A stretch of DNA of 64,000 nt, from assembly GCA_019084245.1 (NCBI GenBank), contig JAHRFE010000033.1, positions 62,001 through 126,000 of the forward strand, read 5' to 3'. Every line of letters begins with the position of its first letter. Within the stretch, counting starts at the first letter, position 1. Position numbers and translations under genes: made by a program. The notes under the pieces were generated by a model. That model had not been told where the DNA came from and ran no database searches. It was given only the letters and a program-made list of their open reading frames with translations. This stretch comes from Hoeflea sp. Its GTDB lineage: Bacteria; Pseudomonadota; Alphaproteobacteria; Rhizobiales; Rhizobiaceae. Positions 1 to 64,000 of this stretch are shown here, in pieces.

Positions 1-702
1 TCGGCGCGGCGGATTACCGCCGTCCTGCCCTATTTCGGCTACGCCCGCCAGGACCGCCGCGCCTCCGGCCGCACGCCGATTTCGGCCAAGCTGGTCGCCA
101 ATCTGATCACCGAGGCGGGCGCCGACCGGGTGCTCACGCTCGATCTGCACGCCGGCCAGATCCAGGGTTTCTTCGATATTCCGACGGACAATCTGTTTGC
201 CATTCCGGTGATCGCCCGCGACATCAAGGCCAAGTACGAGCTCGAGAATGTCATGGTGGTGTCGCCGGATGTCGGCGGTGTGGTTCGAGCCCGGGCGCTC
301 GGCAAACGGCTTGGCTCGCTGCTCGCCATCGTCGACAAGCGCCGCGACCGGCCGGGCGAATCCGAAGTGATGAACATCATCGGCGAGGTCGAGGGCAAGG
401 ACTGCATCCTGATCGACGATATCGTCGATTCCGGCGGCACCTTGTGCAACGCCGCCGAAGCCCTGCTCACCAATGGTGCAAACTCGGTGACGGCCTACAT
501 CACCCACGGCGTGCTCTCCGGCGGCGCCGTGGCGCGCGTTGCGTCGTCCAAGCTCAAGGAACTGGTTATCACCGACTCGATCCAGCCGACCCAGGAAATC
601 CAGTCGGCGCCCAATATCCGCGTGATCTCGACCGACGCGCTGATCGGCGAGGCGATCAACCGCACCGCTGCAGAGCAATCCGTCTCCAGCCTGTTCGACT
701 GA
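1..702 (+). CDS. prs: Ribose-phosphate pyrophosphokinase, 5'-truncated by the window
   Basis: Makes PRPP from ribose 5-phosphate and ATP for purine, pyrimidine, histidine and tryptophan synthesis in the cytosol. The frame is open from base 1, so the N-terminal part lies outside the window; about 233 residues remain of a family length near 310. The PRPP synthetase signature [14 protein letters not shown] is present, as is the PRPP-binding loop [10 protein letters not shown]. It ends only six bases before the stop of the convergent chrA gene, with no room for a terminator between them. Identification is secure from the two motifs. Confidence 0.96.
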
Positions 703-708
703 TACCGC

Positions 709-2031
709 TCAGGCCAGCACTGTCACCGCAATGCCCGCCAGCGTTGCGCCGCCCAGAACCAGAAACAGGTTGAGGTGATAGCGCAGCAGCGCCACGCCCG
801 CGCCGAGCGCGATGGCGAGTGCTGCGACATTCAGCGTCGCCAGGTCTGGGACCGGCAGGCTGAACGGGCCGAACGCCGCCTCCCCCACATCCGCAAACAG
901 CACATGCAGCGCAAACCAGACCGCGAGGTTCGAAATCACGCCGACCACTGCGGCCGTGATTGCCGCAAGTCCCGCCGACAGCCACTTGACCGAGCGCAGC
1001 CGCTCGATATGCGGCGCGCCGGCAAAGATCCAGAGGAAGCACGGCGCAAAGGTGAAGAACAGCGCGACCGAACCGCCGAGCATGCCGCCGGTCAGAGGGT
1101 CAAGACCCGCCTCGCGCGCGCCGCCCAGGAAACCCACGAACACCAGAACCAGGATCAGCGGACCGGGCGTCGATTCCGCCAGCCCCAGGCCGGCAAGCAT
1201 GTCGCCTGGCATCAGCCAGCCATGCACTTCCACCGCCTGCTGCCCGACATAGGCCAGCACCGCATAGGCGCCGCCGAAGGTGACGATCGCCGCCTTGGAG
1301 AAAAACAGCGCCATCGCCGCCAGCGCATCGGGCACGGCTGGAACCATTACAAGGATCGCCAGCGGTACAAGCCAGACCGCGCCCCAGATTCCGATTGTCC
1401 GCAGGGTTGGCCCGGTGAGACCCGGAAGTCTGTCCGCGCCGGCCTCCTCCGCCTCAGGTGCAGGTGCAGGTGCAGAGAGGTCTGCAGTCCCTGTCGCCGA
1501 TACAAGCACGCCGATCAGCCCTGCCCCCAGAACAATCAGCGGGAACGGCAGCTTGAGAAAGGCGATCGCGATGAAGGCTGCAACCGCCAGCCCCCAGGCA
1601 AGCCTGGATTTGAGCGCCCGCTTGGAGACGCGCAGCAGCGCTTCCACGACGATGGCCAGCACCGCCGCCTTCAGCCCGAACAGCACACCCGCCACCACCG
1701 GCAGATCGCCATAATGAAAATAGACCGCCGACAGCGTCATGATGACGGCAAAGCCGGGCAGGATGAACAGGAGACCGGCCAGCAACCCGCCCGCGACGCC
1801 GCGCAGGAGCCAGCCGGAATAGGTGGCGAGCTGCATCGCCTCGGGACCGGGCAGCAGCATGCAGAAATTCAGCGCATGCAGGAACCGCGGCTCGTCGAGC
1901 CAGGCCCGCTCCTCGACAAGTTCGCGGTGCATCAGCGCGATCTGACCTGCGGGGCCGCCGAAGGACAAAAGCCCGATGCGCCCGAAGACGCGGAACAGCT
2001 CGGCCCAGGAAGGGGAAATCGTGGAAGTCAT
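709..2031 (-). CDS. chrA: Chromate transporter ChrA, two-domain form
   Basis: Predicted inner-membrane anion exporter of the CHR family, expected to expel chromate. The 440-residue protein has the usual long form: an N-terminal CHR domain (roughly residues 10-180) with a FGGPAGQIALMH segment and a second related domain (roughly 215-435) with FGGAYAVLAYV, joined by a linker rich in Ala, Pro and Glu. Many hydrophobic helices fill both halves. Its ATG overlaps the chrB stop (ATGA), so the two genes are translationally coupled. Function is inferred from the family; sulfate-related roles cannot be excluded. Confidence 0.92.
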   Translation of the reverse strand: MTSTISPSWAELFRVFGRIGLLSFGGPAGQIALMHRELVEERAWLDEPRFLHALNFCMLLPGPEAMQLATYSGWLLRGVAGGLLAGLLFILPGFAVIMTLSAVYFHYGDLPVVAGVLFGLKAAVLAIVVEALLRVSKRALKSRLAWGLAVAAFIAIAFLKLPFPLIVLGAGLIGVLVSATGTADLSAPAPAPEAEEAGADRLPGLTGPTLRTIGIWGAVWLVPLAILVMVPAVPDALAAMALFFSKAAIVTFGGAYAVLAYVGQQAVEVHGWLMPGDMLAGLGLAESTPGPLILVLVFVGFLGGAREAGLDPLTGGMLGGSVALFFTFAPCFLWIFAGAPHIERLRSVKWLSAGLAAITAAVVGVISNLAVWFALHVLFADVGEAAFGPFSLPVPDLATLNVAALAIALGAGVALLRYHLNLFLVLGGATLAGIAVTVLA

Positions 2032-2849
2032 GACGCAGTTCTTCCTGATAGCCAGGTGTGGGTCTCATGGGTGGCATGACGGCACCATGCAAACAGTGCA
2101 TCGTAGATCAGCATGCCTCTTTCCAGCTGTTTCAGATCATCATCTTCCGATGATGACAATCCCAGCGAAATTGCCAGCAGCCCGGCGGATTGCGGCTCAA
2201 GATCGAGATTTCCGGTGTCGGCGCCGCGGATGATCCGGGCCAGATGCCGCAGCGCGGGATCATTTACTCCGAACAGATCGAGCAATGTGTCGACACTGCA
2301 GGACTCTCCGCGATGGGAATAGACAACGCCATCGATATCGAACGGGATCGCGCCCATTTCCTCCGCGATCTCGATGACCCATTCGGCCTCGACAAAATGA
2401 AACACCGCCAGCGGATCGATGAAACGGCGCACCAGCCACGGAAAGGCGATGCGGTCTATCTTCGGTCTTTCGCGGGTGATCCATTGCGTGGCATGCGGCA
2501 GCAACAGCGGCACATCCGGTCCGCGCTGCCTGAGAACAAGGCCGCCGGCCGCCTCATAGGCGTCAATCCCGCCTTCCAGATGCCGGGCGTCGATACCCTG
2601 AGACCTGAGCCGCGCCACCGCCAGCTGGCTGACATTGTGGCCGTGCAGGCAATAAACGACGATGGGCTTGCCGAGACCGGCCAGTTCCGGCCCCCACACC
2701 GCGGTTTCCATGTGATCGCGCCAGACCGAGCCGGCAATGGCGCGCGCCTCCTGCTCGAACTTGAAACAGCGGGTTGAGGCGACAACGGTCGGCCAGGCGC
2801 TGGTGCCGGACAGACTGGACAGATCGTGGGCTGAGATGGATTTGGACAT
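2028..2849 (-). CDS. chrB: Rhodanese-ChrB fusion, chromate resistance protein
   Basis: The 273-residue protein joins a rhodanese-like domain (about residues 10-110) to a ChrB C-terminal domain (about 130-265). The rhodanese loop YCLHGHNVSQ carries the predicted catalytic Cys. The ChrB part contains the DRIAFPWLVRRFIDP and HRGESCSVDTLL segments typical of that family. ChrB proteins have been linked to chromate sensing or resistance; this fused form lacks a visible helix-turn-helix and may be an enzyme instead. It sits directly upstream of chrA with a 4-base overlap. Its Shine-Dalgarno AAGGGA is locked in a predicted hairpin (see the leader entry). The name is by family similarity; the exact activity is not known. 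Confidence 0.85.
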   Translation of the reverse strand: MSKSISAHDLSSLSGTSAWPTVVASTRCFKFEQEARAIAGSVWRDHMETAVWGPELAGLGKPIVVYCLHGHNVSQLAVARLRSQGIDARHLEGGIDAYEAAGGLVLRQRGPDVPLLLPHATQWITRERPKIDRIAFPWLVRRFIDPLAVFHFVEAEWVIEIAEEMGAIPFDIDGVVYSHRGESCSVDTLLDLFGVNDPALRHLARIIRGADTGNLDLEPQSAGLLAISLGLSSSEDDDLKQLERGMLIYDALFAWCRHATHETHTWLSGRTAS

Positions 2850-2931
2850 GATGATCCCTTCGCATGACTACGAAGGGCGGAACTTGGGCTCTCGCCTGCA
2901 ACGGGGAGTCCACCCGTAACCCCGTGCGCTC
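2850..2931 (-). promoter_or_regulatory. Structured 5' leader of chrBA, riboswitch-like
   Basis: Read on the minus strand, the leader contains three stems: ACGGGG/CCCCGT (2920-2925 with 2901-2906, 13-base loop), a GGC-GAGA-GCC hairpin with a GNRA loop (2896-2887), and CCCTTCG/CGAAGGG (2877-2871 with 2862-2856). The last buries the chrB Shine-Dalgarno. The loop segment GGTGGA (2914-2909) can pair with TCCGCC (2881-2876), giving a pseudoknot that competes with the SD hairpin. These pairings were found by eye. Conserved RNA motifs have been reported near chrB genes in alphaproteobacteria, but I cannot tell whether this is one of them. Confidence 0.55.
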
Positions 2932-2935
2932 AGTC

Positions 2936-2965
2936 ATATTTCATCCACAAGACAAATCAAGGCAA
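2936..2965 (-). promoter_or_regulatory. Candidate chrBA promoter
   Basis: Minus-strand TTGCCT (2965-2960) and AAATAT (2941-2936) are separated by 18 bases. Transcription would begin near 2929, just before the first stem of the chrBA leader. The match is moderate. Confidence 0.4.
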
Positions 2966-2997
2966 TTAAGGGCATCGAGCCCCGGCCAGACAGTCGT

Positions 2998-3891
2998 TCA
3001 GGCCATCTCGAAGGACATGGCCATCTCGTCGCGCAGCCAGCGTTCGAACGCGGTGGTCTCCTTGGTCTTGAAGGATTGCGTCCGGGTGATGAACCAGTAG
3101 GCGGCGCCCGTGGCGAAACGCCCCTCGAAGGGCGCGGCCACCTGGCCCGCCGCCAGCGCATCATGGGCAAGCGTCTCCCAGGCCATGAAGATTCCCTGCC
3201 CCGCCACCGCGGCGTCAAGACACAAGGAAGCGTCCGAGAAAATCGGTCCTTCAAGCAGGTCGGATGAGGTGAGACCGAAGGGCGTGAGCCAGATGTTCCA
3301 GTCGAACAGCGAGCCGGCGTCCCGGATCACCGGCACGGCGCGCATGTCCTCCGGTTGCCGCAGGCTTGCCGCGATCGCCGGACTGCAGACCGGAAAGATG
3401 CGCTGGTCGATCAGCTTGGAGGCGCGCAAGCCCGGCCACGGACCATTGCCAACGCGGATGCAGACATCGACATCGGAGGCGTTGGGGTCGACCAGGGTGG
3501 TGGTGGCGTCGACCCGGATGCGAATCGCTGGATTGGCGTCGTAGAAATTCTTGAGCCGCCACACCAGCCACTTGGCGGCAAACACAGGCGCCACCGACAC
3601 GACCAGCGTGCTCCCGTGAAAACCGCCTGCCTTGGCGAGCGCCACCGACAATTCCGCCATGCCGGACGCCAGATGCGGCAGAACCAGTTCGCCCAGCGTG
3701 TTTGGAATCAATCCCTTGGGATGACGGATGAACAGGGCGTTGCCCAGATGCTGCTCGACCTTCTGGATCTGCTGGCTCACCGCGCCAATGGTCACGCCAA
3801 GTTCGGTTGCCGCAGCCTTCAGGCTGCCCAGCCGCCCCACGGCCTCCACTGCGCGCAATCCGTTCAAGGGAACCAGGTTGAGGTTTTTCAT
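2998..3891 (-). CDS. LysR-family transcriptional regulator
   Basis: A 297-residue LysR-type regulator. The N-terminal winged helix-turn-helix covers roughly residues 8-65 (segments LKAAATELGVTIGAVSQQI and HLGNALFIRHPKG), and the rest is the periplasmic-binding-like effector domain. It resembles the GcvA-like subgroup. It lies immediately upstream of chrBA on the same strand, which makes chrBA a possible target, and divergent from the small gene at 3962, another possible target through the shared 70-base promoter region. The ligand is not known. Confidence 0.88.
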   Translation of the reverse strand: MKNLNLVPLNGLRAVEAVGRLGSLKAAATELGVTIGAVSQQIQKVEQHLGNALFIRHPKGLIPNTLGELVLPHLASGMAELSVALAKAGGFHGSTLVVSVAPVFAAKWLVWRLKNFYDANPAIRIRVDATTTLVDPNASDVDVCIRVGNGPWPGLRASKLIDQRIFPVCSPAIAASLRQPEDMRAVPVIRDAGSLFDWNIWLTPFGLTSSDLLEGPIFSDASLCLDAAVAGQGIFMAWETLAHDALAAGQVAAPFEGRFATGAAYWFITRTQSFKTKETTAFERWLRDEMAMSFEMA

Positions 3892-3961
3892 ATAGATTAC
3901 CTATACTGAAATTGAGAAAACGTCGATAGAACCGGTGATTTCCGGTTGCTATCATATATCC

Positions 3962-4228
3962 ATGCTAAACCAGATCCTGACCAGAACCCTACATGTCCTG
4001 CTGGCGCCATTCGGCTTTCTTGCCAGAATGGACGTCGACCAGCAGCCTGAATTGCCGGACCCGCTGGCGCATCCGGATGTGCAACGGATGTCTTTGCGTG
4101 AGCTCGCGGACATGCCCTTCGAACCCTTCTGCCTGCCTCCCCAGGCTCAGGCATATCGGAGCAGACGCGTTGCGACGGACCGGGCGGTGACGCCGGGCAC
4201 GGTGAGAAGCTGCGCCGCATGCCGCTGA
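3962..4228 (+). CDS. Small hypothetical protein, DUF1127-like motif
   Basis: An 88-residue protein divergent from the LysR gene. The central stretch HPDVQRMSLRELADMPFEP resembles the Arg-rich segment of short DUF1127-type proteins seen in rhizobia, but the C-terminal part is not recognised. An upstream in-frame alternative start exists at 3935; the ATG at 3962 was chosen because it begins the coherent protein. It could be LysR-controlled through the shared intergenic region. Coding status is plausible rather than certain. Confidence 0.45.
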   Translation: MLNQILTRTLHVLLAPFGFLARMDVDQQPELPDPLAHPDVQRMSLRELADMPFEPFCLPPQAQAYRSRRVATDRAVTPGTVRSCAACR

Positions 4229-4272
4229 AATCAGCCTTGCCGTCCGGCAAGTCCCGGAAATCCGCCTGAAGC

Positions 4273-4301
4273 TTGCATTTGCGCGGTTGCTCCGCTATAG
4301 C
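4273..4301 (+). promoter_or_regulatory. Candidate rplY promoter
   Basis: TTGCAT (4273-4278) and TATAGC (4296-4301) with a 17-base spacer give a good housekeeping sigma match. Transcription would start about 135 bases before rplY. Confidence 0.5.
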
Positions 4302-4343
4302 GGCCACGTCCGTGCAGACACCCTTGGAGGCAACGCGGATGAG

Positions 4344-4384
4344 GCGCCGTTATTCTCTAAAAGGAACGGCGCTTGATGTTTTTT
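4344..4384 (+). terminator. Terminator-like stem-loop in the rplY 5' leader
   Basis: GCGCCGTT (4344-4351) pairs perfectly with AACGGCGC (4365-4372) and is followed by a T-rich stretch with six consecutive T at 4379-4384. It lies between the rplY promoter and start codon, so it could act as an attenuator. It could equally terminate the upstream small gene. Confidence 0.5.
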
Positions 4385-4445
4385 GGGACCGGCCGATGCC
4401 GATGCCAGCAAACAGCCCCAGATTAGAACCTCGAAAGGTATTGCC

Positions 4446-5081
4446 ATGAGCAACAAGACGTATGAGCTCAAGGCCGAGGCGCGCGCACAGGTCGGTAAGG
4501 GGTCCGCCCGTGAACTTCGCCGCAACGGTTTCATTCCCGCTGTCATCTATGGTGACAAGCAAGACCCTATCTCCATTGTGCTCTCGCGCAATGAAGTCAC
4601 CAAGAAGATCCATGCTGGCGGTTTCCTGACCACGCTTGCGACCATCGAGGTCGACGGCAAGAAGCACAGCGTGCTGCCCAAGGATTTCCAGCTCGATCCG
4701 GTCCGCGACTTCCTGATGCATGTCGATTTCCTGCGCGTGTCGAAAGACACCCAGGTCACCGTGGAAGTGCCGGTTCACTTCGAGAACGAAGAGAAATCCC
4801 CGGGCATCAAGCGCGGCGGCGTTCTCAACATCGTGCGCCACACCGTCGAGTGCCATTGCCCGGCCAATGCGATCCCGGACGCGATCACCGTTGACCTCAC
4901 CGGCCTCGAAATCGGCGACGGCATCCACATCTCCCATGTGAAGCTGCCGGATGGCGTTCATCCGACGATCACCGACCGCGACTTCACCATCGCCACCGTG
5001 GCTGCTCCTGCCGGCCTCAAGAGCGAAGACAATGCCGCTGGTGACGCTGACGACGCCGACGAGGACGCCAGCGAAGAATAG
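4446..5081 (+). CDS. rplY: 50S ribosomal protein L25/Ctc, long form
   Basis: Binds 5S rRNA in the large ribosomal subunit. The 211-residue form has the N-terminal L25 domain (about residues 4-92, with [19 protein letters not shown]) followed by the TL5/Ctc C-terminal beta domain (about 100-190) and an acidic tail rich in Asp, Glu and Ala. ATG 4446 is preceded by AAAGG and starts the canonical MSNKTYEL segment; an in-frame upstream TTG is not needed. It is followed by pth after 33 bases, the common rplY-pth order. Confidence 0.96.
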
Positions 5082-5114
5082 GCCGCATCGGCCCGTAGTT
5101 GAGGATCAGCTTCC

Positions 5115-5858
5115 ATGTTGCTCATCGCAGGACTTGGAAATCCCGGCCCTCAATACGCCAGAAACCGGCACAATGTCGGCTTCATGGCGGCGGACGCAAT
5201 CGCCCGCCGCCATTCGTTTTCGGGGTTTTCGAAGAAATTCCGCGGTGAGATCGCCGAAGGCACGCTGGGCGATCAAAAGGTGCTGCTGCTCAAGCCCATG
5301 ACCTTCATGAACCTGTCGGGCGACAGCGTCGGCGACGCCCTGCGCTTCTACAAGCTCTCCCCCGCCGACCTCATCGTCATCCATGATGAACTCGATCTTG
5401 CGCCCGGCAAGCTCAAGCTCAAGACCGGCGGCGGTAATGGCGGCCACAACGGGCTCAAATCCCTCGACGCCCATTGCGGCAAGGACTACAAGCGGCTGCG
5501 CATCGGCATCGGCCACCCCGGCCACAAAGACCGCGTCAGCCCCTATGTGCTGGGCGATTTCGCCAAGGCGGACGCGGAATGGCTGGAGCCGCTGCTCGAC
5601 GCCATCGCCGCCCATGCGGAGCTGATGGCCAAGGGCGACGACGCGGGCTTCATGAACAAGATTGCCCTCGCCACCGGCGCTGCAGAGCCAAAGCCTGCCA
5701 AGCCTGAGAAGGCCGCTGCGGCTGACGGCGGCAAGCCGGCGCCTGCTGGAAAATCCCATATCCGCCAGGCCCGCAATTCAGCCCAGCCGAAGATTCTTCC
5801 GACCTCAGGTCCCATGGCCGACATGCTCAAGCGGTTGTTCGGCGACAAGAAAAGCTGA
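5115..5858 (+). CDS. pth: Peptidyl-tRNA hydrolase
   Basis: Cleaves peptidyl-tRNA released by stalled ribosomes. The N-terminal [18 protein letters not shown] segment carries the conserved Asn9 and catalytic His19, and [14 protein letters not shown] carries the partner Asp. At 247 residues it is longer than the usual 190 or so. The extra C-terminal 50-60 residues are rich in Ala, Lys and Pro and look disordered, as in other rhizobial Pth proteins. Its stop shares one base with the start of the downstream acetyltransferase. Confidence 0.96.
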
Positions 5859-6325
5859 TGGCGCTGGCCGGCAGAGACGTCGAGATCCGCTCGGCCGGTC
5901 CGGACGATGTGTCGGCGCTGCTAAATCTTTACCGCGAGCTGCAGCCGGACGACCCAGAGATGGGTGAGAACCTGGCGCGCGACCGCTTCAACCAGATGCT
6001 CGCACATCCCGGCATGGTAGTGTTCCTGGCTTTCGCGGGCGAAATCGCGGTTTCCACCATAACCCTGGTCATCATCCCCAACCTCACCCGCGGCGGCGCA
6101 CCCTACGCTCTGATCGAGAATGTCGTCACGCACGTGGCACACCGGCAGCACGGCTATGCCGGAGCCCTGATCCGGCACGCCATCGCTCATGCCTGGGAAG
6201 CCGGGTGCTACAAGGTGATGCTGCTCAGCGGCTCGAAGAACCCGGCGACGCTCGATTTCTACCGCCATTGCGGTTTTGTCCAGGACAAGACCGGCTTCCA
6301 GCTCCGTCGCCCGGACGGATTGTAA
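5858..6325 (+). CDS. GNAT-family N-acetyltransferase
   Basis: A 155-residue GNAT enzyme. The acetyl-CoA pyrophosphate loop is seen as THVAHRQHGYAGALIRHAI, followed by the usual C-terminal segment NPATLDFYRHCGF. It is coupled to pth by a one-base overlap, which suggests cotranscription with rplY and pth. The substrate cannot be predicted. Confidence 0.85.
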   Translation: MALAGRDVEIRSAGPDDVSALLNLYRELQPDDPEMGENLARDRFNQMLAHPGMVVFLAFAGEIAVSTITLVIIPNLTRGGAPYALIENVVTHVAHRQHGYAGALIRHAIAHAWEAGCYKVMLLSGSKNPATLDFYRHCGFVQDKTGFQLRRPDGL

Positions 6326-6465
6326 AGCCCGCGGCTTTCCGCGCCCGCCAATTCACGCCATCGTCATTCGCTCTTGATCGCCATGTCGGGGTAATCTGCC
6401 GCCATGGATCATTGCGCGGCGTGGCTTTTCGGTCAGGCGCCGCCGCCACGGCGGAGGAACAGGAC

Positions 6466-6927
6466 ATGCACGCATCCGTTTATTCCCGGAGAGCTCTTTT
6501 TGGCATGGGCTTCGGGCTTTCGGCCCTGTTGCTGATAAACTCCCGCCCGGCAATGGCCGGCAAGGTCAACCTGTCGAAGGCCGGAACTGCCATCGATGGC
6601 CATGACCCCGTCGCCTATTTCACACAAGGCAAGGCCGTGCCGGGAGATGCGGGGATCACCGCCAGCCATGACGGCGCGACCTACCAGTTCTCATCCGAAG
6701 AGCACAAGGCGCTGTTTGTCGCCGATCCAGACAAGTTCGCGCCGCAATATGGCGGCTATTGCGCCTATGGCGCAGCCCAGGGCTACAAGGCGCCCGTGGA
6801 GCCCGACAAGTTCACCTTGCTCGATGGCAAGCTCTATCTGAACTACAATGCCCGGGTCCAGGGCACATGGATCAAGGACACCGCCGGCTACATTGAAAAA
6901 GCCGACGCCTTCTGGGCTTCGCAGTGA
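6466..6927 (+). CDS. Exported YHS-domain protein
   Basis: A 153-residue protein with an N-terminal twin-arginine-like signal (SRRALFGMGFGLSALLL, cleavage likely after an Ala-Met-Ala site near residue 30) and a YHS-type domain (about residues 45-95, with AIDGHDPVAYF and KFAPQYGGYCAYG). YHS domains are often tied to metal handling, but the role here is unknown. ATG 6466 was chosen for its signal peptide and the GAGGAAC Shine-Dalgarno; a longer open frame upstream has no support. Confidence 0.8.
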   Translation: MHASVYSRRALFGMGFGLSALLLINSRPAMAGKVNLSKAGTAIDGHDPVAYFTQGKAVPGDAGITASHDGATYQFSSEEHKALFVADPDKFAPQYGGYCAYGAAQGYKAPVEPDKFTLLDGKLYLNYNARVQGTWIKDTAGYIEKADAFWASQ

Positions 6928-6943
6928 GCCGGGCGCGGGTGGC

Positions 6944-7324
6944 CTACCCCCTGAGTTCGTCGATGCGCTGCCAGAACAGATCGACAAAGCCATTGACGCC
7001 GGCGTCGATCAATGCGGCGATGCCAAGCCCGGCGCCATCGATCAGCAGCATCGCTGCAAGACCGCCGACGACGCAAGACACCACATAGAGCCTGAGGTTC
7101 CTGAGGCTGTCGAGACGGTAGTATCCGGCGTCGTCAAACTCGACGCCCCACAGATAATCGCCCCAGCTGTAGTCGCTCGAAACCAGGATATTAACCGCGG
7201 GCGTGTCCGACAGCTTGTCTGGAAACACGTTGAACACGGCGCGGCCGACATGGGCGAGCACGCCGAACAGCGCGAACAGGACGCCTGCGACAACAAAATG
7301 CCAGGTGGCAAGCTCGGTCTCCAT
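6944..7324 (-). CDS. Small inner-membrane protein, unknown
   Basis: 126 residues with an N-terminal hydrophobic helix (about 7-27) and a second one (about 75-98, with LRLYVVSCVVGGLAAMLL). The start at 7324 has a good GGAGAG Shine-Dalgarno. The gene converges with the YHS gene. I do not recognise the family. Confidence 0.6.
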   Translation of the reverse strand: METELATWHFVVAGVLFALFGVLAHVGRAVFNVFPDKLSDTPAVNILVSSDYSWGDYLWGVEFDDAGYYRLDSLRNLRLYVVSCVVGGLAAMLLIDGAGLGIAALIDAGVNGFVDLFWQRIDELRG

Positions 7325-7543
7325 GACGGTCTCTCCTGGACGGACTGGGCACAGGATCGCATAAAAACCTTTCCGCCGGGTTGATCCGGCCGCACGCGCC
7401 AGCACCGGCCCTCTCCACCGGCTCCGTGCCTGGCTCGAGATATCGGCGCCCTGGAGGCCGGCAATGCGCGCCGACCTGTCTGTGACCGACCCCGGTGCAG
7501 GTCCGATGTAACTTGGGCTCTTGCCGCCTTGCCGAGCGGATGC

Positions 7544-8101
7544 TTAGCGCATCATCCCCATGCCCATTCCCATCGCCGGGATCACGATCTCATCGGCGGC
7601 CTTTTTCTGTGTCTCGTCAAGAACGCCGTACAACGCCTCGACCGCCGCCCGCATCTCCTTGATCTGTTCCAGCCGCGCCTGCATGAGGCTTTCGTGTTCG
7701 CCCAGGCGCTCCGGCAAGGACTTGCCGGCATAGTCGTCGTCCGTCATCCGCTCCATCATCGATCGCATCAGCCCGTTGTGGCTTTCGGCATTTTCCCGCA
7801 AGGCGGCGGCGAAGGTGTCCCACTGGGTCGACTGGTCATCCCTGATCCCCAGCTCGGTCTTCAGGAAGGCAAGCCGGCCGTCGATCCGGTCCAGCATGCC
7901 GTCCCATCCAAGGCCCATCATCGGCCCCTGTCCCATCATCTGGCCCCGACCATAGGGGCCGTTCATCATCATCTGTCCCATCCCCCCGCGCTGCCACCAG
8001 CCGTCGCGGCCGTCATCGTCGGATTGCGCAAGCGCCATTGTGCCGGAAGCTGCCATGATGGCCAGAACCGGGATCACCTTGACAAGAGTTTTCGCGAGCA
8101 T
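7544..8101 (-). CDS. Spy/CpxP-like periplasmic protein
   Basis: A 185-residue exported protein. The signal peptide is about residues 1-25 (ending TMALA). It is followed by a Met/Gly-rich region (MMMNGPYGRGQMMGQGPMM) and a helical part with LDETQKKAADEIV that resembles the LTxxQ motif of Spy/CpxP chaperones or metal-responsive relatives. Another Met-rich run closes the protein, which suggests copper or other metal binding. The start at 8101 is favoured over the ATG at 8107 because GGAGG sits 7 bases upstream. An FNR/FixK-type box lies about 80 bases upstream. Confidence 0.7.
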   Translation of the reverse strand: MLAKTLVKVIPVLAIMAASGTMALAQSDDDGRDGWWQRGGMGQMMMNGPYGRGQMMGQGPMMGLGWDGMLDRIDGRLAFLKTELGIRDDQSTQWDTFAAALRENAESHNGLMRSMMERMTDDDYAGKSLPERLGEHESLMQARLEQIKEMRAAVEALYGVLDETQKKAADEIVIPAMGMGMGMMR

Positions 8102-8176
8102 GTCCATGCCTCCATCAGGCCCGACAAACGGGCGGTTGATCGTCTGTGCATCATGCGCCCGAAGGAAATTACCGCA

Positions 8177-8190
8177 TTGATGCACATCAA
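8177..8190 (-). promoter_or_regulatory. FNR/FixK-type box
   Basis: TTGATGCACATCAA is a perfect TTGAT-N4-ATCAA palindrome between the Spy-like gene and ychF. Its centre is about 82 bases from the Spy-like start, compatible with class II activation on the minus strand. No strong -10 was seen. Confidence 0.55.
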
Positions 8191-8288
8191 TCCCGGCTTC
8201 GCAGACGACAGCACCTCCGATCGCCCCTTGACGCGGCACGTCACATCCATACAAAGCCGCAAGCATCCACTTGAAGGACACCAATCCC

Positions 8289-9392
8289 ATGGGTTTCAAA
8301 TGCGGCATCGTCGGGCTGCCCAATGTCGGCAAGTCCACCCTGTTCAACGCACTGACGCGGACGGCCGCCGCCCAGGCCGCAAATTATCCGTTCTGCACCA
8401 TCGAGCCCAACACCGGCGAAGTCGCCGTTCCCGATCCGCGGCTCAAGAAGCTCGCCACGGTGGCTGGATCCAAGGAAATCATCCCGACCCGCATCTCCTT
8501 CGTCGACATCGCCGGCCTGGTGCGCGGCGCGTCGAAGGGCGAGGGCCTGGGCAACAAGTTCCTCGCCAATATCCGCGAAGTCGACGCCATCGTGCATGTG
8601 CTCAGGTGCTTCGAGGATGACGACATCACCCATGTCGAAGGCCGCATCAATCCGGTGGGCGACGCCGACACCATCGAGACCGAGCTGATGATCTCCGATC
8701 TCGAAAGCCTCGAGCGCCGCACAGAGCAGACCCGCAAGCGCGCCGCCTCCAAGGACAAGGAGTCGATGACGGTGCTGCCGATCATGGAAGCGGCGCTGAA
8801 GCTCCTGCAGGACGGCAAGCCGGTGCGCACGCTGCTCAAGACGCTGGCGCCCGAAGAGCTCGAGATCCTCAAGGGGCTCAACCTTCTGACCTCGCACCCG
8901 GTGCTCTATGTCTGCAACGTTTCGGAAGCCGATGCGGTGGCGGGCAATGCCCACACCGAAGCCGTGGCGAAGATGGCCGCCGAACAGGGCGCGGAGAGCA
9001 TCATCATTTCCGCAGCCATTGAATCCGAGGTGGCGCAGCTGCCCGACGAGGAATCCCAGGAATTCCTGGCGGCACTCGGGCTTGAGGAAGCCGGGCTCGA
9101 CCGCCTGATCCGGGCTGGCTACCATCTGCTCGATCTGATCACCTATTTCACGGTCGGTCCGAAGGAAACCCGGGCCTGGACCATCGAGCGCGGCACCAAG
9201 GCGCCGGGTGCGGCCGGCGTCATTCACACCGATTTCGAGCGCGGCTTCATCCGCGCCTTCACCATCGCCTATGACGACTACGTCACGCTGGGCGGCGAAG
9301 TGCCCGCCAAGGAAGCCGGTAAGGCGCGCGACGAAGGCAAGGAATATGTGGTTCAGGACGGCGACGTCATCCATTTCCGCTTCAACACCTGA
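8289..9392 (+). CDS. ychF: Redox-regulated ATPase YchF (Obg-like)
   Basis: A conserved OLA1/YchF P-loop ATPase that associates with ribosomes. The 367-residue protein has Walker A GLPNVGKST near residue 10, a switch region ending DIAGLVRGASKGEGLGN, and NVSE in place of the NKxD guanine motif, which explains the ATP preference in this family. The C-terminal TGS domain ends with YVVQDGDVIHFRFN. The start is ATG 8289 with AAGGA upstream. Confidence 0.96.
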   Translation: MGFKCGIVGLPNVGKSTLFNALTRTAAAQAANYPFCTIEPNTGEVAVPDPRLKKLATVAGSKEIIPTRISFVDIAGLVRGASKGEGLGNKFLANIREVDAIVHVLRCFEDDDITHVEGRINPVGDADTIETELMISDLESLERRTEQTRKRAASKDKESMTVLPIMEAALKLLQDGKPVRTLLKTLAPEELEILKGLNLLTSHPVLYVCNVSEADAVAGNAHTEAVAKMAAEQGAESIIISAAIESEVAQLPDEESQEFLAALGLEEAGLDRLIRAGYHLLDLITYFTVGPKETRAWTIERGTKAPGAAGVIHTDFERGFIRAFTIAYDDYVTLGGEVPAKEAGKARDEGKEYVVQDGDVIHFRFNT

Positions 9393-9508
9393 CGCCTGAT
9401 CCACGCAGGGACCGGCAGGTCACGGAATGCGCTGGTTGATGGAAGGGGCTGGCACTACCCGGTTGCATCCGCCTTGCGCTCCTGCGGCCTTCGGTGCAGG
9501 TTCGCGCC

Positions 9509-10153
9509 ATGAACACCCAGACCCATCTGCTGCTCGCAGCAGCCCTGTTTGCCCGGCCCGGCCGCGACAACCGTCTGCGCAATGCCGCGGTCATCACCGG
9601 GGCATTGCTGCCTGACGCCGTGATCTTCGTGATGTTCGCATGGTCCAAGCTGGTGGGCGCGCCGGAGCAGGACGTCTGGTCCGACTGGTATTTCAATCCG
9701 CCGTGGCTGACCGCGATCGACTGGATGAACTCGCTGCCGCTGTTTGGCACGGTTCTGCTTGTCGGTTGGCTGTTGCCCAGGGACCCGCCCGGCCTGGACG
9801 TCCTGTCATCGGCTCTGATGCTGTTCGCGCTGGCGGCGATCAGCCATCTGCTCGGCGATCTCCCGCTGCATGTGGATGACGGGCATGCCCATTTCGTGCC
9901 GTTCTCCCAGTGGCGATTTGTTTCGCCCGTCTCCTACTGGGATCCCCGTCACTACGGAACCATCGCCTCGCTCATTGAGCTGGCGCTGGGGATGGTGCTG
10001 ATCGTCGTGCTCTGGCGGCGTTTCACCAACAGGCTGGTGCGGGTGTTGCTGGCATTTGCCGTCCTCGCCTTCGCCGTTCCCTATGTCTGGTTCGTGCTGC
10101 TCGGCGGCCACAGCGATCACTTTGCCGCCCTCGGACAGGCGGTGGCGGCGTGA
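9509..10153 (+). CDS. Integral membrane protein, YdjM/DUF457-like
   Basis: 214 residues with about five or six hydrophobic segments. Conserved polar residues cluster in HLLLAAALFARPG near the N-terminus, GALLPD, and HLLGDLPLHVDDGHAHFVPF, the last resembling the His/Asp pattern of the LexA-binding YdjM or DUF457 membrane hydrolases. Similar rhizobial proteins are often mislabelled as CobQ. The start ATG 9509 begins the coherent protein. Activity is not known. Confidence 0.6.
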   Translation: MNTQTHLLLAAALFARPGRDNRLRNAAVITGALLPDAVIFVMFAWSKLVGAPEQDVWSDWYFNPPWLTAIDWMNSLPLFGTVLLVGWLLPRDPPGLDVLSSALMLFALAAISHLLGDLPLHVDDGHAHFVPFSQWRFVSPVSYWDPRHYGTIASLIELALGMVLIVVLWRRFTNRLVRVLLAFAVLAFAVPYVWFVLLGGHSDHFAALGQAVAA

Positions 10154-10273
10154 GCGCAACAGACAGACCTCCGCCCCTGGCCAGGCGCCGGAAACCGGCA
10201 CTCCGGCCCGGAGCGGCTCATGCAATCACGCCTGTCCGTCAGCGCTCAATTCGATCCATGAGCGCGGCATGAA

Positions 10274-10480
10274 TCAGGTCTTCTTCACCGGACAGGTCGA
10301 CAATCCGATCATCGAGTAGAGCGGGCAGGTCCCGAACAGGCCGGTGAACAGCGGGATGATGCCGATCAGCGTGAACCAGCGCCATGAGGCGTCCGGATAG
10401 ACAAAGAACATCGCCAGCAACACGAGGCCTGCAACGATGCGGAGAACGCGGTCGATACCGCCGACATTGGATTTGAACAT
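10274..10480 (-). CDS. DUF2892 (YgaP-type) small membrane protein
   Basis: A 68-residue protein matching the DUF2892 family: NVGGIDRVLRIVAGL, a transmembrane pair, then GTCPLYSMIGLSTCP with two conserved Cys. Relatives form the membrane part of the YgaP rhodanese and often sit near sulfur-handling genes. It has a strong AGGAG ribosome site. A palindrome and an FNR/FixK-type box lie upstream. Confidence 0.85.
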   Translation of the reverse strand: MFKSNVGGIDRVLRIVAGLVLLAMFFVYPDASWRWFTLIGIIPLFTGLFGTCPLYSMIGLSTCPVKKT

Positions 10481-10532
10481 GAGGGGCTCCTTGTTAACTG
10501 GGCATTCCCGTTTCATTGGCATTCCAGCCAAT

Positions 10533-10549
10533 ATGTATCAAAGATACAT
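10533..10549 (-). promoter_or_regulatory. Palindromic operator candidate before the DUF2892 gene
   Basis: ATGTATC-AAA-GATACAT has perfect 7-base arms and overlaps the expected -10 of the DUF2892 gene (minus-strand TATCTT, 10546-10541). An ArsR-type or similar repressor is a reasonable guess. Confidence 0.45.
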
Positions 10550-10567
10550 CATATAAGCGGGTCCACA

Positions 10568-10581
10568 TTGACAAGGATCAA
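10568..10581 (-). promoter_or_regulatory. FNR/FixK-type box
   Basis: TTGACAAGGATCAA fits TTGAC-N4-ATCAA. Its centre lies about 41 bases upstream of the start predicted by the TATCTT element for the minus-strand DUF2892 gene, the class II activator distance. Confidence 0.5.
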
Positions 10582-10729
10582 ACCGCAGCGATCACCCGAT
10601 CATTTCCTGGCGCGCCATTGGGGCGGCTATTTTCCTGAATTCAGAATGACTTGGGCAAACATAACCTTTCACGGCCTATGGAATTCCTCTAGATTGCGCG
10701 CAAACATGATCACCAAAGAGATATTTTAC

Positions 10730-11203
10730 ATGGCTGAAGACGACCTTCTCCATTTCGAGGACCTAGAACCTGGCATGGTGTTTCCGCTGGGGCCGAAGAA
10801 CGTTGCAGCCGATGAAATCGTCGCCTTCGCGATGGAGTATGACGCGCAGCCGATGCATCTGGACGAAGAGGCAGGCCGGAACTCCATCCTTGGCGGCCTC
10901 GCGGCCTCGGGATGGCATACCTGCTCGATGATGATGCGGATGATGACCGACTCCTACCTGCTGCGGATGGCCGCCGAAGGCGCCCCCGGCATCGATTACG
11001 TCAAGTGGAAGAAGCCGGTGTTGGCAGGCGACGTGCTTTCGGGGGAGACCCGGGTGCTCGACAGCCGCACATCCAATTCCCGTCCGGGGATCGGCATCGT
11101 CAGCTTCCGGCACGAACTGCGCAACCAGAGGGGCGAAACGGTGCTGGAATCAGAAAACCCGATCATGCTGCGCAGGCGCGCGCCGGAGGCATCCAGACCG
11201 TGA
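10730..11203 (+). CDS. MaoC-family (R)-hydratase
   Basis: A 157-residue hot-dog-fold hydratase. The segment EYDAQPMHLDEEAG supplies the predicted catalytic Asp38 and His43 of the MaoC/hydratase-2 family, and GGLAASGWHT follows. It probably hydrates an enoyl-CoA or related thioester. ATG 10730 was preferred over an ATG at 10706 because an AAAGAG element lies just before it. It overlaps the next MaoC gene by four bases (GTGA), so the pair probably works together. Confidence 0.85.
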   Translation: MAEDDLLHFEDLEPGMVFPLGPKNVAADEIVAFAMEYDAQPMHLDEEAGRNSILGGLAASGWHTCSMMMRMMTDSYLLRMAAEGAPGIDYVKWKKPVLAGDVLSGETRVLDSRTSNSRPGIGIVSFRHELRNQRGETVLESENPIMLRRRAPEASRP

Positions 11204-11688
11204 CCCGTGATCCTGCATTCGAACCCGGCGCCCGCAAGAAACTGGGCAGCCATGTCTTCACCGCGGACGCCATCATCGACTTCGCCCGCCAGTTCGACCC
11301 GCAGCGGTTCCATATCGATGCCGAAGCCGCCAGGGACAGCGTGTTTGGCGGTTTGTGTGCGTCGGGATGGCACACGGCGTCCGTCTGGATGAAACTCAAC
11401 ATCGCCGCCAGCACCGCCGAAGCCGAACAGGCCAAGGCCGAGGGCAAAGCCTTGCCCGAATTCGGCCCCTCACCCGGCTTCCGAAATCTCAGATGGTTCA
11501 AGCCGGTCTATGCTGGCGACGAGATCTTCTACTCGCTAACGATCCGCGGCTCCCGCCCGCTTGCCTCACGCCCCGGATGGTCGATCCTGGAGCTGATCTC
11601 GGAAGCCCATGACAAGGACGGCACTCTGGTGATGAGTTTCGATTCAGCCGCGCTGATCCGGTTTCCCGAAGAAGATCAGGCAGAGTAA
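11200..11688 (+). CDS. MaoC-family hydratase, second of a pair
   Basis: 162 residues starting at a GTG that overlaps the upstream stop; GGAGG lies about 10 bases before it. The FDPQRFHIDAEAA segment keeps Asp33 and His38 but has Arg where Pro is usual. GGLCASGWHT is shared with the upstream protein, so they are diverged duplicates. A heteromeric hydratase is possible, as is a subfunction of one copy. The substrate is unknown. Confidence 0.85.
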   Translation: MTRDPAFEPGARKKLGSHVFTADAIIDFARQFDPQRFHIDAEAARDSVFGGLCASGWHTASVWMKLNIAASTAEAEQAKAEGKALPEFGPSPGFRNLRWFKPVYAGDEIFYSLTIRGSRPLASRPGWSILELISEAHDKDGTLVMSFDSAALIRFPEEDQAE

Positions 11689-11733
11689 GGCGCGCCAACG
11701 GCTGACACAGATCTGCAAGGGTCTGGATGTCGC

Positions 11734-12282
11734 TCAGTGGCCTTCATAGGAAATCAGCGTGCGCACCTGAACGCCGAGGTCCTCGAGCTTCTTGCGGCCG
11801 CCAAGGTCGGGAAGGTCGATGACGAAACACGCCGCGATGATGTCGGCGCCCATCTGCCTGAGCAGCTTGACCGCGCCTTCGGCGGTGCCGCCGGTCGCGA
11901 TCAGATCGTCAACCAGAATCACGCTCTCGCCCTCGGCGATGGCATCCTTGTGCATTTCCATTTCATCGACGCCATATTCGAGGCTGTAGGCCACGCGCAC
12001 GGTCTCGTGCGGCAGCTTGCCCTTCTTGCGGATCGGCACGAAACCGGCTGACAATTGGTGCGCCATGGCGCCGCCAAGAATGAAGCCGCGCGCCTCGATG
12101 CCGGCGATCTTGGAGACCCTGAGCCCTGCATAGGGATGGACCAGCTCATCCACCGCCCGGCGGAACGCCCGCGGCTGACCCAGAAGCGTGGTGATGTCGC
12201 GAAACAGGATGCCGGGTTTGGGATAATCCGGAATCGTGCGGATGGCGGCGCGCAGTTCGTTTTCAAGATTGGTCATGGACAT
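11734..12282 (-). CDS. apt: Adenine phosphoribosyltransferase
   Basis: Salvages adenine to AMP using PRPP. The 182-residue protein has the N-terminal [18 protein letters not shown] signature and the PRPP loop [17 protein letters not shown]. Two Met codons (12282 and 12276) are both possible starts; neither has a strong ribosome site. It lies downstream of petABC on the same strand, separated from petC by a strong stem-loop, so it is probably transcribed on its own. Confidence 0.95.
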
Positions 12283-12364
12283 TGTCCCAGTGTGAAGTCG
12301 CCGCAAGGTGATGCTGCAGTCTGTCCCGCCACCCGTCGCGGCGCAAGCGCGTTGACCGGACATG

Positions 12365-12390
12365 GATACGCCGCCCGGAGGCGGCGTATC
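12365..12390 (-). terminator. Stem-loop after petC
   Basis: GATACGCCGCC pairs perfectly with GGCGGCGTATC around a four-base loop, 26 bases beyond the petC stop. No long T run follows, so this is a probable rather than certain terminator of petABC. Confidence 0.6.
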
Positions 12391-12415
12391 TGGTTTGATC
12401 CGTGAGCCGAAAGGT

Positions 12416-13294
12416 TCAATGCGGCTGTTTGGAGAACACGGCTTTCTTGGTCAGGTACATCAGACCCGTGAACAACGCCAAGAAGATCAGCACCATGAAA
12501 CCCAGGCGCTTGCGGTCCTCAAGGTGCGGTTCCGCAGCCCACATCAGGAACGCGGATACATCCTTTGAATACTGGTCGAGCGTTTCAGGCGTCCCGTCAT
12601 CATAGGTGACGAAGCCTTCATCGATCGGCTGCGCCATCGCAAGCGAGGTTCCGCCGACGAAATACGGATTGAAGTAGTTGCCATCGGCGACGGTATAGCC
12701 CTCCGGCGGCTCCTGGTAGCCGGTCAGCAGCGAGTAGAGGTAATCCGGGCCACCTTCCTGATACTGGGTGAAGATGTCGAAGACGAAGGTCGGGAAGCCG
12801 CGCTCGACGCCGCGCGCCTTGGCAATCAATGACAGATCCGGCGGGGCGGCGCCATTGTTGGCATAGGCTGCCGCTGCCGCGTTCGGGAACGGCGACGGGA
12901 AATGATCGGCCGGGATGGCGGGACGGGTGAACATCTCGCCTTCCGCATTCGGGCCGTCCTCGACTTCGTAATTCGCCGCAAAGGATTTGACCTGATCCTC
13001 CGAGTAGCCCAGATCCTCGAGGGTCCTGAACGCAACCAGGTCCATCGAATGGCAGGCTGCGCAGACTTCCGCAAAGACCTTCAGGCCACGCTGAAGCTGG
13101 GCCTTGTCATACTTGCCGAAGGGTCCCGCGAACGACCAGTCGACGTTCTTCGGCTTGAGGAGCGGGTAATGACCATCTTCCTGCGCGTGCTCGATGGCGG
13201 TGGCGAGATCGTGCCCGTCCTGGGCGCGGGCAGAGCTCATCGCTGTGGAGGCGATGGCCGCGATCAGCGCGATGCTTGTTACAAACTTATTCAT
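12416..13294 (-). CDS. petC: Cytochrome c1 of the bc1 complex
   Basis: Heme-bearing subunit passing electrons from the Rieske protein to cytochrome c. The 292-residue precursor has a signal peptide of about 24 residues (ending SSARA), the heme c site CAACH near residue 79, and a C-terminal membrane anchor near residues 266-285 ([18 protein letters not shown]). An axial Met is expected in the C-terminal third. An AAAGGAA site precedes the ATG. Unlike in some rhizobia, cytochrome b and c1 are separate genes here, 25 bases apart. Confidence 0.97.
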
Positions 13295-13319
13295 TGTTTG
13301 AATTCCTTTCAGCCGCTGA

Positions 13320-14576
13320 TCAAGCCTTGGCAGTCTTTTCGAGTACCGCTTCGGTAATCGAATTGGGCAGCCGTTTCGGTTTTTCGATCAGGCCCAGAAC
13401 CGGCATGATGACGAGGAAGAAGCCGAAGTAGTAGATTGTGCCCAGCAGAGACAGCAGCGTGTAGAGATCCGTCGCCGCGCGCGAACCGAGCCAGCCGAGG
13501 AAGATGCAGTCGGCCACGAAGATCCAGAAGAACAGCTTGTACCAGGGACGGTAGACTGCCGAGCGGATCTTCGACGTATCAAGCCAGGGCAGGAAGAACA
13601 GCACGATGATCGAGCCGAACATCACCAGAACGCCGCCGAGCTTCGAATCGATAGGCCCGATGTCGAAGGTGATGGCGCGCAGCATCGCGTAGAACGGAAG
13701 ATAGTACCATTCCGGAACGATGTGAGCCGGCGTCTTCAGCGAATCGGCCATGATGTAGTTGTCGGGATGGCCGAGATAGTTGGGCATGAAGAAGATGAAC
13801 CAGGCGAACACGAACAGGAACACCGTGACGCCAACTCCATCCTTCACCGTCGCATAGGGCGTGAAAGGCAGGGTGTCCGTCTTCGACTTCACCTCGACGC
13901 CGGTCGGGTTTGTCTGGCCGGTCACATGCAGCGCCCAGACGTGCAGGACAACGACGCCGGCGATCATGAAGGGCAGCAGGTAATGCAGCGAGAAGAAGCG
14001 GTTGAGCGTCGGTTGATCGACCGCGAAACCGCCCAGGAGGAACTGCTGGATCCACTCGCCGATAAGAGGGAACGCCGTGAAGAAGCCGGTGATCACCGTA
14101 GCCCCCCAGAACGACATCTGACCCCAAGGCAGCACGTAGCCCATGAATCCGGTGGCCATCATCAGAAGGTAGATGACAACGCCAAGGATCCAGAGGATCT
14201 CGCGCGGCGCCTTGTAGGAACCGTAATAGAGACCGCGTGCAATGTGCAGATAGACGGCGATGAAGAAGAAGGACGCACCGTTGGAGTGCATGTAGCGCAG
14301 CAGCCAGCCATTGTTGACGTCGCGCATGATCTTCTCGACCGAATTGAAGGCGAGCGCGGTGTCGGCGACATAGTGCATGGCAAGAACCACGCCGGTGAGG
14401 ATCTGCACCACCAGCATCACCGACAGCATGGCGCCGAAGGTGTAAGCATAGTTCAGGTTGCGCGGCACCGGATAGGAGACGAAGCTGTCATGCGACAGCC
14501 GCATCAGCGGAAGGCGCGAGTCCATCCATTTGCCAATGCCTGTCGTCGGATTGTAGGTCGAATGATCGCCACTCAT
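13320..14576 (-). CDS. petB: Cytochrome b of the bc1 complex
   Basis: A 418-residue membrane protein that oxidises ubiquinol and holds both b hemes. The quinol-site motif [15 protein letters not shown] is intact, as are the heme-binding His in the HSNGASFFF and [21 protein letters not shown] helices. Eight transmembrane helices are expected. It sits between petA and petC in a single operon. Confidence 0.97.
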
Positions 14577-14590
14577 GGTAATTTGTCCCC

Positions 14591-15169
14591 TTAACCGATC
14601 TGGATGACAGTGTCAGACGTGAACGCAAACGTCGGCACGGGCAGGTTTTCCGGCGCCGGGCCTTTGCGAATACGTCCGGACGTGTCGTAGTGCGAACCGT
14701 GGCACGGGCAGAACCAGCCGCCGAAATCGCCGGCCTGGCCGAGCGGAATGCAGCCCAGATGGGTGCAGACGCCGATCTGAACGAGCCAGTTTTCCTTGCC
14801 CTCGCCTGCGGAGCGAGCGACATCTGTCGCCTCTGCGGTGGCGTCAAGATTGGCGTTGCGCGCCAACGGATCCTTGAGATCGGCTATGGCGACGGCCTTG
14901 GACTCTTCGATCTCTTCCGGGGTGCGATTGCGAATGAACACAGGCTTGCCGCGCCATTTGACGGTCAATGACATGCCGGGCTCGACGCTTGCAACGTTCA
15001 CCTCGATTGTCGAAACCGCCAGCGTCGAGGCGTCGGGGCGCATCTGGTCGATGAACGGCCAGGCAAACGCCGCCGCGCCGACCGCTGCCGTAGCCCCGGT
15101 GGTGATGTAAAGAAAATCGCGGCGGGTTGGTTCACCCGCGCCTTCGCTGTGTGTCATTGGCTCACTCAC
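14591..15169 (-). CDS. petA: Rieske iron-sulfur subunit of the bc1 complex
   Basis: A 192-residue protein whose N-terminal TRRDFLY is a Tat-type signal that also acts as a membrane anchor. The [2Fe-2S] ligands lie in [10 protein letters not shown] and CPCHGSHYD. The start at 15169 is GTG; an ATG four codons on (15157) is the alternative. First gene of the petABC operon. Confidence 0.96.
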
Positions 15170-15241
15170 GGCTCAACGTCCTCTTCAAGCTGCGTCCGGT
15201 TCAGACTTCCGTCACCCGCCTGGGCGAACCTGACCCCCACC

Positions 15242-15271
15242 GCTATAAGCGGATTCGGCCCCTGCCGACAA
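15242..15271 (-). promoter_or_regulatory. Candidate petABC promoter
   Basis: Minus-strand TTGTCG (15271-15266) and TATAGC (15247-15242) lie 18 bases apart, giving a leader of about 70 bases before petA. Confidence 0.45.
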
Positions 15272-15375
15272 TGCGGCGAAAATCTGGCAATCGCGCGGTA
15301 TCTATTCGCGTTGGACGGAGAAGTCCAGACCGGAGGCGGACAGAGGGGCACAATGTCGCGGGAAAATCAGCCAGA

Positions 15376-17250
15376 CTATTCCGCGGCTTCGTCCACACCG
15401 ATGAAGCCGCCCGACTGCCGGGCCCACAGATCGGCGTAGAGACCGCCGCGCGCCAGCAATTCGGCATGCGTGCCCGCCTCGATGATGCGTCCCTCGTCCA
15501 TCACCACCAGGCGATCCATCCGGGCGATGGTGGAAAGCCGGTGGGCGATGGCGATGACGGTCTTGCCTTCCATCAACTCGTCGAGGTTTTCCTGGATCGC
15601 CGCCTCGACTTCCGAATCGAGCGCCGAGGTCGCCTCGTCCAGGACCAGGATCGGCGCGTTCTTGAGCATGACCCGGGCAATGGCGATGCGCTGGCGCTGC
15701 CCGCCCGACAGCTTCACGCCGCGATCGCCGACATGGGCATCAAGTCCCTTGCGGCCGCGCTGGTCTGACAGGCCCTCGATGAAATTCAGCGCCTCGGCGG
15801 TGCGCGCCGCCTCGAGGATTTCCGCGTCACCGGCGTCGGGACGTCCGAACACGATGTTCTCGCGGATCGAGCGGTGCAGCAGCGAGGTGTCCTGTGTGAC
15901 CATGCCGATCGCCTGGCGCAGCGATTCCTGGCTGACCTCGGCAATGTTCTGGCCATCGATCTCGATCTTGCCCGATTGCAGATCGTAAAACCGCAGGAGC
16001 AGATTGACGAAGGTCGATTTGCCGGCGCCGGAGCGGCCGACCAGCCCGAGCTTCTCGCCCGGAGTGATGGTCAGCGACAGATCGTCGATCACCGGCTGTT
16101 CCGGGTCATAGCCGAAGCTTGCGTGGTCAAACCGCACCACCGCCTTGTCAACCTTCAGCTCCGGCGCGCCGTCGCGGTCGGTCAGCCCGATCGGCCGGGC
16201 CACCAGTTCGGCGGAGTTCTGCAGCGTGCCGAGATTGCGCATCAACCCGTTGAGCTGGGTCATCATCCGCCCGAGCAGCATGTTGAGCCTGAGCACCAGC
16301 GACAGCGTGAACGCCACCGAGCCCACCGAGATCGCGCCGGTGAGCCAGAGATTGATCGAGAACCCGGCAATCGCCGCGATCATGATGCCCGACAGCGCCG
16401 CGAGCGATGCGCGCACCCCGGTCAGATGCCGGGTGAAGGGGATGATCGCAGCCAGGAACTGGTCAAATCCCTCCCTTATATACCGATCATTGTCGGCTTC
16501 GCGGGCATAGAGCTTGAGCGTCTGGATATTGGAATAGCTGTCGGTGATGCGCCCGGTCAGCATGGACGAGGCCTCCGCGCTGGCGCGTGCATGCCGCCTT
16601 ATGCGCGGCACGAAATACCGCGCCAGCAGCCCGAACGCCACGACCCAGAACAGCACCAGCGCCGACAGCCGCCAGTCGAGCTGCGCCACCAGCGCCATGG
16701 TGGTGGCGGTGTAGATCAGGATGAACCAGACCACCTGCAGAAGCGCCACCATGAAATCGCCGGTGGCCTGGCCGGCAGACCAGACCTTGGTGACGATTCG
16801 GCCTGCAAAATCATTCTGGAAGAAACTCAGGCTCTGGCGCGACACATGGGCGTGCGCCTGCCAGCGCACCAGGTTGTAGAACCCGGGTACGACCGTCTGT
16901 TCCTCGACAAGGGCTGCGATGGTGACCACGACAAACCGCGCCAGCACCACCACGAACAGCATGAACGCCAGCGTCGGACCGTGTGCCGCGACCAGGCCAT
17001 CCCAGCCGGCGGTCGGCTCCGCCGCATCAAGCACATCGACCAGCTGGCCGACAAAATAGAACAGCGCCGCCTCAAGCAGCGCCACCAGGCCGCCGAGCGC
17101 CAGCATCAAGGCAAAGGCGCCCTTGGCCTGGCCGACATAATGGCGCAGGAACCCGAACGTCGACGCGGGCGGCCGGTAGCTCTTGCGCCGGACAAACGGA
17201 TCGATCCAGCTTTCGAACACAGTGAGCAGGGGTCGGAAAATCATCGGCAT
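15376..17250 (-). CDS. MsbA-type ABC exporter, second of a tandem pair
   Basis: A 624-residue half-transporter: six-helix membrane domain (about residues 40-330) and ATPase domain (about 365-600). Walker A is GLVGRSGAGKST, the signature LSGGQRQRIAIARVML, and Walker B DEATSALDSE with its catalytic Glu. The N-terminal Met can be 17250 or 17244. It follows the similar exporter at 17290 after 39 bases. Either a heterodimer or two homodimers is possible; both ATPase sites look active. Lipid or drug export is the usual role. Confidence 0.9.
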   Translation of the reverse strand: MPMIFRPLLTVFESWIDPFVRRKSYRPPASTFGFLRHYVGQAKGAFALMLALGGLVALLEAALFYFVGQLVDVLDAAEPTAGWDGLVAAHGPTLAFMLFVVVLARFVVVTIAALVEEQTVVPGFYNLVRWQAHAHVSRQSLSFFQNDFAGRIVTKVWSAGQATGDFMVALLQVVWFILIYTATTMALVAQLDWRLSALVLFWVVAFGLLARYFVPRIRRHARASAEASSMLTGRITDSYSNIQTLKLYAREADNDRYIREGFDQFLAAIIPFTRHLTGVRASLAALSGIMIAAIAGFSINLWLTGAISVGSVAFTLSLVLRLNMLLGRMMTQLNGLMRNLGTLQNSAELVARPIGLTDRDGAPELKVDKAVVRFDHASFGYDPEQPVIDDLSLTITPGEKLGLVGRSGAGKSTFVNLLLRFYDLQSGKIEIDGQNIAEVSQESLRQAIGMVTQDTSLLHRSIRENIVFGRPDAGDAEILEAARTAEALNFIEGLSDQRGRKGLDAHVGDRGVKLSGGQRQRIAIARVMLKNAPILVLDEATSALDSEVEAAIQENLDELMEGKTVIAIAHRLSTIARMDRLVVMDEGRIIEAGTHAELLARGGLYADLWARQSGGFIGVDEAAE

Positions 17251-17289
17251 AACAATAGGGCGTGCGGGTTATTTGGCAATCCGCACGTC

Positions 17290-19158
17290 CTATTCCGCCG
17301 CCGTCGCATCTTCCGCAGCCGACGCATCGGTCTCGGCATCGATGAAGCCGCCCGATTGCCGTGACCAGAGGTCGGCATAGATGCCGCCCGACTTGATCAG
17401 CTCCTCATGGGTCCCGGTTTCCACGATCTCGCCCTGATCCAGCACCACCAGCCGGTCCATCTGCGCGATCGTCGACAGCCGGTGCGCAATCGCAATCACC
17501 GTCTTGTTCTCCATCAGCGCAAACAGGTTTTCCTGGATCGCCGCCTCGACTTCCGAATCGAGCGCCGAGGTGGCCTCGTCGAGCACCAGGATCGGCGCAT
17601 CCTTGAGGAACACCCGCGCAATGGCGATGCGCTGGCGCTGGCCGCCCGACAGCTTGACGCCGCGCTCGCCGACATGGGCGTCGAGCCCGGTGCGACCGAC
17701 CAGATCCTCGAGGCCGGCGATGAACTCGAGCGCATTGGCCTTGCGCGCCGCCTCGATGATCTCGGCCTCCGTGGCGTCGGGACGTCCATAGGCGATGTTG
17801 TCGCGCACGGAGCGGTGCAAGAGCGACGTGTCCTGGCTCACCATGCCCACCTGTCCCCTGAGGCTATCCTGGCTCACCTGCGCGATGTCGTGACCATCGA
17901 TCAGGATGCGCCCGGATTCGAGATTGTAGAACCTGAGCAGCAGGTTGACGATCGTGGTCTTGCCGGCGCCGGAGCGGCCGACCAGGCCGATCTTCTCGCC
18001 CGGCTTGATCGACAGCGACAGGTTCTCGATCACGCCGCTCTGCTTGCCGTAATGAAAGCGGACATTCTCGAAACTGATCGCACCCTTTTTGGCGACGATG
18101 TCGCCGGCGCCGGGGCGGTCAACCACGTCGTGCGGCTTTATCATCATGCCCATGCCGTCCTGGACCACGCCGATATTCTCGAAGAAGCCGGAGACCTCCC
18201 ACATGATCCACTGCGACATGCCGTTGATTCTCAGCGAAAGCCCGATGACCACGGCAATGGCGCCGACCGAGACAAGACCGTTCAGCCAGAAGCCGATCGA
18301 CATTGCCGAAACCACGAACACCAGGACCGAATTGTTGAAATAGATCAGCGACTGGAACAGCGTCACCTGGCGCATCTGCCGGTGCACGGTCTGCAGGAAC
18401 ATATCCATGCTTTCCTGTGCATAGGCCTCTTCGCGGCCTGCGTGGGAAAACAGCTTGACCGTCGAAATATTGGTGTAGCTGTCAACCACCCGTCCCGTCA
18501 TCGCCGAGCGGGCATCGGCCTGGTCGGTCGATATCCGCTTGAGCTTCGGCACGAAATGCACGATCAGGCCGATATAGACGGCGAGCCAGAACAGCAAGGG
18601 CAGCACCAGCCGCCACTCGGCGCTCGCCACCATGCCGATCATGGCGATGAAATAGACCAGCACGTAGACGAACACATCGAGAAGCTTCATCACCGCTTCC
18701 CGGATCGACAGCGACGTCTGCATCACCTTGGTGGCGACGCGCCCCGCGAACTCGTTGGAAAAGAAGCTCAGGCTCTGACGCAGCAGGTAGCGGTGCATCT
18801 GCCAGCGCGCGATCATCGGGTAATTGCCGAGCAGCGTCTGGTGGATGATCAGCGAATGCAATGCCACCGTGACCGGCAGGCCGATGAGCACGACGGCGCC
18901 CATCAGCATTAGGCGGCCGGATTCGCGATCAAGGAAACCCCGCGGATCGGAATTGGCAAGCCAGTCGACAATGGAGCCCAGGAAGCCGAACAGCATCACT
19001 TCGCCAACTGAAATCATCGCGGTCAGGATGGCCATGGCGATCAGCCATGGCGCCGCATCACGCGAATAATGCCAGCAAAACGCCACAAGCCCTTCGGGCG
19101 GCGCGGTGGGCGTTGCCTCGGGATAGGGATTGAGTTGACGTTCAAACCATCCAAACAT
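17290..19158 (-). CDS. MsbA-type ABC exporter, first of a tandem pair
   Basis: A 622-residue half-transporter, clearly paralogous to the downstream gene. The membrane domain spans about residues 35-330. The ATPase has GLVGRSGAGKTT, LSGGQRQRIAIARVFL and DEATSALDSE. A good AGGAGA site precedes the ATG and lies in the loop of a short ATGTC/GACAT stem. A leader peptide and alternative hairpins lie in its 5' region, suggesting that expression responds to translation. The substrate is unknown; drugs or lipids are likely. Confidence 0.9.
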   Translation of the reverse strand: MFGWFERQLNPYPEATPTAPPEGLVAFCWHYSRDAAPWLIAMAILTAMISVGEVMLFGFLGSIVDWLANSDPRGFLDRESGRLMLMGAVVLIGLPVTVALHSLIIHQTLLGNYPMIARWQMHRYLLRQSLSFFSNEFAGRVATKVMQTSLSIREAVMKLLDVFVYVLVYFIAMIGMVASAEWRLVLPLLFWLAVYIGLIVHFVPKLKRISTDQADARSAMTGRVVDSYTNISTVKLFSHAGREEAYAQESMDMFLQTVHRQMRQVTLFQSLIYFNNSVLVFVVSAMSIGFWLNGLVSVGAIAVVIGLSLRINGMSQWIMWEVSGFFENIGVVQDGMGMMIKPHDVVDRPGAGDIVAKKGAISFENVRFHYGKQSGVIENLSLSIKPGEKIGLVGRSGAGKTTIVNLLLRFYNLESGRILIDGHDIAQVSQDSLRGQVGMVSQDTSLLHRSVRDNIAYGRPDATEAEIIEAARKANALEFIAGLEDLVGRTGLDAHVGERGVKLSGGQRQRIAIARVFLKDAPILVLDEATSALDSEVEAAIQENLFALMENKTVIAIAHRLSTIAQMDRLVVLDQGEIVETGTHEELIKSGGIYADLWSRQSGGFIDAETDASAAEDATAAE

Positions 19159-19249
19159 GGATGTCTCCTTGAAGAAAACGACATGCCGCGCATGGGGAAA
19201 TGCACTGGCAGACCGAACAAAAACCTGAGGTCACGCGATGACGCTTATC

Positions 19250-19307
19250 GCCCCTGAAACGGGGCACAAAAGCTGAAAAATAAGCTGAAACCGCGAAAAA
19301 CCCGTTT
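19250..19307 (-). promoter_or_regulatory. Mutually exclusive hairpins before the ABC exporters
   Basis: On the minus strand AAACGGG (19307-19301), starting 3 bases after the leader-peptide stop, can pair with CCCGTTT (19263-19257). The latter overlaps the competing hairpin GCCCC-loop-GGGGC (19265-19261 with 19254-19250). The two folds exclude each other. No T run follows, so control may act on translation or Rho. Confidence 0.4.
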
Positions 19308-19309
19308 AA

Positions 19310-19357
19310 TCAGTGGCCTAGGGCCGCAGCCGGAGGACAGATATCAATGATGCGCAT
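19310..19357 (-). CDS. Candidate regulatory leader peptide of the ABC exporter pair
   Basis: A 15-codon frame encoding MRIIDICPPAAALGH, with a strong GAAGGAGG Shine-Dalgarno at ideal spacing and its stop 151 bases before the exporter gene. It has a Pro-Pro pair followed by Ala-Ala-Ala, a type of sequence that can slow ribosomes, and a rare-type CTA Leu codon near its end. The frame stays open upstream, but only this start has a ribosome site. Not a known leader to me; inferred from layout. Confidence 0.45.
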   Translation of the reverse strand: MRIIDICPPAAALGH

Positions 19358-19499
19358 TGCAGCCTCCTTCGGGTTCGCGTTGAAGATCACCCTGTTTAGA
19401 CCCAAATCCGCAGTTCCGCCAGATTGTCGCACCCGGTTTGCGCAGCGGAGGTGCATCCTTGCTTGATATTGTGATAAAAACACCACAGACATTGTCACC

Positions 19500-19967
19500 A
19501 TGACCAAACCTCTCATCGCGCTCTACCAACCCGACATCCCCGGCAACACCGGCTCGATCCTGCGGCTCGGCGCCTGCATGGGCATCGGCATTCACATCAT
19601 CGGGCCCGCGGGCTTCGACATGACCGACAGGGCGCTCAAGCGCGCCGGGATGGATTACATCGAGATGGCGGCGCTGACCCGCCACGACGGCTGGGAAGAG
19701 TTCGAGGCCTGGCGGCAGGCCGGAGCCCGGCGGCTGGTGCTGATGACGACGCAATCCGCCACGCCCTATGTCGATGACACGGTCCAGACCCTCACCGCCC
19801 AGGACGTCGTCCTGTTCGGAAGGGAGAGCGCAGGCGTGCCGCCGAAAGTGCATGAGGCGGCCGATGCGCGGCTGACGATCCCGATGATCAACGGTCGCCG
19901 CAGCTTGAACCTCGCCATGAGCGTGGCGATCATCGCCGGCGAGATCAACCGCCGCTTCGGGCTGTAG
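19500..19967 (+). CDS. trmL: tRNA (cytidine(34)-2'-O)-methyltransferase
   Basis: A 155-residue SPOUT methyltransferase that modifies the wobble base of leucine tRNAs. It shows the N-terminal YQPDIPGNTGSILRL, the cofactor knot VVLFGRESAGVP, and SLNLAMSVAII near the C-terminus. The length is normal for the family. Confidence 0.95.
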   Translation: MTKPLIALYQPDIPGNTGSILRLGACMGIGIHIIGPAGFDMTDRALKRAGMDYIEMAALTRHDGWEEFEAWRQAGARRLVLMTTQSATPYVDDTVQTLTAQDVVLFGRESAGVPPKVHEAADARLTIPMINGRRSLNLAMSVAIIAGEINRRFGL

Positions 19968-19979
19968 CCGAGGACTGCG

Positions 19980-20363
19980 TCAGTCATAGCTGACGACTTC
20001 GAACTCGATGCCGTTTTCATCATCGAAATAGAACCGGCGGCCGGGCTCGTAATCGGCGTGGTTGTGGGTCTTGTAGCCCTGAGCCTTGACCTTCGCCTCG
20101 ACCGCATCGAGGTCGTCGACCACCACGCCGATATGGTTCATCGCCCCGACGACGTCCTTGCCTTGCGTATTTGGCGCCACGCCCTCCTTCGGCGTGAACA
20201 CCACCAGGTAGTCGTCTTCGGTTCCCACATGGATCGATCGGCCGCCATTGCGCGCCGAACCCTGCCAGCGGATCTTCCAGCCGAACACGTCACAGAGCCA
20301 TTGGGCGGTCCTGTCTGCGTCGGGAACGGTGAAATTGACATGTTCGAGAACGGCTTGGGACAT
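19980..20363 (-). CDS. VOC-family (glyoxalase-like) protein
   Basis: 127 residues with two beta-alpha-beta-beta-beta modules. HVNFTVPDADRTAQWL and the C-terminal FYFDDENGIEFEVVSYD carry the usual metal ligands His and Glu. The start at 20363 has AGGAG upstream. It is divergent from soxR, and the SoxR operator sits within its promoter, so it is probably induced by redox-cycling compounds. The substrate is not predictable; resistance or detoxification is likely. Confidence 0.85.
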   Translation of the reverse strand: MSQAVLEHVNFTVPDADRTAQWLCDVFGWKIRWQGSARNGGRSIHVGTEDDYLVVFTPKEGVAPNTQGKDVVGAMNHIGVVVDDLDAVEAKVKAQGYKTHNHADYEPGRRFYFDDENGIEFEVVSYD

Positions 20364-20407
20364 GGGTCTGCTCCTGGAATCGTGTGTGTTTGCCTTTGAA
20401 GACACCC

Positions 20408-20438
20408 ATGCTACTTTCTCAAGTCAACTTGAGGTCAA
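20408..20438 (-). promoter_or_regulatory. SoxR-type promoter and operator of the VOC gene
   Basis: Minus-strand TTGACC (20438-20433) and TAGCAT (20413-20408) lie 19 bases apart, the long spacer typical of MerR-family activated promoters. The spacer holds the palindrome CTCAAGTTGACTTGAG (20433-20418), close to the SoxR box consensus. Confidence 0.8.
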
Positions 20439-20451
20439 GAGGTTTTTTGAA

Positions 20452-20916
20452 ATGCCGGACCCACGCAGCAAAAGCCTGCTCTCCATCGGCGATGTGGCCG
20501 CCCGCACAGGGCTCGCGGTCTCGGCGATCCGCTATTATGACGACGAGGGCCTGATTGCGGCGCGACGCACGCCGGGTGGCAAGCGCATGTTCATCCGTTC
20601 CGACATCAGGCGGCTATCGTTCATCCTGATCGCCCAGCAACTGGGATTTTCCTTGGACGAGATCCGCGCCCAGCTCCGCGGGCTGCCGCTCGAACGCACG
20701 CCCACCAAGCGTGACTGGGAGAAGATCAGCCGCGGGTTCCGCGCCCATCTCGATGCCCGCATCGGCATGCTCGAGCGCCTGCGCGACCGCCTCGACGGCT
20801 GCATCGGCTGCGGCTGCCTGTCGCTCGACGCCTGCCGGCTCTACAACCCGGATGATCAGGCGGGCGCAAGCGGCACGGGGCCAAGGCTGGTGGTGCAGAA
20901 GTCGGTGGAGGGCTGA
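20452..20916 (+). CDS. soxR: Redox-sensitive transcriptional activator SoxR
   Basis: A 154-residue MerR-family regulator with an N-terminal winged helix (about residues 10-75) and a dimerisation helix. The [2Fe-2S] motif CIGCGCLSLDAC gives Cys117, 120, 122 and 128 in the exact SoxR spacing. The start ATG 20452 follows the operator it shares with the divergent VOC gene. Confidence 0.95.
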   Translation: MPDPRSKSLLSIGDVAARTGLAVSAIRYYDDEGLIAARRTPGGKRMFIRSDIRRLSFILIAQQLGFSLDEIRAQLRGLPLERTPTKRDWEKISRGFRAHLDARIGMLERLRDRLDGCIGCGCLSLDACRLYNPDDQAGASGTGPRLVVQKSVEG

Positions 20917-20944
20917 GGTTCACTGCGCACTGCGGCGAGGCGCT

Positions 20945-21340
20945 TCAAACAGTGTTGACGTCCGTCAACCCGAAATCATTCCCCTTGAACAGGAGCGGCA
21001 GACTCAAGGCCTTGGCGCACCCATAAGAAAGGCAATCTCCGAAATTCAGTGACGCGGGATGTCGCCCCTTGCCAAAACGCTCAAAGGCATCAACGGCCGC
21101 AAAGCCGGCTTCTGGAGGGATCGGCACGATCTGAATGTCGAATTCTTCAAGAAAAATCTTCAGTTCGTACCGTGCGCTTTGTATTGAAAGATCTGGGTTT
21201 CTGGCAAGATTGACAATAACCTCCCAGACCACAGCTGCACTGACAACGCGCACATCTGCGTCATCCATCCGCATGAAAAGCGTCGCGGCATCGTCCTCTT
21301 CAGTCATGACCGCGATGAGGGCCGACGCATCTATGAACAT
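20945..21340 (-). CDS. vapC: VapC-type PIN-domain toxin
   Basis: A 131-residue PIN ribonuclease. Predicted metal-binding acidic residues are Asp4, Glu40, Asp102 (NFGDCLSYG) and Asp122 (GNDFGLTDV). It overlaps the vapB stop by one base (TGATG), the usual coupled antitoxin-toxin order. It appears intact. Confidence 0.9.
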   Translation of the reverse strand: MFIDASALIAVMTEEDDAATLFMRMDDADVRVVSAAVVWEVIVNLARNPDLSIQSARYELKIFLEEFDIQIVPIPPEAGFAAVDAFERFGKGRHPASLNFGDCLSYGCAKALSLPLLFKGNDFGLTDVNTV

Positions 21341-21588
21341 CAGTCATCCTCGTAAAGACTATCAATGAAAGCCTTGTCGTTATAGTCGATTGCAGCGTTC
21401 TTGGTCCGTGCGTTGAAGGCCTTGCTCCAAGCGATTCCCCTTTCGACGTAATCCTCCTTCGTATGAGGCTCACGAAGCGCCCGTTCCAGAGCCTGTCTGA
21501 CAGCTTCGGTCTTGGTCTTGGCCTTTATGGCCGCCTGATAGCGCTCGGCGAGCGCATCGACAGTTTCGTCCTTGATGAAAAGAGCCAT
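21340..21588 (-). CDS. vapB: VapB-type antitoxin
   Basis: An 82-residue protein with an N-terminal DNA-binding segment (ALFIKDETVDALAER then TKTEAVRQALERAL) of the ribbon-helix-helix/RHH-like VapB type, and a C-terminal part that should bind the toxin. The start at 21588 has GGAGTG upstream. Two palindromes in its promoter are likely autoregulatory sites. Confidence 0.88.
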   Translation of the reverse strand: MALFIKDETVDALAERYQAAIKAKTKTEAVRQALERALREPHTKEDYVERGIAWSKAFNARTKNAAIDYNDKAFIDSLYEDD

Positions 21589-21619
21589 GATGCACACTCC
21601 TGTTCGAGCGGATATATTA

Positions 21620-21652
21620 AGGGATATCCCTCTGCCGGACAAGGATATCCCT
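21620..21652 (-). promoter_or_regulatory. Tandem palindromes in the vapBC promoter
   Basis: AGGGATATCCCT (21620-21631) is a perfect 12-base palindrome. AAGGATATCCCT (21641-21652) is a near copy with its centre 21 bases away, two helical turns. The -10-like TTAATAT lies beside the first. They fit VapB or VapBC operators. Confidence 0.6.
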
Positions 21653-21921
21653 CAATCCGCGGTCGGCAACCGGCGCATGGTGAACTCGATGGTGTCGCCC
21701 TCGCCCGGCAGCGTCCGCCAGCTCTCGACCTCGGTCCAGTAGGCGGCCTTGGGCCAGGTGGAGAACCATTCCCGCGCCACTTCACGCGCCTCGCCGCGGG
21801 TCATGCGGTAGGTCTTGCGCACGAAGCCGCCGGGCCTGCCCGCAGCTTTCTCGCTGCGCGACCGGGCAATCTCTCGGCGCAGGCCGTCAAGCGGAGGGCG
21901 TCGGGGTGGAAACTGGCTCAT
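21652..21921 (-). CDS. Small conserved hypothetical protein
   Basis: 89 residues, basic N-terminus (RRPPLDGLRREIARSRSEKA) then YRMTRGEAREVAREWFSTWPKAAYWTEVESWR and a mostly beta C-terminus. No domain recognised. The composition and codon use match the genome, which supports coding. It lies upstream of vapBC on the same strand. Confidence 0.6.
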   Translation of the reverse strand: MSQFPPRRPPLDGLRREIARSRSEKAAGRPGGFVRKTYRMTRGEAREVAREWFSTWPKAAYWTEVESWRTLPGEGDTIEFTMRRLPTAD

Positions 21922-22119
21922 GGTCCTTCCTTGCTTGGCAAAATCCTACCGCAAAAGTTTTCGCTCTGCGAGTCCTGACATGATCGGCACACCCTTGTGC
22001 CAGCGGCCTTGGAAAACCCGGGATCCTGACTGCTCCTATGTCAAGCCAGGCTGACATCCTGCCTTACATCCCGGCTGCGGGGCTGCTATGTCTCAGCCAA
22101 ATCAAGACGAGGAGCTCCC

Positions 22120-23031
22120 ATGCAACGCCCAAGCCTGCCGGTCGGACTGCCCGACGACATCGAAGACAAGAAGACACTCGCGCGCCAGTGGTTCGAGCAG
22201 TTGCGCGACCAGATCTGCTTGAGTTTCGAGGCGCTCGAGGCAGAAGTCGATAATCCCCAGTCGGCGGGTGATCCGGGACGTTTCGAGCGCACCCCTTGGC
22301 AGCGCGACGAAGGTGCGGGCGGCGGCGGCACCATGTCGATCATGAAGGGCCGGCTGTTTGAAAAGGTCGGCGTGCACACCTCCACCGTCCACGGCGAGTT
22401 CTCGCCCGAATTCCGCGGCCAGATCCCCGGCGCCGAGGAAGACCCGAGCTTCTGGGCGTCGGGAATCTCGCTGATCGCCCACCCCGTCAACCCGCATGTG
22501 CCCACCGTGCACATGAACACCCGCATGGTGGTGACGACCAGCCACTGGTTCGGCGGCGGCGCCGATTTGACCCCGGTGCTCGACGCCCGCCGCACCCAGA
22601 CCGATCCCGACACGCAGCTGTTCCATCGCGCCATGGAGATCGCCTGCAACCGCCACGCCGTCGCCGACTATCCGAAGTTCAAGGCCTGGTGCGAGGAGTA
22701 TTTCTTCCTGCCGCACCGCAATGAGCCGCGCGGCATCGGCGGCATCTTCTACGACTGGCAGCATTCGAGTGAAGAACAGGGCGGCTGGGCCGCCGATCTC
22801 GCCTTCACCCAGGATGTCGGCCGCGCCTTCAACGTGGTCTATCCCAAGATCGTGCGGGCCAATTTCAACAAGCCCTGGAGCGAGGCCGAGCGCACCGAGC
22901 AGCTGATCCGCCGCGGCCGCTATGTCGAGTTCAACCTGCTCTATGACCGCGGCACCATCTTCGGCCTGAAGACCGGCGGCAACGTCGCCTCGATCCTGTC
23001 CTCGCTGCCGCCGGTGGTGATGTATCCGTAG
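22120..23031 (+). CDS. hemF: Oxygen-dependent coproporphyrinogen III oxidase
   Basis: Converts coproporphyrinogen III to protoporphyrinogen IX with oxygen. The 303-residue protein has [10 protein letters not shown], the [17 protein letters not shown] active-site segment with conserved His and Asp, and [17 protein letters not shown]. Length is standard. GAGGAG precedes the ATG. No clear FNR box was seen upstream. Confidence 0.97.
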
Positions 23032-23069
23032 GGGAGATCGGAACCGAGACCGGGGACTGGGGATGGCGA

Positions 23070-23552
23070 TTAGGCCTGTTTGGCAACGGCCTTCCGCAGC
23101 GCTTCATCGATCAGCTGATTGGCGATCTTCATCCGCGTCGTGGCGGCGTCGCGCCATTCCGAAGGCGTGCGGTCGGGATGGTTCAGGCGGGCAAAGCTGC
23201 GGCGTTTGCGCTGCAGGTCGGACGGCGTATCGGACGCCAGCACATCGATGTCTGTGGCGATTTCCTCAGCGCTCAGCCGCTTGAAAGGCGTCGCATCGAA
23301 GTGTGGCTTTGGCGGCGGCGCGGCGGCCTCGCTGGTCTGCGGCAACTCCACCGCCTCGCTGGCGTAGTCGGCATAGGCCGCAGCGAATGGTTCACTGCTG
23401 CGCCACGTTTGCGGATTCGCTCCAGCCCCGACGAAGCTCGAATTGAAACCGCGCATGCCTGTCCAGGACGCCGAGCCTGACGGTGACGCGTCCGCTTGTT
23501 CCCTGATTAAGCAGTCCAGAACGGCATCGAACGTGCTCAGTCCCACAATCAT
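23070..23552 (-). CDS. J-domain-like hypothetical protein
   Basis: 160 residues. The N-terminal half has no recognised fold. The C-terminal half has FARLNHPDRTPSEW, an HPD motif in a J-like helical setting, and MKIANQLIDEAL. It could contact DnaK, but the N-terminal part of a classical J domain is degenerate. Function unknown. Confidence 0.65.
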   Translation of the reverse strand: MIVGLSTFDAVLDCLIREQADASPSGSASWTGMRGFNSSFVGAGANPQTWRSSEPFAAAYADYASEAVELPQTSEAAAPPPKPHFDATPFKRLSAEEIATDIDVLASDTPSDLQRKRRSFARLNHPDRTPSEWRDAATTRMKIANQLIDEALRKAVAKQA

Positions 23553-23715
23553 CGCCTGCCCTCTCCCAGACCGGTCTTACGGCCCCAGTCCGATACTGCT
23601 AGCGGAAGATGGTTAACAACATCTCAGCACGGATAAGCCGCTCGATGCGCCGAAGTGAGGAGGGGCCACCAGAAACACCTGTCCTGGACTGTTGGATCAT
23701 CGGCGACGAGCGCGA

Positions 23716-23729
23716 TTGACATGCGTCAA
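23716..23729 (+). promoter_or_regulatory. FNR/FixK-type box
   Basis: TTGACATGCGTCAA is a perfect TTGAC-N4-GTCAA palindrome, 115 bases before the DUF1059 gene. An AAGATG element lies at the class II -10 distance but is a weak match. The rest of the 265-base gap holds nothing else recognised. Confidence 0.5.
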
Positions 23730-23844
23730 TGTGCCCGGTCACGGTTCTGTCAAGATGAACCATATGCTAGGATGGCATTACGTTGCCCCGACAAACTGGG
23801 TCAGCGCAATACCCTGGCTACCGGCAAGAAAAGGAGGATGAGCC

Positions 23845-24030
23845 ATGAAGACTTTCCATTGCGGATCCCTGGTTCCCGGATGCGACTGGCATACCCGGGC
23901 CGACAGCGAGGCCGAGATTGTTTCGCGGACCATCGATCATCTGCGCGAGACCCACGGCGAGACCATCATCCGCCCGTCCATCGTCGAGCAGATCAAGGCG
24001 CGGATGAGCGACCAGGAAAACGCCGCCTGA
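23845..24030 (+). CDS. DUF1059 small protein
   Basis: A 61-residue protein matching DUF1059: an early Cys pair in FHCGSLVPGCDW, then HTRADSEAEIVSRTIDHLRETH. AAAGGAGG precedes the ATG at good spacing. Biochemical role unknown. The upstream FNR/FixK-type box suggests a low-oxygen response. Confidence 0.85.
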   Translation: MKTFHCGSLVPGCDWHTRADSEAEIVSRTIDHLRETHGETIIRPSIVEQIKARMSDQENAA

Positions 24031-24057
24031 CGAACCTCTCGAAAAGAGCTTGACCAG

Positions 24058-25308
24058 TCAGTCAGGGTCGGCCAGCAGCTTCTGCTTGGTCAGAGTAAAA
24101 TTGCTGTCGATCCAGCGCTCCTCGAGAGCCGCCAGTCTGGCCCCCATCGCGGGGCCGGGCTTGATCCCCTGGGCGATCAGATCCGATCCCGAAACCGGAA
24201 ACACCGGACGCGCCCAGCTCTCCGCACGCGCCAGATGACGGCTGTGGCCGGCGGCTTCCGTCAAGGCTGCGGGGTCCGCGTCCGTGCGCGAGCGAGCCGA
24301 AACCAGCGACAGCCGGATACGGTCCATGATCGGACCTGCGCCGTGGCGGTAGAGCAGCCGGTCGAGCGCGGTGATCGCCAGCGTCGGCGCAATCACCGGC
24401 GCCTGGGTCCATTGGGCCAGCCGCTCGGAATCGGCGCGCGACAGCTTGAGCCGAACCGACAATTCGCGCATCCGCTCCGTATCGGGCGGCACGATCGCCA
24501 TCAGCCGCAACATCGGATCGGGATCCCAGCCGAGCGCGGTTTCCGTGGCGATCAGGCCGCCGATCGAATCGATCCCCCATTTCTCGCTTTCGGGCAGCAC
24601 CAGGCTCAGCACGCCCGCCTGCCGCATCCAGAGCAGCGCCCGGCCCGGATCGCGGGCCTTGAGCAAGGTCTTGAGTTCCTTCCACACCCGCTCGGCGGAA
24701 AGCTTGACCAGGCTGTCGCGCGCCCGGGCGCAGGCTTTCAGCGCCGCCGCATCCGGCCGCCCGGCGCCGTAATGGGAGAAAAACCGGAAATAGCGCAGGA
24801 TCCTGAGATGATCCTCGGCAATCCGGTCATCCGGCTCGCCGATGAACCGCACCGTGCGCGAGGCGATGTCCTCGAGCCCGCCGACCAGATCGATGATCGC
24901 GCCGCTCGCATCTGCATAGAGCGCGTTGATGGTGAAGTCGCGCCGCTCGGCGTCGATCTGCCAGTCGCTGCCGAACACCACCTTCGCCCGCCGTCCGTCG
25001 GTCTCGGCGTCATGGCGCAGCGTCGTCACCTCGAAGCCGCGGCCGTCGATGACCAGCGTCACCGTGCCATGATCGATGCCCGTCGGCACCGCGCGGATGC
25101 CTGAGGCTTCGGCGCGCGCCATCACCTCGGCCGGAGCCCAGGTGGTCGCGAGATCGGTGTCGGTCACCGGCAGCTCCAGCAGCGCATTGCGCACCGCGCC
25201 GCCGACCACCCGCACTTCCCCGCCGTCCTGGTTCAGGAGCGCGAAGATCCGCCCAAGCGCCGGGTCCTGGAACCAGCTCTCGTTGGCCACGCTTGCGGCA
25301 ATGCTCAT
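24058..25308 (-). CDS. cca: CCA-adding tRNA nucleotidyltransferase
   Basis: Adds or repairs the 3' CCA of tRNAs, or acts as a poly(A)-polymerase-like paralogue. The 416-residue class II enzyme has the N-terminal VRVVGGAVRNALLELPVTDTDLA with its metal-binding Asp pair, RRDFTINALYAD, and EDHLRILRYFRFFSHYG. It overlaps the Nudix gene by four bases, so the three genes form an operon. Confidence 0.93.
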   Translation of the reverse strand: MSIAASVANESWFQDPALGRIFALLNQDGGEVRVVGGAVRNALLELPVTDTDLATTWAPAEVMARAEASGIRAVPTGIDHGTVTLVIDGRGFEVTTLRHDAETDGRRAKVVFGSDWQIDAERRDFTINALYADASGAIIDLVGGLEDIASRTVRFIGEPDDRIAEDHLRILRYFRFFSHYGAGRPDAAALKACARARDSLVKLSAERVWKELKTLLKARDPGRALLWMRQAGVLSLVLPESEKWGIDSIGGLIATETALGWDPDPMLRLMAIVPPDTERMRELSVRLKLSRADSERLAQWTQAPVIAPTLAITALDRLLYRHGAGPIMDRIRLSLVSARSRTDADPAALTEAAGHSRHLARAESWARPVFPVSGSDLIAQGIKPGPAMGARLAALEERWIDSNFTLTKQKLLADPD

Positions 25309-25964
25309 GCATAGAGCCTTTCATACATGGTTCGGATGATCCCGGCGGTGACGCCCCAGATCCGGTGTTCGCCAAACGGCATGGCATAATAATGCCGCTC
25401 GATGCCATCCCAGACACGGCTCTCGCGCTTGTGATTGGCCGGGTCCATCAGAAACGACAGCGGCGTCTCGAACACCGCATCGACTTCGTCCGGGTTCAGC
25501 GTATAGGCATAGCCCGGCCGCACCACGGCCAGCACCGGCGTGATGTGAAAGCCGGTTGTGGTCATGTAGACGGGAAGCCGGCCGACTGGCTCGACAAAGC
25601 GCCGGTCCAGCCCGATTTCCTCCTCGGCCTCGCGCATGGCGGCAACTTCCGGGCTGCCATCGCCCGGATCGATGGCGCCGCCGGGAAACGCCACCTGCCC
25701 TGAATGCTTGCGCATGGCCACCGCGCGCCGCGTCAGGATCACCTGCGCCTCGGGCCCCGCCTCCGTCACCGGCACCAGAACCGCGGCATCGCGCAGCTTG
25801 ACGCCGGTGAAGTATGACGCCAGGTCCGGATTGAGCAGATGATCGCCATGGCCGAAATGGGCGGGAGCCGCCCCGAAGGCATGCTCCGGATCGTGCGCTT
25901 GCGCCCGCAGGCGAAAATCCGCCGCGTCGAGCCTCGGCGGCAGCCGGGATGCAGCGCCGCTCAC
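25305..25964 (-). CDS. Nudix hydrolase, CoA pyrophosphatase type
   Basis: 219 residues. The Nudix box GxxxxxEVAAMREAEEEIG is intact, preceded by KHSGQVAFPGGAID, a mark of the NudL/CoA pyrophosphatase subgroup. It probably hydrolyses CoA or related diphosphates. It overlaps both neighbours by ATGA junctions. Confidence 0.9.
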   Translation of the reverse strand: MSGAASRLPPRLDAADFRLRAQAHDPEHAFGAAPAHFGHGDHLLNPDLASYFTGVKLRDAAVLVPVTEAGPEAQVILTRRAVAMRKHSGQVAFPGGAIDPGDGSPEVAAMREAEEEIGLDRRFVEPVGRLPVYMTTTGFHITPVLAVVRPGYAYTLNPDEVDAVFETPLSFLMDPANHKRESRVWDGIERHYYAMPFGEHRIWGVTAGIIRTMYERLYA

Positions 25965-26581
25965 AACTGCGCCTCCAGCCTGGCCATCGGCATCACCGGA
26001 AAGATCTCGCCGCCCGAGCGGATCGCGAACATTTTCTCGCCGTCAATCTCGGCCTCTTCGCCGCGCGCCAGAAGATCATAGGTCACCGCGCGGTTGACCA
26101 GCGCCTCGAGCCGCCCGCGCACCAGCAGATAGGGCTTGAGCTGATCTTGCTCGCCCGTGGTCACGAACCTGAGCGGATTGTCCGGCCCGACTCGCACCAC
26201 GTCGCCGACATTGGTCCTGAAGGTGAGCACCGGATCGCCCTCTTCTTCGGCAACACTCATCTCGACAGCCAGGAACGGCGCATCGGCAATCCGGATCCCG
26301 AGCTTTTCCACAGGCGTGACCAGATAGGTCCTTCCGTCTTCGTCGCGGCGCAAAACAGTGGAAAACAACCGCACCAGTGCGGGCCTGCCAATCGGCGTGC
26401 CCATGTAGAACCAGGTGCCGTCAGCACGGATTTCCATGTCGATATCGCCGCAATAGGGCGGATTCCAGTGCTCGACCGGCGGCAAACCATCCTTGCCGGC
26501 ATTGCGGTCGGCCTGGGCGCGCGAAATCAGCGCCGCGAGATCCGCAGCATCTGTTTTCGTGTCGGTCCTTGTTTTTGCCAT
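25961..26581 (-). CDS. DUF1285-family protein
   Basis: 206 residues with the DUF1285 pattern GDIDMEIRADGTWFYMGTPI near residue 45 and YLVTPVEKLGIRI further on. No catalytic residues are known for the family. First gene of the operon with the Nudix and cca genes, divergent from moxR; this order is common in rhizobia. Confidence 0.85.
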   Translation of the reverse strand: MAKTRTDTKTDAADLAALISRAQADRNAGKDGLPPVEHWNPPYCGDIDMEIRADGTWFYMGTPIGRPALVRLFSTVLRRDEDGRTYLVTPVEKLGIRIADAPFLAVEMSVAEEEGDPVLTFRTNVGDVVRVGPDNPLRFVTTGEQDQLKPYLLVRGRLEALVNRAVTYDLLARGEEAEIDGEKMFAIRSGGEIFPVMPMARLEAQL

Positions 26582-26710
26582 TGTCCTGTCCAGCTATGGT
26601 TAGAGGTTACGAGATAGTCAACCCAACCGCACTTGTCAGCCTTTCGGGGTGGAATAAGTTGATGGGAAGCCTAAGGTCTGACCCGGGAACACGAACGTTC
26701 GGAGAAATTC

Positions 26711-27724
<1,014 letters not shown>

Positions 27725-27728
27725 GCCG

Positions 27729-28646
27729 ATGGCCCCGATCGGCCATCTGACGCAACCGACCGCGCGGCTTGATGCGCTGTCCCGCGCCCGTCAGCGTGCG
27801 GCGCTGCTGCCCGACTGCCTGGCCGAGGCCCGTCGCGTCGCCAATACCGTGATCGCCGGCTGGCACGGCCGCCGCAAGCGCGGCATAGGCGAGACCTTCT
27901 GGCAGTTCAGGCCCTATGTCGACGGCGAATCGCTGTCGCGCATCGACTGGCGGCGCTCGGCGCGCGACGATCATCTTTATGTCCGCGACCGCGAATGGGA
28001 AGCTGCCCACACCATCTGGCTCTGGGCCGACCAGTCGCCTTCGATGCTCTACAAGTCCGATGTCGCGATGGTCGGCAAGGAAAGCCGTGCCCTGGTGCTG
28101 ATGCTGGCGCTGGCCGAAATCCTGGCGCGCTCGGGCGAACGGGTCGGCTGCCCCGGTGTGATGGAACCGGTTGCCTCCCGCAACGCCGCCGAAAGGCTGG
28201 CGCTGGCGCTCAGCCATGCCCCGCGGCAGACCGCGCTGCCGGATCTTGGCCGTGTCGGGCGCATGAGCGACGTGGTGCTGATCGGCGATTTTCTCGATCC
28301 CGACGAGACGCTGGAACGCTGCATCGGGCCTGCGGCACGGCGTGGAATTCGCGGCCACATCATCGAGATTTCCGATCCGGCGGAAGAGAATTTCCCCTAC
28401 TCCGGCCGCACCGAGTTCCGTGATCCGGAAACCGGCCAGAAACTGGTCGCCGGACGCGCTGAAACCGTGGCTGCCGATTACCGCCGCGCCTGGCTTGCCC
28501 GCCGCGAGGTGCTGGCGCAGGGCGTGCGGCGCATGGGCTGGAGCTTTCTCTCCCACAGCACCGACCGGCCGGCGTCCGCCGCGCTCGCCGCGGCGCATGG
28601 CCATCTGTCGGGCATTCCGGCTGCAACCAAGACGGTGCCGGCATGA
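27729..28646 (+). CDS. DUF58 protein, MoxR partner
   Basis: 305 residues. The DUF58 core is seen as GIGETFWQFRPYVDGESLS and RIDWRRSARDDHLYVRDRE. A von Willebrand-like fold follows, with DQSPSM in place of the classical MIDAS. ATG 27729 lies four bases after the moxR stop. It overlaps the next gene by four bases. Confidence 0.9.
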   Translation: MAPIGHLTQPTARLDALSRARQRAALLPDCLAEARRVANTVIAGWHGRRKRGIGETFWQFRPYVDGESLSRIDWRRSARDDHLYVRDREWEAAHTIWLWADQSPSMLYKSDVAMVGKESRALVLMLALAEILARSGERVGCPGVMEPVASRNAAERLALALSHAPRQTALPDLGRVGRMSDVVLIGDFLDPDETLERCIGPAARRGIRGHIIEISDPAEENFPYSGRTEFRDPETGQKLVAGRAETVAADYRRAWLARREVLAQGVRRMGWSFLSHSTDRPASAALAAAHGHLSGIPAATKTVPA

Positions 28647-31447
28647 TCGCGGGCTTCCCCCTGGCCTTCGGGGCGCCGGCGATCCTGTTCGGATTGCTGG
28701 CCTTGCCGGTGATCTGGTGGCTGCTGCGGCTGACGCCGCCGCGCCCGCAGGCAGAGCCCTTCGCGCCGTTGGCAATTCTCGCCCGCGTGCTCAAGCCCGA
28801 GGAAACCCCCTCGCGCAGCCCCTGGTGGCTGACCGCGCTTCGCCTGCTCATCGCGGCGCTGGTAATTCTGGCGCTGGCCGAGCCGGTGCTCAATCCGCGC
28901 GACCGCGCACTGTCGTCGGATGGTCCGCTGGCGCTGATCATCGACAATGGCTGGGCCAGCGCGCCAGATTGGGAGGCGCGCACCGAGGCCGCTGACATGC
29001 TGATCAGCGAAGCCGGCGATCTCGGCGTGCCGGTTTCGATCGTGTTCACCGCCGACCGCCGCCCTGACGCGACACCCGGAAGCTTCGAGCGGGCGCGCGA
29101 ACAATTGCGCGCCGCCAGGCCCCGCCCGCTCAAGCCAACGCGCGACAGCGCGGTGACCGCGCTCATTGTAGCCCTTGGCGAGACCCGGCCCGGCACGATT
29201 GCCTATCTGTCGGATGGCGTCGACACCGACGATGCGAGCGCGGCGCTCAGCCGGCTTGCAGCGCTTGAACCCGCGGCCGTCCGCATCATCGGCGCCGACG
29301 GGGCGTCTGCGCTGGTTCTGACCAACGCCGACAATGGCGCCGATGCGCTCACTGTGTCCGCCAACCGTCTCGAGGCCGGCACCGCCGACCGCTACCGCCT
29401 GTCGGCCCGCGACAGTCAGGGCCGCGAGATCGCCAGCGGCGACGTCGCGTTTGCCGCAACAGAAACCAGTGCCATCGGCACCATCTCCGCCCCCTTCGAG
29501 ATCCGCAACGACATCGCCCGCCTCGACGTCGTGGGCGTCGACACCGCCGGGTCCGTCAGGCTGCTGGACGACAGTTTCCGCCGCCGCCGCGTCGCCCTGA
29601 TCTCGGGCGAGGCTTCCGACATCGCCCAGCCGCTGCTGTCGCCGCTCTACTATATCAACCGGGCGCTTTCGCCCTATGCCGATCTGATCGAGGCCGACAG
29701 CGCCGACATGTCCGAGGCGGTCCCGAAACTGCTGGCGCAAGCCCCCGCCGTCATCGTGATGGCGGATATCGGCGTTTTGCCCGACGATGTCGGCGAGCCG
29801 CTCAACGAGTGGATCGAACGCGGCGGCACGCTGATCCGCTTCGCCGGGCCGCGCCTGGCCGCTGCCCCGTCCGACGATCCGTTGACGCCGGTGATGCTGC
29901 GCAAGGGCGAGCGCGAACTTGGCGGCGCCATGTCCTGGATCGAGCCGCAACCACTGGCCTCCTATCCCCCGACCGGACCCTTTGCCGGATTGCCCGCGCC
30001 GCGCGATGTGACCGTCAGCCGCCAGGTTCTGGCCGAACCCACCTCCGATCTTGCCGACCGCACCTGGGCGAGCCTCGCCGACGGAACGCCACTTGTCACA
30101 GCCGCCGATCGCGGCGCCGGGCGCGTCGTGCTGTTCCATGTCACCGCCGAGGCGGGCTGGTCCAACCTTCCGATCTCGGGTCATTTCGTCGACATGCTGC
30201 GCCGCGTCGTGCAATTGTCCCGCGCCGTCTCCGGCGGCGGCGAGGCCGGATCCGGCATCCTGCCGCCCTGGCGGTTGCTCGACGCCAGCGGCGCGCTGCT
30301 GCCCGCCAGCGGCGACGCAAAGCCGCTGGACCTGACCGGCGGCGCCGTGGCCCAGGTGAGCGCCGACAATCCGCCCGGCCTCTATGGCGCCGAGGACGGT
30401 TTCGTGGCGCTCAACCTGTTTGCGCCGGACGAATCCCTGAGCCCCGTCGAAATCCCCGAGTTCGAGGTTCCCGTCACCCGCGCCCCTGTTGCAGGCGACA
30501 GCACGGTCGATTTCAGGCCCTGGCTGTTTGGCGCGGCGCTGATCGCGCTCATCGCCGACACGATCATCATGCTGGTGCTGAACGGCGCCTTCCGCCGCCA
30601 CGCCTTCAAGCCCGTTGCCGCAGCCGTGCTTTTAACTATCGGCGTCTCCATGGCGCTTCTCACCACTTCCGGCTCTGCCCACGCCCAGGACACGCAACCG
30701 GGCGACGCCGATGTGCTGGAAAGCCTCGATCGCACCCGTCTGGCCTATGTCATTACCGGTGACGACAACACCGACGCCACCAGCCAGTCCGGGCTCGACA
30801 GCCTGTCAAACTATCTGGCCTCAAGAACCGCGCTGGAACCGGGTCCAGCGATGGGCGTCGACATCGAAACCGACCAGCTCTCGTTCTATCCCCTGATCTA
30901 CTGGCCGATGGACGAGACCACGCCGCTTCCCTCGCCGGCCGCCATCAGCCGGATCGACGCCTATATGAAAAGCGGCGGCACGGTGCTGTTCGACACCCGC
31001 GACGAGATCGTCGATCTGGGCGGCGGCTCGAGCCAGCTGACACTGAGATTGCAGCAGATTCTCGCGAGCCTCGACATTCCGCCGCTCGAACCCGTCCCGG
31101 CCGATCATGTGCTGACCAAGTCCTTCTATCTGCTCGACACGTTTCCGGGCCGCTATTCCGACGGGCCTCTGTGGGTGGAAACAACGCCCGAGACCGACAA
31201 CCCTGCGGAGCGGCCGGCGCGCTCCGGCGATGGGGTGTCCTCGATCCTGATCACCGGCAACGACATGGCCGCCGCCTGGGCGCTCGATGAACAGGGGTTT
31301 CCGATGTTTTCCACCGTCCCCGCCGACCCATGGCAGCGCGAATATGCCTTCCGCGCAGGCGTCAACATCGTCATGTACATGCTGACCGGCAACTACAAGG
31401 CCGACCAGGTGCACATTCCGGCCCTGCTCGAACGGTTGGGACAATAA
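28643..31447 (+). CDS. BatA N-terminal / DUF4159 membrane protein
   Basis: A 934-residue protein. The N-terminus matches the BatA family (two helices, with AILFGLLALPVIWWLLRL and LTALRLLIAALVILALAEP). A von Willebrand-like region follows, then a long region with ThuA/GATase-like strands, a helix near residue 630 (FGAALIALIADTIIMLVL), another near 655 and a C-terminal DUF4159 domain (about 690-920). The size is typical of the alphaproteobacterial form. It probably works at the membrane with MoxR and DUF58. Confidence 0.88.
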   Translation: MIAGFPLAFGAPAILFGLLALPVIWWLLRLTPPRPQAEPFAPLAILARVLKPEETPSRSPWWLTALRLLIAALVILALAEPVLNPRDRALSSDGPLALIIDNGWASAPDWEARTEAADMLISEAGDLGVPVSIVFTADRRPDATPGSFERAREQLRAARPRPLKPTRDSAVTALIVALGETRPGTIAYLSDGVDTDDASAALSRLAALEPAAVRIIGADGASALVLTNADNGADALTVSANRLEAGTADRYRLSARDSQGREIASGDVAFAATETSAIGTISAPFEIRNDIARLDVVGVDTAGSVRLLDDSFRRRRVALISGEASDIAQPLLSPLYYINRALSPYADLIEADSADMSEAVPKLLAQAPAVIVMADIGVLPDDVGEPLNEWIERGGTLIRFAGPRLAAAPSDDPLTPVMLRKGERELGGAMSWIEPQPLASYPPTGPFAGLPAPRDVTVSRQVLAEPTSDLADRTWASLADGTPLVTAADRGAGRVVLFHVTAEAGWSNLPISGHFVDMLRRVVQLSRAVSGGGEAGSGILPPWRLLDASGALLPASGDAKPLDLTGGAVAQVSADNPPGLYGAEDGFVALNLFAPDESLSPVEIPEFEVPVTRAPVAGDSTVDFRPWLFGAALIALIADTIIMLVLNGAFRRHAFKPVAAAVLLTIGVSMALLTTSGSAHAQDTQPGDADVLESLDRTRLAYVITGDDNTDATSQSGLDSLSNYLASRTALEPGPAMGVDIETDQLSFYPLIYWPMDETTPLPSPAAISRIDAYMKSGGTVLFDTRDEIVDLGGGSSQLTLRLQQILASLDIPPLEPVPADHVLTKSFYLLDTFPGRYSDGPLWVETTPETDNPAERPARSGDGVSSILITGNDMAAAWALDEQGFPMFSTVPADPWQREYAFRAGVNIVMYMLTGNYKADQVHIPALLERLGQ

Positions 31448-31448
31448 G

Positions 31449-33509
31449 ATGACCCTCGCCTTCGATCCATTCCTGCCGCTGCCGCTGCTGCTGGCGATCG
31501 CCCTGGTGGCGCTCCTGCTTGTCGGCTGGGCCGTCTTCAAGCGGATGCGCGGTGCGACCCTTCGTGCATTGGCGCTCGCAGCGCTGGTCTTGGCGCTCGC
31601 CAACCCGGTGGCCAATTTCGAGGACCGCGAACCGGTCACCAGCGTCGTCGCCATCGTCGTCGACCGCAGCCCGAGCCAGATGACGCCTGACCGCACCGCG
31701 CGGACGGACGCAACCCTCGCCGCCCTGACCGAGCGCCTGGCCCGCTACCCGGCCTTCGAGACCCGGATCATCGAGGCCGTGACCGACCCCGATGCGCAAT
31801 CGCCCTCGACGCGGCTGTTCGAGGCGCTGGCGTCGGGCATTCGCGACGTGCCGAGTTCGCGCCTTGCCGGCGCGGTGATGATCACCGACGGCCAGGTGCA
31901 CGACGTGCCGGGTTCGCTCTCGGCATTGGGCCTCGATGCGCCGCTGCACGGGCTGATCGTCGGCGATGAGGGCGAATTCGACCGCCGCATCGACGTGGTC
32001 CGCAGCCCTCGCTTCGGCATTGTCGGTGAGGACCAGGAGATCATCTACCGCGTCAGCGAGGATGGCGCTGCCTCCTCCGGTCCGGTGTCGGTAACCGTGC
32101 GGGTCAATGGCGAGAGACGCGTGACCGAAACCGCCCTGCCCGGCGAGGAAAGCTCGTTCTACCTCAACCTGCCGCGCGGCGGCGAGAACATCGTCGAGTT
32201 CGCGGTTGAAGCCCTGGAAGGTGAAGTCTCGACGGCCAACAACCAGGCCGTCACCCTGATCGAGGGCATCCGCGAGAACCTGCGCGTGCTGCTGGTCTCC
32301 GGCGCGCCGCATGCCGGCGAGCGCGCCTGGCGCAACCTGCTCAAGTCCGACGCCTCGGTGGATCTGGTGCATTTCACCATCCTGCGTCCGCCGGAAAAAC
32401 AGGACGGCACGCCGATCTCCGAGCTCTCGCTGATCGCATTCCCGACGCGCGAGCTGTTCGTCGAAAAGATCGATGAGTTCGACCTGATCATTTTCGACCG
32501 CTACCAGAACCGCGGCGTTCTGCCGGTGCTCTATTATGATTACATCGCCCGCTATGTCGAAGACGGCGGCGCGCTTCTGGTCGCGGCCGGTCCGGAATTC
32601 GCCGGAATGGAATCGATCGCAGAAACGCCGCTGGCGCCCGCGCTTCCCGCCATGCCCACCGGCGAGGTCACCAGTGCCGGCTACTATCCGCGCCTCTCCG
32701 ACGACGGCAGACGCCATCCGGTGACCCGCGCGCTGCCCGGCGCCGCAAGCGAGACGCCGGCCTGGGGACGCTGGTTCAGGACGGTCGGCGTGCGCGATCT
32801 GGTCGGAGACGAAGTCATGCACGGCGCCGATGGCGAGCCGCTGCTGGTGCTCAACCGCTACGGCGAAGGCCGGGTGGCGATGCTGCTGTCCGATCATGGC
32901 TGGCTGTGGTCGCGCGGCTTCGAAGGCGGCGGCCCGCATGTGGCGCTCTACCGGCGGATTTCGCACTGGCTGATGAAGGAGCCGTCGCTGGAAGAAGAGG
33001 CGCTGCGCGCCACCGCCAACGGCAGGACGCTGGTGGTCGAGCGCCAGACCATGGGCGACACCACCGCTCCGGCAACGATCACGCTGCCTTCGGGCGAAAC
33101 CCGCGAAATCCAGCTCTCACCCGCCGGCGACGGCCTGTTCCGCTCCGAACTCACGCTTGACGAGCCCGGACTGGTGGAAGTGACATCCGGGGATTTGCGG
33201 GCACTGGCCCATGTCGGCGCAGTCGACGCGCCGGAGTTCCGCGCAACAGTATCGACACCGGACGTCATCGCACCGCTTTCCAATGAAAGCGGCGGGCTGA
33301 CCCAGCGGGTCAACGAGACCGCATCCAACCTGCCGCAGATCCTGCCTACACGGGCCGCGTCCGTGAACGCCGGAGACCGCATGGGCCTGCGCGCCAGCAA
33401 TGAAAGCGTGCTCAAGGGCGTGCGCTCGCTACCGCTGTTCGGTGGGCTTCTGGGCCTGGCGCTGATGATCCTGGCGCTCGGCGCAACCTGGTTCCGCGAA
33501 GGCCGGTAA
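31449..33509 (+). CDS. Large membrane protein of the MoxR operon
   Basis: 686 residues with two N-terminal helices (about 10-30 and 35-55), a von Willebrand-like domain (VVAIVVDRSPSQM, then AVMITDGQVHDVPG), a beta-rich middle, a glutamine-amidotransferase-like part (about 270-500) and one C-terminal helix (about 658-680). It starts one base after the previous stop. It resembles the last gene of alphaproteobacterial MoxR operons; biochemical role unknown. Confidence 0.85.
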   Translation: MTLAFDPFLPLPLLLAIALVALLLVGWAVFKRMRGATLRALALAALVLALANPVANFEDREPVTSVVAIVVDRSPSQMTPDRTARTDATLAALTERLARYPAFETRIIEAVTDPDAQSPSTRLFEALASGIRDVPSSRLAGAVMITDGQVHDVPGSLSALGLDAPLHGLIVGDEGEFDRRIDVVRSPRFGIVGEDQEIIYRVSEDGAASSGPVSVTVRVNGERRVTETALPGEESSFYLNLPRGGENIVEFAVEALEGEVSTANNQAVTLIEGIRENLRVLLVSGAPHAGERAWRNLLKSDASVDLVHFTILRPPEKQDGTPISELSLIAFPTRELFVEKIDEFDLIIFDRYQNRGVLPVLYYDYIARYVEDGGALLVAAGPEFAGMESIAETPLAPALPAMPTGEVTSAGYYPRLSDDGRRHPVTRALPGAASETPAWGRWFRTVGVRDLVGDEVMHGADGEPLLVLNRYGEGRVAMLLSDHGWLWSRGFEGGGPHVALYRRISHWLMKEPSLEEEALRATANGRTLVVERQTMGDTTAPATITLPSGETREIQLSPAGDGLFRSELTLDEPGLVEVTSGDLRALAHVGAVDAPEFRATVSTPDVIAPLSNESGGLTQRVNETASNLPQILPTRAASVNAGDRMGLRASNESVLKGVRSLPLFGGLLGLALMILALGATWFREGR

Positions 33510-33549
33510 AGCGACAAAGGGGAAAGCCGTGATGGTTCTCCCCTCAGCT

Positions 33550-33762
33550 TGGTCACAAAATCCTGCGTCGGTTGGGCGGTGCCCTGACTTTCGTCACCCC
33601 GGCCCCCGCGCCGGGGTCCAGCCACGGCGCGCCCGCGCCGTGAAAGAGTCTTTTTGCGATCAAGGACTTGACCGCGCTGGATGCCAGCTTTCGCTGGCAT
33701 GACGGCTGCAGATGAACTGCCACCACGACAAGAAGCTGGAGTTGTGGGGATTGTCAGCAGTC
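33550..33762 (+). repeat. MITE-like repeat, copy A
   Basis: About 213 bases, clearly similar to 45157-45368 and in the same orientation. It contains CCACGGCGCG and two hairpins of CCGGC type (the second ATGCCAGC-TTTC-GCTGGCAT). Ends resemble a degraded form of copy B's terminal repeats. It fills most of the 319-base gap between the MoxR operon and ggpS. Confidence 0.75.
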
Positions 33763-33828
33763 CGAGGGCAAGCCGCGATGCTTTACCCTTCATGGTCAAG
33801 CCGATGCGACACCCTGCAAGGCGACAGT

Positions 33829-35325
33829 TCAGCCGGCCTTTGACAGGCCGTCTTCCGCGTCGCTGAAATAGCTCATCTGGTCCTCGGCCCAGGCCTTGAT
33901 GCCGTAGCGCTCCACGGTGTGGCGCAGCATCTTCATGCGCTGCCGGCGCTCGTGCTCGGGCATCGCCAGCGCCTGTTCGATCGCCGTGTCCATGGACCGG
34001 TGCGAGAACGGGTTGGTGATCACCGCGGAAGACAGCTCCACCGATGCGCCGGCAAATTCCGACAGCACCAGCACCCCGTCGCCATCGACGCGGGCGGCGG
34101 CATATTCCTTGCAGACCAGGTTCATGCCATCGGCCAGCGGCGTGATCCAGCAGACATCGGCCAGCTGGTAATAGGCGATCAGGTCCTTGAACGGGATCGC
34201 GGTCGAGATCAGCGCCACCGGCTGCCATTCGAACGAGCCGAAGGTGCCGTTGATCCGGCCCGCGACCTGCTCGATCTCGCCCTGGATTTCCTCGTAGGCA
34301 GCCATGGAGCGGTTGGCGCCGACCGAGACATGCATCAGCCGAACCTTGCCGTGCATCTCGGGATGCGCCTGCAGCAGGCGTTCATAGCTTTCGAGCTGCT
34401 GGACGCCGCCCTTGGTGTAGTCGGTGCGGCCGACCGACAGGATCAGCTTGCAATCGCCCAGTTCCTTGCGGATGGCGACAGCGTTTTCGCGGGTTTCATC
34501 GCAAGAAGCGCGCTCCTGGATGTAGTCCCAGTCGATGCCCACCGGCGAACTGGAAACCCTGATCTTGCGGCCCTGATACATCACCGCTTCCGGCACGCGC
34601 CGGTCGGACATGGCAGTCCCTTCCCAGATGAAATCGGGATTGACGTCCTTGCGGATGACGGGGCCAACTTCGAGAAGGCTCTGCGCCACATGCACGAAAT
34701 TCACGGCATAGCGCGGGATGTGGAAGCCCACCACGTCGCAGGCAAGCAGGCTCTCGACGATCTCGCGCCGCCAGGGCAGCACGTTGAACATGTCGGCTGA
34801 CGGGAACGGCGTGTGATGGAAGAACGAGATCCGCACGTCGGGCCGGAGCTTGCGCAGATAGCCGGGCACGAGCCAGAGATTGTAGTCATGCACCCAGACG
34901 ACGGCGCCGGGCGCAGCTTCCGCGGCGGCGGCTTCGGCAAAGGCCCAGTTGACTTCACGGAATGTCGGCCAGTCGACCGGGTCGTAGTTGTAGCGTTCCT
35001 TGAACGAATGCAGGATCGGCCAGAACGCTTCCTTCGAGGTGATGTGATAGAAGCTCGACACCTGGTCTGGCGTCAGCGGCAGCCGCGTGACCGAATATTT
35101 GCCGTAGGAGTCCTCGATCTCGATGACTCGCTCGAAATCCGGATTGGCGGCATCCTCGGCAAGCTTCCAGGCCACCCAGGCGCCCTTGTCGACACGGCCG
35201 AAAAAGCCCTTCAGCGTCGGCACGATGCCGTTCGGGCTCTTGTTTTCCTTGAAGACTATCTTGCCGTTTTCCTCAACCTCTTCATAGGGTTGACGATGAT
35301 AGACAATGACAAGATCGCTGGCCAT
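33829..35325 (-). CDS. ggpS: Glucosylglycerol-phosphate synthase
   Basis: A GT20 glycosyltransferase joining ADP-glucose and glycerol 3-phosphate. The 498-residue length and segments VIVYHRQPYEEV, KSPNGIVPTLKGFF, FYHITSKEAFWPILHSF and WVHDYNLWL match cyanobacterial GgpS better than trehalose-phosphate synthase as I recall them. ATG 35325 with AAGGAT upstream lies four bases after the phosphatase stop. Together with gpsA and the phosphatase it forms a complete glucosylglycerol pathway. An OtsA activity cannot be excluded. Confidence 0.88.
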   Translation of the reverse strand: MASDLVIVYHRQPYEEVEENGKIVFKENKSPNGIVPTLKGFFGRVDKGAWVAWKLAEDAANPDFERVIEIEDSYGKYSVTRLPLTPDQVSSFYHITSKEAFWPILHSFKERYNYDPVDWPTFREVNWAFAEAAAAEAAPGAVVWVHDYNLWLVPGYLRKLRPDVRISFFHHTPFPSADMFNVLPWRREIVESLLACDVVGFHIPRYAVNFVHVAQSLLEVGPVIRKDVNPDFIWEGTAMSDRRVPEAVMYQGRKIRVSSSPVGIDWDYIQERASCDETRENAVAIRKELGDCKLILSVGRTDYTKGGVQQLESYERLLQAHPEMHGKVRLMHVSVGANRSMAAYEEIQGEIEQVAGRINGTFGSFEWQPVALISTAIPFKDLIAYYQLADVCWITPLADGMNLVCKEYAAARVDGDGVLVLSEFAGASVELSSAVITNPFSHRSMDTAIEQALAMPEHERRQRMKMLRHTVERYGIKAWAEDQMSYFSDAEDGLSKAG

Positions 35326-35329
35326 GGTA

Positions 35330-36112
35330 TCAGTATCCTTCTGGTAACTCATGCATGTCGAAGGCGCGGATCGCCTCCAGGATGCCCGCAGCGCCATGGG
35401 CCTTGGCCATGTGCAGGTGCTCGAGATGCGCAACCCGCCTGACCAGTTCCGCTTCAGAATTGCCCACCGCTACGGCCGGCAGGCCGCATTCGAGCATCGA
35501 CAGATCGTTGAGCGTGTCGCCGGCGCACAGAACCCGCTCGGGCTGAATGGAAAGATGCTCCACCAGACGGCGCAACGATGGCCCCTTGCTGACGCCATCG
35601 GGCAGCACATCGAAAAACCGGTTGTCCGAGATCAGCGGCTGAAATCCCATGTCCAGCACGATATCCCAGGCCGACGCGTCAAAGCTGTCGGCATCAATAT
35701 CATAGCTGACGCGATAGCGGAAATCGGTGGGCTGCAGCGTAAGCCCCGGATGACCGTCGAGCCTGGCGCGCACCCGCTCGCCGGCGTTTCCCCAGCTTGC
35801 CGAAATTTCCTCCTCAAGCGCTTCGATCGGAGCCACGCCTGTTTCGGGCGACACCGTGGCGATGGTGGTGCCGACATCGCCCACCGCATAGTCCGGCCAC
35901 GGCACGCCGCGATCCCGGCACAGAGCGCCGATGAACTGCGGGTCGCGCCCGGTGACAAAGATCAGCCCCACCGTCTCGCGGTTGTCTTCGATCCAGTTGT
36001 AAAGACGGCGGCGGTCTTCTTCGCTGCCGCCGAGAAAGGTGCCGTCCAGATCGGTCGCCAGCACGAATTTGCGCTGGCTCATCCCGTTGGGATCGTTTGC
36101 TGCGGATGTCAT
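35330..36112 (-). CDS. HAD-family phosphatase, probable glucosylglycerol-phosphatase
   Basis: 260 residues of the HAD IIB (sucrose-phosphatase-like) type. The nucleophile motif is ATDLDGTFLGG with Asp21 and Asp23, followed by FVTGRDPQF, the Lys motif GVSKGPSLRRL, and GDTLNDLSML. It lies between gpsA and ggpS, overlapping gpsA by four bases, and so most likely dephosphorylates glucosylglycerol phosphate. The start at 36112 has GGAGGC upstream. It is unlike cyanobacterial StpA in family, so this would be an alternative enzyme for that step. Confidence 0.8.
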   Translation of the reverse strand: MTSAANDPNGMSQRKFVLATDLDGTFLGGSEEDRRRLYNWIEDNRETVGLIFVTGRDPQFIGALCRDRGVPWPDYAVGDVGTTIATVSPETGVAPIEALEEEISASWGNAGERVRARLDGHPGLTLQPTDFRYRVSYDIDADSFDASAWDIVLDMGFQPLISDNRFFDVLPDGVSKGPSLRRLVEHLSIQPERVLCAGDTLNDLSMLECGLPAVAVGNSEAELVRRVAHLEHLHMAKAHGAAGILEAIRAFDMHELPEGY

Positions 36113-37236
36113 TGGGCTGCCTCCACCGCCACTGTGGCGGGATGATTGATCGAGATTGCGAGCCCCCGGCGCTCGCCTTCAATGGGCCGCGACCAGAGGT
36201 CCGCGAAGGTCTGACGGACATCGGCGCCCTGATGCAAGATCTGGTACACGCTTTCGCAGATCGGCATGCGGATGTTCATCCGCCGCGCAAGGTCCATGAC
36301 GGAGACCGAGTTGACCTCGCCCTCCACGACGACGGGCTTGCCGTCGAAACAGCGGTCCCGGGCGATCCCCTTGCCGAGCTGCACGCCGAGCGACATGTTG
36401 CGCGAGGTCTGCGACGAGCAGGTGAGCGTCAGGTCGCCGGCGCCGGCGAGGCCGGTCACGGTTTCCCGGCGTCCGCCAAACACGTCGGCCAGTGTCTTCA
36501 TCTCGTCCATGCCGCGCACGATCAGCGCCGCGCGGGTGTTTTCGGCATAGCCCGCGCCCGTCATCATGCCACAGGCGATCGCAATCACGTTCTTGACCGC
36601 ACCGCTGACTTCGACGCCGACAAGATCGTCGGAAATATAGGGCCGGAAGAAATCAGATCCCAGGGACAACGCCAGCCTTGCGGCCGGACTTGCGGCGGTG
36701 TCGAGCCGGTCCGCGTAGGAAAACTGGAAGGCGATGGTGGCGGCCGTCAGGTGGCCCAGAGCTGTCTCGGTGGCGAATGTCGGGCCGGACAGCGCGCCGA
36801 TCTGGTGACCGGTGAGGATTTCCGAGGCCACTTCGCTGAGCAGATAGCCGGTGCCGGCCTCGATGCCCTTGGCGCACAACGTGACCGGGACCCGGTCTCC
36901 GAGATGCGGGCGCATCTGCCGGCAGATGTCGCGCAGGGTCCGCGACGGCGTCACCAGCAACACGGCCTCGGCGCCATCCAGCGCCTGGGCCATGTCGGTG
37001 GTGGCCTCAATTCCCTCCGGCAATGGAATGCCGGGCAGGTATTTCGGATTTTCGTTGCTTGTGTTGATCGCCTCGACGGTCGCCTCGTCACGTCCCCAGA
37101 TCGCCGTCTGGCGGCCGGCGCGTCGCGCCACGGAAGCGAGCGCGGTTCCCCACGACCCCGCGCCGATAACGCAGATTTTAGTATAGGAAAGGGGCGGAGA
37201 CGACAGGTCCTCGGCTTGTGTGCCTAGATAACTCAT
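36109..37236 (-). CDS. gpsA: NAD(P)H glycerol-3-phosphate dehydrogenase
   Basis: Reduces dihydroxyacetone phosphate to sn-glycerol 3-phosphate. The 375-residue protein has GAGSWGTALA, the catalytic Lys in SGAVKNVIAIACGM, and GLAGAGDLTLTCSS. It is longer than the usual 330-340, with about 18 extra N-terminal residues. It leads the osmolyte operon and would supply ggpS with its acceptor; the housekeeping gpsA may lie elsewhere. No Shine-Dalgarno is visible, and a promoter abuts the ATG. Confidence 0.93.
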   Translation of the reverse strand: MSYLGTQAEDLSSPPLSYTKICVIGAGSWGTALASVARRAGRQTAIWGRDEATVEAINTSNENPKYLPGIPLPEGIEATTDMAQALDGAEAVLLVTPSRTLRDICRQMRPHLGDRVPVTLCAKGIEAGTGYLLSEVASEILTGHQIGALSGPTFATETALGHLTAATIAFQFSYADRLDTAASPAARLALSLGSDFFRPYISDDLVGVEVSGAVKNVIAIACGMMTGAGYAENTRAALIVRGMDEMKTLADVFGGRRETVTGLAGAGDLTLTCSSQTSRNMSLGVQLGKGIARDRCFDGKPVVVEGEVNSVSVMDLARRMNIRMPICESVYQILHQGADVRQTFADLWSRPIEGERRGLAISINHPATVAVEAAQ

Positions 37237-37272
37237 ACCCGGTTATCTAGGGCTTTTTCTGCTGCATTGCAA
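37224..37272 (-). promoter_or_regulatory. Promoter and palindromic operator of the glucosylglycerol operon
   Basis: Minus-strand TTGCAA (37272-37267) and TAGATA (37249-37244) are 17 bases apart. Transcription would start at or next to the gpsA ATG, giving a leaderless message. The perfect repeat CTAGATAAC-N9-GTTATCTAG (37250-37224) covers the -10 and the first codons, a good place for a repressor. Confidence 0.6.
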
Positions 37273-37432
37273 CTTATTAGCTGCCGCAGTGCAGCAACGT
37301 CCGCTCCGGAACAGGGTCGCAGAGCGTCATTGCGGCGCGTGAAACGCCGTGATTGAAGCCGTGCCGGCGGGCCCGGATTCCACCCGGAAGTGCGATCCTG
37401 ACAGAGGAAAACCCTCCGTTTCGCTCGGACCG

Positions 37433-37939
37433 CTAGCGTAGGTCGCGGTGATGGATTTCGCCTTCCAGCGCCATTGCGTCGATACCCGCAAAACACGCGG
37501 CCAGCAGCCGGTGCGGATCGAACGGACCCGGCATGGAGAGCGCGCCGGGCTTCGTCCGGGCAAAGCCGAGCGGCGCATAATAGGGCGGGTCGCCAACCAG
37601 CAGCACCGCCTGGCTGCCGGCCTTTTTCGCTGCCGCCAGCGCGATGCGGACCAGCTCGCGGCCGATGCCGAGATTCTTGTGAGACGGACGCACGGCCAGC
37701 GGCCCGAGCAGATGGCCGGCCGTGCCGCCGGCGAAAACCGGCGTCATCCGCACCGAGGCGATGGTCTCGCCCCGGTCGGCGGCGATGAAGGACAGCCGCC
37801 GGTCATGCGGCCCCTGCTCGCGCACGCGTTCGGACGAGCGCACGAACCGGCCCGGGCCGAAGGCTTCTTCATTGATGTGCTGGATGGCAGCGTCATGAGA
37901 CGCGTCTTCGGTCAGAAAGACATAATCGTGGAGGAACAT
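37433..37939 (-). CDS. GNAT-family N-acetyltransferase
   Basis: 168 residues, close to the YhbS-like group: HLLGPLAVRPSHKNLGIGR supplies the acetyl-CoA loop and GDPPYYAPLGFAR the C-terminal motif. Two starts are possible, 37939 and 37969; the first gives the coherent N-terminus. Substrate unknown. Confidence 0.85.
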   Translation of the reverse strand: MFLHDYVFLTEDASHDAAIQHINEEAFGPGRFVRSSERVREQGPHDRRLSFIAADRGETIASVRMTPVFAGGTAGHLLGPLAVRPSHKNLGIGRELVRIALAAAKKAGSQAVLLVGDPPYYAPLGFARTKPGALSMPGPFDPHRLLAACFAGIDAMALEGEIHHRDLR

Positions 37940-38168
37940 CGCAAAATTCCGGATAAGACGACAAGACATGATGAGACCCGCGCGCGAAGCACGGTGGCAG
38001 TCTTTTTCAGCGTCGTCGCAAGGCCTTGACGGGCATCCGGATTTCCTTCCTGTGTTTCGCCATTAGCAAAGCCCGGCGCTGTCGTCCAATGCAAAACGCA
38101 CCGTTCACACCCATTTTCTTCGCTTTTCCATTTTTCAGGCTTATGTCTGAACTCAAAGGAGACTGATC

Positions 38169-39158
38169 ATGGGAATGCTGATTGAAGGCGTCTGGAAAGA
38201 CGTCTGGTATGACACGGACTCGACGGGCGGCCATTTCAAGCGCTCGGAAAGCGCCTTTCGCAACTGGGTGACCGCCGACGGCGAACCGGGCCCATCGGGA
38301 AAGGGCGGCTTCAAGGCCGAAGCCGGGCGCTATCACCTCTATGTCTCGCTTGCCTGCCCCTGGGCCCACCGCACGCTGATCTTCCGCAAGCTCAAGGGCC
38401 TGGAAGAGTCGATTTCGGTGTCCATCGTCGATCCCTACATGGGCAAGAACGGCTGGGAGTTCCACGAGCGCGACGGCGCGACGCGTGATCATCTGGGCGG
38501 CAACGACTTCCTCTGGCAGGTCTATGTCGCGGCGATGTCGGATTATTCCGGCCGGGTGACCGTGCCTGTGCTCTGGGACAAGAAGACGGGCACCATCGTC
38601 TCCAATGAATCGGCGGAGATCATCCGCATGTTCAATTCGGCCTTCGCCGCTATTGCCAAGCCGGGTCAGGATTACTATCCCGAAGAGCTGCGCGAGGAGG
38701 TCGATGAGATCAACGCGCTGGTCTATGACAAGATCAACAACGGCGTCTACAAGTCGGGCTTTGCCACAAAGCAGCAAGCCTATGAGGAGCATGTCACCGA
38801 ATTGTTCGACGCGCTCGACACCGTCGAACGCCGCCTGTCCGGCAATCGCTACCTGACCGGCGACACATTGACCGAAGCCGACTGGCGGCTGTTCACGACG
38901 CTCGTGCGGTTCGATCCGGTCTATGTCGGCCATTTCAAGTGCAACATCCGCCGCATCGCCGACTATCCGGCGCTGTCGGGCTATCTGCGCGAGCTCTACC
39001 AGGTGCCGGGCGTTGCGGGCACGGTGAACATGGACCACATCAAGGGTCACTACTACCGCAGCCACGAGACCATCAACCCGACCGGGATCGTGCCGGTCGG
39101 CCCCGAACTGGACCTGACGGCGCCGCATGGCCGCGACAGGCTCGACAAGGCTGCCTGA
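38169..39158 (+). CDS. Glutathionyl-hydroquinone reductase (GST Xi class)
   Basis: A 329-residue relative of E. coli YqjG that removes glutathione from glutathionyl-hydroquinones. The catalytic Cys63 is in SLACPWAHR, with DPYMGKNGW and the C-terminal helical domain containing GDTLTEADWRLF. AAAGGAG precedes the ATG. Length fits the family. Confidence 0.92.
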   Translation: MGMLIEGVWKDVWYDTDSTGGHFKRSESAFRNWVTADGEPGPSGKGGFKAEAGRYHLYVSLACPWAHRTLIFRKLKGLEESISVSIVDPYMGKNGWEFHERDGATRDHLGGNDFLWQVYVAAMSDYSGRVTVPVLWDKKTGTIVSNESAEIIRMFNSAFAAIAKPGQDYYPEELREEVDEINALVYDKINNGVYKSGFATKQQAYEEHVTELFDALDTVERRLSGNRYLTGDTLTEADWRLFTTLVRFDPVYVGHFKCNIRRIADYPALSGYLRELYQVPGVAGTVNMDHIKGHYYRSHETINPTGIVPVGPELDLTAPHGRDRLDKAA

Positions 39159-39178
39159 TAGCAGGGCGAGAAGAGCCT

Positions 39179-39212
39179 CGGGCGCGCTTTTCAAACGAGA
39201 ATGGCGCGCCCG
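39179..39212 (+). terminator. Stem-loop after the reductase gene
   Basis: CGGGCGCGC (39179-39187) pairs perfectly with GCGCGCCCG (39204-39212), 20 bases after the stop. There is no T run, so terminator function is only likely. Confidence 0.45.
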
Positions 39213-39380
39213 ATCCGATAAAGCGCATACCAGATGGGTTGCGCCGCGAGGCTGATGGCGCAGCAGAAGTCGATCTTCATTGGCCACGCGCGGACCTCGC
39301 AAGCCACTTTCGAGGCGCGATCAAGGAATCTATGGAACAAGCCCCATCAAGCAGCGTTGGCTCACGACACAGGAGTCAAC

Positions 39381-39986
39381 ATGACGAAACAGGACAGCGT
39401 GCTCACTGGCGTCGTCGAAGAACTCGGGAAAGCCTCCAGGGGAGAAGACACGGTCGAAGTCGGCTACTTGATCGACGCGCTCGATCATCGCGGCTACGGC
39501 CCGGCCTTGGCCGTGTTGCCCCTGATCGAACTCACACCAGTTGGCGGCGTTCCCGGCTTCCCGACGCTGCTGGCGCTCACGCTCGCCATCATCACTGTCC
39601 GCCTGCTCCTGGGCTATGAGCATTTCTGGGCGCCACAATGGCTGCGCCGGCGCAGGCTTGAGTCCGGCCGGATCATCAAATCCGTGGCGTGGTTGAAGCC
39701 GATATCGCTGTGGATGGATTCCAGGCTGCACGAGCGATTGATGCGTTTTGCCGGACCGACCGGTCGTCGCGCGGCCTGCATCGTGATCCTGTGCCTTCTT
39801 CTTGCCGTCCCGCCGCTTGAACTCGTGCCCTTCGCCACCTCGGCGCCGATGATCATCATCGCGATCTTTGGCCTCGGCCTGCTCTATGGCGATGGACTGC
39901 TGATGCTGCTGGGGTTTGTCGGCGCCACGATTGCAATCGCGGTCGGGCTGGGGAGTCTTGTTACCGCGGGCGGTCTGGTAAGCTGA
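39381..39986 (+). CDS. exoD: ExoD-family membrane protein
   Basis: A 201-residue membrane protein of the ExoD family, linked in rhizobia to exopolysaccharide production and alkali tolerance. It shows ALDHRGYGPALAVLPLIELTP (partly), GVPGFPTLLALTLAII and several helices. The start ATG 39381 has AGGAG upstream; the longer open frame has no support. Length is typical. Confidence 0.9.
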   Translation: MTKQDSVLTGVVEELGKASRGEDTVEVGYLIDALDHRGYGPALAVLPLIELTPVGGVPGFPTLLALTLAIITVRLLLGYEHFWAPQWLRRRRLESGRIIKSVAWLKPISLWMDSRLHERLMRFAGPTGRRAACIVILCLLLAVPPLELVPFATSAPMIIIAIFGLGLLYGDGLLMLLGFVGATIAIAVGLGSLVTAGGLVS

Positions 39987-40076
39987 TTTTCGGCAGGGCT
40001 GCCGGCCAGACCCGCCAATGATCCGGTCGGCAGGACATCCGCCCGGGCGCCCATCTCTAGCTGAGTTCCGGCCCGC

Positions 40077-40838
40077 TCAGGTCTTGATCTTGTAGCCGGT
40101 CTTGAAGGTCCAGCCGATGATCCCGAGGCAGATGACCATGAACACCGCGATCATCGCGAGACTCAGCCCGATATTGATGTCGGAGGTGCCGAAGAAGGCC
40201 CAGCGGAAGCCTGAGATCAGATAGACCACTGGGTTGAACATGGTCACCGTCTGCCAGAACGGCGGCAGCATGGAGATCGAATAGAAGCTGCCGCCGAGGA
40301 ACACCAGCGGCGTGATCACCAGCAACGGCACCATCTGCAACTGTTCGAAATTCTTCGACCAGATGCCGATGATGAACCCGAACAGGCTGAACGAGATGCA
40401 GGTCAGCGCCAGAAACGCCAGCATGGCAAGAGGATGCAGGATCTCGTAATCGATGAAGAATTCCGCTGTCGCGAGGATCACCAGCCCGATCAGCGCCGAT
40501 TTGGTCGCAGCAGCCCCGACATAGCCGAGCACGATCTCGAGATACGACACCGGTGCGGTGTGCAGTTCATAGATCGAGCCCAGGAACTTCGGAAAATAGA
40601 TCCCGAAGGACGCGTTGGAGATGCTCTGGGTCAGCACCGAGAGCATGATCAGCCCCGGTACGATGAAGGCGCCGTAGCTGACGCCATCGATCTCCTCGAT
40701 GCGCGAGCCGATGGCTGCGCCGAAGACGATGAAATAGAGCGAGGTCGACAGCACCGGCGAGATCAGGCTCTGCGACAGCGTCCGGAAGAACCGCGCCATT
40801 TCGAACGAATAGATGGATTTGACGGCCTGAAAATTCAT
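40077..40838 (-). CDS. ABC-2 type exporter permease
   Basis: 253 residues with six predicted helices, YadH-like. [21 protein letters not shown] and [15 protein letters not shown] are ABC-2 family marks. Its start overlaps the stop of the ATPase gene by four bases. Substrate unknown. Confidence 0.9.
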
Positions 40839-41761
40839 GACTTGTCCTCGACCAGACCGACAAAGATATCCTCGAGCGAGCTTTGCCGCGTCTCCACGTC
40901 CCGAAGCACGATGCCCGCCTTGCTCAGATCCGCAAACAGCGAGGCGATCCCGGTGCGTTCGCCATTGGCTTCATAGGAATAGGTCAGCGTCCGGTCCTCA
41001 GCGCTGTAGTCGAGATTGTACCTGGCGAGCGCTTCGGGAATTGCGTCGAGCGGCTTTATCAGCTCGATGCGCATCTGCCGCTGCCCCATGCGCTGCATCA
41101 GCGCTTCCTTCTTCTCGACCAGCAGCAATTCTCCATTGCGGATGACGCCCACCCGGTCGGCGATCGCCTCGGCCTCGTCGATGTAATGGGTGGTCAGGAT
41201 GATGGTGACGCCGTCTTCCTTGAGCTGGCGCACCACCTCCCACATTTCCTTGCGCAGTTCGACATCGACGCCGGCGGTGGGCTCGTCGAGAAACAGCACC
41301 CGCGGCTCATGGCAAAGCGCCTTGGCGATCAGCACCCGGCGCTTCATGCCGCCCGACAGCTCCATGGTCTTGGCGTCCTTCTTGTCCCACAGCGACAGTT
41401 TTTCGAGAATGCTCTTGAGCAGGCCCGCGTCGTGGCGCTTGCCGAACAGGCCGCGGGTAAAGCGCAGCGCGTCATAGACCGTCTGGAACGGCTCGAGCGC
41501 GATTTCCTGCGGCACCAGCCCGATCAGCGATCGGGCCTCGCGGAAATCCTTGACGACATCGAAGCCGCCGACCCGGACCGCGCCGGAACTCGGGTTGACC
41601 AGCCCGCAGATGATCGAGATCAGCGTCGTCTTGCCCGCGCCATTGGGCCCCAGCAGCGCCAGGATCTCGCCCTCCTGGATCTCCAGATTGACACTTTTCA
41701 GCGCCTCAAAGCCGCTGTCATAACGTTTGGACAAATTCTCGATCGAGACAATGGAAGACAT
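40835..41761 (-). CDS. ABC-2 type exporter ATPase
   Basis: 308 residues, YadG-like. Walker [11 protein letters not shown], signature [15 protein letters not shown], Walker [13 protein letters not shown], and the switch His in [15 protein letters not shown]. Translationally coupled to the permease. The C-terminal 80 residues beyond the ATPase core are typical of this subgroup. Confidence 0.92.
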
Positions 41762-41965
41762 GATCTGCTTTTCGTGAAAGGGGCGCGCCCGACTGCCCAG
41801 GACAGTCCATGCGCCAAAAAGAGGTCCGGAAGTTAAAACCGTGGTTGGTTCGATTTAAGCAGGATCGGCCCGCGTTCAAGGGCAGTCCCGGTTGTGGGGC
41901 GAAATTGAGGCTTGGGTAGCAGGGCGTGCGGACAGAAACTGTCAGCATCAAGCGCTTGTCCGCGA

Positions 41966-42430
41966 TCACCAGAAATCGCTGATCGGCGCCTCGCCCGCAA
42001 GTTCCGCGAGGCGCCGGCGGGTCGCCGCGGTCACGCCCTCGGGCAGCGCATCGAGCGCAAAGAACCCGGCTTCGATGATTTCGCGGTCGGCTTGCTTGGG
42101 CGCAAGTTGGCGCACGGCGCAGCGGTAGAAGGCGACATGATCGCGCCGGCTGGTGCGGTGGTTGAAATAGACCGCGAACAGCTCCGCCGGAGCTGTGAGC
42201 TCGAGATTGCCTTCCTCGCTCAGTTCCTTGTTGAGCGCAGCAGCCATCGTTTCACCGCGCTCGACGCCGCCGCCCGGCATGTGCCAGCCGGGTACATAGG
42301 AATGGCGCACCAGGAACACCCGGCCTTGCGCGTCAAAGCAGGCGGCGCGCACGCCCAGCGTCATCGACCGCGTCAGCACGAACCAGACATGGATGACCCT
42401 TGTGACCACGCGGGCGCGCACCGAGCGCAT
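41966..42430 (-). CDS. Nudix hydrolase
   Basis: 154 residues. The Nudix box is seen in GWHMPGGGVERGETMAAALNK with ELSEEGNL following. ATG 42430 was chosen; the frame runs much further upstream on this strand, but that part lies opposite the phosphoesterase gene and is not coding. Substrate unknown. Confidence 0.85.
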   Translation of the reverse strand: MRSVRARVVTRVIHVWFVLTRSMTLGVRAACFDAQGRVFLVRHSYVPGWHMPGGGVERGETMAAALNKELSEEGNLELTAPAELFAVYFNHRTSRRDHVAFYRCAVRQLAPKQADREIIEAGFFALDALPEGVTAATRRRLAELAGEAPISDFW

Positions 42431-42511
42431 TTCCGGCGGACGGCCGCCAAAGCCGTCATCCGTCGAGACCGCCGGTTGCGGCCCGGGCTCCGGGTCGCTA
42501 TGGCTTAAGCC

Positions 42512-43417
42512 ATGTTTCGATTGGCCCATATCTCCGATGCCCACCTTGGTCCGTTGCCGAAAATGTCGCTGCGCGAACTCGCGTCCAAGCGCATCACCGG
42601 TTATGTGAACTGGCAGCGCAATCGCCGCAAGAAGCTTTTTGGCGACACGCTGGAAAATCTGCTGGCCAGCATGCGCGAGGCCGCGCCCGATCATGTCGCC
42701 ATCACCGGCGACCTGGTCAACCTGGCGACGCGGACCGAAATCGAATCGGCGCGGGTCTGGCTCGAGACCGGCTTCGAGCCGGAAAACGCCACCCTGGTGC
42801 CCGGCAATCACGACGCCTATGTGCCCGGCGCGCTCGGCCGCGCCAAGGCCGCCTGGCGGCCCTGGCTCGTCTCCGACACCCATTCGCCCGAGGAGCCGCT
42901 GTTTCCCAGCTACCGCCGCAGAGGCCCGGTGGCGATCATCGGCATCTCGTCGGCCAATGCCACGCTGCCCTTCGTCGCCACCGGAGATTTCAAGAGGAAA
43001 CAGGCGCGCGCCGCCGGCAAGCTGCTCGACCGGGCACGCGACGAAGGGCTGTTCCGTGTGGTGATGATCCATCACCCGCCGGTGCGGGGCGCTGCCAAAT
43101 GGCACAAGCGGCTGCGCGGCATCGGCCGGTTTGGCAGGATGCTCAAGAAGCACGGCGCCGAACTGGTGCTGCACGGCCACACCCATCTCGACACGCTCTA
43201 TCATCTGAAGGGCCGCGACGGTCAGGTGCCGGTGGTGGGGATTGCATCCTGCAGCCATGGTCCCGGCGGCGGCACGCCGCCCGCCGGCTTCAACCTGTTC
43301 GACATCGAAGGCGAGGCGGGCGCCTGGAAGCTGACCCATCGCCGCATGCGCATGGCTGGCGAAGGCCCCGGCTTCGAGGAAATTCAAGAAGGCCTGATCG
43401 GCTCGGGCGCCCTATGA
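42512..43417 (+). CDS. Calcineurin-like metallophosphoesterase
   Basis: 301 residues with all five metal motifs in order: HISDAHLGP, GDLVNLA, GNHDAY, HHPP and HGHTHLD. It probably hydrolyses a phosphodiester or phosphomonoester in the cytosol. Divergent from the Nudix gene with an 81-base gap. Confidence 0.9.
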   Translation: MFRLAHISDAHLGPLPKMSLRELASKRITGYVNWQRNRRKKLFGDTLENLLASMREAAPDHVAITGDLVNLATRTEIESARVWLETGFEPENATLVPGNHDAYVPGALGRAKAAWRPWLVSDTHSPEEPLFPSYRRRGPVAIIGISSANATLPFVATGDFKRKQARAAGKLLDRARDEGLFRVVMIHHPPVRGAAKWHKRLRGIGRFGRMLKKHGAELVLHGHTHLDTLYHLKGRDGQVPVVGIASCSHGPGGGTPPAGFNLFDIEGEAGAWKLTHRRMRMAGEGPGFEEIQEGLIGSGAL

Positions 43418-43419
43418 TG

Positions 43420-43472
43420 TGATGCATGTCCGTTATCGTTCAAATGGATCCATTTGAACGCGACATGCATCA
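43420..43472. terminator. Long palindromic stem-loop between convergent genes
   Basis: TGATGCATGTC (43420-43430) pairs with GACATGCATCA (43462-43472). Inside lies a perfect 22-base palindrome, GTTCAAATGGA and its complement (43438-43459). Located between two convergent stops, it fits a bidirectional terminator of the type common in rhizobia. Confidence 0.6.
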
Positions 43473-43475
43473 GGC

Positions 43476-44198
43476 TCAGTTGATCATCGCCGAGATCCGG
43501 TCCCAGAACGCCACCACCAGCGCGGCAGCGCCTGCGACACAGCCGAGAATGAACCAGGACGTGCCAAGCACGAAACCGGACCCGCGGGTGGACCGTTTCG
43601 GCGCTTCCGGGGCTGTTTCAGGCATCGCGACCGGCCTGCCGGCCGTGTCGCCCGTGTCCGTCGGTGCGGCCCAGGCATCGGCGGATGTGCCGGATGCGGC
43701 CCCATCTTCGGCCCCGTCCATATCATTCGGATCATTCTCGCGGTCGGCGCCATCGAGAGCTGCGGCAGACGCCTTCATCGCCTCGAAGTCACCGGCCAGG
43801 ATCCGCTCCCGCTCGATCACCCGTTCGGCAATGTAGCGCCCGACGGCGTCAGCCGTCCGGGTCATGTCGCTGCTGTCGGAGATCGTCACCCGGCCCAGCC
43901 GCGTGTCGCGGACGAAGCGGAACACCCGGCGGTCATGGCCCATATGCACATGCGCCACCGAATCGATCCACAACCGCGGCTGCAGCCCGGGAGAGATGCC
44001 GAAATCGAACCGGTCATCGGCCGGATCGATATCATCGATCAGCGGCCGCACTTCCTGGGCCAAGAGCTCAAGCCGGGCGCGATCGGCGTCGCGAATGTCG
44101 ACCACCACATCGGTGCGGTCGGCGGACGCGATTTTGACGTCACGCACGATATCCGCCAGACGGCGGTCGGTCGAATGGGTCTTGGGTTGGTCGGTCAT
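43476..44198 (-). CDS. Conserved hypothetical protein with C-terminal anchor
   Basis: 240 residues. The N-terminal two thirds look like a soluble alpha/beta domain (RLWIDSVAHVHMGHDRRVFRFV), followed by a flexible Asp/Ala/Pro-rich linker and one C-terminal helix (SWFILGCVAGAAALVVAFW). It would sit on the inner membrane facing the cytosol. ATG 44198 was chosen; upstream Met codons are not supported. Family unknown to me. Confidence 0.7.
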   Translation of the reverse strand: MTDQPKTHSTDRRLADIVRDVKIASADRTDVVVDIRDADRARLELLAQEVRPLIDDIDPADDRFDFGISPGLQPRLWIDSVAHVHMGHDRRVFRFVRDTRLGRVTISDSSDMTRTADAVGRYIAERVIERERILAGDFEAMKASAAALDGADRENDPNDMDGAEDGAASGTSADAWAAPTDTGDTAGRPVAMPETAPEAPKRSTRGSGFVLGTSWFILGCVAGAAALVVAFWDRISAMIN

Positions 44199-44320
44199 GG
44201 CGCGGTTCCGGGCAGAAATGGTTAACAACTTCTTAGCACAGACCGGCATTGATGGCGACAATGGGGCGAACCCGATTGCCGACGTGGTAAAGATCGCCCC
44301 GCCGCGCCGTCCACTGCTGT

Positions 44321-45097
44321 TCAGTGGCCGCCGGACACCGCCTGGGCAAGCACGCGGACCACCGCGTCGGGCGCTTCCTCGGGCAGCATGTGCCCGAGTC
44401 CCGGCAGCACATTGAAGGCAAAGGAGGCGGGCAGCGCGGACGGTTTCGGACACGGCAGCACCGTGTCTTGCGTCCCCCAGATCACCGCCACCGGCATGGC
44501 AAGCGCCGCCAGCTGATCGCCCGGCAGCACGCCCTGGCCCTCGGCCGGACCTTCGGGAAACATCGCTCGATAGGTCTCGTCAAGCGCTTCGAGCGCCCCG
44601 GGCCTCGCCCGCGCCGACACGCACCGGTCGATCACCCCTTGCGGCACCGTAAAGCCCGGCGCGGACATTTCGGTGAGGCACGCCCGGATCTCCGGCTCGG
44701 TTGAGGCCGTCGCATACCGCCCCAGCAGACCGGCATTGATCTCGCGCGCCATGCCGCCCGGCGCCACCAGCGTCAGCGACTTGACGCGGTCGCCCGCCCG
44801 CATGGCGATCAGCGCCGCCACCGCCCCACCCATCGAATGCCCGGCGAGATGGAACTCCGGGACCCCCGCCGCATCGAGACCGGCAAGAATGGCCTTCGCC
44901 ATCCTCCCCGCGCCGCCACGGCCCTCGGCATCAAGCGAGCCGCCATGGCCAGGCAGATCGATGGTGATCACGCGCAGCGTCCGGGGCAACGCTGCCCTCA
45001 CCGCATCCCAGGCCGAGCCGTCACCGCCAAAGCCATGCAGCAGCACCAGCGGCGCGCCGGTTTCTGGCCCTGAGATCTCCAAGTGAAGTCCGGTCAT
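44321..45097 (-). CDS. Alpha/beta hydrolase
   Basis: 258 residues. Oxyanion segment LVLLHGFGGDGSAW, nucleophile elbow LAGHSMGGAVA (Ser), acid in VIWGTQDTVLP and His in LPGLGHMLPEEAP. It resembles the hydrolase domain of acetoin dehydrogenase E2 proteins but lacks lipoyl domains. A strong GGGAGGG site supports ATG 45097. Confidence 0.88.
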   Translation of the reverse strand: MTGLHLEISGPETGAPLVLLHGFGGDGSAWDAVRAALPRTLRVITIDLPGHGGSLDAEGRGGAGRMAKAILAGLDAAGVPEFHLAGHSMGGAVAALIAMRAGDRVKSLTLVAPGGMAREINAGLLGRYATASTEPEIRACLTEMSAPGFTVPQGVIDRCVSARARPGALEALDETYRAMFPEGPAEGQGVLPGDQLAALAMPVAVIWGTQDTVLPCPKPSALPASFAFNVLPGLGHMLPEEAPDAVVRVLAQAVSGGH

Positions 45098-45156
45098 GAC
45101 GCTTCCCTCCCATGCGCGATACAAACCGCCGCGCCGGATAGGCGCGGCGCAGCCTG

Positions 45157-45368
45157 TTGACAAAATCCTGCCGGGGATGGGCGATCCCCCAGGCTCCGTC
45201 ATTCCGGCCCCCGCGCCGGAATCCAGCCACGGCGCGTCCGCGCCGCGGAAGAGTCTCTTGCGATCAAGGACTTGATCGCGCTGGATGCCGGCTTTCGCCG
45301 GCATGACGGTTGCTGATATCCTGCCACCACAAACGACAGGAACCTGGCGCTGCGGGTTGTCAGCAGTC
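45157..45368 (+). repeat. MITE-like repeat, copy B
   Basis: Same element as 33550-33762. Its ends, CTGTTGACAA (about 45154-45163) and TTGTCAGCAG, form a 10-base terminal inverted repeat with one mismatch. Internal hairpins are TTCCGGC/GCCGGAA and GCCGGC-TTTC-GCCGGC. It fills the gap between the hydrolase and leuA. Confidence 0.75.
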
Positions 45369-45403
45369 TGCACCGCACCTTGAGGCGCGGCGGTCGTTTC
45401 CTG

Positions 45404-47110
45404 TCAGCCCTTTGCCATGAGCGCCCGGTTGGCCGCCGACACCACCGCCTCGAGCGAGGCCGCGACGATGTTGGTGTTGACGCCCGCGCCATAAAGCTTG
45501 CCGGTCGGCGTTTCCATCTGCATGTAGCAGATGGCGGCCGCATTGGAGCCGTGCTGCAGCGAGTGCTCGGAATAGTTGGCCACCGTCAGCTCGATGCCGA
45601 GATAGGTCGCCAGCGCATTGACGAAGCCGTCGATCGGCCCGGTGCCGCGGCCCTCGATGCGCTTGGTCTCGCCATTGTCGGTGATCTCGGCGGAGACGAT
45701 GCGAATACCCTTGTTGTTGGGATCGGTATGGGTGTGGTGATCGACGAAGCCGAGCCGCGCGCCGGGCTGGTTGACATAGAGCTGCATGAAGCTCTCATAG
45801 ATCCGCTTGGGCGGAAGCTCCACGCCCTCCTCGTCGGTGATGCGCTGGATCTCCTCGCGGAACTCCACCTGCAGCGCCCGCGGCAGGTCGAGCCCGTAAT
45901 CCTCCTTCAGGATATAGGCGATGCCGCCCTTGCCCGATTGCGAGTTGATGCGGATGATCGCCTCGTAGGAGCGGCCGACATCGCGCGGGTCGATCGGCAG
46001 GTAAGGCACTTCCCAGTCCGGCTTGTTGGCCTTGCGGATCGCCTTCATGCCCTTGTTGATCGCGTCCTGGTGCGAGCCGGAAAACGCCGTGTAGACCAGT
46101 TCGCCGACATAGGGATGCCGCTCGGGGATCTTCATCTCGTTGGAATATTCATACACCGCCTTGATCCGCTCGATGTCCGAGCAGTCCAATTGCGGATCCA
46201 CGCCTTGGGTGAACATGTTGAGCGCGAGCGCCACCACGTCGACATTGCCGGTGCGCTCGCCATTGCCGAACAAGGTGCCCTCGACCCGGTCGGCGCCCGC
46301 CATCAGCCCGAGTTCGGTCGCCGCGATGCCGGTGCCGCGGTCATTGTGCGGGTGCAGCGAGATCAGCACGTTCTCGCGGTTGTCGATGTGCCGGCACATC
46401 CATTCGATCTGGTCGGCATAGATGTTGGGCGTCGCCATCTCCACCGTCGAGGGCAGGTTGAGGATCAGCTTGTTGTCGGGCGTCGGCTGAATGATCCCGA
46501 TCACCGCATTGGAGATTTCGAGCGCCACTTCCAGCTCGGTGCCGGTGAAGCTTTCGGGCGAATATTCGAAGCGGAAATCGCCGCCCGCCTTCTCCGCCAT
46601 TTCCTTGACCATCTTCGCCGCATCGACCGCGATCTGCTTGATGCCGGCGACGTCCTTCTCGAACACCACGCGGCGCTGCAGCTCAGACGTCGAATTGTAG
46701 AAATGCACGATCGGCCGGTGCGCGCCTTCCAGCGCCTCGAAGGTCCGCGTGATCAGCTCCGGCCGGCACTGCACCAGCACCTGCAGCGATACATCGTCGG
46801 GCACGCCGCCCTGTTCGACGCACCAGCGGGCAAAGTCGAAATCGGTCTGCGAGGCCGAGGGAAACCCGATCTCGATTTCCTTGAAACCCATGTCGATGAG
46901 CAGCTGGAACATCCGCGCCTTGCGGTCATGCCCCATCGGATTGATCAGCGACTGGTTGCCGTCGCGCAAATCCACCGAGCACCAGATCGGCGCCTTTTCG
47001 ATGCGCCTGGACGGCCAGGCCCGGTCGGGAAGATCGATCAGCGGATAGGCGTGGTACTTTTCGGCTGCCTTCGGCATGCCCTTCGGTCCGGATGACATGT
47101 GTGCGGTCAT
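45404..47110 (-). CDS. leuA: 2-isopropylmalate synthase, long form
   Basis: First committed step of leucine synthesis: acetyl-CoA plus 2-oxoisovalerate. The 568-residue enzyme has SVDLRDGNQSL, the metal site HPHNDRGTG, GNGERTGNVDVV, and the C-terminal LeuA regulatory domain (about residues 430-560), which gives leucine feedback. The ATG 47110 was chosen over in-frame starts up- and downstream. It lies behind a leucine-rich leader peptide. Confidence 0.95.
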   Translation of the reverse strand: MTAHMSSGPKGMPKAAEKYHAYPLIDLPDRAWPSRRIEKAPIWCSVDLRDGNQSLINPMGHDRKARMFQLLIDMGFKEIEIGFPSASQTDFDFARWCVEQGGVPDDVSLQVLVQCRPELITRTFEALEGAHRPIVHFYNSTSELQRRVVFEKDVAGIKQIAVDAAKMVKEMAEKAGGDFRFEYSPESFTGTELEVALEISNAVIGIIQPTPDNKLILNLPSTVEMATPNIYADQIEWMCRHIDNRENVLISLHPHNDRGTGIAATELGLMAGADRVEGTLFGNGERTGNVDVVALALNMFTQGVDPQLDCSDIERIKAVYEYSNEMKIPERHPYVGELVYTAFSGSHQDAINKGMKAIRKANKPDWEVPYLPIDPRDVGRSYEAIIRINSQSGKGGIAYILKEDYGLDLPRALQVEFREEIQRITDEEGVELPPKRIYESFMQLYVNQPGARLGFVDHHTHTDPNNKGIRIVSAEITDNGETKRIEGRGTGPIDGFVNALATYLGIELTVANYSEHSLQHGSNAAAICYMQMETPTGKLYGAGVNTNIVAASLEAVVSAANRALMAKG

Positions 47111-47196
47111 GGTTGTCTCTCGTTTCCTGGCCCATATCCCGGGAGCCGCGTGTGTTGCGACGTCAACCGGCCTCAGGCCGTCATGTTGCATTCAGG

Positions 47197-47266
47197 AAAA
47201 AATGTAAAGTCGAGAGAGGAGCGGGGTCGCGCGTCAGACGGCGGTTCCGACCGCCGGACGCTCCTC
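47197..47266 (-). promoter_or_regulatory. Leucine attenuator structures before leuA
   Basis: On the minus strand GAGGAGCG (47266-47259), overlapping the leader stop, pairs with CGCTCCTC (47223-47216). An inner hairpin GGCGGT/ACCGCC (47240-47255) has a four-base loop. Six T follow at 47202-47197, 13 bases past the outer stem. This fits a transcription attenuator, though the T run is further off than ideal. Confidence 0.55.
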
Positions 47267-47387
47267 AACGAGCCCGGCGATCGCCGCTAAGCGCGAGAAG
47301 AAGCAGGCCGCCAAGCCGCGCATGCGACGCCACCGCCGCGGTGAAGCGGGCGAAGGGGGTGTCGGAGGGGCGCGTGGTCTTGGACAT
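47265..47387 (-). CDS. leuL: Leucine-rich leader peptide of leuA
   Basis: A 40-codon frame starting MSKTTRPSDTPF and containing ARLGGLLLLALSGD, that is four consecutive Leu codons (CTG CTT CTT CTC) and two more close by, just before an attenuator-like fold and 155 bases upstream of leuA. Ribosome stalling at Leu codons when leucine is scarce would favour leuA expression. No ribosome site is visible; the promoter lies next to the ATG, which suggests a leaderless message. Leucine attenuation is described for leuA in proteobacteria. Confidence 0.65.
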   Translation of the reverse strand: MSKTTRPSDTPFARFTAAVASHARLGGLLLLALSGDRRAR

Positions 47388-47393
47388 GATGGC

Positions 47394-47422
47394 TAGATAC
47401 AATGGGTGGGGTGGGTTGGCAA
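47394..47422 (-). promoter_or_regulatory. Promoter of leuL-leuA
   Basis: Minus-strand TTGCCA (47422-47417) and TATCTA (47399-47394) lie exactly 17 bases apart. The expected start is at or just before the leuL ATG at 47387. Confidence 0.6.
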
Positions 47423-47501
47423 GGGGGTGGCGTTGTACACAGCTTGTGATTGTGACATTGCAGGTTTAATAATTATTGGTTTGGATTTGGGGGCATAAAC
47501 C

Positions 47502-48773
47502 GTGGACAGACAAACGTTCGAGATTGTCAATTTTCCATTTTCGTACTCTTCGGTGACGCACGAGGGAAATGAGATTGCAAATATTCCTTATGCCGACCTA
47601 CGTGCATACGCAAGATTGGTTAAAATCGCTTACGATCTACTTCCACAAAATGAAGACCACCTACGTAACATCGTTGCTCAAATCAAAGATCATCTGGACA
47701 ATAATGGGGAGCTACCTCCTCTTCGAGATGATGCTGTCCGTGAGTTCACCGCTCGATTGGATAGCGTATTGAAAAATCATCCGATTGTCGCACCTATTGA
47801 AATTGCAATCGCATTAATAGCAGCACTCTTCGCTGAGACAGCTTTTGCTGCGCAATCTATGCCAAATTTGGCACAATCCAAATTTGGATTAGCCATCACA
47901 ATTGAAATTTCGAGCTATGTGAGCTGGAAATCTATGCAGGAAGTTGAATTCTCTAGTCAAGCCAGCATGTCAGAATCGCTGCAGAACTTTGAGAAATCCG
48001 GGAAAGACGTTATCGCTCACGCCTCTGAACAATTGAAATTAATGAATGACCACATTTTGAGAATACAAAATGATGAGATCAATATTCGAAAAGAAACTGA
48101 AAAACAAAGAGAAAATTTAGAAAAAACAACAAATAAACTCATAGATAGACTTGGAAATATAACTAAGGTAATAAATGCACTAGAAGAAAAATCGACAAAA
48201 AGCATAGATAATTTTGCTGTAACAGAAAAAAATATTGCAGCATTCAAAGAGGCTATCATTGAGGACGTCCGGGGAACGGAAACCCGAAAACTCTGGACAG
48301 ATAGAGGCAATGACAGCTGGCTAGCTTTTCTGATTTCTACCGCAGTTTTGGTTGTATTTCTGTTAGTAATACCCGTCGCAGGGTTTTGGAACTTAGACAA
48401 ATTGCTCGCCGTTCTGAAACATATAGGCGATGCGGCCACTGATGGAATTCCGCTCGACGCCACAAATACACAGTTAACCGTCGCAACCCTCAGCCGCCTT
48501 GTCGTAATCACATTTCCGCTAGTCTTGTACCTTTGGGTTATCAGGTTAGTTGTAAGATTCAATACACGATCTTTGGTATTGCATGATGACGCGAGACAGC
48601 GGCAAACCATGATGGATACCTATTTCATGCTCATTGCCCAACAGGCTGCTTCAAAGGAAGAGCGCGGGTTGATTTTGAATGCACTGTTCCGACCCTCGCC
48701 TGGCCACGGGAGCGATAACATTGAGCCACCATCTTTCAGCGAGTTGGTTGGAAGAGGCTCATCCAATCCATAA
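47502..48773 (+). CDS. DUF6161-like membrane protein, AT-rich, probably acquired
   Basis: A 423-residue protein starting at GTG, with GGGGG upstream. Residues 1-95 look soluble. A hydrophobic segment lies near 99-117, a long charged coiled coil near 150-260, and two helices near 273-296 and 331-353. The C-terminal segment LHDDARQRQTMMDTYFMLI followed by KEERGLILNALFRP resembles DUF6161 proteins. Base composition is strikingly AT-rich compared with every neighbour, with many AAT, ATA and AAA codons, so transfer is likely. Such proteins are found in mobile and defence-type regions, but the function is not known. It abuts a broken antitoxin. Confidence 0.75.
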   Translation: MDRQTFEIVNFPFSYSSVTHEGNEIANIPYADLRAYARLVKIAYDLLPQNEDHLRNIVAQIKDHLDNNGELPPLRDDAVREFTARLDSVLKNHPIVAPIEIAIALIAALFAETAFAAQSMPNLAQSKFGLAITIEISSYVSWKSMQEVEFSSQASMSESLQNFEKSGKDVIAHASEQLKLMNDHILRIQNDEINIRKETEKQRENLEKTTNKLIDRLGNITKVINALEEKSTKSIDNFAVTEKNIAAFKEAIIEDVRGTETRKLWTDRGNDSWLAFLISTAVLVVFLLVIPVAGFWNLDKLLAVLKHIGDAATDGIPLDATNTQLTVATLSRLVVITFPLVLYLWVIRLVVRFNTRSLVLHDDARQRQTMMDTYFMLIAQQAASKEERGLILNALFRPSPGHGSDNIEPPSFSELVGRGSSNP

Positions 48774-48778
48774 TGCCT

Positions 48779-49018
48779 TTACTGACCGCTATCGCCCGGA
48801 AACGACATCAGGAACTCTCCGAAATTGGCGTGCGGCTTGGTCATGGCTTTCCGCGCCGCTGCCGCAGCTTCGACGCTAACCAGAACCGCGGCTGGTTTGC
48901 CATGCCGGGTGATGGTGATGAACTTACCCGCGGCCGCCTCATCGACCAGCGCCGCGAACCCGGCCTTGGCATCCGTCATGCTGACAATGGAAATGGGCGC
49001 CTCCAACCGATTGACCAA
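48779..49018 (-). pseudogene. Remnant Phd/YefM-type antitoxin
   Basis: The frame encodes SMTDAKAGFAALVDEAAAGK and TRHGKPAAVLVSVE, clear Phd/YefM features. It ends early at GEFLMSFPGDSGQ, where relatives continue some 15 residues. The natural start position, six to eight bases after a GGAGG, reads ATT (48994-48992) instead of ATG; only a distant TTG at 49018 or an internal ATG at 48979 remains. No toxin gene follows, since the DUF6161-like gene occupies that place. Both ends look damaged. Confidence 0.6.
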
Positions 49019-49063
49019 GATGCATTAATAAAGCCCGTATTCTCTGTGGTTTCAATTGGCCAC

Positions 49064-49205
49064 GCGGCCTCTGATCTCCCCCCTTGCGGGGGAGATGTCA
49101 CCGTAGGTGACAGAGGGGGGTGACGCCGCAAGCACCGCACCCGGATCAAGACCCCCCTCTGCCCTGTCGGGCATCTCCCCCGCAAGGGGGGAGATCGGAG
49201 GCCGC
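49064..49205. repeat. Rhizobial long-hairpin repeat, copy 1
   Basis: A near-perfect 142-base palindromic element. Arms begin GCGGCCTC and end GGAGGCCGC and carry CTCCCCCCTTGCGGGGGAG and its complement; CAGAGGGGGGT pairs with ACCCCCCTCTG further in. The type is common between genes of Rhizobiales. It would form a very stable cruciform or RNA hairpin. Confidence 0.85.
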
Positions 49206-49776
49206 ACAAATCGTGCCCAAAAGTGTGCACGTTCCCCCACCCTACCCCCAACACTCCCAACCCCTTAGCCAGAATCCACCCCCATTTTATCCCCGCCTTC
49301 CGCGCCCATGCCATACTCATCCCACCTTCCGCCAGCACGGATGGGCCGGGGTGACGGAGCCCGGTCCGGCGGGAGGCGGTGATGTCCGGGCGTGCGGGGC
49401 CGAACCGCGTGGCCGGACGGACGAGGACACGGACACCCCGGCGTATGCCGGAACGGATCTGGCGCCGGCCCGCACCGGCGTTCCGGCCCCGGCGTCGAGC
49501 CAGGGCGCCCCTGCAAGGACGGGCTCGGCAGCGGTCACGCCGAGCAAGACGAGCCGTCCGGGGATGCGTGAACTGTCCACGATCCGGGATCAGCCCGCCG
49601 CCCGGAAGGCGGCAGGCCCCAAGCCGGCGGGGCGCGCGCAAGCGAGCCAAAGCCACACCCTAGTATTCCATTCGGGCACGCCAGTCGTGCGCCCCGCATT
49701 CCGGCGTCGCCGGAGAGACGAGACCAGGCCCGCCGGCGAGTTTTCGCGCGCGGGGGATTTGGCGTGCGGAACGCCC
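49206..49776. other. Non-coding GC-rich spacer
   Basis: About 570 bases without a credible gene. Open frames on both strands lack ribosome sites and read as Pro/Arg/Gly-rich strings. Short CCGG-type inverted repeats, reminiscent of the 213-base repeat family, are scattered through it. Confidence 0.5.
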
Positions 49777-49800
49777 CAATCTCCCCCCTTGCGGCGGGGT
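49777..49800. repeat. Half copy of the long-hairpin repeat
   Basis: CAATCTCCCCCCTTGCGG repeats the left arm of the element at 49832 and then diverges. It looks like a truncated copy in tandem. Confidence 0.6.
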
Positions 49801-49831
49801 CCGATGGACGGGCGAGACCCGTGGCTCGCCC

Positions 49832-49956
49832 CAATCTCCCCCCTTGCGGGGGAGATGTCACCGCAGGTGACAGAGGGGGGTGACGCCGCAGACACCGGAC
49901 CCGGACCAGGCCCCCCTCTGCCCTGTCGGGCATCTCCCCGCAAGGGGGGAGATCGG
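49832..49956. repeat. Rhizobial long-hairpin repeat, copy 2
   Basis: About 125 bases, very similar to 49064-49205: same arms, same GTCACCG-AGGTGACAG start and CCCCCCTCTGCCCTGTCGGG end, with differences mainly in the loop. Confidence 0.85.
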
Positions 49957-49978
49957 AGGACGCACCCACCGGCCCCCA

Positions 49979-50125
49979 CCTCCCCCTTGAGGGGAGGTCG
50001 GAGAGACAAGCGCAGCGCAGGCGATCCGGGTGGGGGTATTTCGCCGAAGGCGAACAAGATGTCACATCAGGTCAATGCAGAGGCATACCCCCACCCCTGA
50101 CCCCTCCCCTCAAGGGGGAGGGGAA
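49979..50125. repeat. Second type of rhizobial inverted repeat
   Basis: Starts CCTCCCCCTTGAGGGGAGG and ends CCCCTCCCCTCAAGGGGGAG. GGGTGGGGGTAT pairs with ATACCCCCACCC further in. It has no obvious similarity to the neighbouring repeat beyond its layout. Confidence 0.75.
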
Positions 50126-50144
50126 AAGGCCGCGCCCTCCGCCC

Positions 50145-50642
50145 TCACCCCTTGTGCCGGTACACCAGCACCTCCGGCCCCGGCCGGTCGGCATCCAGTT
50201 CCAGCACCGCGCCCAGCCGTTCTGCCAGTTTGCGCGAGCGGTGGTTGTCGGGGTCGATGTGGCTCACCAGCGTCTTGAGCCCGCGCGGGCCAAACCCCCA
50301 GTCACGCAAAGCAATTGCCGCCTCGAAGGCATAGCCCTTGCCCTCGAAGCCCGGATAGACCAGCCAGCCGAGTTCGTGCTCGGGAAACAGCGGCCCGGAA
50401 TTGATGCCGACCTGGCCCAGGCATTCCCCGCTCTGCCGATCGTCGATCATCAGCGCGCCGCAGCCGAGCAATTGCCATTGCGCCATGTCGTGGCAGAACA
50501 TGCCCCAGGCGCCCGAAAGCGTGTGCGGGCCCTCCATGTGGACGGCGCGGTCCGACATCATCAGGCCCGCATAGGCGGGCCAGTCCGCCATGGTCATGGG
50601 TCTCAGCCGCAGCCGTTCGGTTTCAAGTGTCGGGATTGCCAT
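50145..50642 (-). CDS. GNAT acetyltransferase, RimJ/RimL-like
   Basis: 165 residues beginning IPTLETERLRLRPMTMADW, the N-terminal mark of the RimJ/RimL group. ELGWLVYPGFEGKGYAFEAA supplies the acetyl-CoA loop and SHIDPDNHRSRKLAERLGA the C-terminal motif. ATG 50642 has GAGGC upstream. The substrate could be a protein N-terminus or a small molecule. Confidence 0.88.
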   Translation of the reverse strand: MAIPTLETERLRLRPMTMADWPAYAGLMMSDRAVHMEGPHTLSGAWGMFCHDMAQWQLLGCGALMIDDRQSGECLGQVGINSGPLFPEHELGWLVYPGFEGKGYAFEAAIALRDWGFGPRGLKTLVSHIDPDNHRSRKLAERLGAVLELDADRPGPEVLVYRHKG

Positions 50643-50674
50643 ACAAGCCTCGCAAATTTCTCGCCGCATCGCCG

Positions 50675-50778
50675 CTACTGCGCCGTGCGTTTGACCAAAC
50701 GCACAAAGGTCGCAGTAGGCCTTAAAGCTGCTGCATGATTTTCTCCTTAAATCGATTCCGATCTAAGGAATTATGCAG
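50675..50778. repeat. Double-hairpin intergenic element
   Basis: First hairpin: CTACTGCG/CGCAGTAG (50675-50682, 50711-50718) around GTGCGTTT-GACC-AAACGCAC. Second: CTGCATGATT/AATTATGCAG (50731-50778) around TCCTTAAATCG/CGATCTAAGGA with one mismatch. The same arrangement is widespread between genes in Rhizobiaceae as far as I recall. Only one copy is in this window. Confidence 0.65.
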
Positions 50779-50910
50779 TAGCGGCAGAATCGGTTTCCGG
50801 ATCGGTCAAGTCAGATGCTATCCTATAGGCCTGTCCTCACCGGGATGACAGCGGGTGCCGCCGCCCTGATCCGAACGCAGGCCTTGGGACCAGCATGAAA
50901 GCCACACTTG

Positions 50911-51987
50911 ATGACGCCTGATGACCCGGCCCTCATGCCGGCTGCCGCCACGACCCCGAAGCGCGAGATCCCGGTGTTGCAAAGGATCGGCTGGCAGAAT
51001 TTCTTCGCCCAGCAGATCAGCGTCGACGAGATGAGCGCCACCCCGCCTGTGAGGGTCACCGAGGTGCATCGCAGCGGGCTCAGGGTGCTGGGCGAGACCA
51101 TCGACATGATGGTGCCGCCGCGCGCCGACGCCACCGTGGGCGACTGGCTGCTGCTCGACCACGCCCTCCCCAGCGCCAGCCGGCTGCTCGCGCGCAAGAG
51201 CCTGATCAAGCGCCGTGCGGCGGGCCATGACCGCTCGATCCAGCTGATCGCCGCCAATCTCGACACCGCCTTCGTCGTCACCTCCTGCAACCTCGATTTC
51301 AACATGGCGCGGCTCGAGCGCTACATCGCGCTGGCGTTCGATGCCGGCGTCACGCCGGTGGTGCTGCTGACCAAATCCGATCTCTGCGCCGATCCAGCCA
51401 TCTATGTCGAACAGGCGCAGACGATCTCGAAGGATGTCGTGGTGCTGACGCTCAACGCCAAGAGCGACGAGCCGCGGGAAAGGCTCGCGCCTTGGTGCAA
51501 GCCGGGCCAGACCGTGGCGTTCCTGGGCTCGTCCGGCGTCGGCAAGTCGACGCTCACCAACGCGCTGTCGGGCACGGAATCGGCCGCCACCCAGGCCATC
51601 CGCGAGGATGACGCCAAGGGCCGCCACACCACCTCGCACCGCCAGCTGCACATCCTGCCCGACGGCTGCGCCGTGCTTGACACGCCGGGCGTGCGCGAGC
51701 TGCAGCTGACCGACGCCGAAGCGGGTGTAGCGGAAGTGTTTTCCGATCTCGATGAACTGGCGACGCGCTGCCGCTTCAACGATTGCGGACATATGAGCGA
51801 GCCCGGCTGCGCCGTACAGGCCGCGCTCAAGGCCGGCGAGATCGACGCGGCGCGGTTGGCGCGCTGGCGCAAGCTGCTGGCCGAAGACCGGCACAATACC
51901 GCGAGCCTCGCCCAGCGCCGCTCCAAGGACAAGGCCTTCGGCAAGATGGTCAAGCAGGCCAAGAAACACAAATCGAAAGAGCACTGA
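50911..51987 (+). CDS. rsgA: Ribosome small-subunit GTPase A
   Basis: A circularly permuted GTPase that checks late 30S assembly. The 358-residue protein shows an N-terminal OB-like region, LLTKSDL (G4), GSSGVGKSTLTNAL (G1), DTPGVRELQ (G3), and the zinc-binding CRFNDCGHMSEPGC. The C-terminus is very basic. ATG 50911 has no clear ribosome site; a TTG one codon upstream is in frame. Confidence 0.94.
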   Translation: MTPDDPALMPAAATTPKREIPVLQRIGWQNFFAQQISVDEMSATPPVRVTEVHRSGLRVLGETIDMMVPPRADATVGDWLLLDHALPSASRLLARKSLIKRRAAGHDRSIQLIAANLDTAFVVTSCNLDFNMARLERYIALAFDAGVTPVVLLTKSDLCADPAIYVEQAQTISKDVVVLTLNAKSDEPRERLAPWCKPGQTVAFLGSSGVGKSTLTNALSGTESAATQAIREDDAKGRHTTSHRQLHILPDGCAVLDTPGVRELQLTDAEAGVAEVFSDLDELATRCRFNDCGHMSEPGCAVQAALKAGEIDAARLARWRKLLAEDRHNTASLAQRRSKDKAFGKMVKQAKKHKSKEH

Positions 51988-51992
51988 CAGAA

Positions 51993-52024
51993 ATGCCCCC
52001 GCCGGGTTTCCCGGGCGGGGGCAT
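51993..52024. terminator. Stem-loop between convergent rsgA and clpP-like genes
   Basis: ATGCCCCCGCC (51993-52003) pairs with GGCGGGGGCAT (52014-52024). It lies 6 bases past rsgA and 24 past the clpP-like stop, so it may serve both. No T run. Confidence 0.6.
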
Positions 52025-52047
52025 GATCGATCAGCCTCAGCTTTGAT

Positions 52048-52626
52048 TCAGATTTCGCTCTGGCTGGTGATGATCCTGCCGACCAGGCCATAGGTCTTGG
52101 CGTCCTCGGCCGACAGCCAGTAATCGCGGTCGGTGTCGGCGGCAATCTTTTCGACCGGTTGGCCGGTGGCCTTGGCGAAGATGGCGTTGAGGCGGGCGTT
52201 CATCTTGATGATTTCGCGCGCCTGGATCTCGATGTCGGAGACCATGCCGCGGGTGCCGCCCGAGGGTTGGTGCAGCAGGAAGCGGGTGTTGGGCAGGCAC
52301 AGGCGCTGCTCTTTCGGCACCGAGACATAGATCAGCGCGCCGGCCGAAGCGACCCAGCCGGTGCCGATGATCCAGACCTTGGGCTTGATGAAGCCGATCA
52401 TGTCATGGATCGAATCGCCCGATTCGACATGGCCGCCGGGTGAATTGACAAAGATCCGGATGTCGTCGTCGCTGGCCGCGGCAAGGGCCGCAAGCTGCGC
52501 GCAGACCTTGTGCGCCAGTTCCTGGGTGATGCCGCCATAGATGAAGATCGAGCGCGATTTGAACAGGTTGGCTTCCGCTTCCTTGCCCAGCGGCAGTTCT
52601 GTCGTCTTGTCGTCGTCGTCGCTCAT
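52048..52626 (-). CDS. ClpP-family protease subunit, rhizobial paralogue
   Basis: 192 residues with the ClpP fold. The catalytic triad is visible: Ser94 in GWVASAGAL, His119 in [10 protein letters not shown] and an Asp near 168 in [12 protein letters not shown]. The Ser segment differs from the usual QAASMGAF, so this is a diverged paralogue and probably not the main ClpP. No clpX is adjacent. It may form a specialised or regulatory protease. Confidence 0.85.
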
Positions 52627-52816
52627 AAGCCGTCTCCGTGTGGTTCGTATGCTTGCCAGATAGTACGATCCGGCCCGCGAAACAATGGCGCAAACGGAAA
52701 CGAGCCCTGAAACAGACAGACGGCGCAGCGTGAAAACGCTGCGCCGTCCGGATATTGGGTCTGTGAAGCCGGTCCTTGATCAGGTCCGCTTCAGATCAGG
52801 CGAAAGCCTGTTCGCC

Positions 52817-54268
52817 TTATGCGACAGCCTTGTCGCCGCCCTGCTCGGGCCGCGGGCGGCGATCGCTGCCGCGACGGCTGCGGCGCGGCTTGGCGGGCTG
52901 ATCGCCATTCTGGTTGGCGCCGGCTGCCGCCGGATGGTGCCGGTTGGCCCCGGGCTTGCCGGCCTGCTGGCCTTCGCCCGGCGCACGGCCCTGGCCCGGC
53001 TTTCCGCCCCGGCCCTGGCCTTGAGCGGGCTTGCGGCCCTGGCCCTGCGGCTTGGCGCCTTGCGGGCGAGCGCCCTGGCGCGGACGCTGGGTGCGGTTGA
53101 GCGGCGCGAAATCGCCATCGGGATCGGCCAGCGCATCGACATAGGTGCCTTCCGGCGCCTTCTCGACCTGGATTTCCACCTTGAGCATCTTTTCGATGTC
53201 GCGCAGCAGCGAGCGTTCGTCCGGGGCACAGAAGGTCACGGCCGTGCCCGCAGCACCCGCACGCGCGGTGCGGCCGATGCGGTGGACATAGACTTCCGGA
53301 ACGTTGGGCAGTTCGTAATTGACCACCAGGCTCACGCCCGGCACGTCGATGCCGCGGGCGGCGATGTCGGTGGCGATCAGCACCGGCACGGTGCCGGCGC
53401 GGAAGCCTGCAAGGGCGCGCTCGCGCTGGCCCTGCGACTTGTTGCCGTGAATGGCGGCGGCCGAAATACCGTCGGCTTCAAGCCGCTTGGTGGCCTTGTC
53501 GGCGCCGCGCTTGGTGCGGGTGAACACGATCACGCGCTCGCCCTTGCGGTCGCGGATCAGGCTCGCCAGCGCGCCCATCTTGGCGGGCGTCTGCATGTGC
53601 ATGACGGTGTGGTCGACGCGGTCGGCGGTCTTCTTGGCGGGGATCACCGACACTTCGGTCGGGTTCTTGAGGTGACGCGAGGAGAGCTCGCGGATTTCCT
53701 TGGGCATGGTGGCCGAGAACAGCAGGGTCTGGCGATCCTGCGGGGTCATGGCAAGAATGCGCTTGATCGCCGGCATGAAGCCGATGTCGAGCATCTGGTC
53801 GGCCTCGTCAAGCACGACGACTTCAACTTCATTGAGCGACACGGCGCGCTGCTCGATGAGATCCATCAGGCGGCCCGGGGTGGCGATGAGAATGTCGACG
53901 CCGGAAGCCAGCGCCTTGATCTGCGGCTTGATCGACACGCCGCCAACCACGACCGTCGAGGTCAGGTGCAGCTTGCGGCCATAATCCTTGACGCTCCGGG
54001 CAATCTGGGAGGAGAGTTCGCGGGTCGGCGCCAGGATCAGCACACGGGCCTTCTTCGGCGCGGCTTTCTTGCCGGGCGCCATGCGGTGCAGGATCGGCAG
54101 CGCGAAGGCCGCGGTCTTGCCGGTGCCGGTTTGCGCGAGGCCGATCACGTCGCGGCCTTCAAGCACCAGCGGAATCGCCTGCACCTGGATCGGTGTCGGC
54201 GTGGTCAGGTTGAGACCGTCAAGCGTATCGAGAAGGGCCTTGGACAGGCCGAGTTCGGAAAAAGTCAT
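52817..54268 (-). CDS. DEAD-box RNA helicase, RhlE-like
   Basis: 483 residues. Q motif TPTPIQVQAIP, motif I AQTGTGKTAAFALPIL, motif II VLDEADQMLD, motif III FSATMP, motif V ATDIAARGIDVP, motif VI HRIGRTARAG. The C-terminal 100 residues are rich in Gly, Arg, Gln and Pro, as in RNA-binding tails. It may act in ribosome assembly or cold response. Confidence 0.94.
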   Translation of the reverse strand: MTFSELGLSKALLDTLDGLNLTTPTPIQVQAIPLVLEGRDVIGLAQTGTGKTAAFALPILHRMAPGKKAAPKKARVLILAPTRELSSQIARSVKDYGRKLHLTSTVVVGGVSIKPQIKALASGVDILIATPGRLMDLIEQRAVSLNEVEVVVLDEADQMLDIGFMPAIKRILAMTPQDRQTLLFSATMPKEIRELSSRHLKNPTEVSVIPAKKTADRVDHTVMHMQTPAKMGALASLIRDRKGERVIVFTRTKRGADKATKRLEADGISAAAIHGNKSQGQRERALAGFRAGTVPVLIATDIAARGIDVPGVSLVVNYELPNVPEVYVHRIGRTARAGAAGTAVTFCAPDERSLLRDIEKMLKVEIQVEKAPEGTYVDALADPDGDFAPLNRTQRPRQGARPQGAKPQGQGRKPAQGQGRGGKPGQGRAPGEGQQAGKPGANRHHPAAAGANQNGDQPAKPRRSRRGSDRRPRPEQGGDKAVA

Positions 54269-54704
54269 GGAATATCTTTCGAAGTTTTGGGCATACGTCG
54301 GGGGCGTGCGCCTCAGCGCCGCCAATCGCGGATCATGCCCGATCACAAATGGTCCCCTGGCTGCGGACGAACCGCAATCGGGGGAGTTCGGGTTGGGCGC
54401 ATCGCCGCTGGCCGACGCGAAAATTCAAGGGTGGACGTCAGGGGAAGTCAGAACACGCTAATCAACGAAGACGCGTGCAGCGGCCGATTGGCCCCTATCC
54501 AGTTGCCGTCCTTAGGCCTGATAATTGCGGCCTTGTCAAGGCGGAAGGACCATTTCCTGCCGCAGCGCAGCAAACAGGCTTAACGTCGTGACCGGCAGCC
54601 GCGCCAAGCAACTCGCTCCCGATTGTGGTGCAAGACCCGACCTGCGCCGCAAACCGTCGTATTTTCAGATTGCTATCCCGTGTGCCGCGAAATAATCTCA
54701 GGCG
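54269..54704. other. Intergenic region before the B12 riboswitch
   Basis: About 435 bases between the helicase start and the riboswitch. No credible gene or RNA recognised. It must hold the promoters of both divergent units, but no clear -35/-10 pair stood out. Confidence 0.5.
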
Positions 54705-54890
54705 GTTCGGGTTCCATGAAGACCAAGCCTTCGGGATTAAAGGGGAACACGGTAGGGATGACCTGAAAAAGGGCCCGATCCGTGGCTGCCCTCGCAACTG
54801 TGAGCGTGAGCCGCATCCATGATGCCACTGAGTCAGACCGGGAAGGCGGATGACGGTGATGAAGCGCGAGCCAGGAGACCTGCCCGGACT
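54705..54890 (+). promoter_or_regulatory. Cobalamin riboswitch
   Basis: Conserved elements in order: GGGGAACACGGT, CTCGCAACTGTGAGCG, GATGCCACTG, CGGGAAGGC, and the B12 box GCGCGAGCCAGGAGACCTGCC split at 54864-54884 (21 bases, core GAGCCAGGAGACC). It lies 67 bases before a CbiM-like gene, which should be repressed when B12 is ample. Boundaries are approximate. Confidence 0.93.
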
Positions 54891-54956
54891 ATGGCAGCCG
54901 CAGTCGCGGCGTCCAACTCCAACCTCTTGCACGATGGGTGCAGAAAGGGCTTTGAC

Positions 54957-55640
54957 ATGCATATTGAACCTGGCGTCGTCGACGGCGCGAAAATTGTCCT
55001 GAGCTACGCAACGGCTGCCGCTGCTGCCGGACTTACCCTGAAGATGTCGATGGACACGATCACCAAGGACGGCGGCGTTGCGGCGCTGGCGACCCGTTCG
55101 GTGTTCACCACCATGCTGGTGTTTATCTTTTTCGAGGTGTTTCCGCACCACGCCGTCGGCGTCTCGGAAGTCCACCTGATCCTTGGCTCGACGCTCTATC
55201 TCTTGTTTGGCGCCGGTCCCGCCGCGATCGGCCTAGCCTTGGGACTTCTCGCGCAGGGCGTATTCTTCGCGCCTTTCGACCTGCCGCAATACGGCATGAA
55301 CGTCACCACGCTGCTGGTGCCGCTCTACGCCATGTCGCTGATCGCCAAGCGGATCATCCCCGCAGGCACAGCCTACAAGGACGTCTCCTACAAGCAGGCC
55401 CTGGCGCTGTCGACCAGCTACCAGGGCGGCATCGTCATGTGGGTCGGGTTCTGGGCGCTCTACGGCCATGGCTTCGGCGCCGAGAACCTGGCGCAGATCG
55501 CCGCCTTCGGCGCGGCCTACATGCTGGTTATCCTGCTTGAGCCGCTGGTCGATCTCGGCGTCCTGGCCATCGCCAAGACCATGCACCGCCTCGACGGCAC
55601 CCCGCTGGTCAGCAACAGGCTGTATGGCCACGCCGCCTGA
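54957..55640 (+). CDS. CbiM-like cobalt transport permease, solo
   Basis: 227 residues with about six helices. The N-terminus MHIEPGVVDGAK keeps the conserved His2 used for metal binding in CbiM proteins. No CbiN, CbiQ or CbiO gene follows, only a terminator. Control by the B12 riboswitch supports cobalt uptake. AAAGGG precedes the ATG; an upstream open frame through the riboswitch is not coding. Confidence 0.82.
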   Translation: MHIEPGVVDGAKIVLSYATAAAAAGLTLKMSMDTITKDGGVAALATRSVFTTMLVFIFFEVFPHHAVGVSEVHLILGSTLYLLFGAGPAAIGLALGLLAQGVFFAPFDLPQYGMNVTTLLVPLYAMSLIAKRIIPAGTAYKDVSYKQALALSTSYQGGIVMWVGFWALYGHGFGAENLAQIAAFGAAYMLVILLEPLVDLGVLAIAKTMHRLDGTPLVSNRLYGHAA

Positions 55641-55668
55641 GCGACGTCCGTTATCTCGCAATGACAGA

Positions 55669-55701
55669 CGCCGCGTGATCATCATCACGCGGCGTTTTTT
55701 T
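55669..55701 (+). terminator. Rho-independent terminator of the CbiM-like gene
   Basis: CGCCGCGTGAT (55669-55679) pairs perfectly with ATCACGCGGCG (55684-55694) and is followed by seven T. The strongest terminator in the window. Confidence 0.92.
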
Positions 55702-55795
55702 GTGGTGCAGGATCTCACGCGCCGTCAGATAGATCTGGAGATGCAGCCACGGCGTGGATAGCATTGCGCCAGGCGATTTGAGAGGGGAAAACCAG

Positions 55796-56770
55796 ATGAA
55801 CATCGAGATGATCCGTGCGGCAAATGACCGGCTTGAGGGCCATGTCCGGCGCACGCCATTGCTGAACTCCCCGTTCCTCGACGAGATCGCCGGACGTCGG
55901 GTCTGGGTCAAGCCCGAATGCCTGCAGCACACCGGCAGTTTCAAGTTCCGCGGCGGCTGGTCGGCGGTCTCGGCGATGGACGCTGACGTCCGGAAGCATG
56001 GGGTGCTGGCCTTCTCAAGCGGCAATCATGCGCAGGGCGTGGCGCTGGCAGCAAGCCGGCATGGCGTGCCCGCAGTCATCATCATGCCGTCCGACGCCCC
56101 GCAGATGAAGATCGACAACACGAGGGCCTTGGGCGCCGAAGTGGTGCTCTATGATCGCGCGACCGAGGATCGCGATGCGATCAGCGCGGGCATCCTGGCC
56201 GAGCGCCGTCTGACGCTGATCAAGCCCTTTGACGATGCAATGGTGATTGCAGGCCAGGGCACATGCGGGCTGGAAATCGCCGAACAGGCCCGGGAGGAAG
56301 GCATCGGCCATGCCGATGTGCTCGTCTGCTGCGGCGGCGGTGGATTTGCCTCCGGCATCGCGCTGGCGCTCGAGTCCGATGCGCCTGGCCTGCGGGTCCG
56401 CCCGGCGGAGCCCGAAGGCTTTGACGACATGGCCCGCAGCCTCGCCTCAGGGGCAATCGAGCGCAACGACCGCCAGTCCGGCTCGCTCTGCGACGCCATC
56501 CTGACCCCGCAACCCGGCGCCATGACATTCCCGATCCTGTCGCGGCTTGCCGGTCCCGGGCTGGTGGTCACAGAGGATGAGGCGATGCACGCCGTGGCGC
56601 TTGCCTTCTCCCGGCTCAAGCTGGTGGCCGAACCCGGCGGCGCCGTGGCGCTCGCGGCAGCGCTTTTTCATTCGGGCGAGATCGAAGGCGAGGATGTGAT
56701 CGTCACCATCTCCGGCGGCAATGTCGATGCCGATGTGTTTCGCCAGGCGCTGGAGCGGTTTGGCGGCTGA
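55796..56770 (+). CDS. Threonine/serine dehydratase, PLP type
   Basis: 324 residues of the fold-type II PLP family. Lys50 in HTGSFKFRG should hold PLP, SSGNHAQGVALAA follows, and CCGGGGFASG is the phosphate loop. No C-terminal ACT domain, so it is the short, catabolic or serine-racemase-like form. ATG 55796 has GAGGGG upstream. It converts L-threonine or L-serine to an oxoacid and ammonia. Confidence 0.9.
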   Translation: MNIEMIRAANDRLEGHVRRTPLLNSPFLDEIAGRRVWVKPECLQHTGSFKFRGGWSAVSAMDADVRKHGVLAFSSGNHAQGVALAASRHGVPAVIIMPSDAPQMKIDNTRALGAEVVLYDRATEDRDAISAGILAERRLTLIKPFDDAMVIAGQGTCGLEIAEQAREEGIGHADVLVCCGGGGFASGIALALESDAPGLRVRPAEPEGFDDMARSLASGAIERNDRQSGSLCDAILTPQPGAMTFPILSRLAGPGLVVTEDEAMHAVALAFSRLKLVAEPGGAVALAAALFHSGEIEGEDVIVTISGGNVDADVFRQALERFGG

Positions 56771-56803
56771 CCAGCTTCGCTGGCTCCTGATCCGGGCACC
56801 CGC

Positions 56804-57703
56804 CTACCCCAGCACAACGCCCTCATCCTTGGCCTTGTGGCCGGGTTCGACATGGATGATGACCTGCACGCCGTCCACCGCCTGCTTGAGTGCGGTTTCG
56901 AGCCGGTCGCAGATCCGGTGTGATTCTTCCACGCTCATGCGGCCGTCCACCACCAGGTGGAACTCAACGAAGGACACCCGCCCGGCCATCCGGGTGCGGA
57001 TGTCATGGGCCTCGATGGCGCCGTTGGCCTCGGCCCTGATGATGTCCTGGATGCGGCTCTCATCGGCCGGATCGATCGCCCGGTCCATCAGCCCGTCAAC
57101 GGAGGAGGCGATCACCTTCCAGCCCTGCCACAGCACGTTGCAGGCGACGATCAGCGCCAGCAGCGGATCGAGCCGCGGCTGGTCGAAGGCGAGCGCCAGG
57201 CCGAGGCCGGCGATCACGCCCACCGAGGTGACCACATCCGACAGGATATGGTTTCCATCAGCCTGCAGCGCCGGCGACCGGTACCGGCGGCCAAAGCGCA
57301 GCAGCACCATGGCCCAGATCGCATTGATAATCGCCGCCGAGCCGTTGATCGCAAGGCCGAGCCCCGGCGCCTCGATGCGCTTGGGCTCCAGCAGCCCGCC
57401 CACCGCCTCGTTGACGATCAAGAGGGCGGCCACCACGATCAGCACGCCTTCGAGAACGGCGGAAAAATACTCCGCCTTGTGATGTCCGTAGGGGTGCCCG
57501 GTATCGGCGGGTTTCTGCGCATAGCCGATGGCGAAGAAGGCAGCGAGCGCGGCAATCACGTTGACGATGGATTCGAGCGCGTCGGAATAGAGCGCGATCG
57601 AACCGGTCACATGCCAGGCGACGAATTTCAGCCCCATCACGCCGAAGGCCAGCGGGATTGACCAGAAGGCCAGCCGGCGGACGATTTTGGAAGCCTGCGG
57701 CAC
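56804..57703 (-). CDS. Cation diffusion facilitator transporter
   Basis: 299 residues: six helices plus a C-terminal cytosolic domain (about 215-295). Metal-site residues appear in LYSDALESIVN and the later GNHILSDVVTS. The start is a GTG (57703) four bases past the cytochrome stop, with AGGA upstream; the longer frame overlaps cytochrome. It probably exports zinc, iron or manganese. Cotranscribed with trpE(G). Confidence 0.9.
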   Translation of the reverse strand: MPQASKIVRRLAFWSIPLAFGVMGLKFVAWHVTGSIALYSDALESIVNVIAALAAFFAIGYAQKPADTGHPYGHHKAEYFSAVLEGVLIVVAALLIVNEAVGGLLEPKRIEAPGLGLAINGSAAIINAIWAMVLLRFGRRYRSPALQADGNHILSDVVTSVGVIAGLGLALAFDQPRLDPLLALIVACNVLWQGWKVIASSVDGLMDRAIDPADESRIQDIIRAEANGAIEAHDIRTRMAGRVSFVEFHLVVDGRMSVEESHRICDRLETALKQAVDGVQVIIHVEPGHKAKDEGVVLG

Positions 57704-57707
57704 CGGC

Positions 57708-58067
57708 CTATTCCTGCAGGAAGGCGATGTAGGCGATGATCGCGTCAACCTGTTCCGGCGTGGCGATGAATTCGGGCATGTCGGGATGGCCGGAATAGAT
57801 CCGGCCGTCGGCAAAGGCCTCCTCCAGCGCATCCATCGGGAAGCTGTCGGTCAGATTGCGGAACGGCGGCGCCTCCTGATGCGGGCTGGCATCGGCCGCG
57901 CCGACCCCGTGGCAGGAGCCGCAATTGGTCTCGACCAGCTGCCGGCCCTGGTCAAGCGCCTCATCCGTCTGCGCCCAGGCCGGCGCAATGCTGACCGACA
58001 GGCTGAGCACCAGGCTGGCCAGCAGTGCGGGTATTGAAACCGTATGCCTCTTGAGGATCTGTGTCAT
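57708..58067 (-). CDS. Small class I cytochrome c
   Basis: 119 residues with a signal peptide of about 32 residues (ending APAWA). The heme site is CGSCH, and an axial Met is likely in GHPDMPEF. It should be periplasmic. Its ATG overlaps the trpE(G) stop by four bases (ATGA), which is unusual company. Confidence 0.92.
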
Positions 58068-60253
58068 GCCGCTTCCACCTTTTTCCGAAGCGCCATATGC
58101 GCCACCACATTCTCGATCATCCGCATGCCCGCATCCTGACCGAGCGTCATGATCGACTCGGGATGAAACTGCACCGCCGCAACCGGCAGGCTCTCATGCT
58201 CGATCGCCATGATAACCCCGTCGTCGGTCTCAGCGGTAACACGAAATTCCTTGGGCATGGTGGCATAGTCGGCAAAGATCGAATGGTAGCGGCCGACCGT
58301 AACCTCCTTGGCAAGACCCGAGAAGATGATGCCGTTGGGCGACACCCGGATCCGCGACGGCTTGCCGTGCACCGGCACCGCCAGCTCCCGCAAGGATCCG
58401 CCAAAACTTTCCGCCAGCGCCTGCAGGCCGAGGCAGACGCCGAACACCGGCAGCTCGCGGGCGCGGATCTTCTTGATGGTGGCGGCGCAGTCGAAGTCCT
58501 TCGGACTGCCCGGCCCCGGGGACAGCACCACCAGGTCAGGCGCGATACGATCGAAGACATCATCAGCCACCGGCGAGCGGACGGTGGTGACCTTGGCCCC
58601 GGTCTGGCGGAAATAATTGGCGAGCGTATGAACGAAGGAATCCTCGTGATCGACCAGCAGGATCGAGACCCCCTCGCCCACCTTCGCGGTCACCCGTCCG
58701 GCGGAACCGGCATTGCCGAGCCGCGCGTCGCGGATCGCCGAGAGCATCGCCGAGGCCTTGAGTTCGGTTTCGGCCTCTTCCTCTTCGGGGTTTGAATCAA
58801 ACAGCAGCGTGGCACCGGCGCGGACCTCGGCGATGCCGTCCTTGATCCGGATCGTCCTGAGCGTCAGACCGGTGTTCATGTCGCCGTTGAAGCCGACCAT
58901 GCCGACCGCCCCGCCATACCAGGCGCGCGGGCTCTTCTCGTTGTTTTCGAGAAACCGCATCGCCCAGAGTTTTGGCGCGCCGGTGACGGTGACTGCCCAG
59001 GCGTGGCTCAAGAACCCGTCGAATGCGTCCATGCCGTCGCGTAAGCGCCCCTCGATATGATCGACCGTGTGGATGAGTCGCGAATACATCTCGATCTGGC
59101 GGCGGCCGATCACCTTGACCGATCCGGGTTCGCACACCCGGCTCTTGTCGTTGCGGTCGACATCCGAACACATCGTCAGTTCGGATTCGTCCTTCTTCGA
59201 ATTCAGCAGCTTGAGGATCTGCTCGGAATCGGAAATCGCGTCGTCGCCGCGCTTGATGGTGCCGGAAATCGGGCAGGTCTCGATCCGCCGTCCATTGACG
59301 CGCACGAACATCTCAGGCGAGGCGCCGACGAGATATTCCTGCTGCCCCAGATTGATGAAGAACGAATAGGGCGACGGGTTGATGGCTTTGAGCCGCCGGC
59401 TGATCTCGGAGGGACGCGCCTCGCAACGCTCGAAGAAGGTCTGCCCCGGCACCACCTCGAACAGGTCGCCGCGCTTGAAGCTTTCCTTGGCGCGCTTGAC
59501 GAGTTCGGCATATTCGCCCGGTGAGTGGTCGCCGCGCGGTGGAACCCGGTCGGAAGGCTGGAACGGCTCCGGCGCAATGTCCGCGTCGCGGCCTTCGGTG
59601 GTCACACCGTCAAGCGCGAAATCATAGCGGTCGATCCAGGCCTTGGCGGCATGGTGGTCGACCACCAGGATCTCGTCCGGCATGAACAGCAGCAGGTCGC
59701 GCTGGTCCTGCGCGCGGGTGAGTTTCGGCGGCACGGCATCGAACTGGAACGCCAGATCGTAGCCGAAGGCGCCGTAGAACCCGATATTCCCGTCTTCCTC
59801 GGAGTGGAACTGGTCGACAATGACCCTGAGCACCGAAAACACCGTCGGCGCCCGCGACCGCTCCTCCTCGGAGAAGATCCGGTCCGGTTCCGCGATGTCG
59901 ATCTCGATGCGGCGTGCTTCGCGCGACGAGACCGCAAACTCCGCATGGCCCGTGAGGCGCTTCTCAAGAATGGACAGCAGCGCTTCGCCCCGGCCGTTGT
60001 ACGCCTCGATGGTCAGGCGGCGGCCTTGCGAGGAGATCCCCAGCGGCGGATCGACCACGGCCGTGTCCCAGCGGGTATAGCGGCCCGGATATTCATAATT
60101 CGATGAAAACACCGCCCCGCGCCGGCTGTCGAGCGCATCGACGTAATCCGAGACCGCGTCCGCATAAGGGGTTTCGCGCCGCCGCCGGGTTACCAAAACA
60201 CCGCCACGCGTGACATACTGCGCTGCGCCGTCCGAAAGTACAGTCGTGCCCAT
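58064..60253 (-). CDS. trpE(G): Fused anthranilate synthase TrpE(G)
   Basis: Converts chorismate to anthranilate for tryptophan. The 729-residue fusion matches the rhizobial size. The TrpE part (to about 515) has [28 protein letters not shown] and [12 protein letters not shown]. The TrpG part (about 530-720) has the amidotransferase Cys in [13 protein letters not shown] and the HPESIM triad segment. ATG 60253 has CGGAGC upstream. It is controlled by trpL attenuation. Confidence 0.97.
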
Positions 60254-60300
60254 TTCAAAGCTCCGTTTGAACCGTTCCGGTGTCCAATTGTCCGGCGGGC

Positions 60301-60341
60301 AAACAAAAAAGCCGCCGGACCTTTTCGGTCCCGGGCGGCTT
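60301..60341 (-). terminator. Attenuator terminator of the trp operon
   Basis: On the minus strand AAGCCGCC (60341-60334) pairs with GGCGGCTT (60316-60309), extended by GGACC/GGTCC and followed by TTTTTTG. It lies 36 bases past the trpL stop. Confidence 0.9.
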
Positions 60342-60376
60342 GTTGATCTTAAACGCACACGCGTGGTCAAGGCCGC

Positions 60377-60424
60377 CTAGGAGCGGACCCACCACCAATT
60401 GTTCTGTGCTGCGTGCATCGTCAT
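60377..60424 (-). CDS. trpL: trp leader peptide
   Basis: 15 codons, MTMHAAQNNWWWVRS, with three consecutive Trp codons. Stalling here under tryptophan shortage prevents the downstream terminator from forming. A second Met is at 60418. The message probably starts at the first AUG, as reported for trpL of Sinorhizobium meliloti. Confidence 0.93.
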   Translation of the reverse strand: MTMHAAQNNWWWVRS

Positions 60425-60430
60425 GACAAA

Positions 60431-60459
60431 CCCATAGCGCAGGCGGGGTGTCGCTTCAA
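60431..60459 (-). promoter_or_regulatory. trpL promoter
   Basis: Minus-strand TTGAAG (60459-60454) and TATGGG (60436-60431) are 17 bases apart, so the start would be at or next to the trpL ATG. The rest of the 359-base gap up to the Rnk gene holds nothing recognised. Confidence 0.55.
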
Positions 60460-60783
60460 GTGGGATGACGGGGGCCGGCAGTCTCATGGACGGACCAGCA
60501 GTAACGGGCGCCTTGACATCGGCGCGGGCTTATCCCACATTTTGGTGATGAAGATGTACCGAACCCACATTGCTCGTTTTTTCAGGGCCTTTCCCATCGC
60601 GGAAATCTGACCCTCGGTTCGGCCGTTAACGCCCCGGACCGCGGGGACAGTCATGCGAACATAAAGACCTGCCAACCGGCATTTCGAATAATCCGCATCT
60701 GACGGCGTTAAATCCAGAAAATCACCTTTCACCTGCACCCGTTCCGCCCCCGGCCGGGACAGCACGACGACGTGGACTCCCCA

Positions 60784-61200
60784 ATGCAACAGACCGCCCG
60801 GCGCAAGCCCAGAATCACGATTTGCGAAAGCGACTACAATCGCCTGAGCAACATAGCCGCCGCTTTCGCGCAGCGCAGCCCCGAGATCGCAGCAAACCTC
60901 AGCGCGGAAATCGACCGCGCCCGTATCGTCAGCGACACATCCCTGGATACCGCGATTGTCCGCATGGGATCAGCTGTGACCTACACGGTCGACGGCAATC
61001 CGGAAAAGACGGTGACGCTGGTCTATCCGGGAGATGCCGACATCGAAGCGGGGCGCATCTCGATCACCACGCCTGTCGGCACGGCCTTGATCGGCCTGAA
61101 AGCCGGCCAGTCCATCAGTTTTGCGGCGCGCACCGGCAAGATCCACGATCTGACCGTGGTCCAAGTCATGCAAGCCAGACAGCCCGCTGCAGCGCAATGA
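60784..61200 (+). CDS. rnk: Rnk-like GreA/GreB-family regulator
   Basis: 138 residues. The N-terminal part (KPRITICESDYNRLSNIA) is the short Rnk coiled region, and the C-terminal half (MGSAVTYTVDGNPEKTVTLV, then STPVG-like ITTPVGTALIGLKAG) is the GreA/GreB C-terminal fold. Rnk proteins bind RNA polymerase and lack the catalytic coiled-coil tip. ATG 60784 was chosen over GTG 60772. Confidence 0.88.
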   Translation: MQQTARRKPRITICESDYNRLSNIAAAFAQRSPEIAANLSAEIDRARIVSDTSLDTAIVRMGSAVTYTVDGNPEKTVTLVYPGDADIEAGRISITTPVGTALIGLKAGQSISFAARTGKIHDLTVVQVMQARQPAAAQ

Positions 61201-61259
61201 CCGAATGGCGGTTGGGGTTTTCACATCCGGTGGGAGTGTTTCTCCTGACAGGGTCCACT

Positions 61260-61290
61260 CCCCTGCATCGGATGAATTCCGGTGCAGGGG
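61260..61290 (+). terminator. Stem-loop between the two Rnk-like genes
   Basis: CCCCTGCATCGG (61260-61271) pairs with CCGGTGCAGGGG (61279-61290) with one mismatch, 7-base loop. It may end the first gene or affect the second. Confidence 0.45.
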
Positions 61291-61350
61291 CGAGTGTTCT
61301 CCCTGACCCATCACGCGCGCCCTCAGAGCCGGCGCGCCCGGAGTTCCGCC

Positions 61351-61848
61351 ATGTGGAAAAATCAGACATGCACATTGACCAGCAAGGATTTTGCAATCCT
61401 TGAAACGATGTATGACCGTCGGCAGACGCTGGCCGATCCGGTTCGTCAGATCCTCAAGCACAAGCTCGACATTGCAGTCGTGGTGTTCTGCGAGGACATC
61501 GACGCCAGTCTCGTGACCCTGAACACGCGCCTGCGCTACCGCATCAGTGACACGCCATCTCAATCCGCCATCATCACGCAACGGCCGATGGAGGGGATGG
61601 TGGGCCAATGCCTGTCGTTGCAGACCGTGCGCGGGCTGGCCTGCCTCGGCTTGAGCGAGGCGGCAAGCATTTCACTTCCCCGTCAGGACAGCGCCGTACC
61701 GGACCGCCTCGTGATCGAGGCAATCCTGTTCCAGCCCGAGGCCGCGCGGCGGGACCGCCTGAACCAGGACCTGGCGCGCCGTTCACTGAGGCTTGTGCAC
61801 TCAGCCGATGTCGACATTGACCCGCCGCCAGACCGCTTCCGAAAATGA
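61351..61848 (+). CDS. Second Rnk/GreA-like protein, diverged
   Basis: 165 residues, with TLTSKDFAILETMYDRRQ and VTLNTRLRYRI echoing the upstream Rnk protein, but the C-terminal part (SLQTVRGLACLGLSEAASI) is changed and a 45-residue tail added. Probably a diverged copy of the neighbour. GGAG precedes ATG 61351. Its last 48 bases overlap the convergent DUF1206 gene. Confidence 0.7.
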   Translation: MWKNQTCTLTSKDFAILETMYDRRQTLADPVRQILKHKLDIAVVVFCEDIDASLVTLNTRLRYRISDTPSQSAIITQRPMEGMVGQCLSLQTVRGLACLGLSEAASISLPRQDSAVPDRLVIEAILFQPEAARRDRLNQDLARRSLRLVHSADVDIDPPPDRFRK

Positions 61849-62613
61849 ATAGATCGAAAACAGCAGGAAGCCCACGCCGGTCGCGCCCAGCAGAAAGGAG
61901 CCGAACGGCAGTCCGGCGATGAAGCCGAGCGCATCCGAGAGGCTTGCATCCTCCTGCTGGCCTGCAAACCCGCGCCGGAGAAACAGGAAGGCGATGATCA
62001 GGAATATGACGCCGCGCGCGCACAATCCGCCGATCGCGGCAATGTCGATCCATTTCATGATGGCCTCGGACGCGTCGATATATTTGCGGTACTTGCGGGC
62101 GATGGCTTTCCAGATATGCGCCACGCCGACAATCACGAAGACGGAACCGATAATCAGCGACACCGGGCCGGCGCCGATGAAGGCGGCGGCGGTGCTGGCA
62201 AATCCGTCGCTGGAGCCGCCGCCAGAAGCGAGGTTCGCACCCCACCAGATCGAGAATGTGTAGAGCAGCAGAAACCCGTAGGTCGCAGCCGACCCGATGA
62301 GGCCTGAACGCACCGCCAGGCCCTTCGGGGTAAACCCGTGATCATCGGTATCGAACACGGCCTGGACAATGCGCCAGGAACAATAGCCGGCAAGACTGAT
62401 CATCAACAGCGGCGTCAGGATGGCGCTTGCGGTGGACTGGGTGATGAAGCGGACGGCATCTTCCGCGTCACCGCCGACGCCGGTGGTCAGCGCTGCGCTG
62501 AGGGCGAAGAAGGCCAGCAGCAGATACACCGCGCCGCGGGCGCCATAACCCAGCCGCGCGAAAGGCTTGAACCAGTCGCGCCACCCTGTCGGCGTGTTCG
62601 AAGCGATGCTCAT
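61801..62613 (-). CDS. DUF1206 membrane protein
   Basis: 270 residues with six helices in three internal repeats, each starting with an Arg-Gly-containing turn (FARLGYGARGAVYLLLAFFA, then AVRSGLIGSAATYGFLLLY, and GGLCARGVIFLIIAFL). This is the DUF1206 pattern. Function unknown. Coupled to the PAP2 gene by a four-base overlap. Confidence 0.88.
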   Translation of the reverse strand: MSIASNTPTGWRDWFKPFARLGYGARGAVYLLLAFFALSAALTTGVGGDAEDAVRFITQSTASAILTPLLMISLAGYCSWRIVQAVFDTDDHGFTPKGLAVRSGLIGSAATYGFLLLYTFSIWWGANLASGGGSSDGFASTAAAFIGAGPVSLIIGSVFVIVGVAHIWKAIARKYRKYIDASEAIMKWIDIAAIGGLCARGVIFLIIAFLFLRRGFAGQQEDASLSDALGFIAGLPFGSFLLGATGVGFLLFSIYSFSEAVWRRVNVDIG

Positions 62614-63356
62614 GGCGCGCTCTCCTGCTTGATGCGGCCGCGGCTGCGAAGATGCAGGAAATGCAGGATCAACCAGGAAAGGCTCGCCCAGGCGGCGCCC
62701 AGCGCCCAGCCGGCGGCGACATCGCTGGGCCAGTGAACCCCGACATAGACACGGCTGAAACCAACAATGAAGGCCACGAACACCGCGACCGACAGCACAT
62801 AGATCCGCGCCCGGCGATCATCGAGGAAACCGATCACCAGTGAGGCAATCGTCAGATAGGCGACCGTCGTCACCAGGGCATGACCGCTCGGGAAGCTCAG
62901 TGTGTGGACCGTGTCCAGGTGATCGACCAGGTCAGGTCTCGGGCGGCCGTAATATTGCTTGAGCGTCTGGGTCAGAAGCGCGCCCGAGCCGACCGCCAGC
63001 ACCGCATAGGCGGCAGCGCCGTAGCGTCGGGTGACGATGAAGAATCCGGCGACCGCAGCAAGCGTCAGGATGATGAGCGGATAGCCGCCGATCGCGGTGA
63101 TTTCGACGGCGGTTTCCTGAAACCAGGGCGGCCCCAGGGGCGTCGTCGGATCGCCCGCCACCCGCAGGCTCAGGAACAGCATCTCGTCGATACGACGGAT
63201 CTCGCCCTCCGCCATTTCCTCAGCAATTTCGATGAACACATACACGCCCAGCGTCAGGATCGCGAAAAGGACCACGGGCAGCCGATGGGCATTTCCTGTG
63301 CGGATGCCTTTGGCAAGCCACCCCATGATCCGCTCTGATTGCAAATATCTTGTCAT
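62610..63356 (-). CDS. PAP2-family membrane phosphatase
   Basis: 248 residues, about five or six helices. The three PAP2 motifs are complete: KQYYGRPRP, SFPSGHAL and SRVYVGVHWPSDV. It probably dephosphorylates a lipid such as undecaprenyl diphosphate or phosphatidic acid on the periplasmic side. GGGGAG precedes ATG 63356. Confidence 0.92.
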   Translation of the reverse strand: MTRYLQSERIMGWLAKGIRTGNAHRLPVVLFAILTLGVYVFIEIAEEMAEGEIRRIDEMLFLSLRVAGDPTTPLGPPWFQETAVEITAIGGYPLIILTLAAVAGFFIVTRRYGAAAYAVLAVGSGALLTQTLKQYYGRPRPDLVDHLDTVHTLSFPSGHALVTTVAYLTIASLVIGFLDDRRARIYVLSVAVFVAFIVGFSRVYVGVHWPSDVAAGWALGAAWASLSWLILHFLHLRSRGRIKQESAP

Positions 63357-63494
63357 GCGCTCCCCGCTTTTTGCTGTAGCAATCATAACCCGCGGACCGT
63401 CGCCTTGTTCCAAAAAACACGGGACTGCGGCGGCCGCTATCGCCCGGGCACATTGCTGTTTGCCTTTTTCAACCCCATGTGAAGAGAAGCAACC

Positions 63495-63508
63495 TTGATC
63501 GGCATCAA
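63495..63508 (+). promoter_or_regulatory. FNR/FixK-type box with matching -10
   Basis: TTGATCGGCATCAA is a perfect TTGAT-N4-ATCAA palindrome. TAGCAA at 63531-63536 lies exactly where the -10 of a class II promoter should be. The downstream gene starts at 63574. Confidence 0.65.
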
Positions 63509-63573
63509 GGACGCCAGCGCCCTTTGGGCGTAGCAAGAAACGTCTTCATCATCATCACCGAGGGAGAAATCCA

Positions 63574-64000
63574 ATGGATGAGCAGACAAGCAAGACAAGG
63601 AAAACCTTCACCGAAGAAATCGAAGTCATGGGCAACCAGCTCGTGCAGCAGGTCAAGGATCTTCTCAAGGAAGGCAATGTCCGCCAGGTGCGCCTCAAGG
63701 CGTCCGACGGCGACATCCTGTTTGAAACGCCGTTGACCTTCGGCGTGGTGGCCGGCGGCGCCGTGGCGCTCGCAGCCCCGTGGCTCGCCATCCTCGGCGC
63801 CATCGCGGCCTTTGTGACGCATGTCCGGCTCGAAGTCGTCCGCGAGGTCGATGAGGCCGATCCGGCCCCGCCCGAGAGCCCGATGCCGGAGCCCGAAACC
63901 AAGGCGAAATCTTCTGCCAAGCCAAAGGCTGCGGCAAAACCAAAAGCCGCTGCAAAGGCCAAGACGAGCGGCAAGAAAGCCGGCAGCAAGGCAAAAACCA
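63574..64000 (+). CDS. DUF4342 protein, 3'-truncated by the window
   Basis: 142 codons to the window edge without a stop. TFTEEIEVMGNQLVQQVKDL and VRLKASDGDILFETPLTFG match DUF4342. A hydrophobic segment (LAAPWLAILGAIAAFVTHV) follows, then a long Lys/Ala/Pro-rich tail that recalls histone-like proteins. GAGGGAG precedes the ATG. The FNR/FixK-type box upstream suggests low-oxygen induction. Confidence 0.82.
   Translation, partial: MDEQTSKTRKTFTEEIEVMGNQLVQQVKDLLKEGNVRQVRLKASDGDILFETPLTFGVVAGGAVALAAPWLAILGAIAAFVTHVRLEVVREVDEADPAPPESPMPEPETKAKSSAKPKAAAKPKAAAKAKTSGKKAGSKAKT

Follow-up and report, generated by a model that had tools for sequence, protein, structure and literature searches.

A conserved leader RNA with a short reading frame precedes an ABC exporter pair in Hoeflea sp. 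and related Rhizobiaceae

In a stretch of 64,000 nucleotides from Hoeflea sp. (contig JAHRFE010000033.1, hereafter the window), an ABC exporter gene pair is preceded by a short leader that probably acts in cis as an upstream open reading frame (uORF) attenuator, reading the translation status via its RNA and not via its peptide. Most likely, this leader lets the cell turn on the pumps when protein synthesis falters. The preliminary description of this DNA had recognized the layout of a translation-sensing attenuator; it was right in kind and gains from the conservation of the leader and from a close published parallel (PMC12218461), but it went wrong in the role given to the peptide sequence (pN/pS 0.76).

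A short leader frame ahead of an ABC exporter pair

All leader and exporter features of the window are located on the minus strand. As the preliminary description had stated, a 15-codon frame with a strong ribosome site is present ahead of the MsbA-type exporter pair. This small open reading frame (MRIIDICPPAAALGH) occupies positions 19310–19357, with the start at 19357 and the stop codon ending at 19310, and the minus-strand letters read GAAGGAGGCTGCA-ATGCGCATCATTGATATCTGTCCTCCGGCTGCGGCCCTAGGCCACTGA at this place. The sequence AAGGAGG stands 5 bases ahead of the ATG; its AGGAGG (19363–19368), as seen in the sequence, the alignment and the window folds, represents the leader Shine-Dalgarno. 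The distance from the leader ATG to the first exporter gene is 199 bases. The first gene of the pair encodes an MsbA/MdlB-type ABC exporter half of 622 amino acids (P0001, 17290–19158), preceded by its own Shine-Dalgarno AAGGAG at 19165–19170, and the second gene an exporter half of 624 amino acids (P0002, 15376–17250). Among the 25 NCBIfam families shown for each, both halves scored below all curated cut-offs.

A possible promoter at 19395–19422 would consist of CTGG (19422–19419) and TCTAAA (19400–19395). The CTGG motif was found in 48/75 leaders, compared with 20% in shuffles, mostly 63–67 bases ahead of the leader ATG; a scan for the sigma-70 consensus found nothing. Divergently to the exporter pair, a tRNA (cytidine-34-2'-O)-methyltransferase-like gene lies on the plus strand (window 19500–19967), and the same gene adjoins the exporter in S. 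meliloti Ak57 and in two further loci (L214 and L215). Elsewhere on the plus strand, the window harbors a cobalamin riboswitch (54692–54901, 103 bits).

Conservation of the frame and divergence of the peptide

For comparison, 110 orthologous loci were used, obtained as two sets of 30 (the window's own included) and 80 loci with some species in both; 109 of these were testable, as L111 has almost no upstream DNA. In 95/110 loci, a candidate frame preceded by a ribosome site was found. Leaving out the candidates at L019, L027 and L083, which look spurious, we judge the leader to be carried by 92/109 testable loci, mostly ~180–275 bases upstream of the exporter. In some loci of other genera, L159 and L160 among these, the gap amounts to 295–821 bases. 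No leader candidate was found in the Hoeflea loci L007, L011 and L034; in the aligned stretch of L034, start codon and Shine-Dalgarno are gone and a downstream block corresponding to ATCGCGTGACC of the window is still there.

The first in-frame stop codon falls at codon 12–27 in all 132 distinct sequences, compared with 8/132 and 32/132 for frames +1 and +2. A fairer test is provided by the 62 distinct relatives found by covariance model, since the 132 sequences were partly collected by frame: here, the stop falls into this range in 62/62 sequences and in 3/62 and 12/62 for the other two frames. The most frequent leader length is 18 codons (55/132), and most leaders comprise 15–22 codons.

The peptides differ by clade, being MRITDISLPLAAMGH-like in Hoeflea, MTVLMLTRLPRVAWPFQA in Sinorhizobium, MNILLIMRLPAVMPIKATWRR in Rhizobium and MEFMMTVDIHRPIRWALA in others. 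Based on 50 disjoint pairs, the pN/pS ratio of the leader was 0.76 vs 0.85–0.92 in control frames, and the amino-acid sequence appears nearly unconstrained, with a weak constraint left. The peptide end PPAAALGH, whose preservation had been named as a check, is not preserved in the aligned Hoeflea relatives. The weight formerly put on the Pro-Pro-Ala-Ala-Ala stretch is not supported in view of this ratio and because codons ~8–11 look kept for their ability to pair with the leader's own Shine-Dalgarno.

Conserved pairing within the leader RNA

The whole conserved element spans positions 19291–19382 (covariance model R1, 54 bits). Its outer stem P1 surrounds the frame, as bases immediately ahead of the Shine-Dalgarno pair with others located at the stop codon or close to it; in the window, the 5' strand CGCGAACCCG (19370–19379) lies directly upstream of the leader Shine-Dalgarno and the 3' strand CGGGTTTTTCGCG (19292–19304) directly past the leader stop codon. 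P1 reads CGCGAA/TTCGCG in Hoeflea and Pararhizobium and AACGCC/GGCGTT, AACACC/GGTGTT, CACGCA/TGCGTG, ATCGCC/GGCGAT or GCGAGA/TCTCGC elsewhere. In P2, the leader Shine-Dalgarno as the 5' strand is paired with C-rich codons ~8–11, represented in the window by the anti-Shine-Dalgarno CCTCC in codons Pro8-Pro9 (19332–19336). A possible GGCC/GGCC hairpin, P3, would be formed by the last codons of the frame (19315–19325), as suggested by the sequence and by the folds and helix lists of relatives; it was not listed for the window itself by the helix tool and comes in the relatives only from single folds and helix lists.

The P1 3' strand might have two partners. In the minimum-energy fold of the full leader, 19304–19291 is predicted to pair with 19238–19224, which makes the block ATCGCGTGACC (19229–19239) a possible alternative partner; when the 5' part was folded alone, the same stretch paired upstream of the leader Shine-Dalgarno instead. 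The alternative hairpins of the preliminary description exist on paper in these predicted folds. The ATCGCG core of the block is found in 17/20 Hoeflea-group rows and was not noted among the other clades aligned.

The seed of the covariance model consisted of 13 rows with a structure specified by us; a 34-row MAFFT seed, in which distant rows were misaligned, gave no consensus structure. In 36 model-aligned sequences (35 distinct), 93.3% of the P1 and P2 cells are paired, compared with 38–65% in slid versions of the structure. In total, 7/14 pairs are changed on both sides, with 19 double-change cells. Only 0, 2 and 0 of 500 shuffles reached values as high for paired cells, changed pairs and double-change cells, respectively, a result that is favoured because the choice of structure followed inspection of the sequences and because the alignment itself was fitted to that structure.

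The best-scoring ungapped helix starting from the leader ribosome-site region corresponds to the standard P2 in 64/83 leaders; in 72/83, the Shine-Dalgarno core can form a helix of 5 pairs or more with codons 5–14. The 19/83 leaders without P2 as top helix include the window, L036, L038 and L041 as well as six Rhizobium/Allorhizobium loci (L077, L094, L099, L100, L105 and L110). For the window, the top ungapped helix is GGCTGCA/TGCGGCC, and the GGAGG/CCTCC pairing with codons 8–9 forms in the window folds. Across 75 leaders, the median helix score of the leader Shine-Dalgarno with codons 5–16 was 17.0, compared with 11.8 at the exporter starts of the same loci and 11.0 at 29 Shine-Dalgarno-bearing ATGs of the window, which start long frames that are not all genes. 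The mean paired probability of the leader Shine-Dalgarno was 0.75 in these 75 leaders and 0.71 in the window. Per-leader helix tests gave values <0.05 for P2 in 7/75 and for P1 in 8/75 leaders, so that they are individually weak, and the pooled values come from related sequences.

Compared with dinucleotide shuffles, the element folds with a mean z of −1.39 (68/82 below zero). However, synonymous recodings fold equally well (mean z 0.03), and the folding energy of the whole element is therefore not used as evidence. The folding energy of the 222-base leader of the window (z −0.94) is unremarkable alone.

Altogether, conservation in most clades holds for the hairpins P1 and P2 but not for the peptide, which bears out one half of the conservation expected earlier; the comparison indicates that the conserved feature is the RNA, not the peptide. 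A chance arrangement is made less likely by this comparison, resting on the position of the frame, the Shine-Dalgarno, the compensatory changes and the intact frame.

Against this background, an arrest-peptide attenuator, in which a drug-bound ribosome would stall at RLP or PP near codons 8–10 and refolding would free the exporter ribosome site, appears unlikely. A Pro or basic-Leu-Pro stretch does recur near codons 8–11, the exporter target and the layout fit, and folds often show the exporter Shine-Dalgarno in a paired state. However, the peptides of the clades differ from each other (pN/pS 0.76, see above), and the RLP codons can be explained by Shine-Dalgarno pairing: L069 has RSR instead of RLP in its peptide and yet forms eight P2 pairs (GGGAGCGC/GCGCTCTC), and the Leu codon at the P2 site is CTC or CTT in 52/56 distinct peptides with the motif, whereas 56% of exporter Leu codons are CTG. 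RLP/PP as a drug-arrest motif is disfavoured, as the codons follow the Shine-Dalgarno rather than the amino acids.

Very improbable, in our view, is a ligand-binding riboswitch with a P1-P2-P3 aptamer and an incidental frame. A conserved multi-helix element followed by a varied downstream part would be in line with it, but frame length and stop codon are kept, which is unexpected without translation, and the 12-row alignment A1 has few invariant columns beyond the ATG, the Shine-Dalgarno and the stem letters. Moreover, the leader gave no Rfam match at gathering score in the window or in six further loci; a low-threshold Rfam scan of 19100–19550 yielded one snoRNA match (E 3.1) on the opposite strand.

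Distribution of the element across genomes

Over 81 loci, R1 gave 37 matches at E ≤ 1, all at the leader position and including loci outside the seed; it misses many leaders recognized by eye. The window element is the only R1 match reported in its own genome. Among 297 genomes drawn from the host family, 81 were matched by R2 (E ≤ 0.1). A total of 69 covariance-model matches (29 supplied and 40 fetched) was checked, and 63 of these lie upstream of a window-type exporter, all with an intact short frame. The remaining matches comprise L184, which is placed before a different MsbA-type exporter (exporter at 1378–2 on the minus strand, leader near 1629–1546), and five without a match to the window-type exporter.

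At the level of the order, 8/297 genomes match at E ≤ 0.01, the window included. Three of these matches (L155, L214 and L215) are located upstream of a window-type exporter, and L213, from another family, precedes a different MsbA-type exporter and has a 15-codon frame of its own, MHILMFNTPSGRSRR. L216 and L218 seem to be situated within the reading frame of a permease; the eighth match is L217. A leader of 17–18 codons was also found in 4/20 upstream stretches from other genera and families (L115, L117, L120 and L121), a sample in which one stretch has only 144 bases and the exporter start was not located in two.

Besides that, a second MsbA-type exporter, ~30% identical to that of the window, is accompanied by a strong Shine-Dalgarno and a frame of 15–31 codons in 8/8 loci (L219–L226, of which L219 is the L184 locus again). 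These frames are located 203–260 bases upstream of the matched start; their peptides are unrelated and their helices have only 4–7 pairs.

Proposed mode of action

If the leader acts as a uORF attenuator, transcription would start ~30 bases ahead of the leader ATG. Prompt ribosome loading and a run through the uORF would hold P1 and P2 open, and the C-rich codons forming the P2 3' strand, together with the untranslated spacer past the stop codon, would be exposed between ribosomes. Exposure of this RNA would cut off transcription or exporter translation, most likely with Rho. When a ribosome is kept at the start or close to it, for example by an initiation-type inhibitor such as tetracycline, or when ribosomes are absent, the C-rich codons would be covered; masked by the ribosome or by the leader's own Shine-Dalgarno, they would fail to give the off signal, and the exporter pair would be made. 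We infer the promoter, the involvement of Rho, the inducer and the direction of control from the published duf1127_1 case, from which they are carried over.

In 75 leaders, codons 7–12 have a C fraction of 0.42 and a G fraction of 0.27, compared with 0.19 and 0.18 in codons 2–6. The spacer after the uORF, where the duf1127_1 type has a second element with C over G, contains more C than G in 67/75 cases; as the median ratio is only 1.18, and 1.0 in the window, a Rho site is putative only. Terminator-like sites were found in only 2/75 spacers, which makes attenuation by an intrinsic terminator unlikely; a laxer scan gave one weak site in the window. An attenuator of amino acid biosynthesis (trpL type) was considered and rejected in view of the missing run of regulating codons and the near absence of intrinsic terminators.

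We regard as doubtful a translational control in the manner of toiL, in which masking of the exporter ribosome site by leader RNA would depend on where the uORF ribosome stands, with Rho being secondary. It keeps some plausibility because in S. meliloti Ak57 the exporter Shine-Dalgarno itself lies in a clear predicted hairpin, and a hairpin at this site, also seen by eye in L091, would suit such control. The region of the exporter Shine-Dalgarno has a mean paired probability of 0.64 over 75 loci, and toiL is reported to answer at least five antibiotic classes in that way (PMC12121999). On the other hand, the exporter-proximal sequence varies between clades, unlike P1 and P2, non-systematic inspection revealed no pairing between the uORF and the exporter Shine-Dalgarno, and the gap between leader and exporter reaches 295–821 bases in some loci.

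Possible experimental support in Sinorhizobium meliloti

In a previous study, sORF3 and sORF55 are placed upstream of SM2011_RS23660, the large gene that comes first in an ABC multidrug operon and whose rise after 10 min of tetracycline ranks within the top 30 of all genes (PMC12218461). A further study lists SEP3 as a candidate of <30 residues, which is not among the small proteins confirmed there by Western blot (PMC10117765); SEP3 is assumed here to be the product of sORF3. In S. meliloti Ak57, the leader MTVLMLTCLPRVTRPFLA matches R1 with 86.2 bits, and by the filter used, this 18-codon leader is the only candidate frame.

By tag counting, RS23660 is likely to be the S. meliloti exporter behind the leader. 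The SM2011 tags found in print (SMa2245, RS06125; nifH, RS02280; L32, RS31025) place pSymA genes first, nifH being one of them. L32 is 7365 tag units past RS23660, and in Ak57 it is 7395 units past the exporter (LZK74_33400 and LZK74_26005, respectively), which corresponds to an offset of six genes in ~1475. For a cold-shock gene, with RS25125 taken as LZK74_27575, the offset is 21 genes, or ~25 by interpolation; Ak57 has another cold-shock gene besides LZK74_27575. This counting places RS23660 within about 6–25 genes of the exporter pair. Between LZK74_25820 and 26505, the other ABC operons include one of the MCE type (26055–26070) and one beside an ArsR regulator (26340–26350), and the Ak57 gene table, which is incomplete, contains no second exporter pair in this interval. 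The tags SMc00185 and SMc00186 gave no literature match. Of note, the Ak57 sequence CP090106.1 (3.72 Mb) is filed as plasmid pSymB but looks like the chromosome under a wrong label; recA, rpmF and cytochrome bc1 genes are found on it.

Implications

As a tentative idea, the leaders may represent an RNA class found family-wide, whose uORF can hide the ribosome site from which it is translated and thereby acts as a gauge of ribosome supply for ABC exporters as a group. If true, the element's presence before the exporter pair across many genera of the GTDB family, together with similar leaders before the ~30% identical MsbA-type exporter, would tie efflux to the translation state and not to one drug. 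Independently of this idea, the exporter leader would extend the one S. meliloti mechanism in print to an RNA element that is conserved and recognizable throughout a large, much-studied family and that belongs to export pumps for which we came across no described regulator. It also makes testable whether a bacterium can switch on efflux by sensing scarce or slow ribosomes, whatever the drug.

Comparison with known systems

In the literature searched, with most subscription journals outside its scope, a description of the conserved element was not found. In the case of ermCL and msrDL, a drug-bound ribosome stalls at a specific leader-peptide motif. Like these erm and msrD leaders, the exporter leader is short and placed ahead of a resistance-type gene; unlike them, it has no conserved arrest motif. 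The S. meliloti trpL/peTrpL system likewise features a rhizobial leader peptide tied to the antibiotic response (PMC7298713), but the exporter leader lacks a codon run for a single amino acid and its peptide sequence is not conserved. In E. coli, the short uORF toiL of topAI-yjhQ is reported to answer at least five antibiotic classes via RNA structure (PMC12121999). Sensing of translation stress by a short uORF through RNA structure would be common to both; toiL, however, pairs the ribosome site of the downstream gene, whereas the conserved pairing of the exporter leader stays within the leader.

The closest parallel is found in the same bacterial family. In S. meliloti duf1127_1, C-rich codons 3–10 are the pairing partner of the uORF ribosome site; translation exposes these codons, presumably to Rho, and tetracycline or missing ribosomes mask them, which relieves attenuation, with synonymous changes revealing that the RNA matters and not the peptide (PMC12218461). 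Both leaders have a uORF near the 5' end with a ribosome site pairing its own C-rich early codons, no intrinsic terminator, and a predominance of RNA over peptide. The exporter leader has three features of the duf1127_1 type, namely own-codon pairing (not in every member), an excess of C over G in early codons and no intrinsic terminator. In contrast, the duf1127_1 uORF comprises 29 codons before a DUF1127 gene, whereas the exporter leader mostly has 15–22 codons and targets an exporter pair, and the C-rich element covers codons 7–12 instead of 3–10. An enclosing stem and a family-wide covarying element are, in the sections consulted, not described for duf1127_1. By analogy, the anatomy of the exporter leader is in line with duf1127_1-like attenuation by a uORF, the enclosing stem being an addition.
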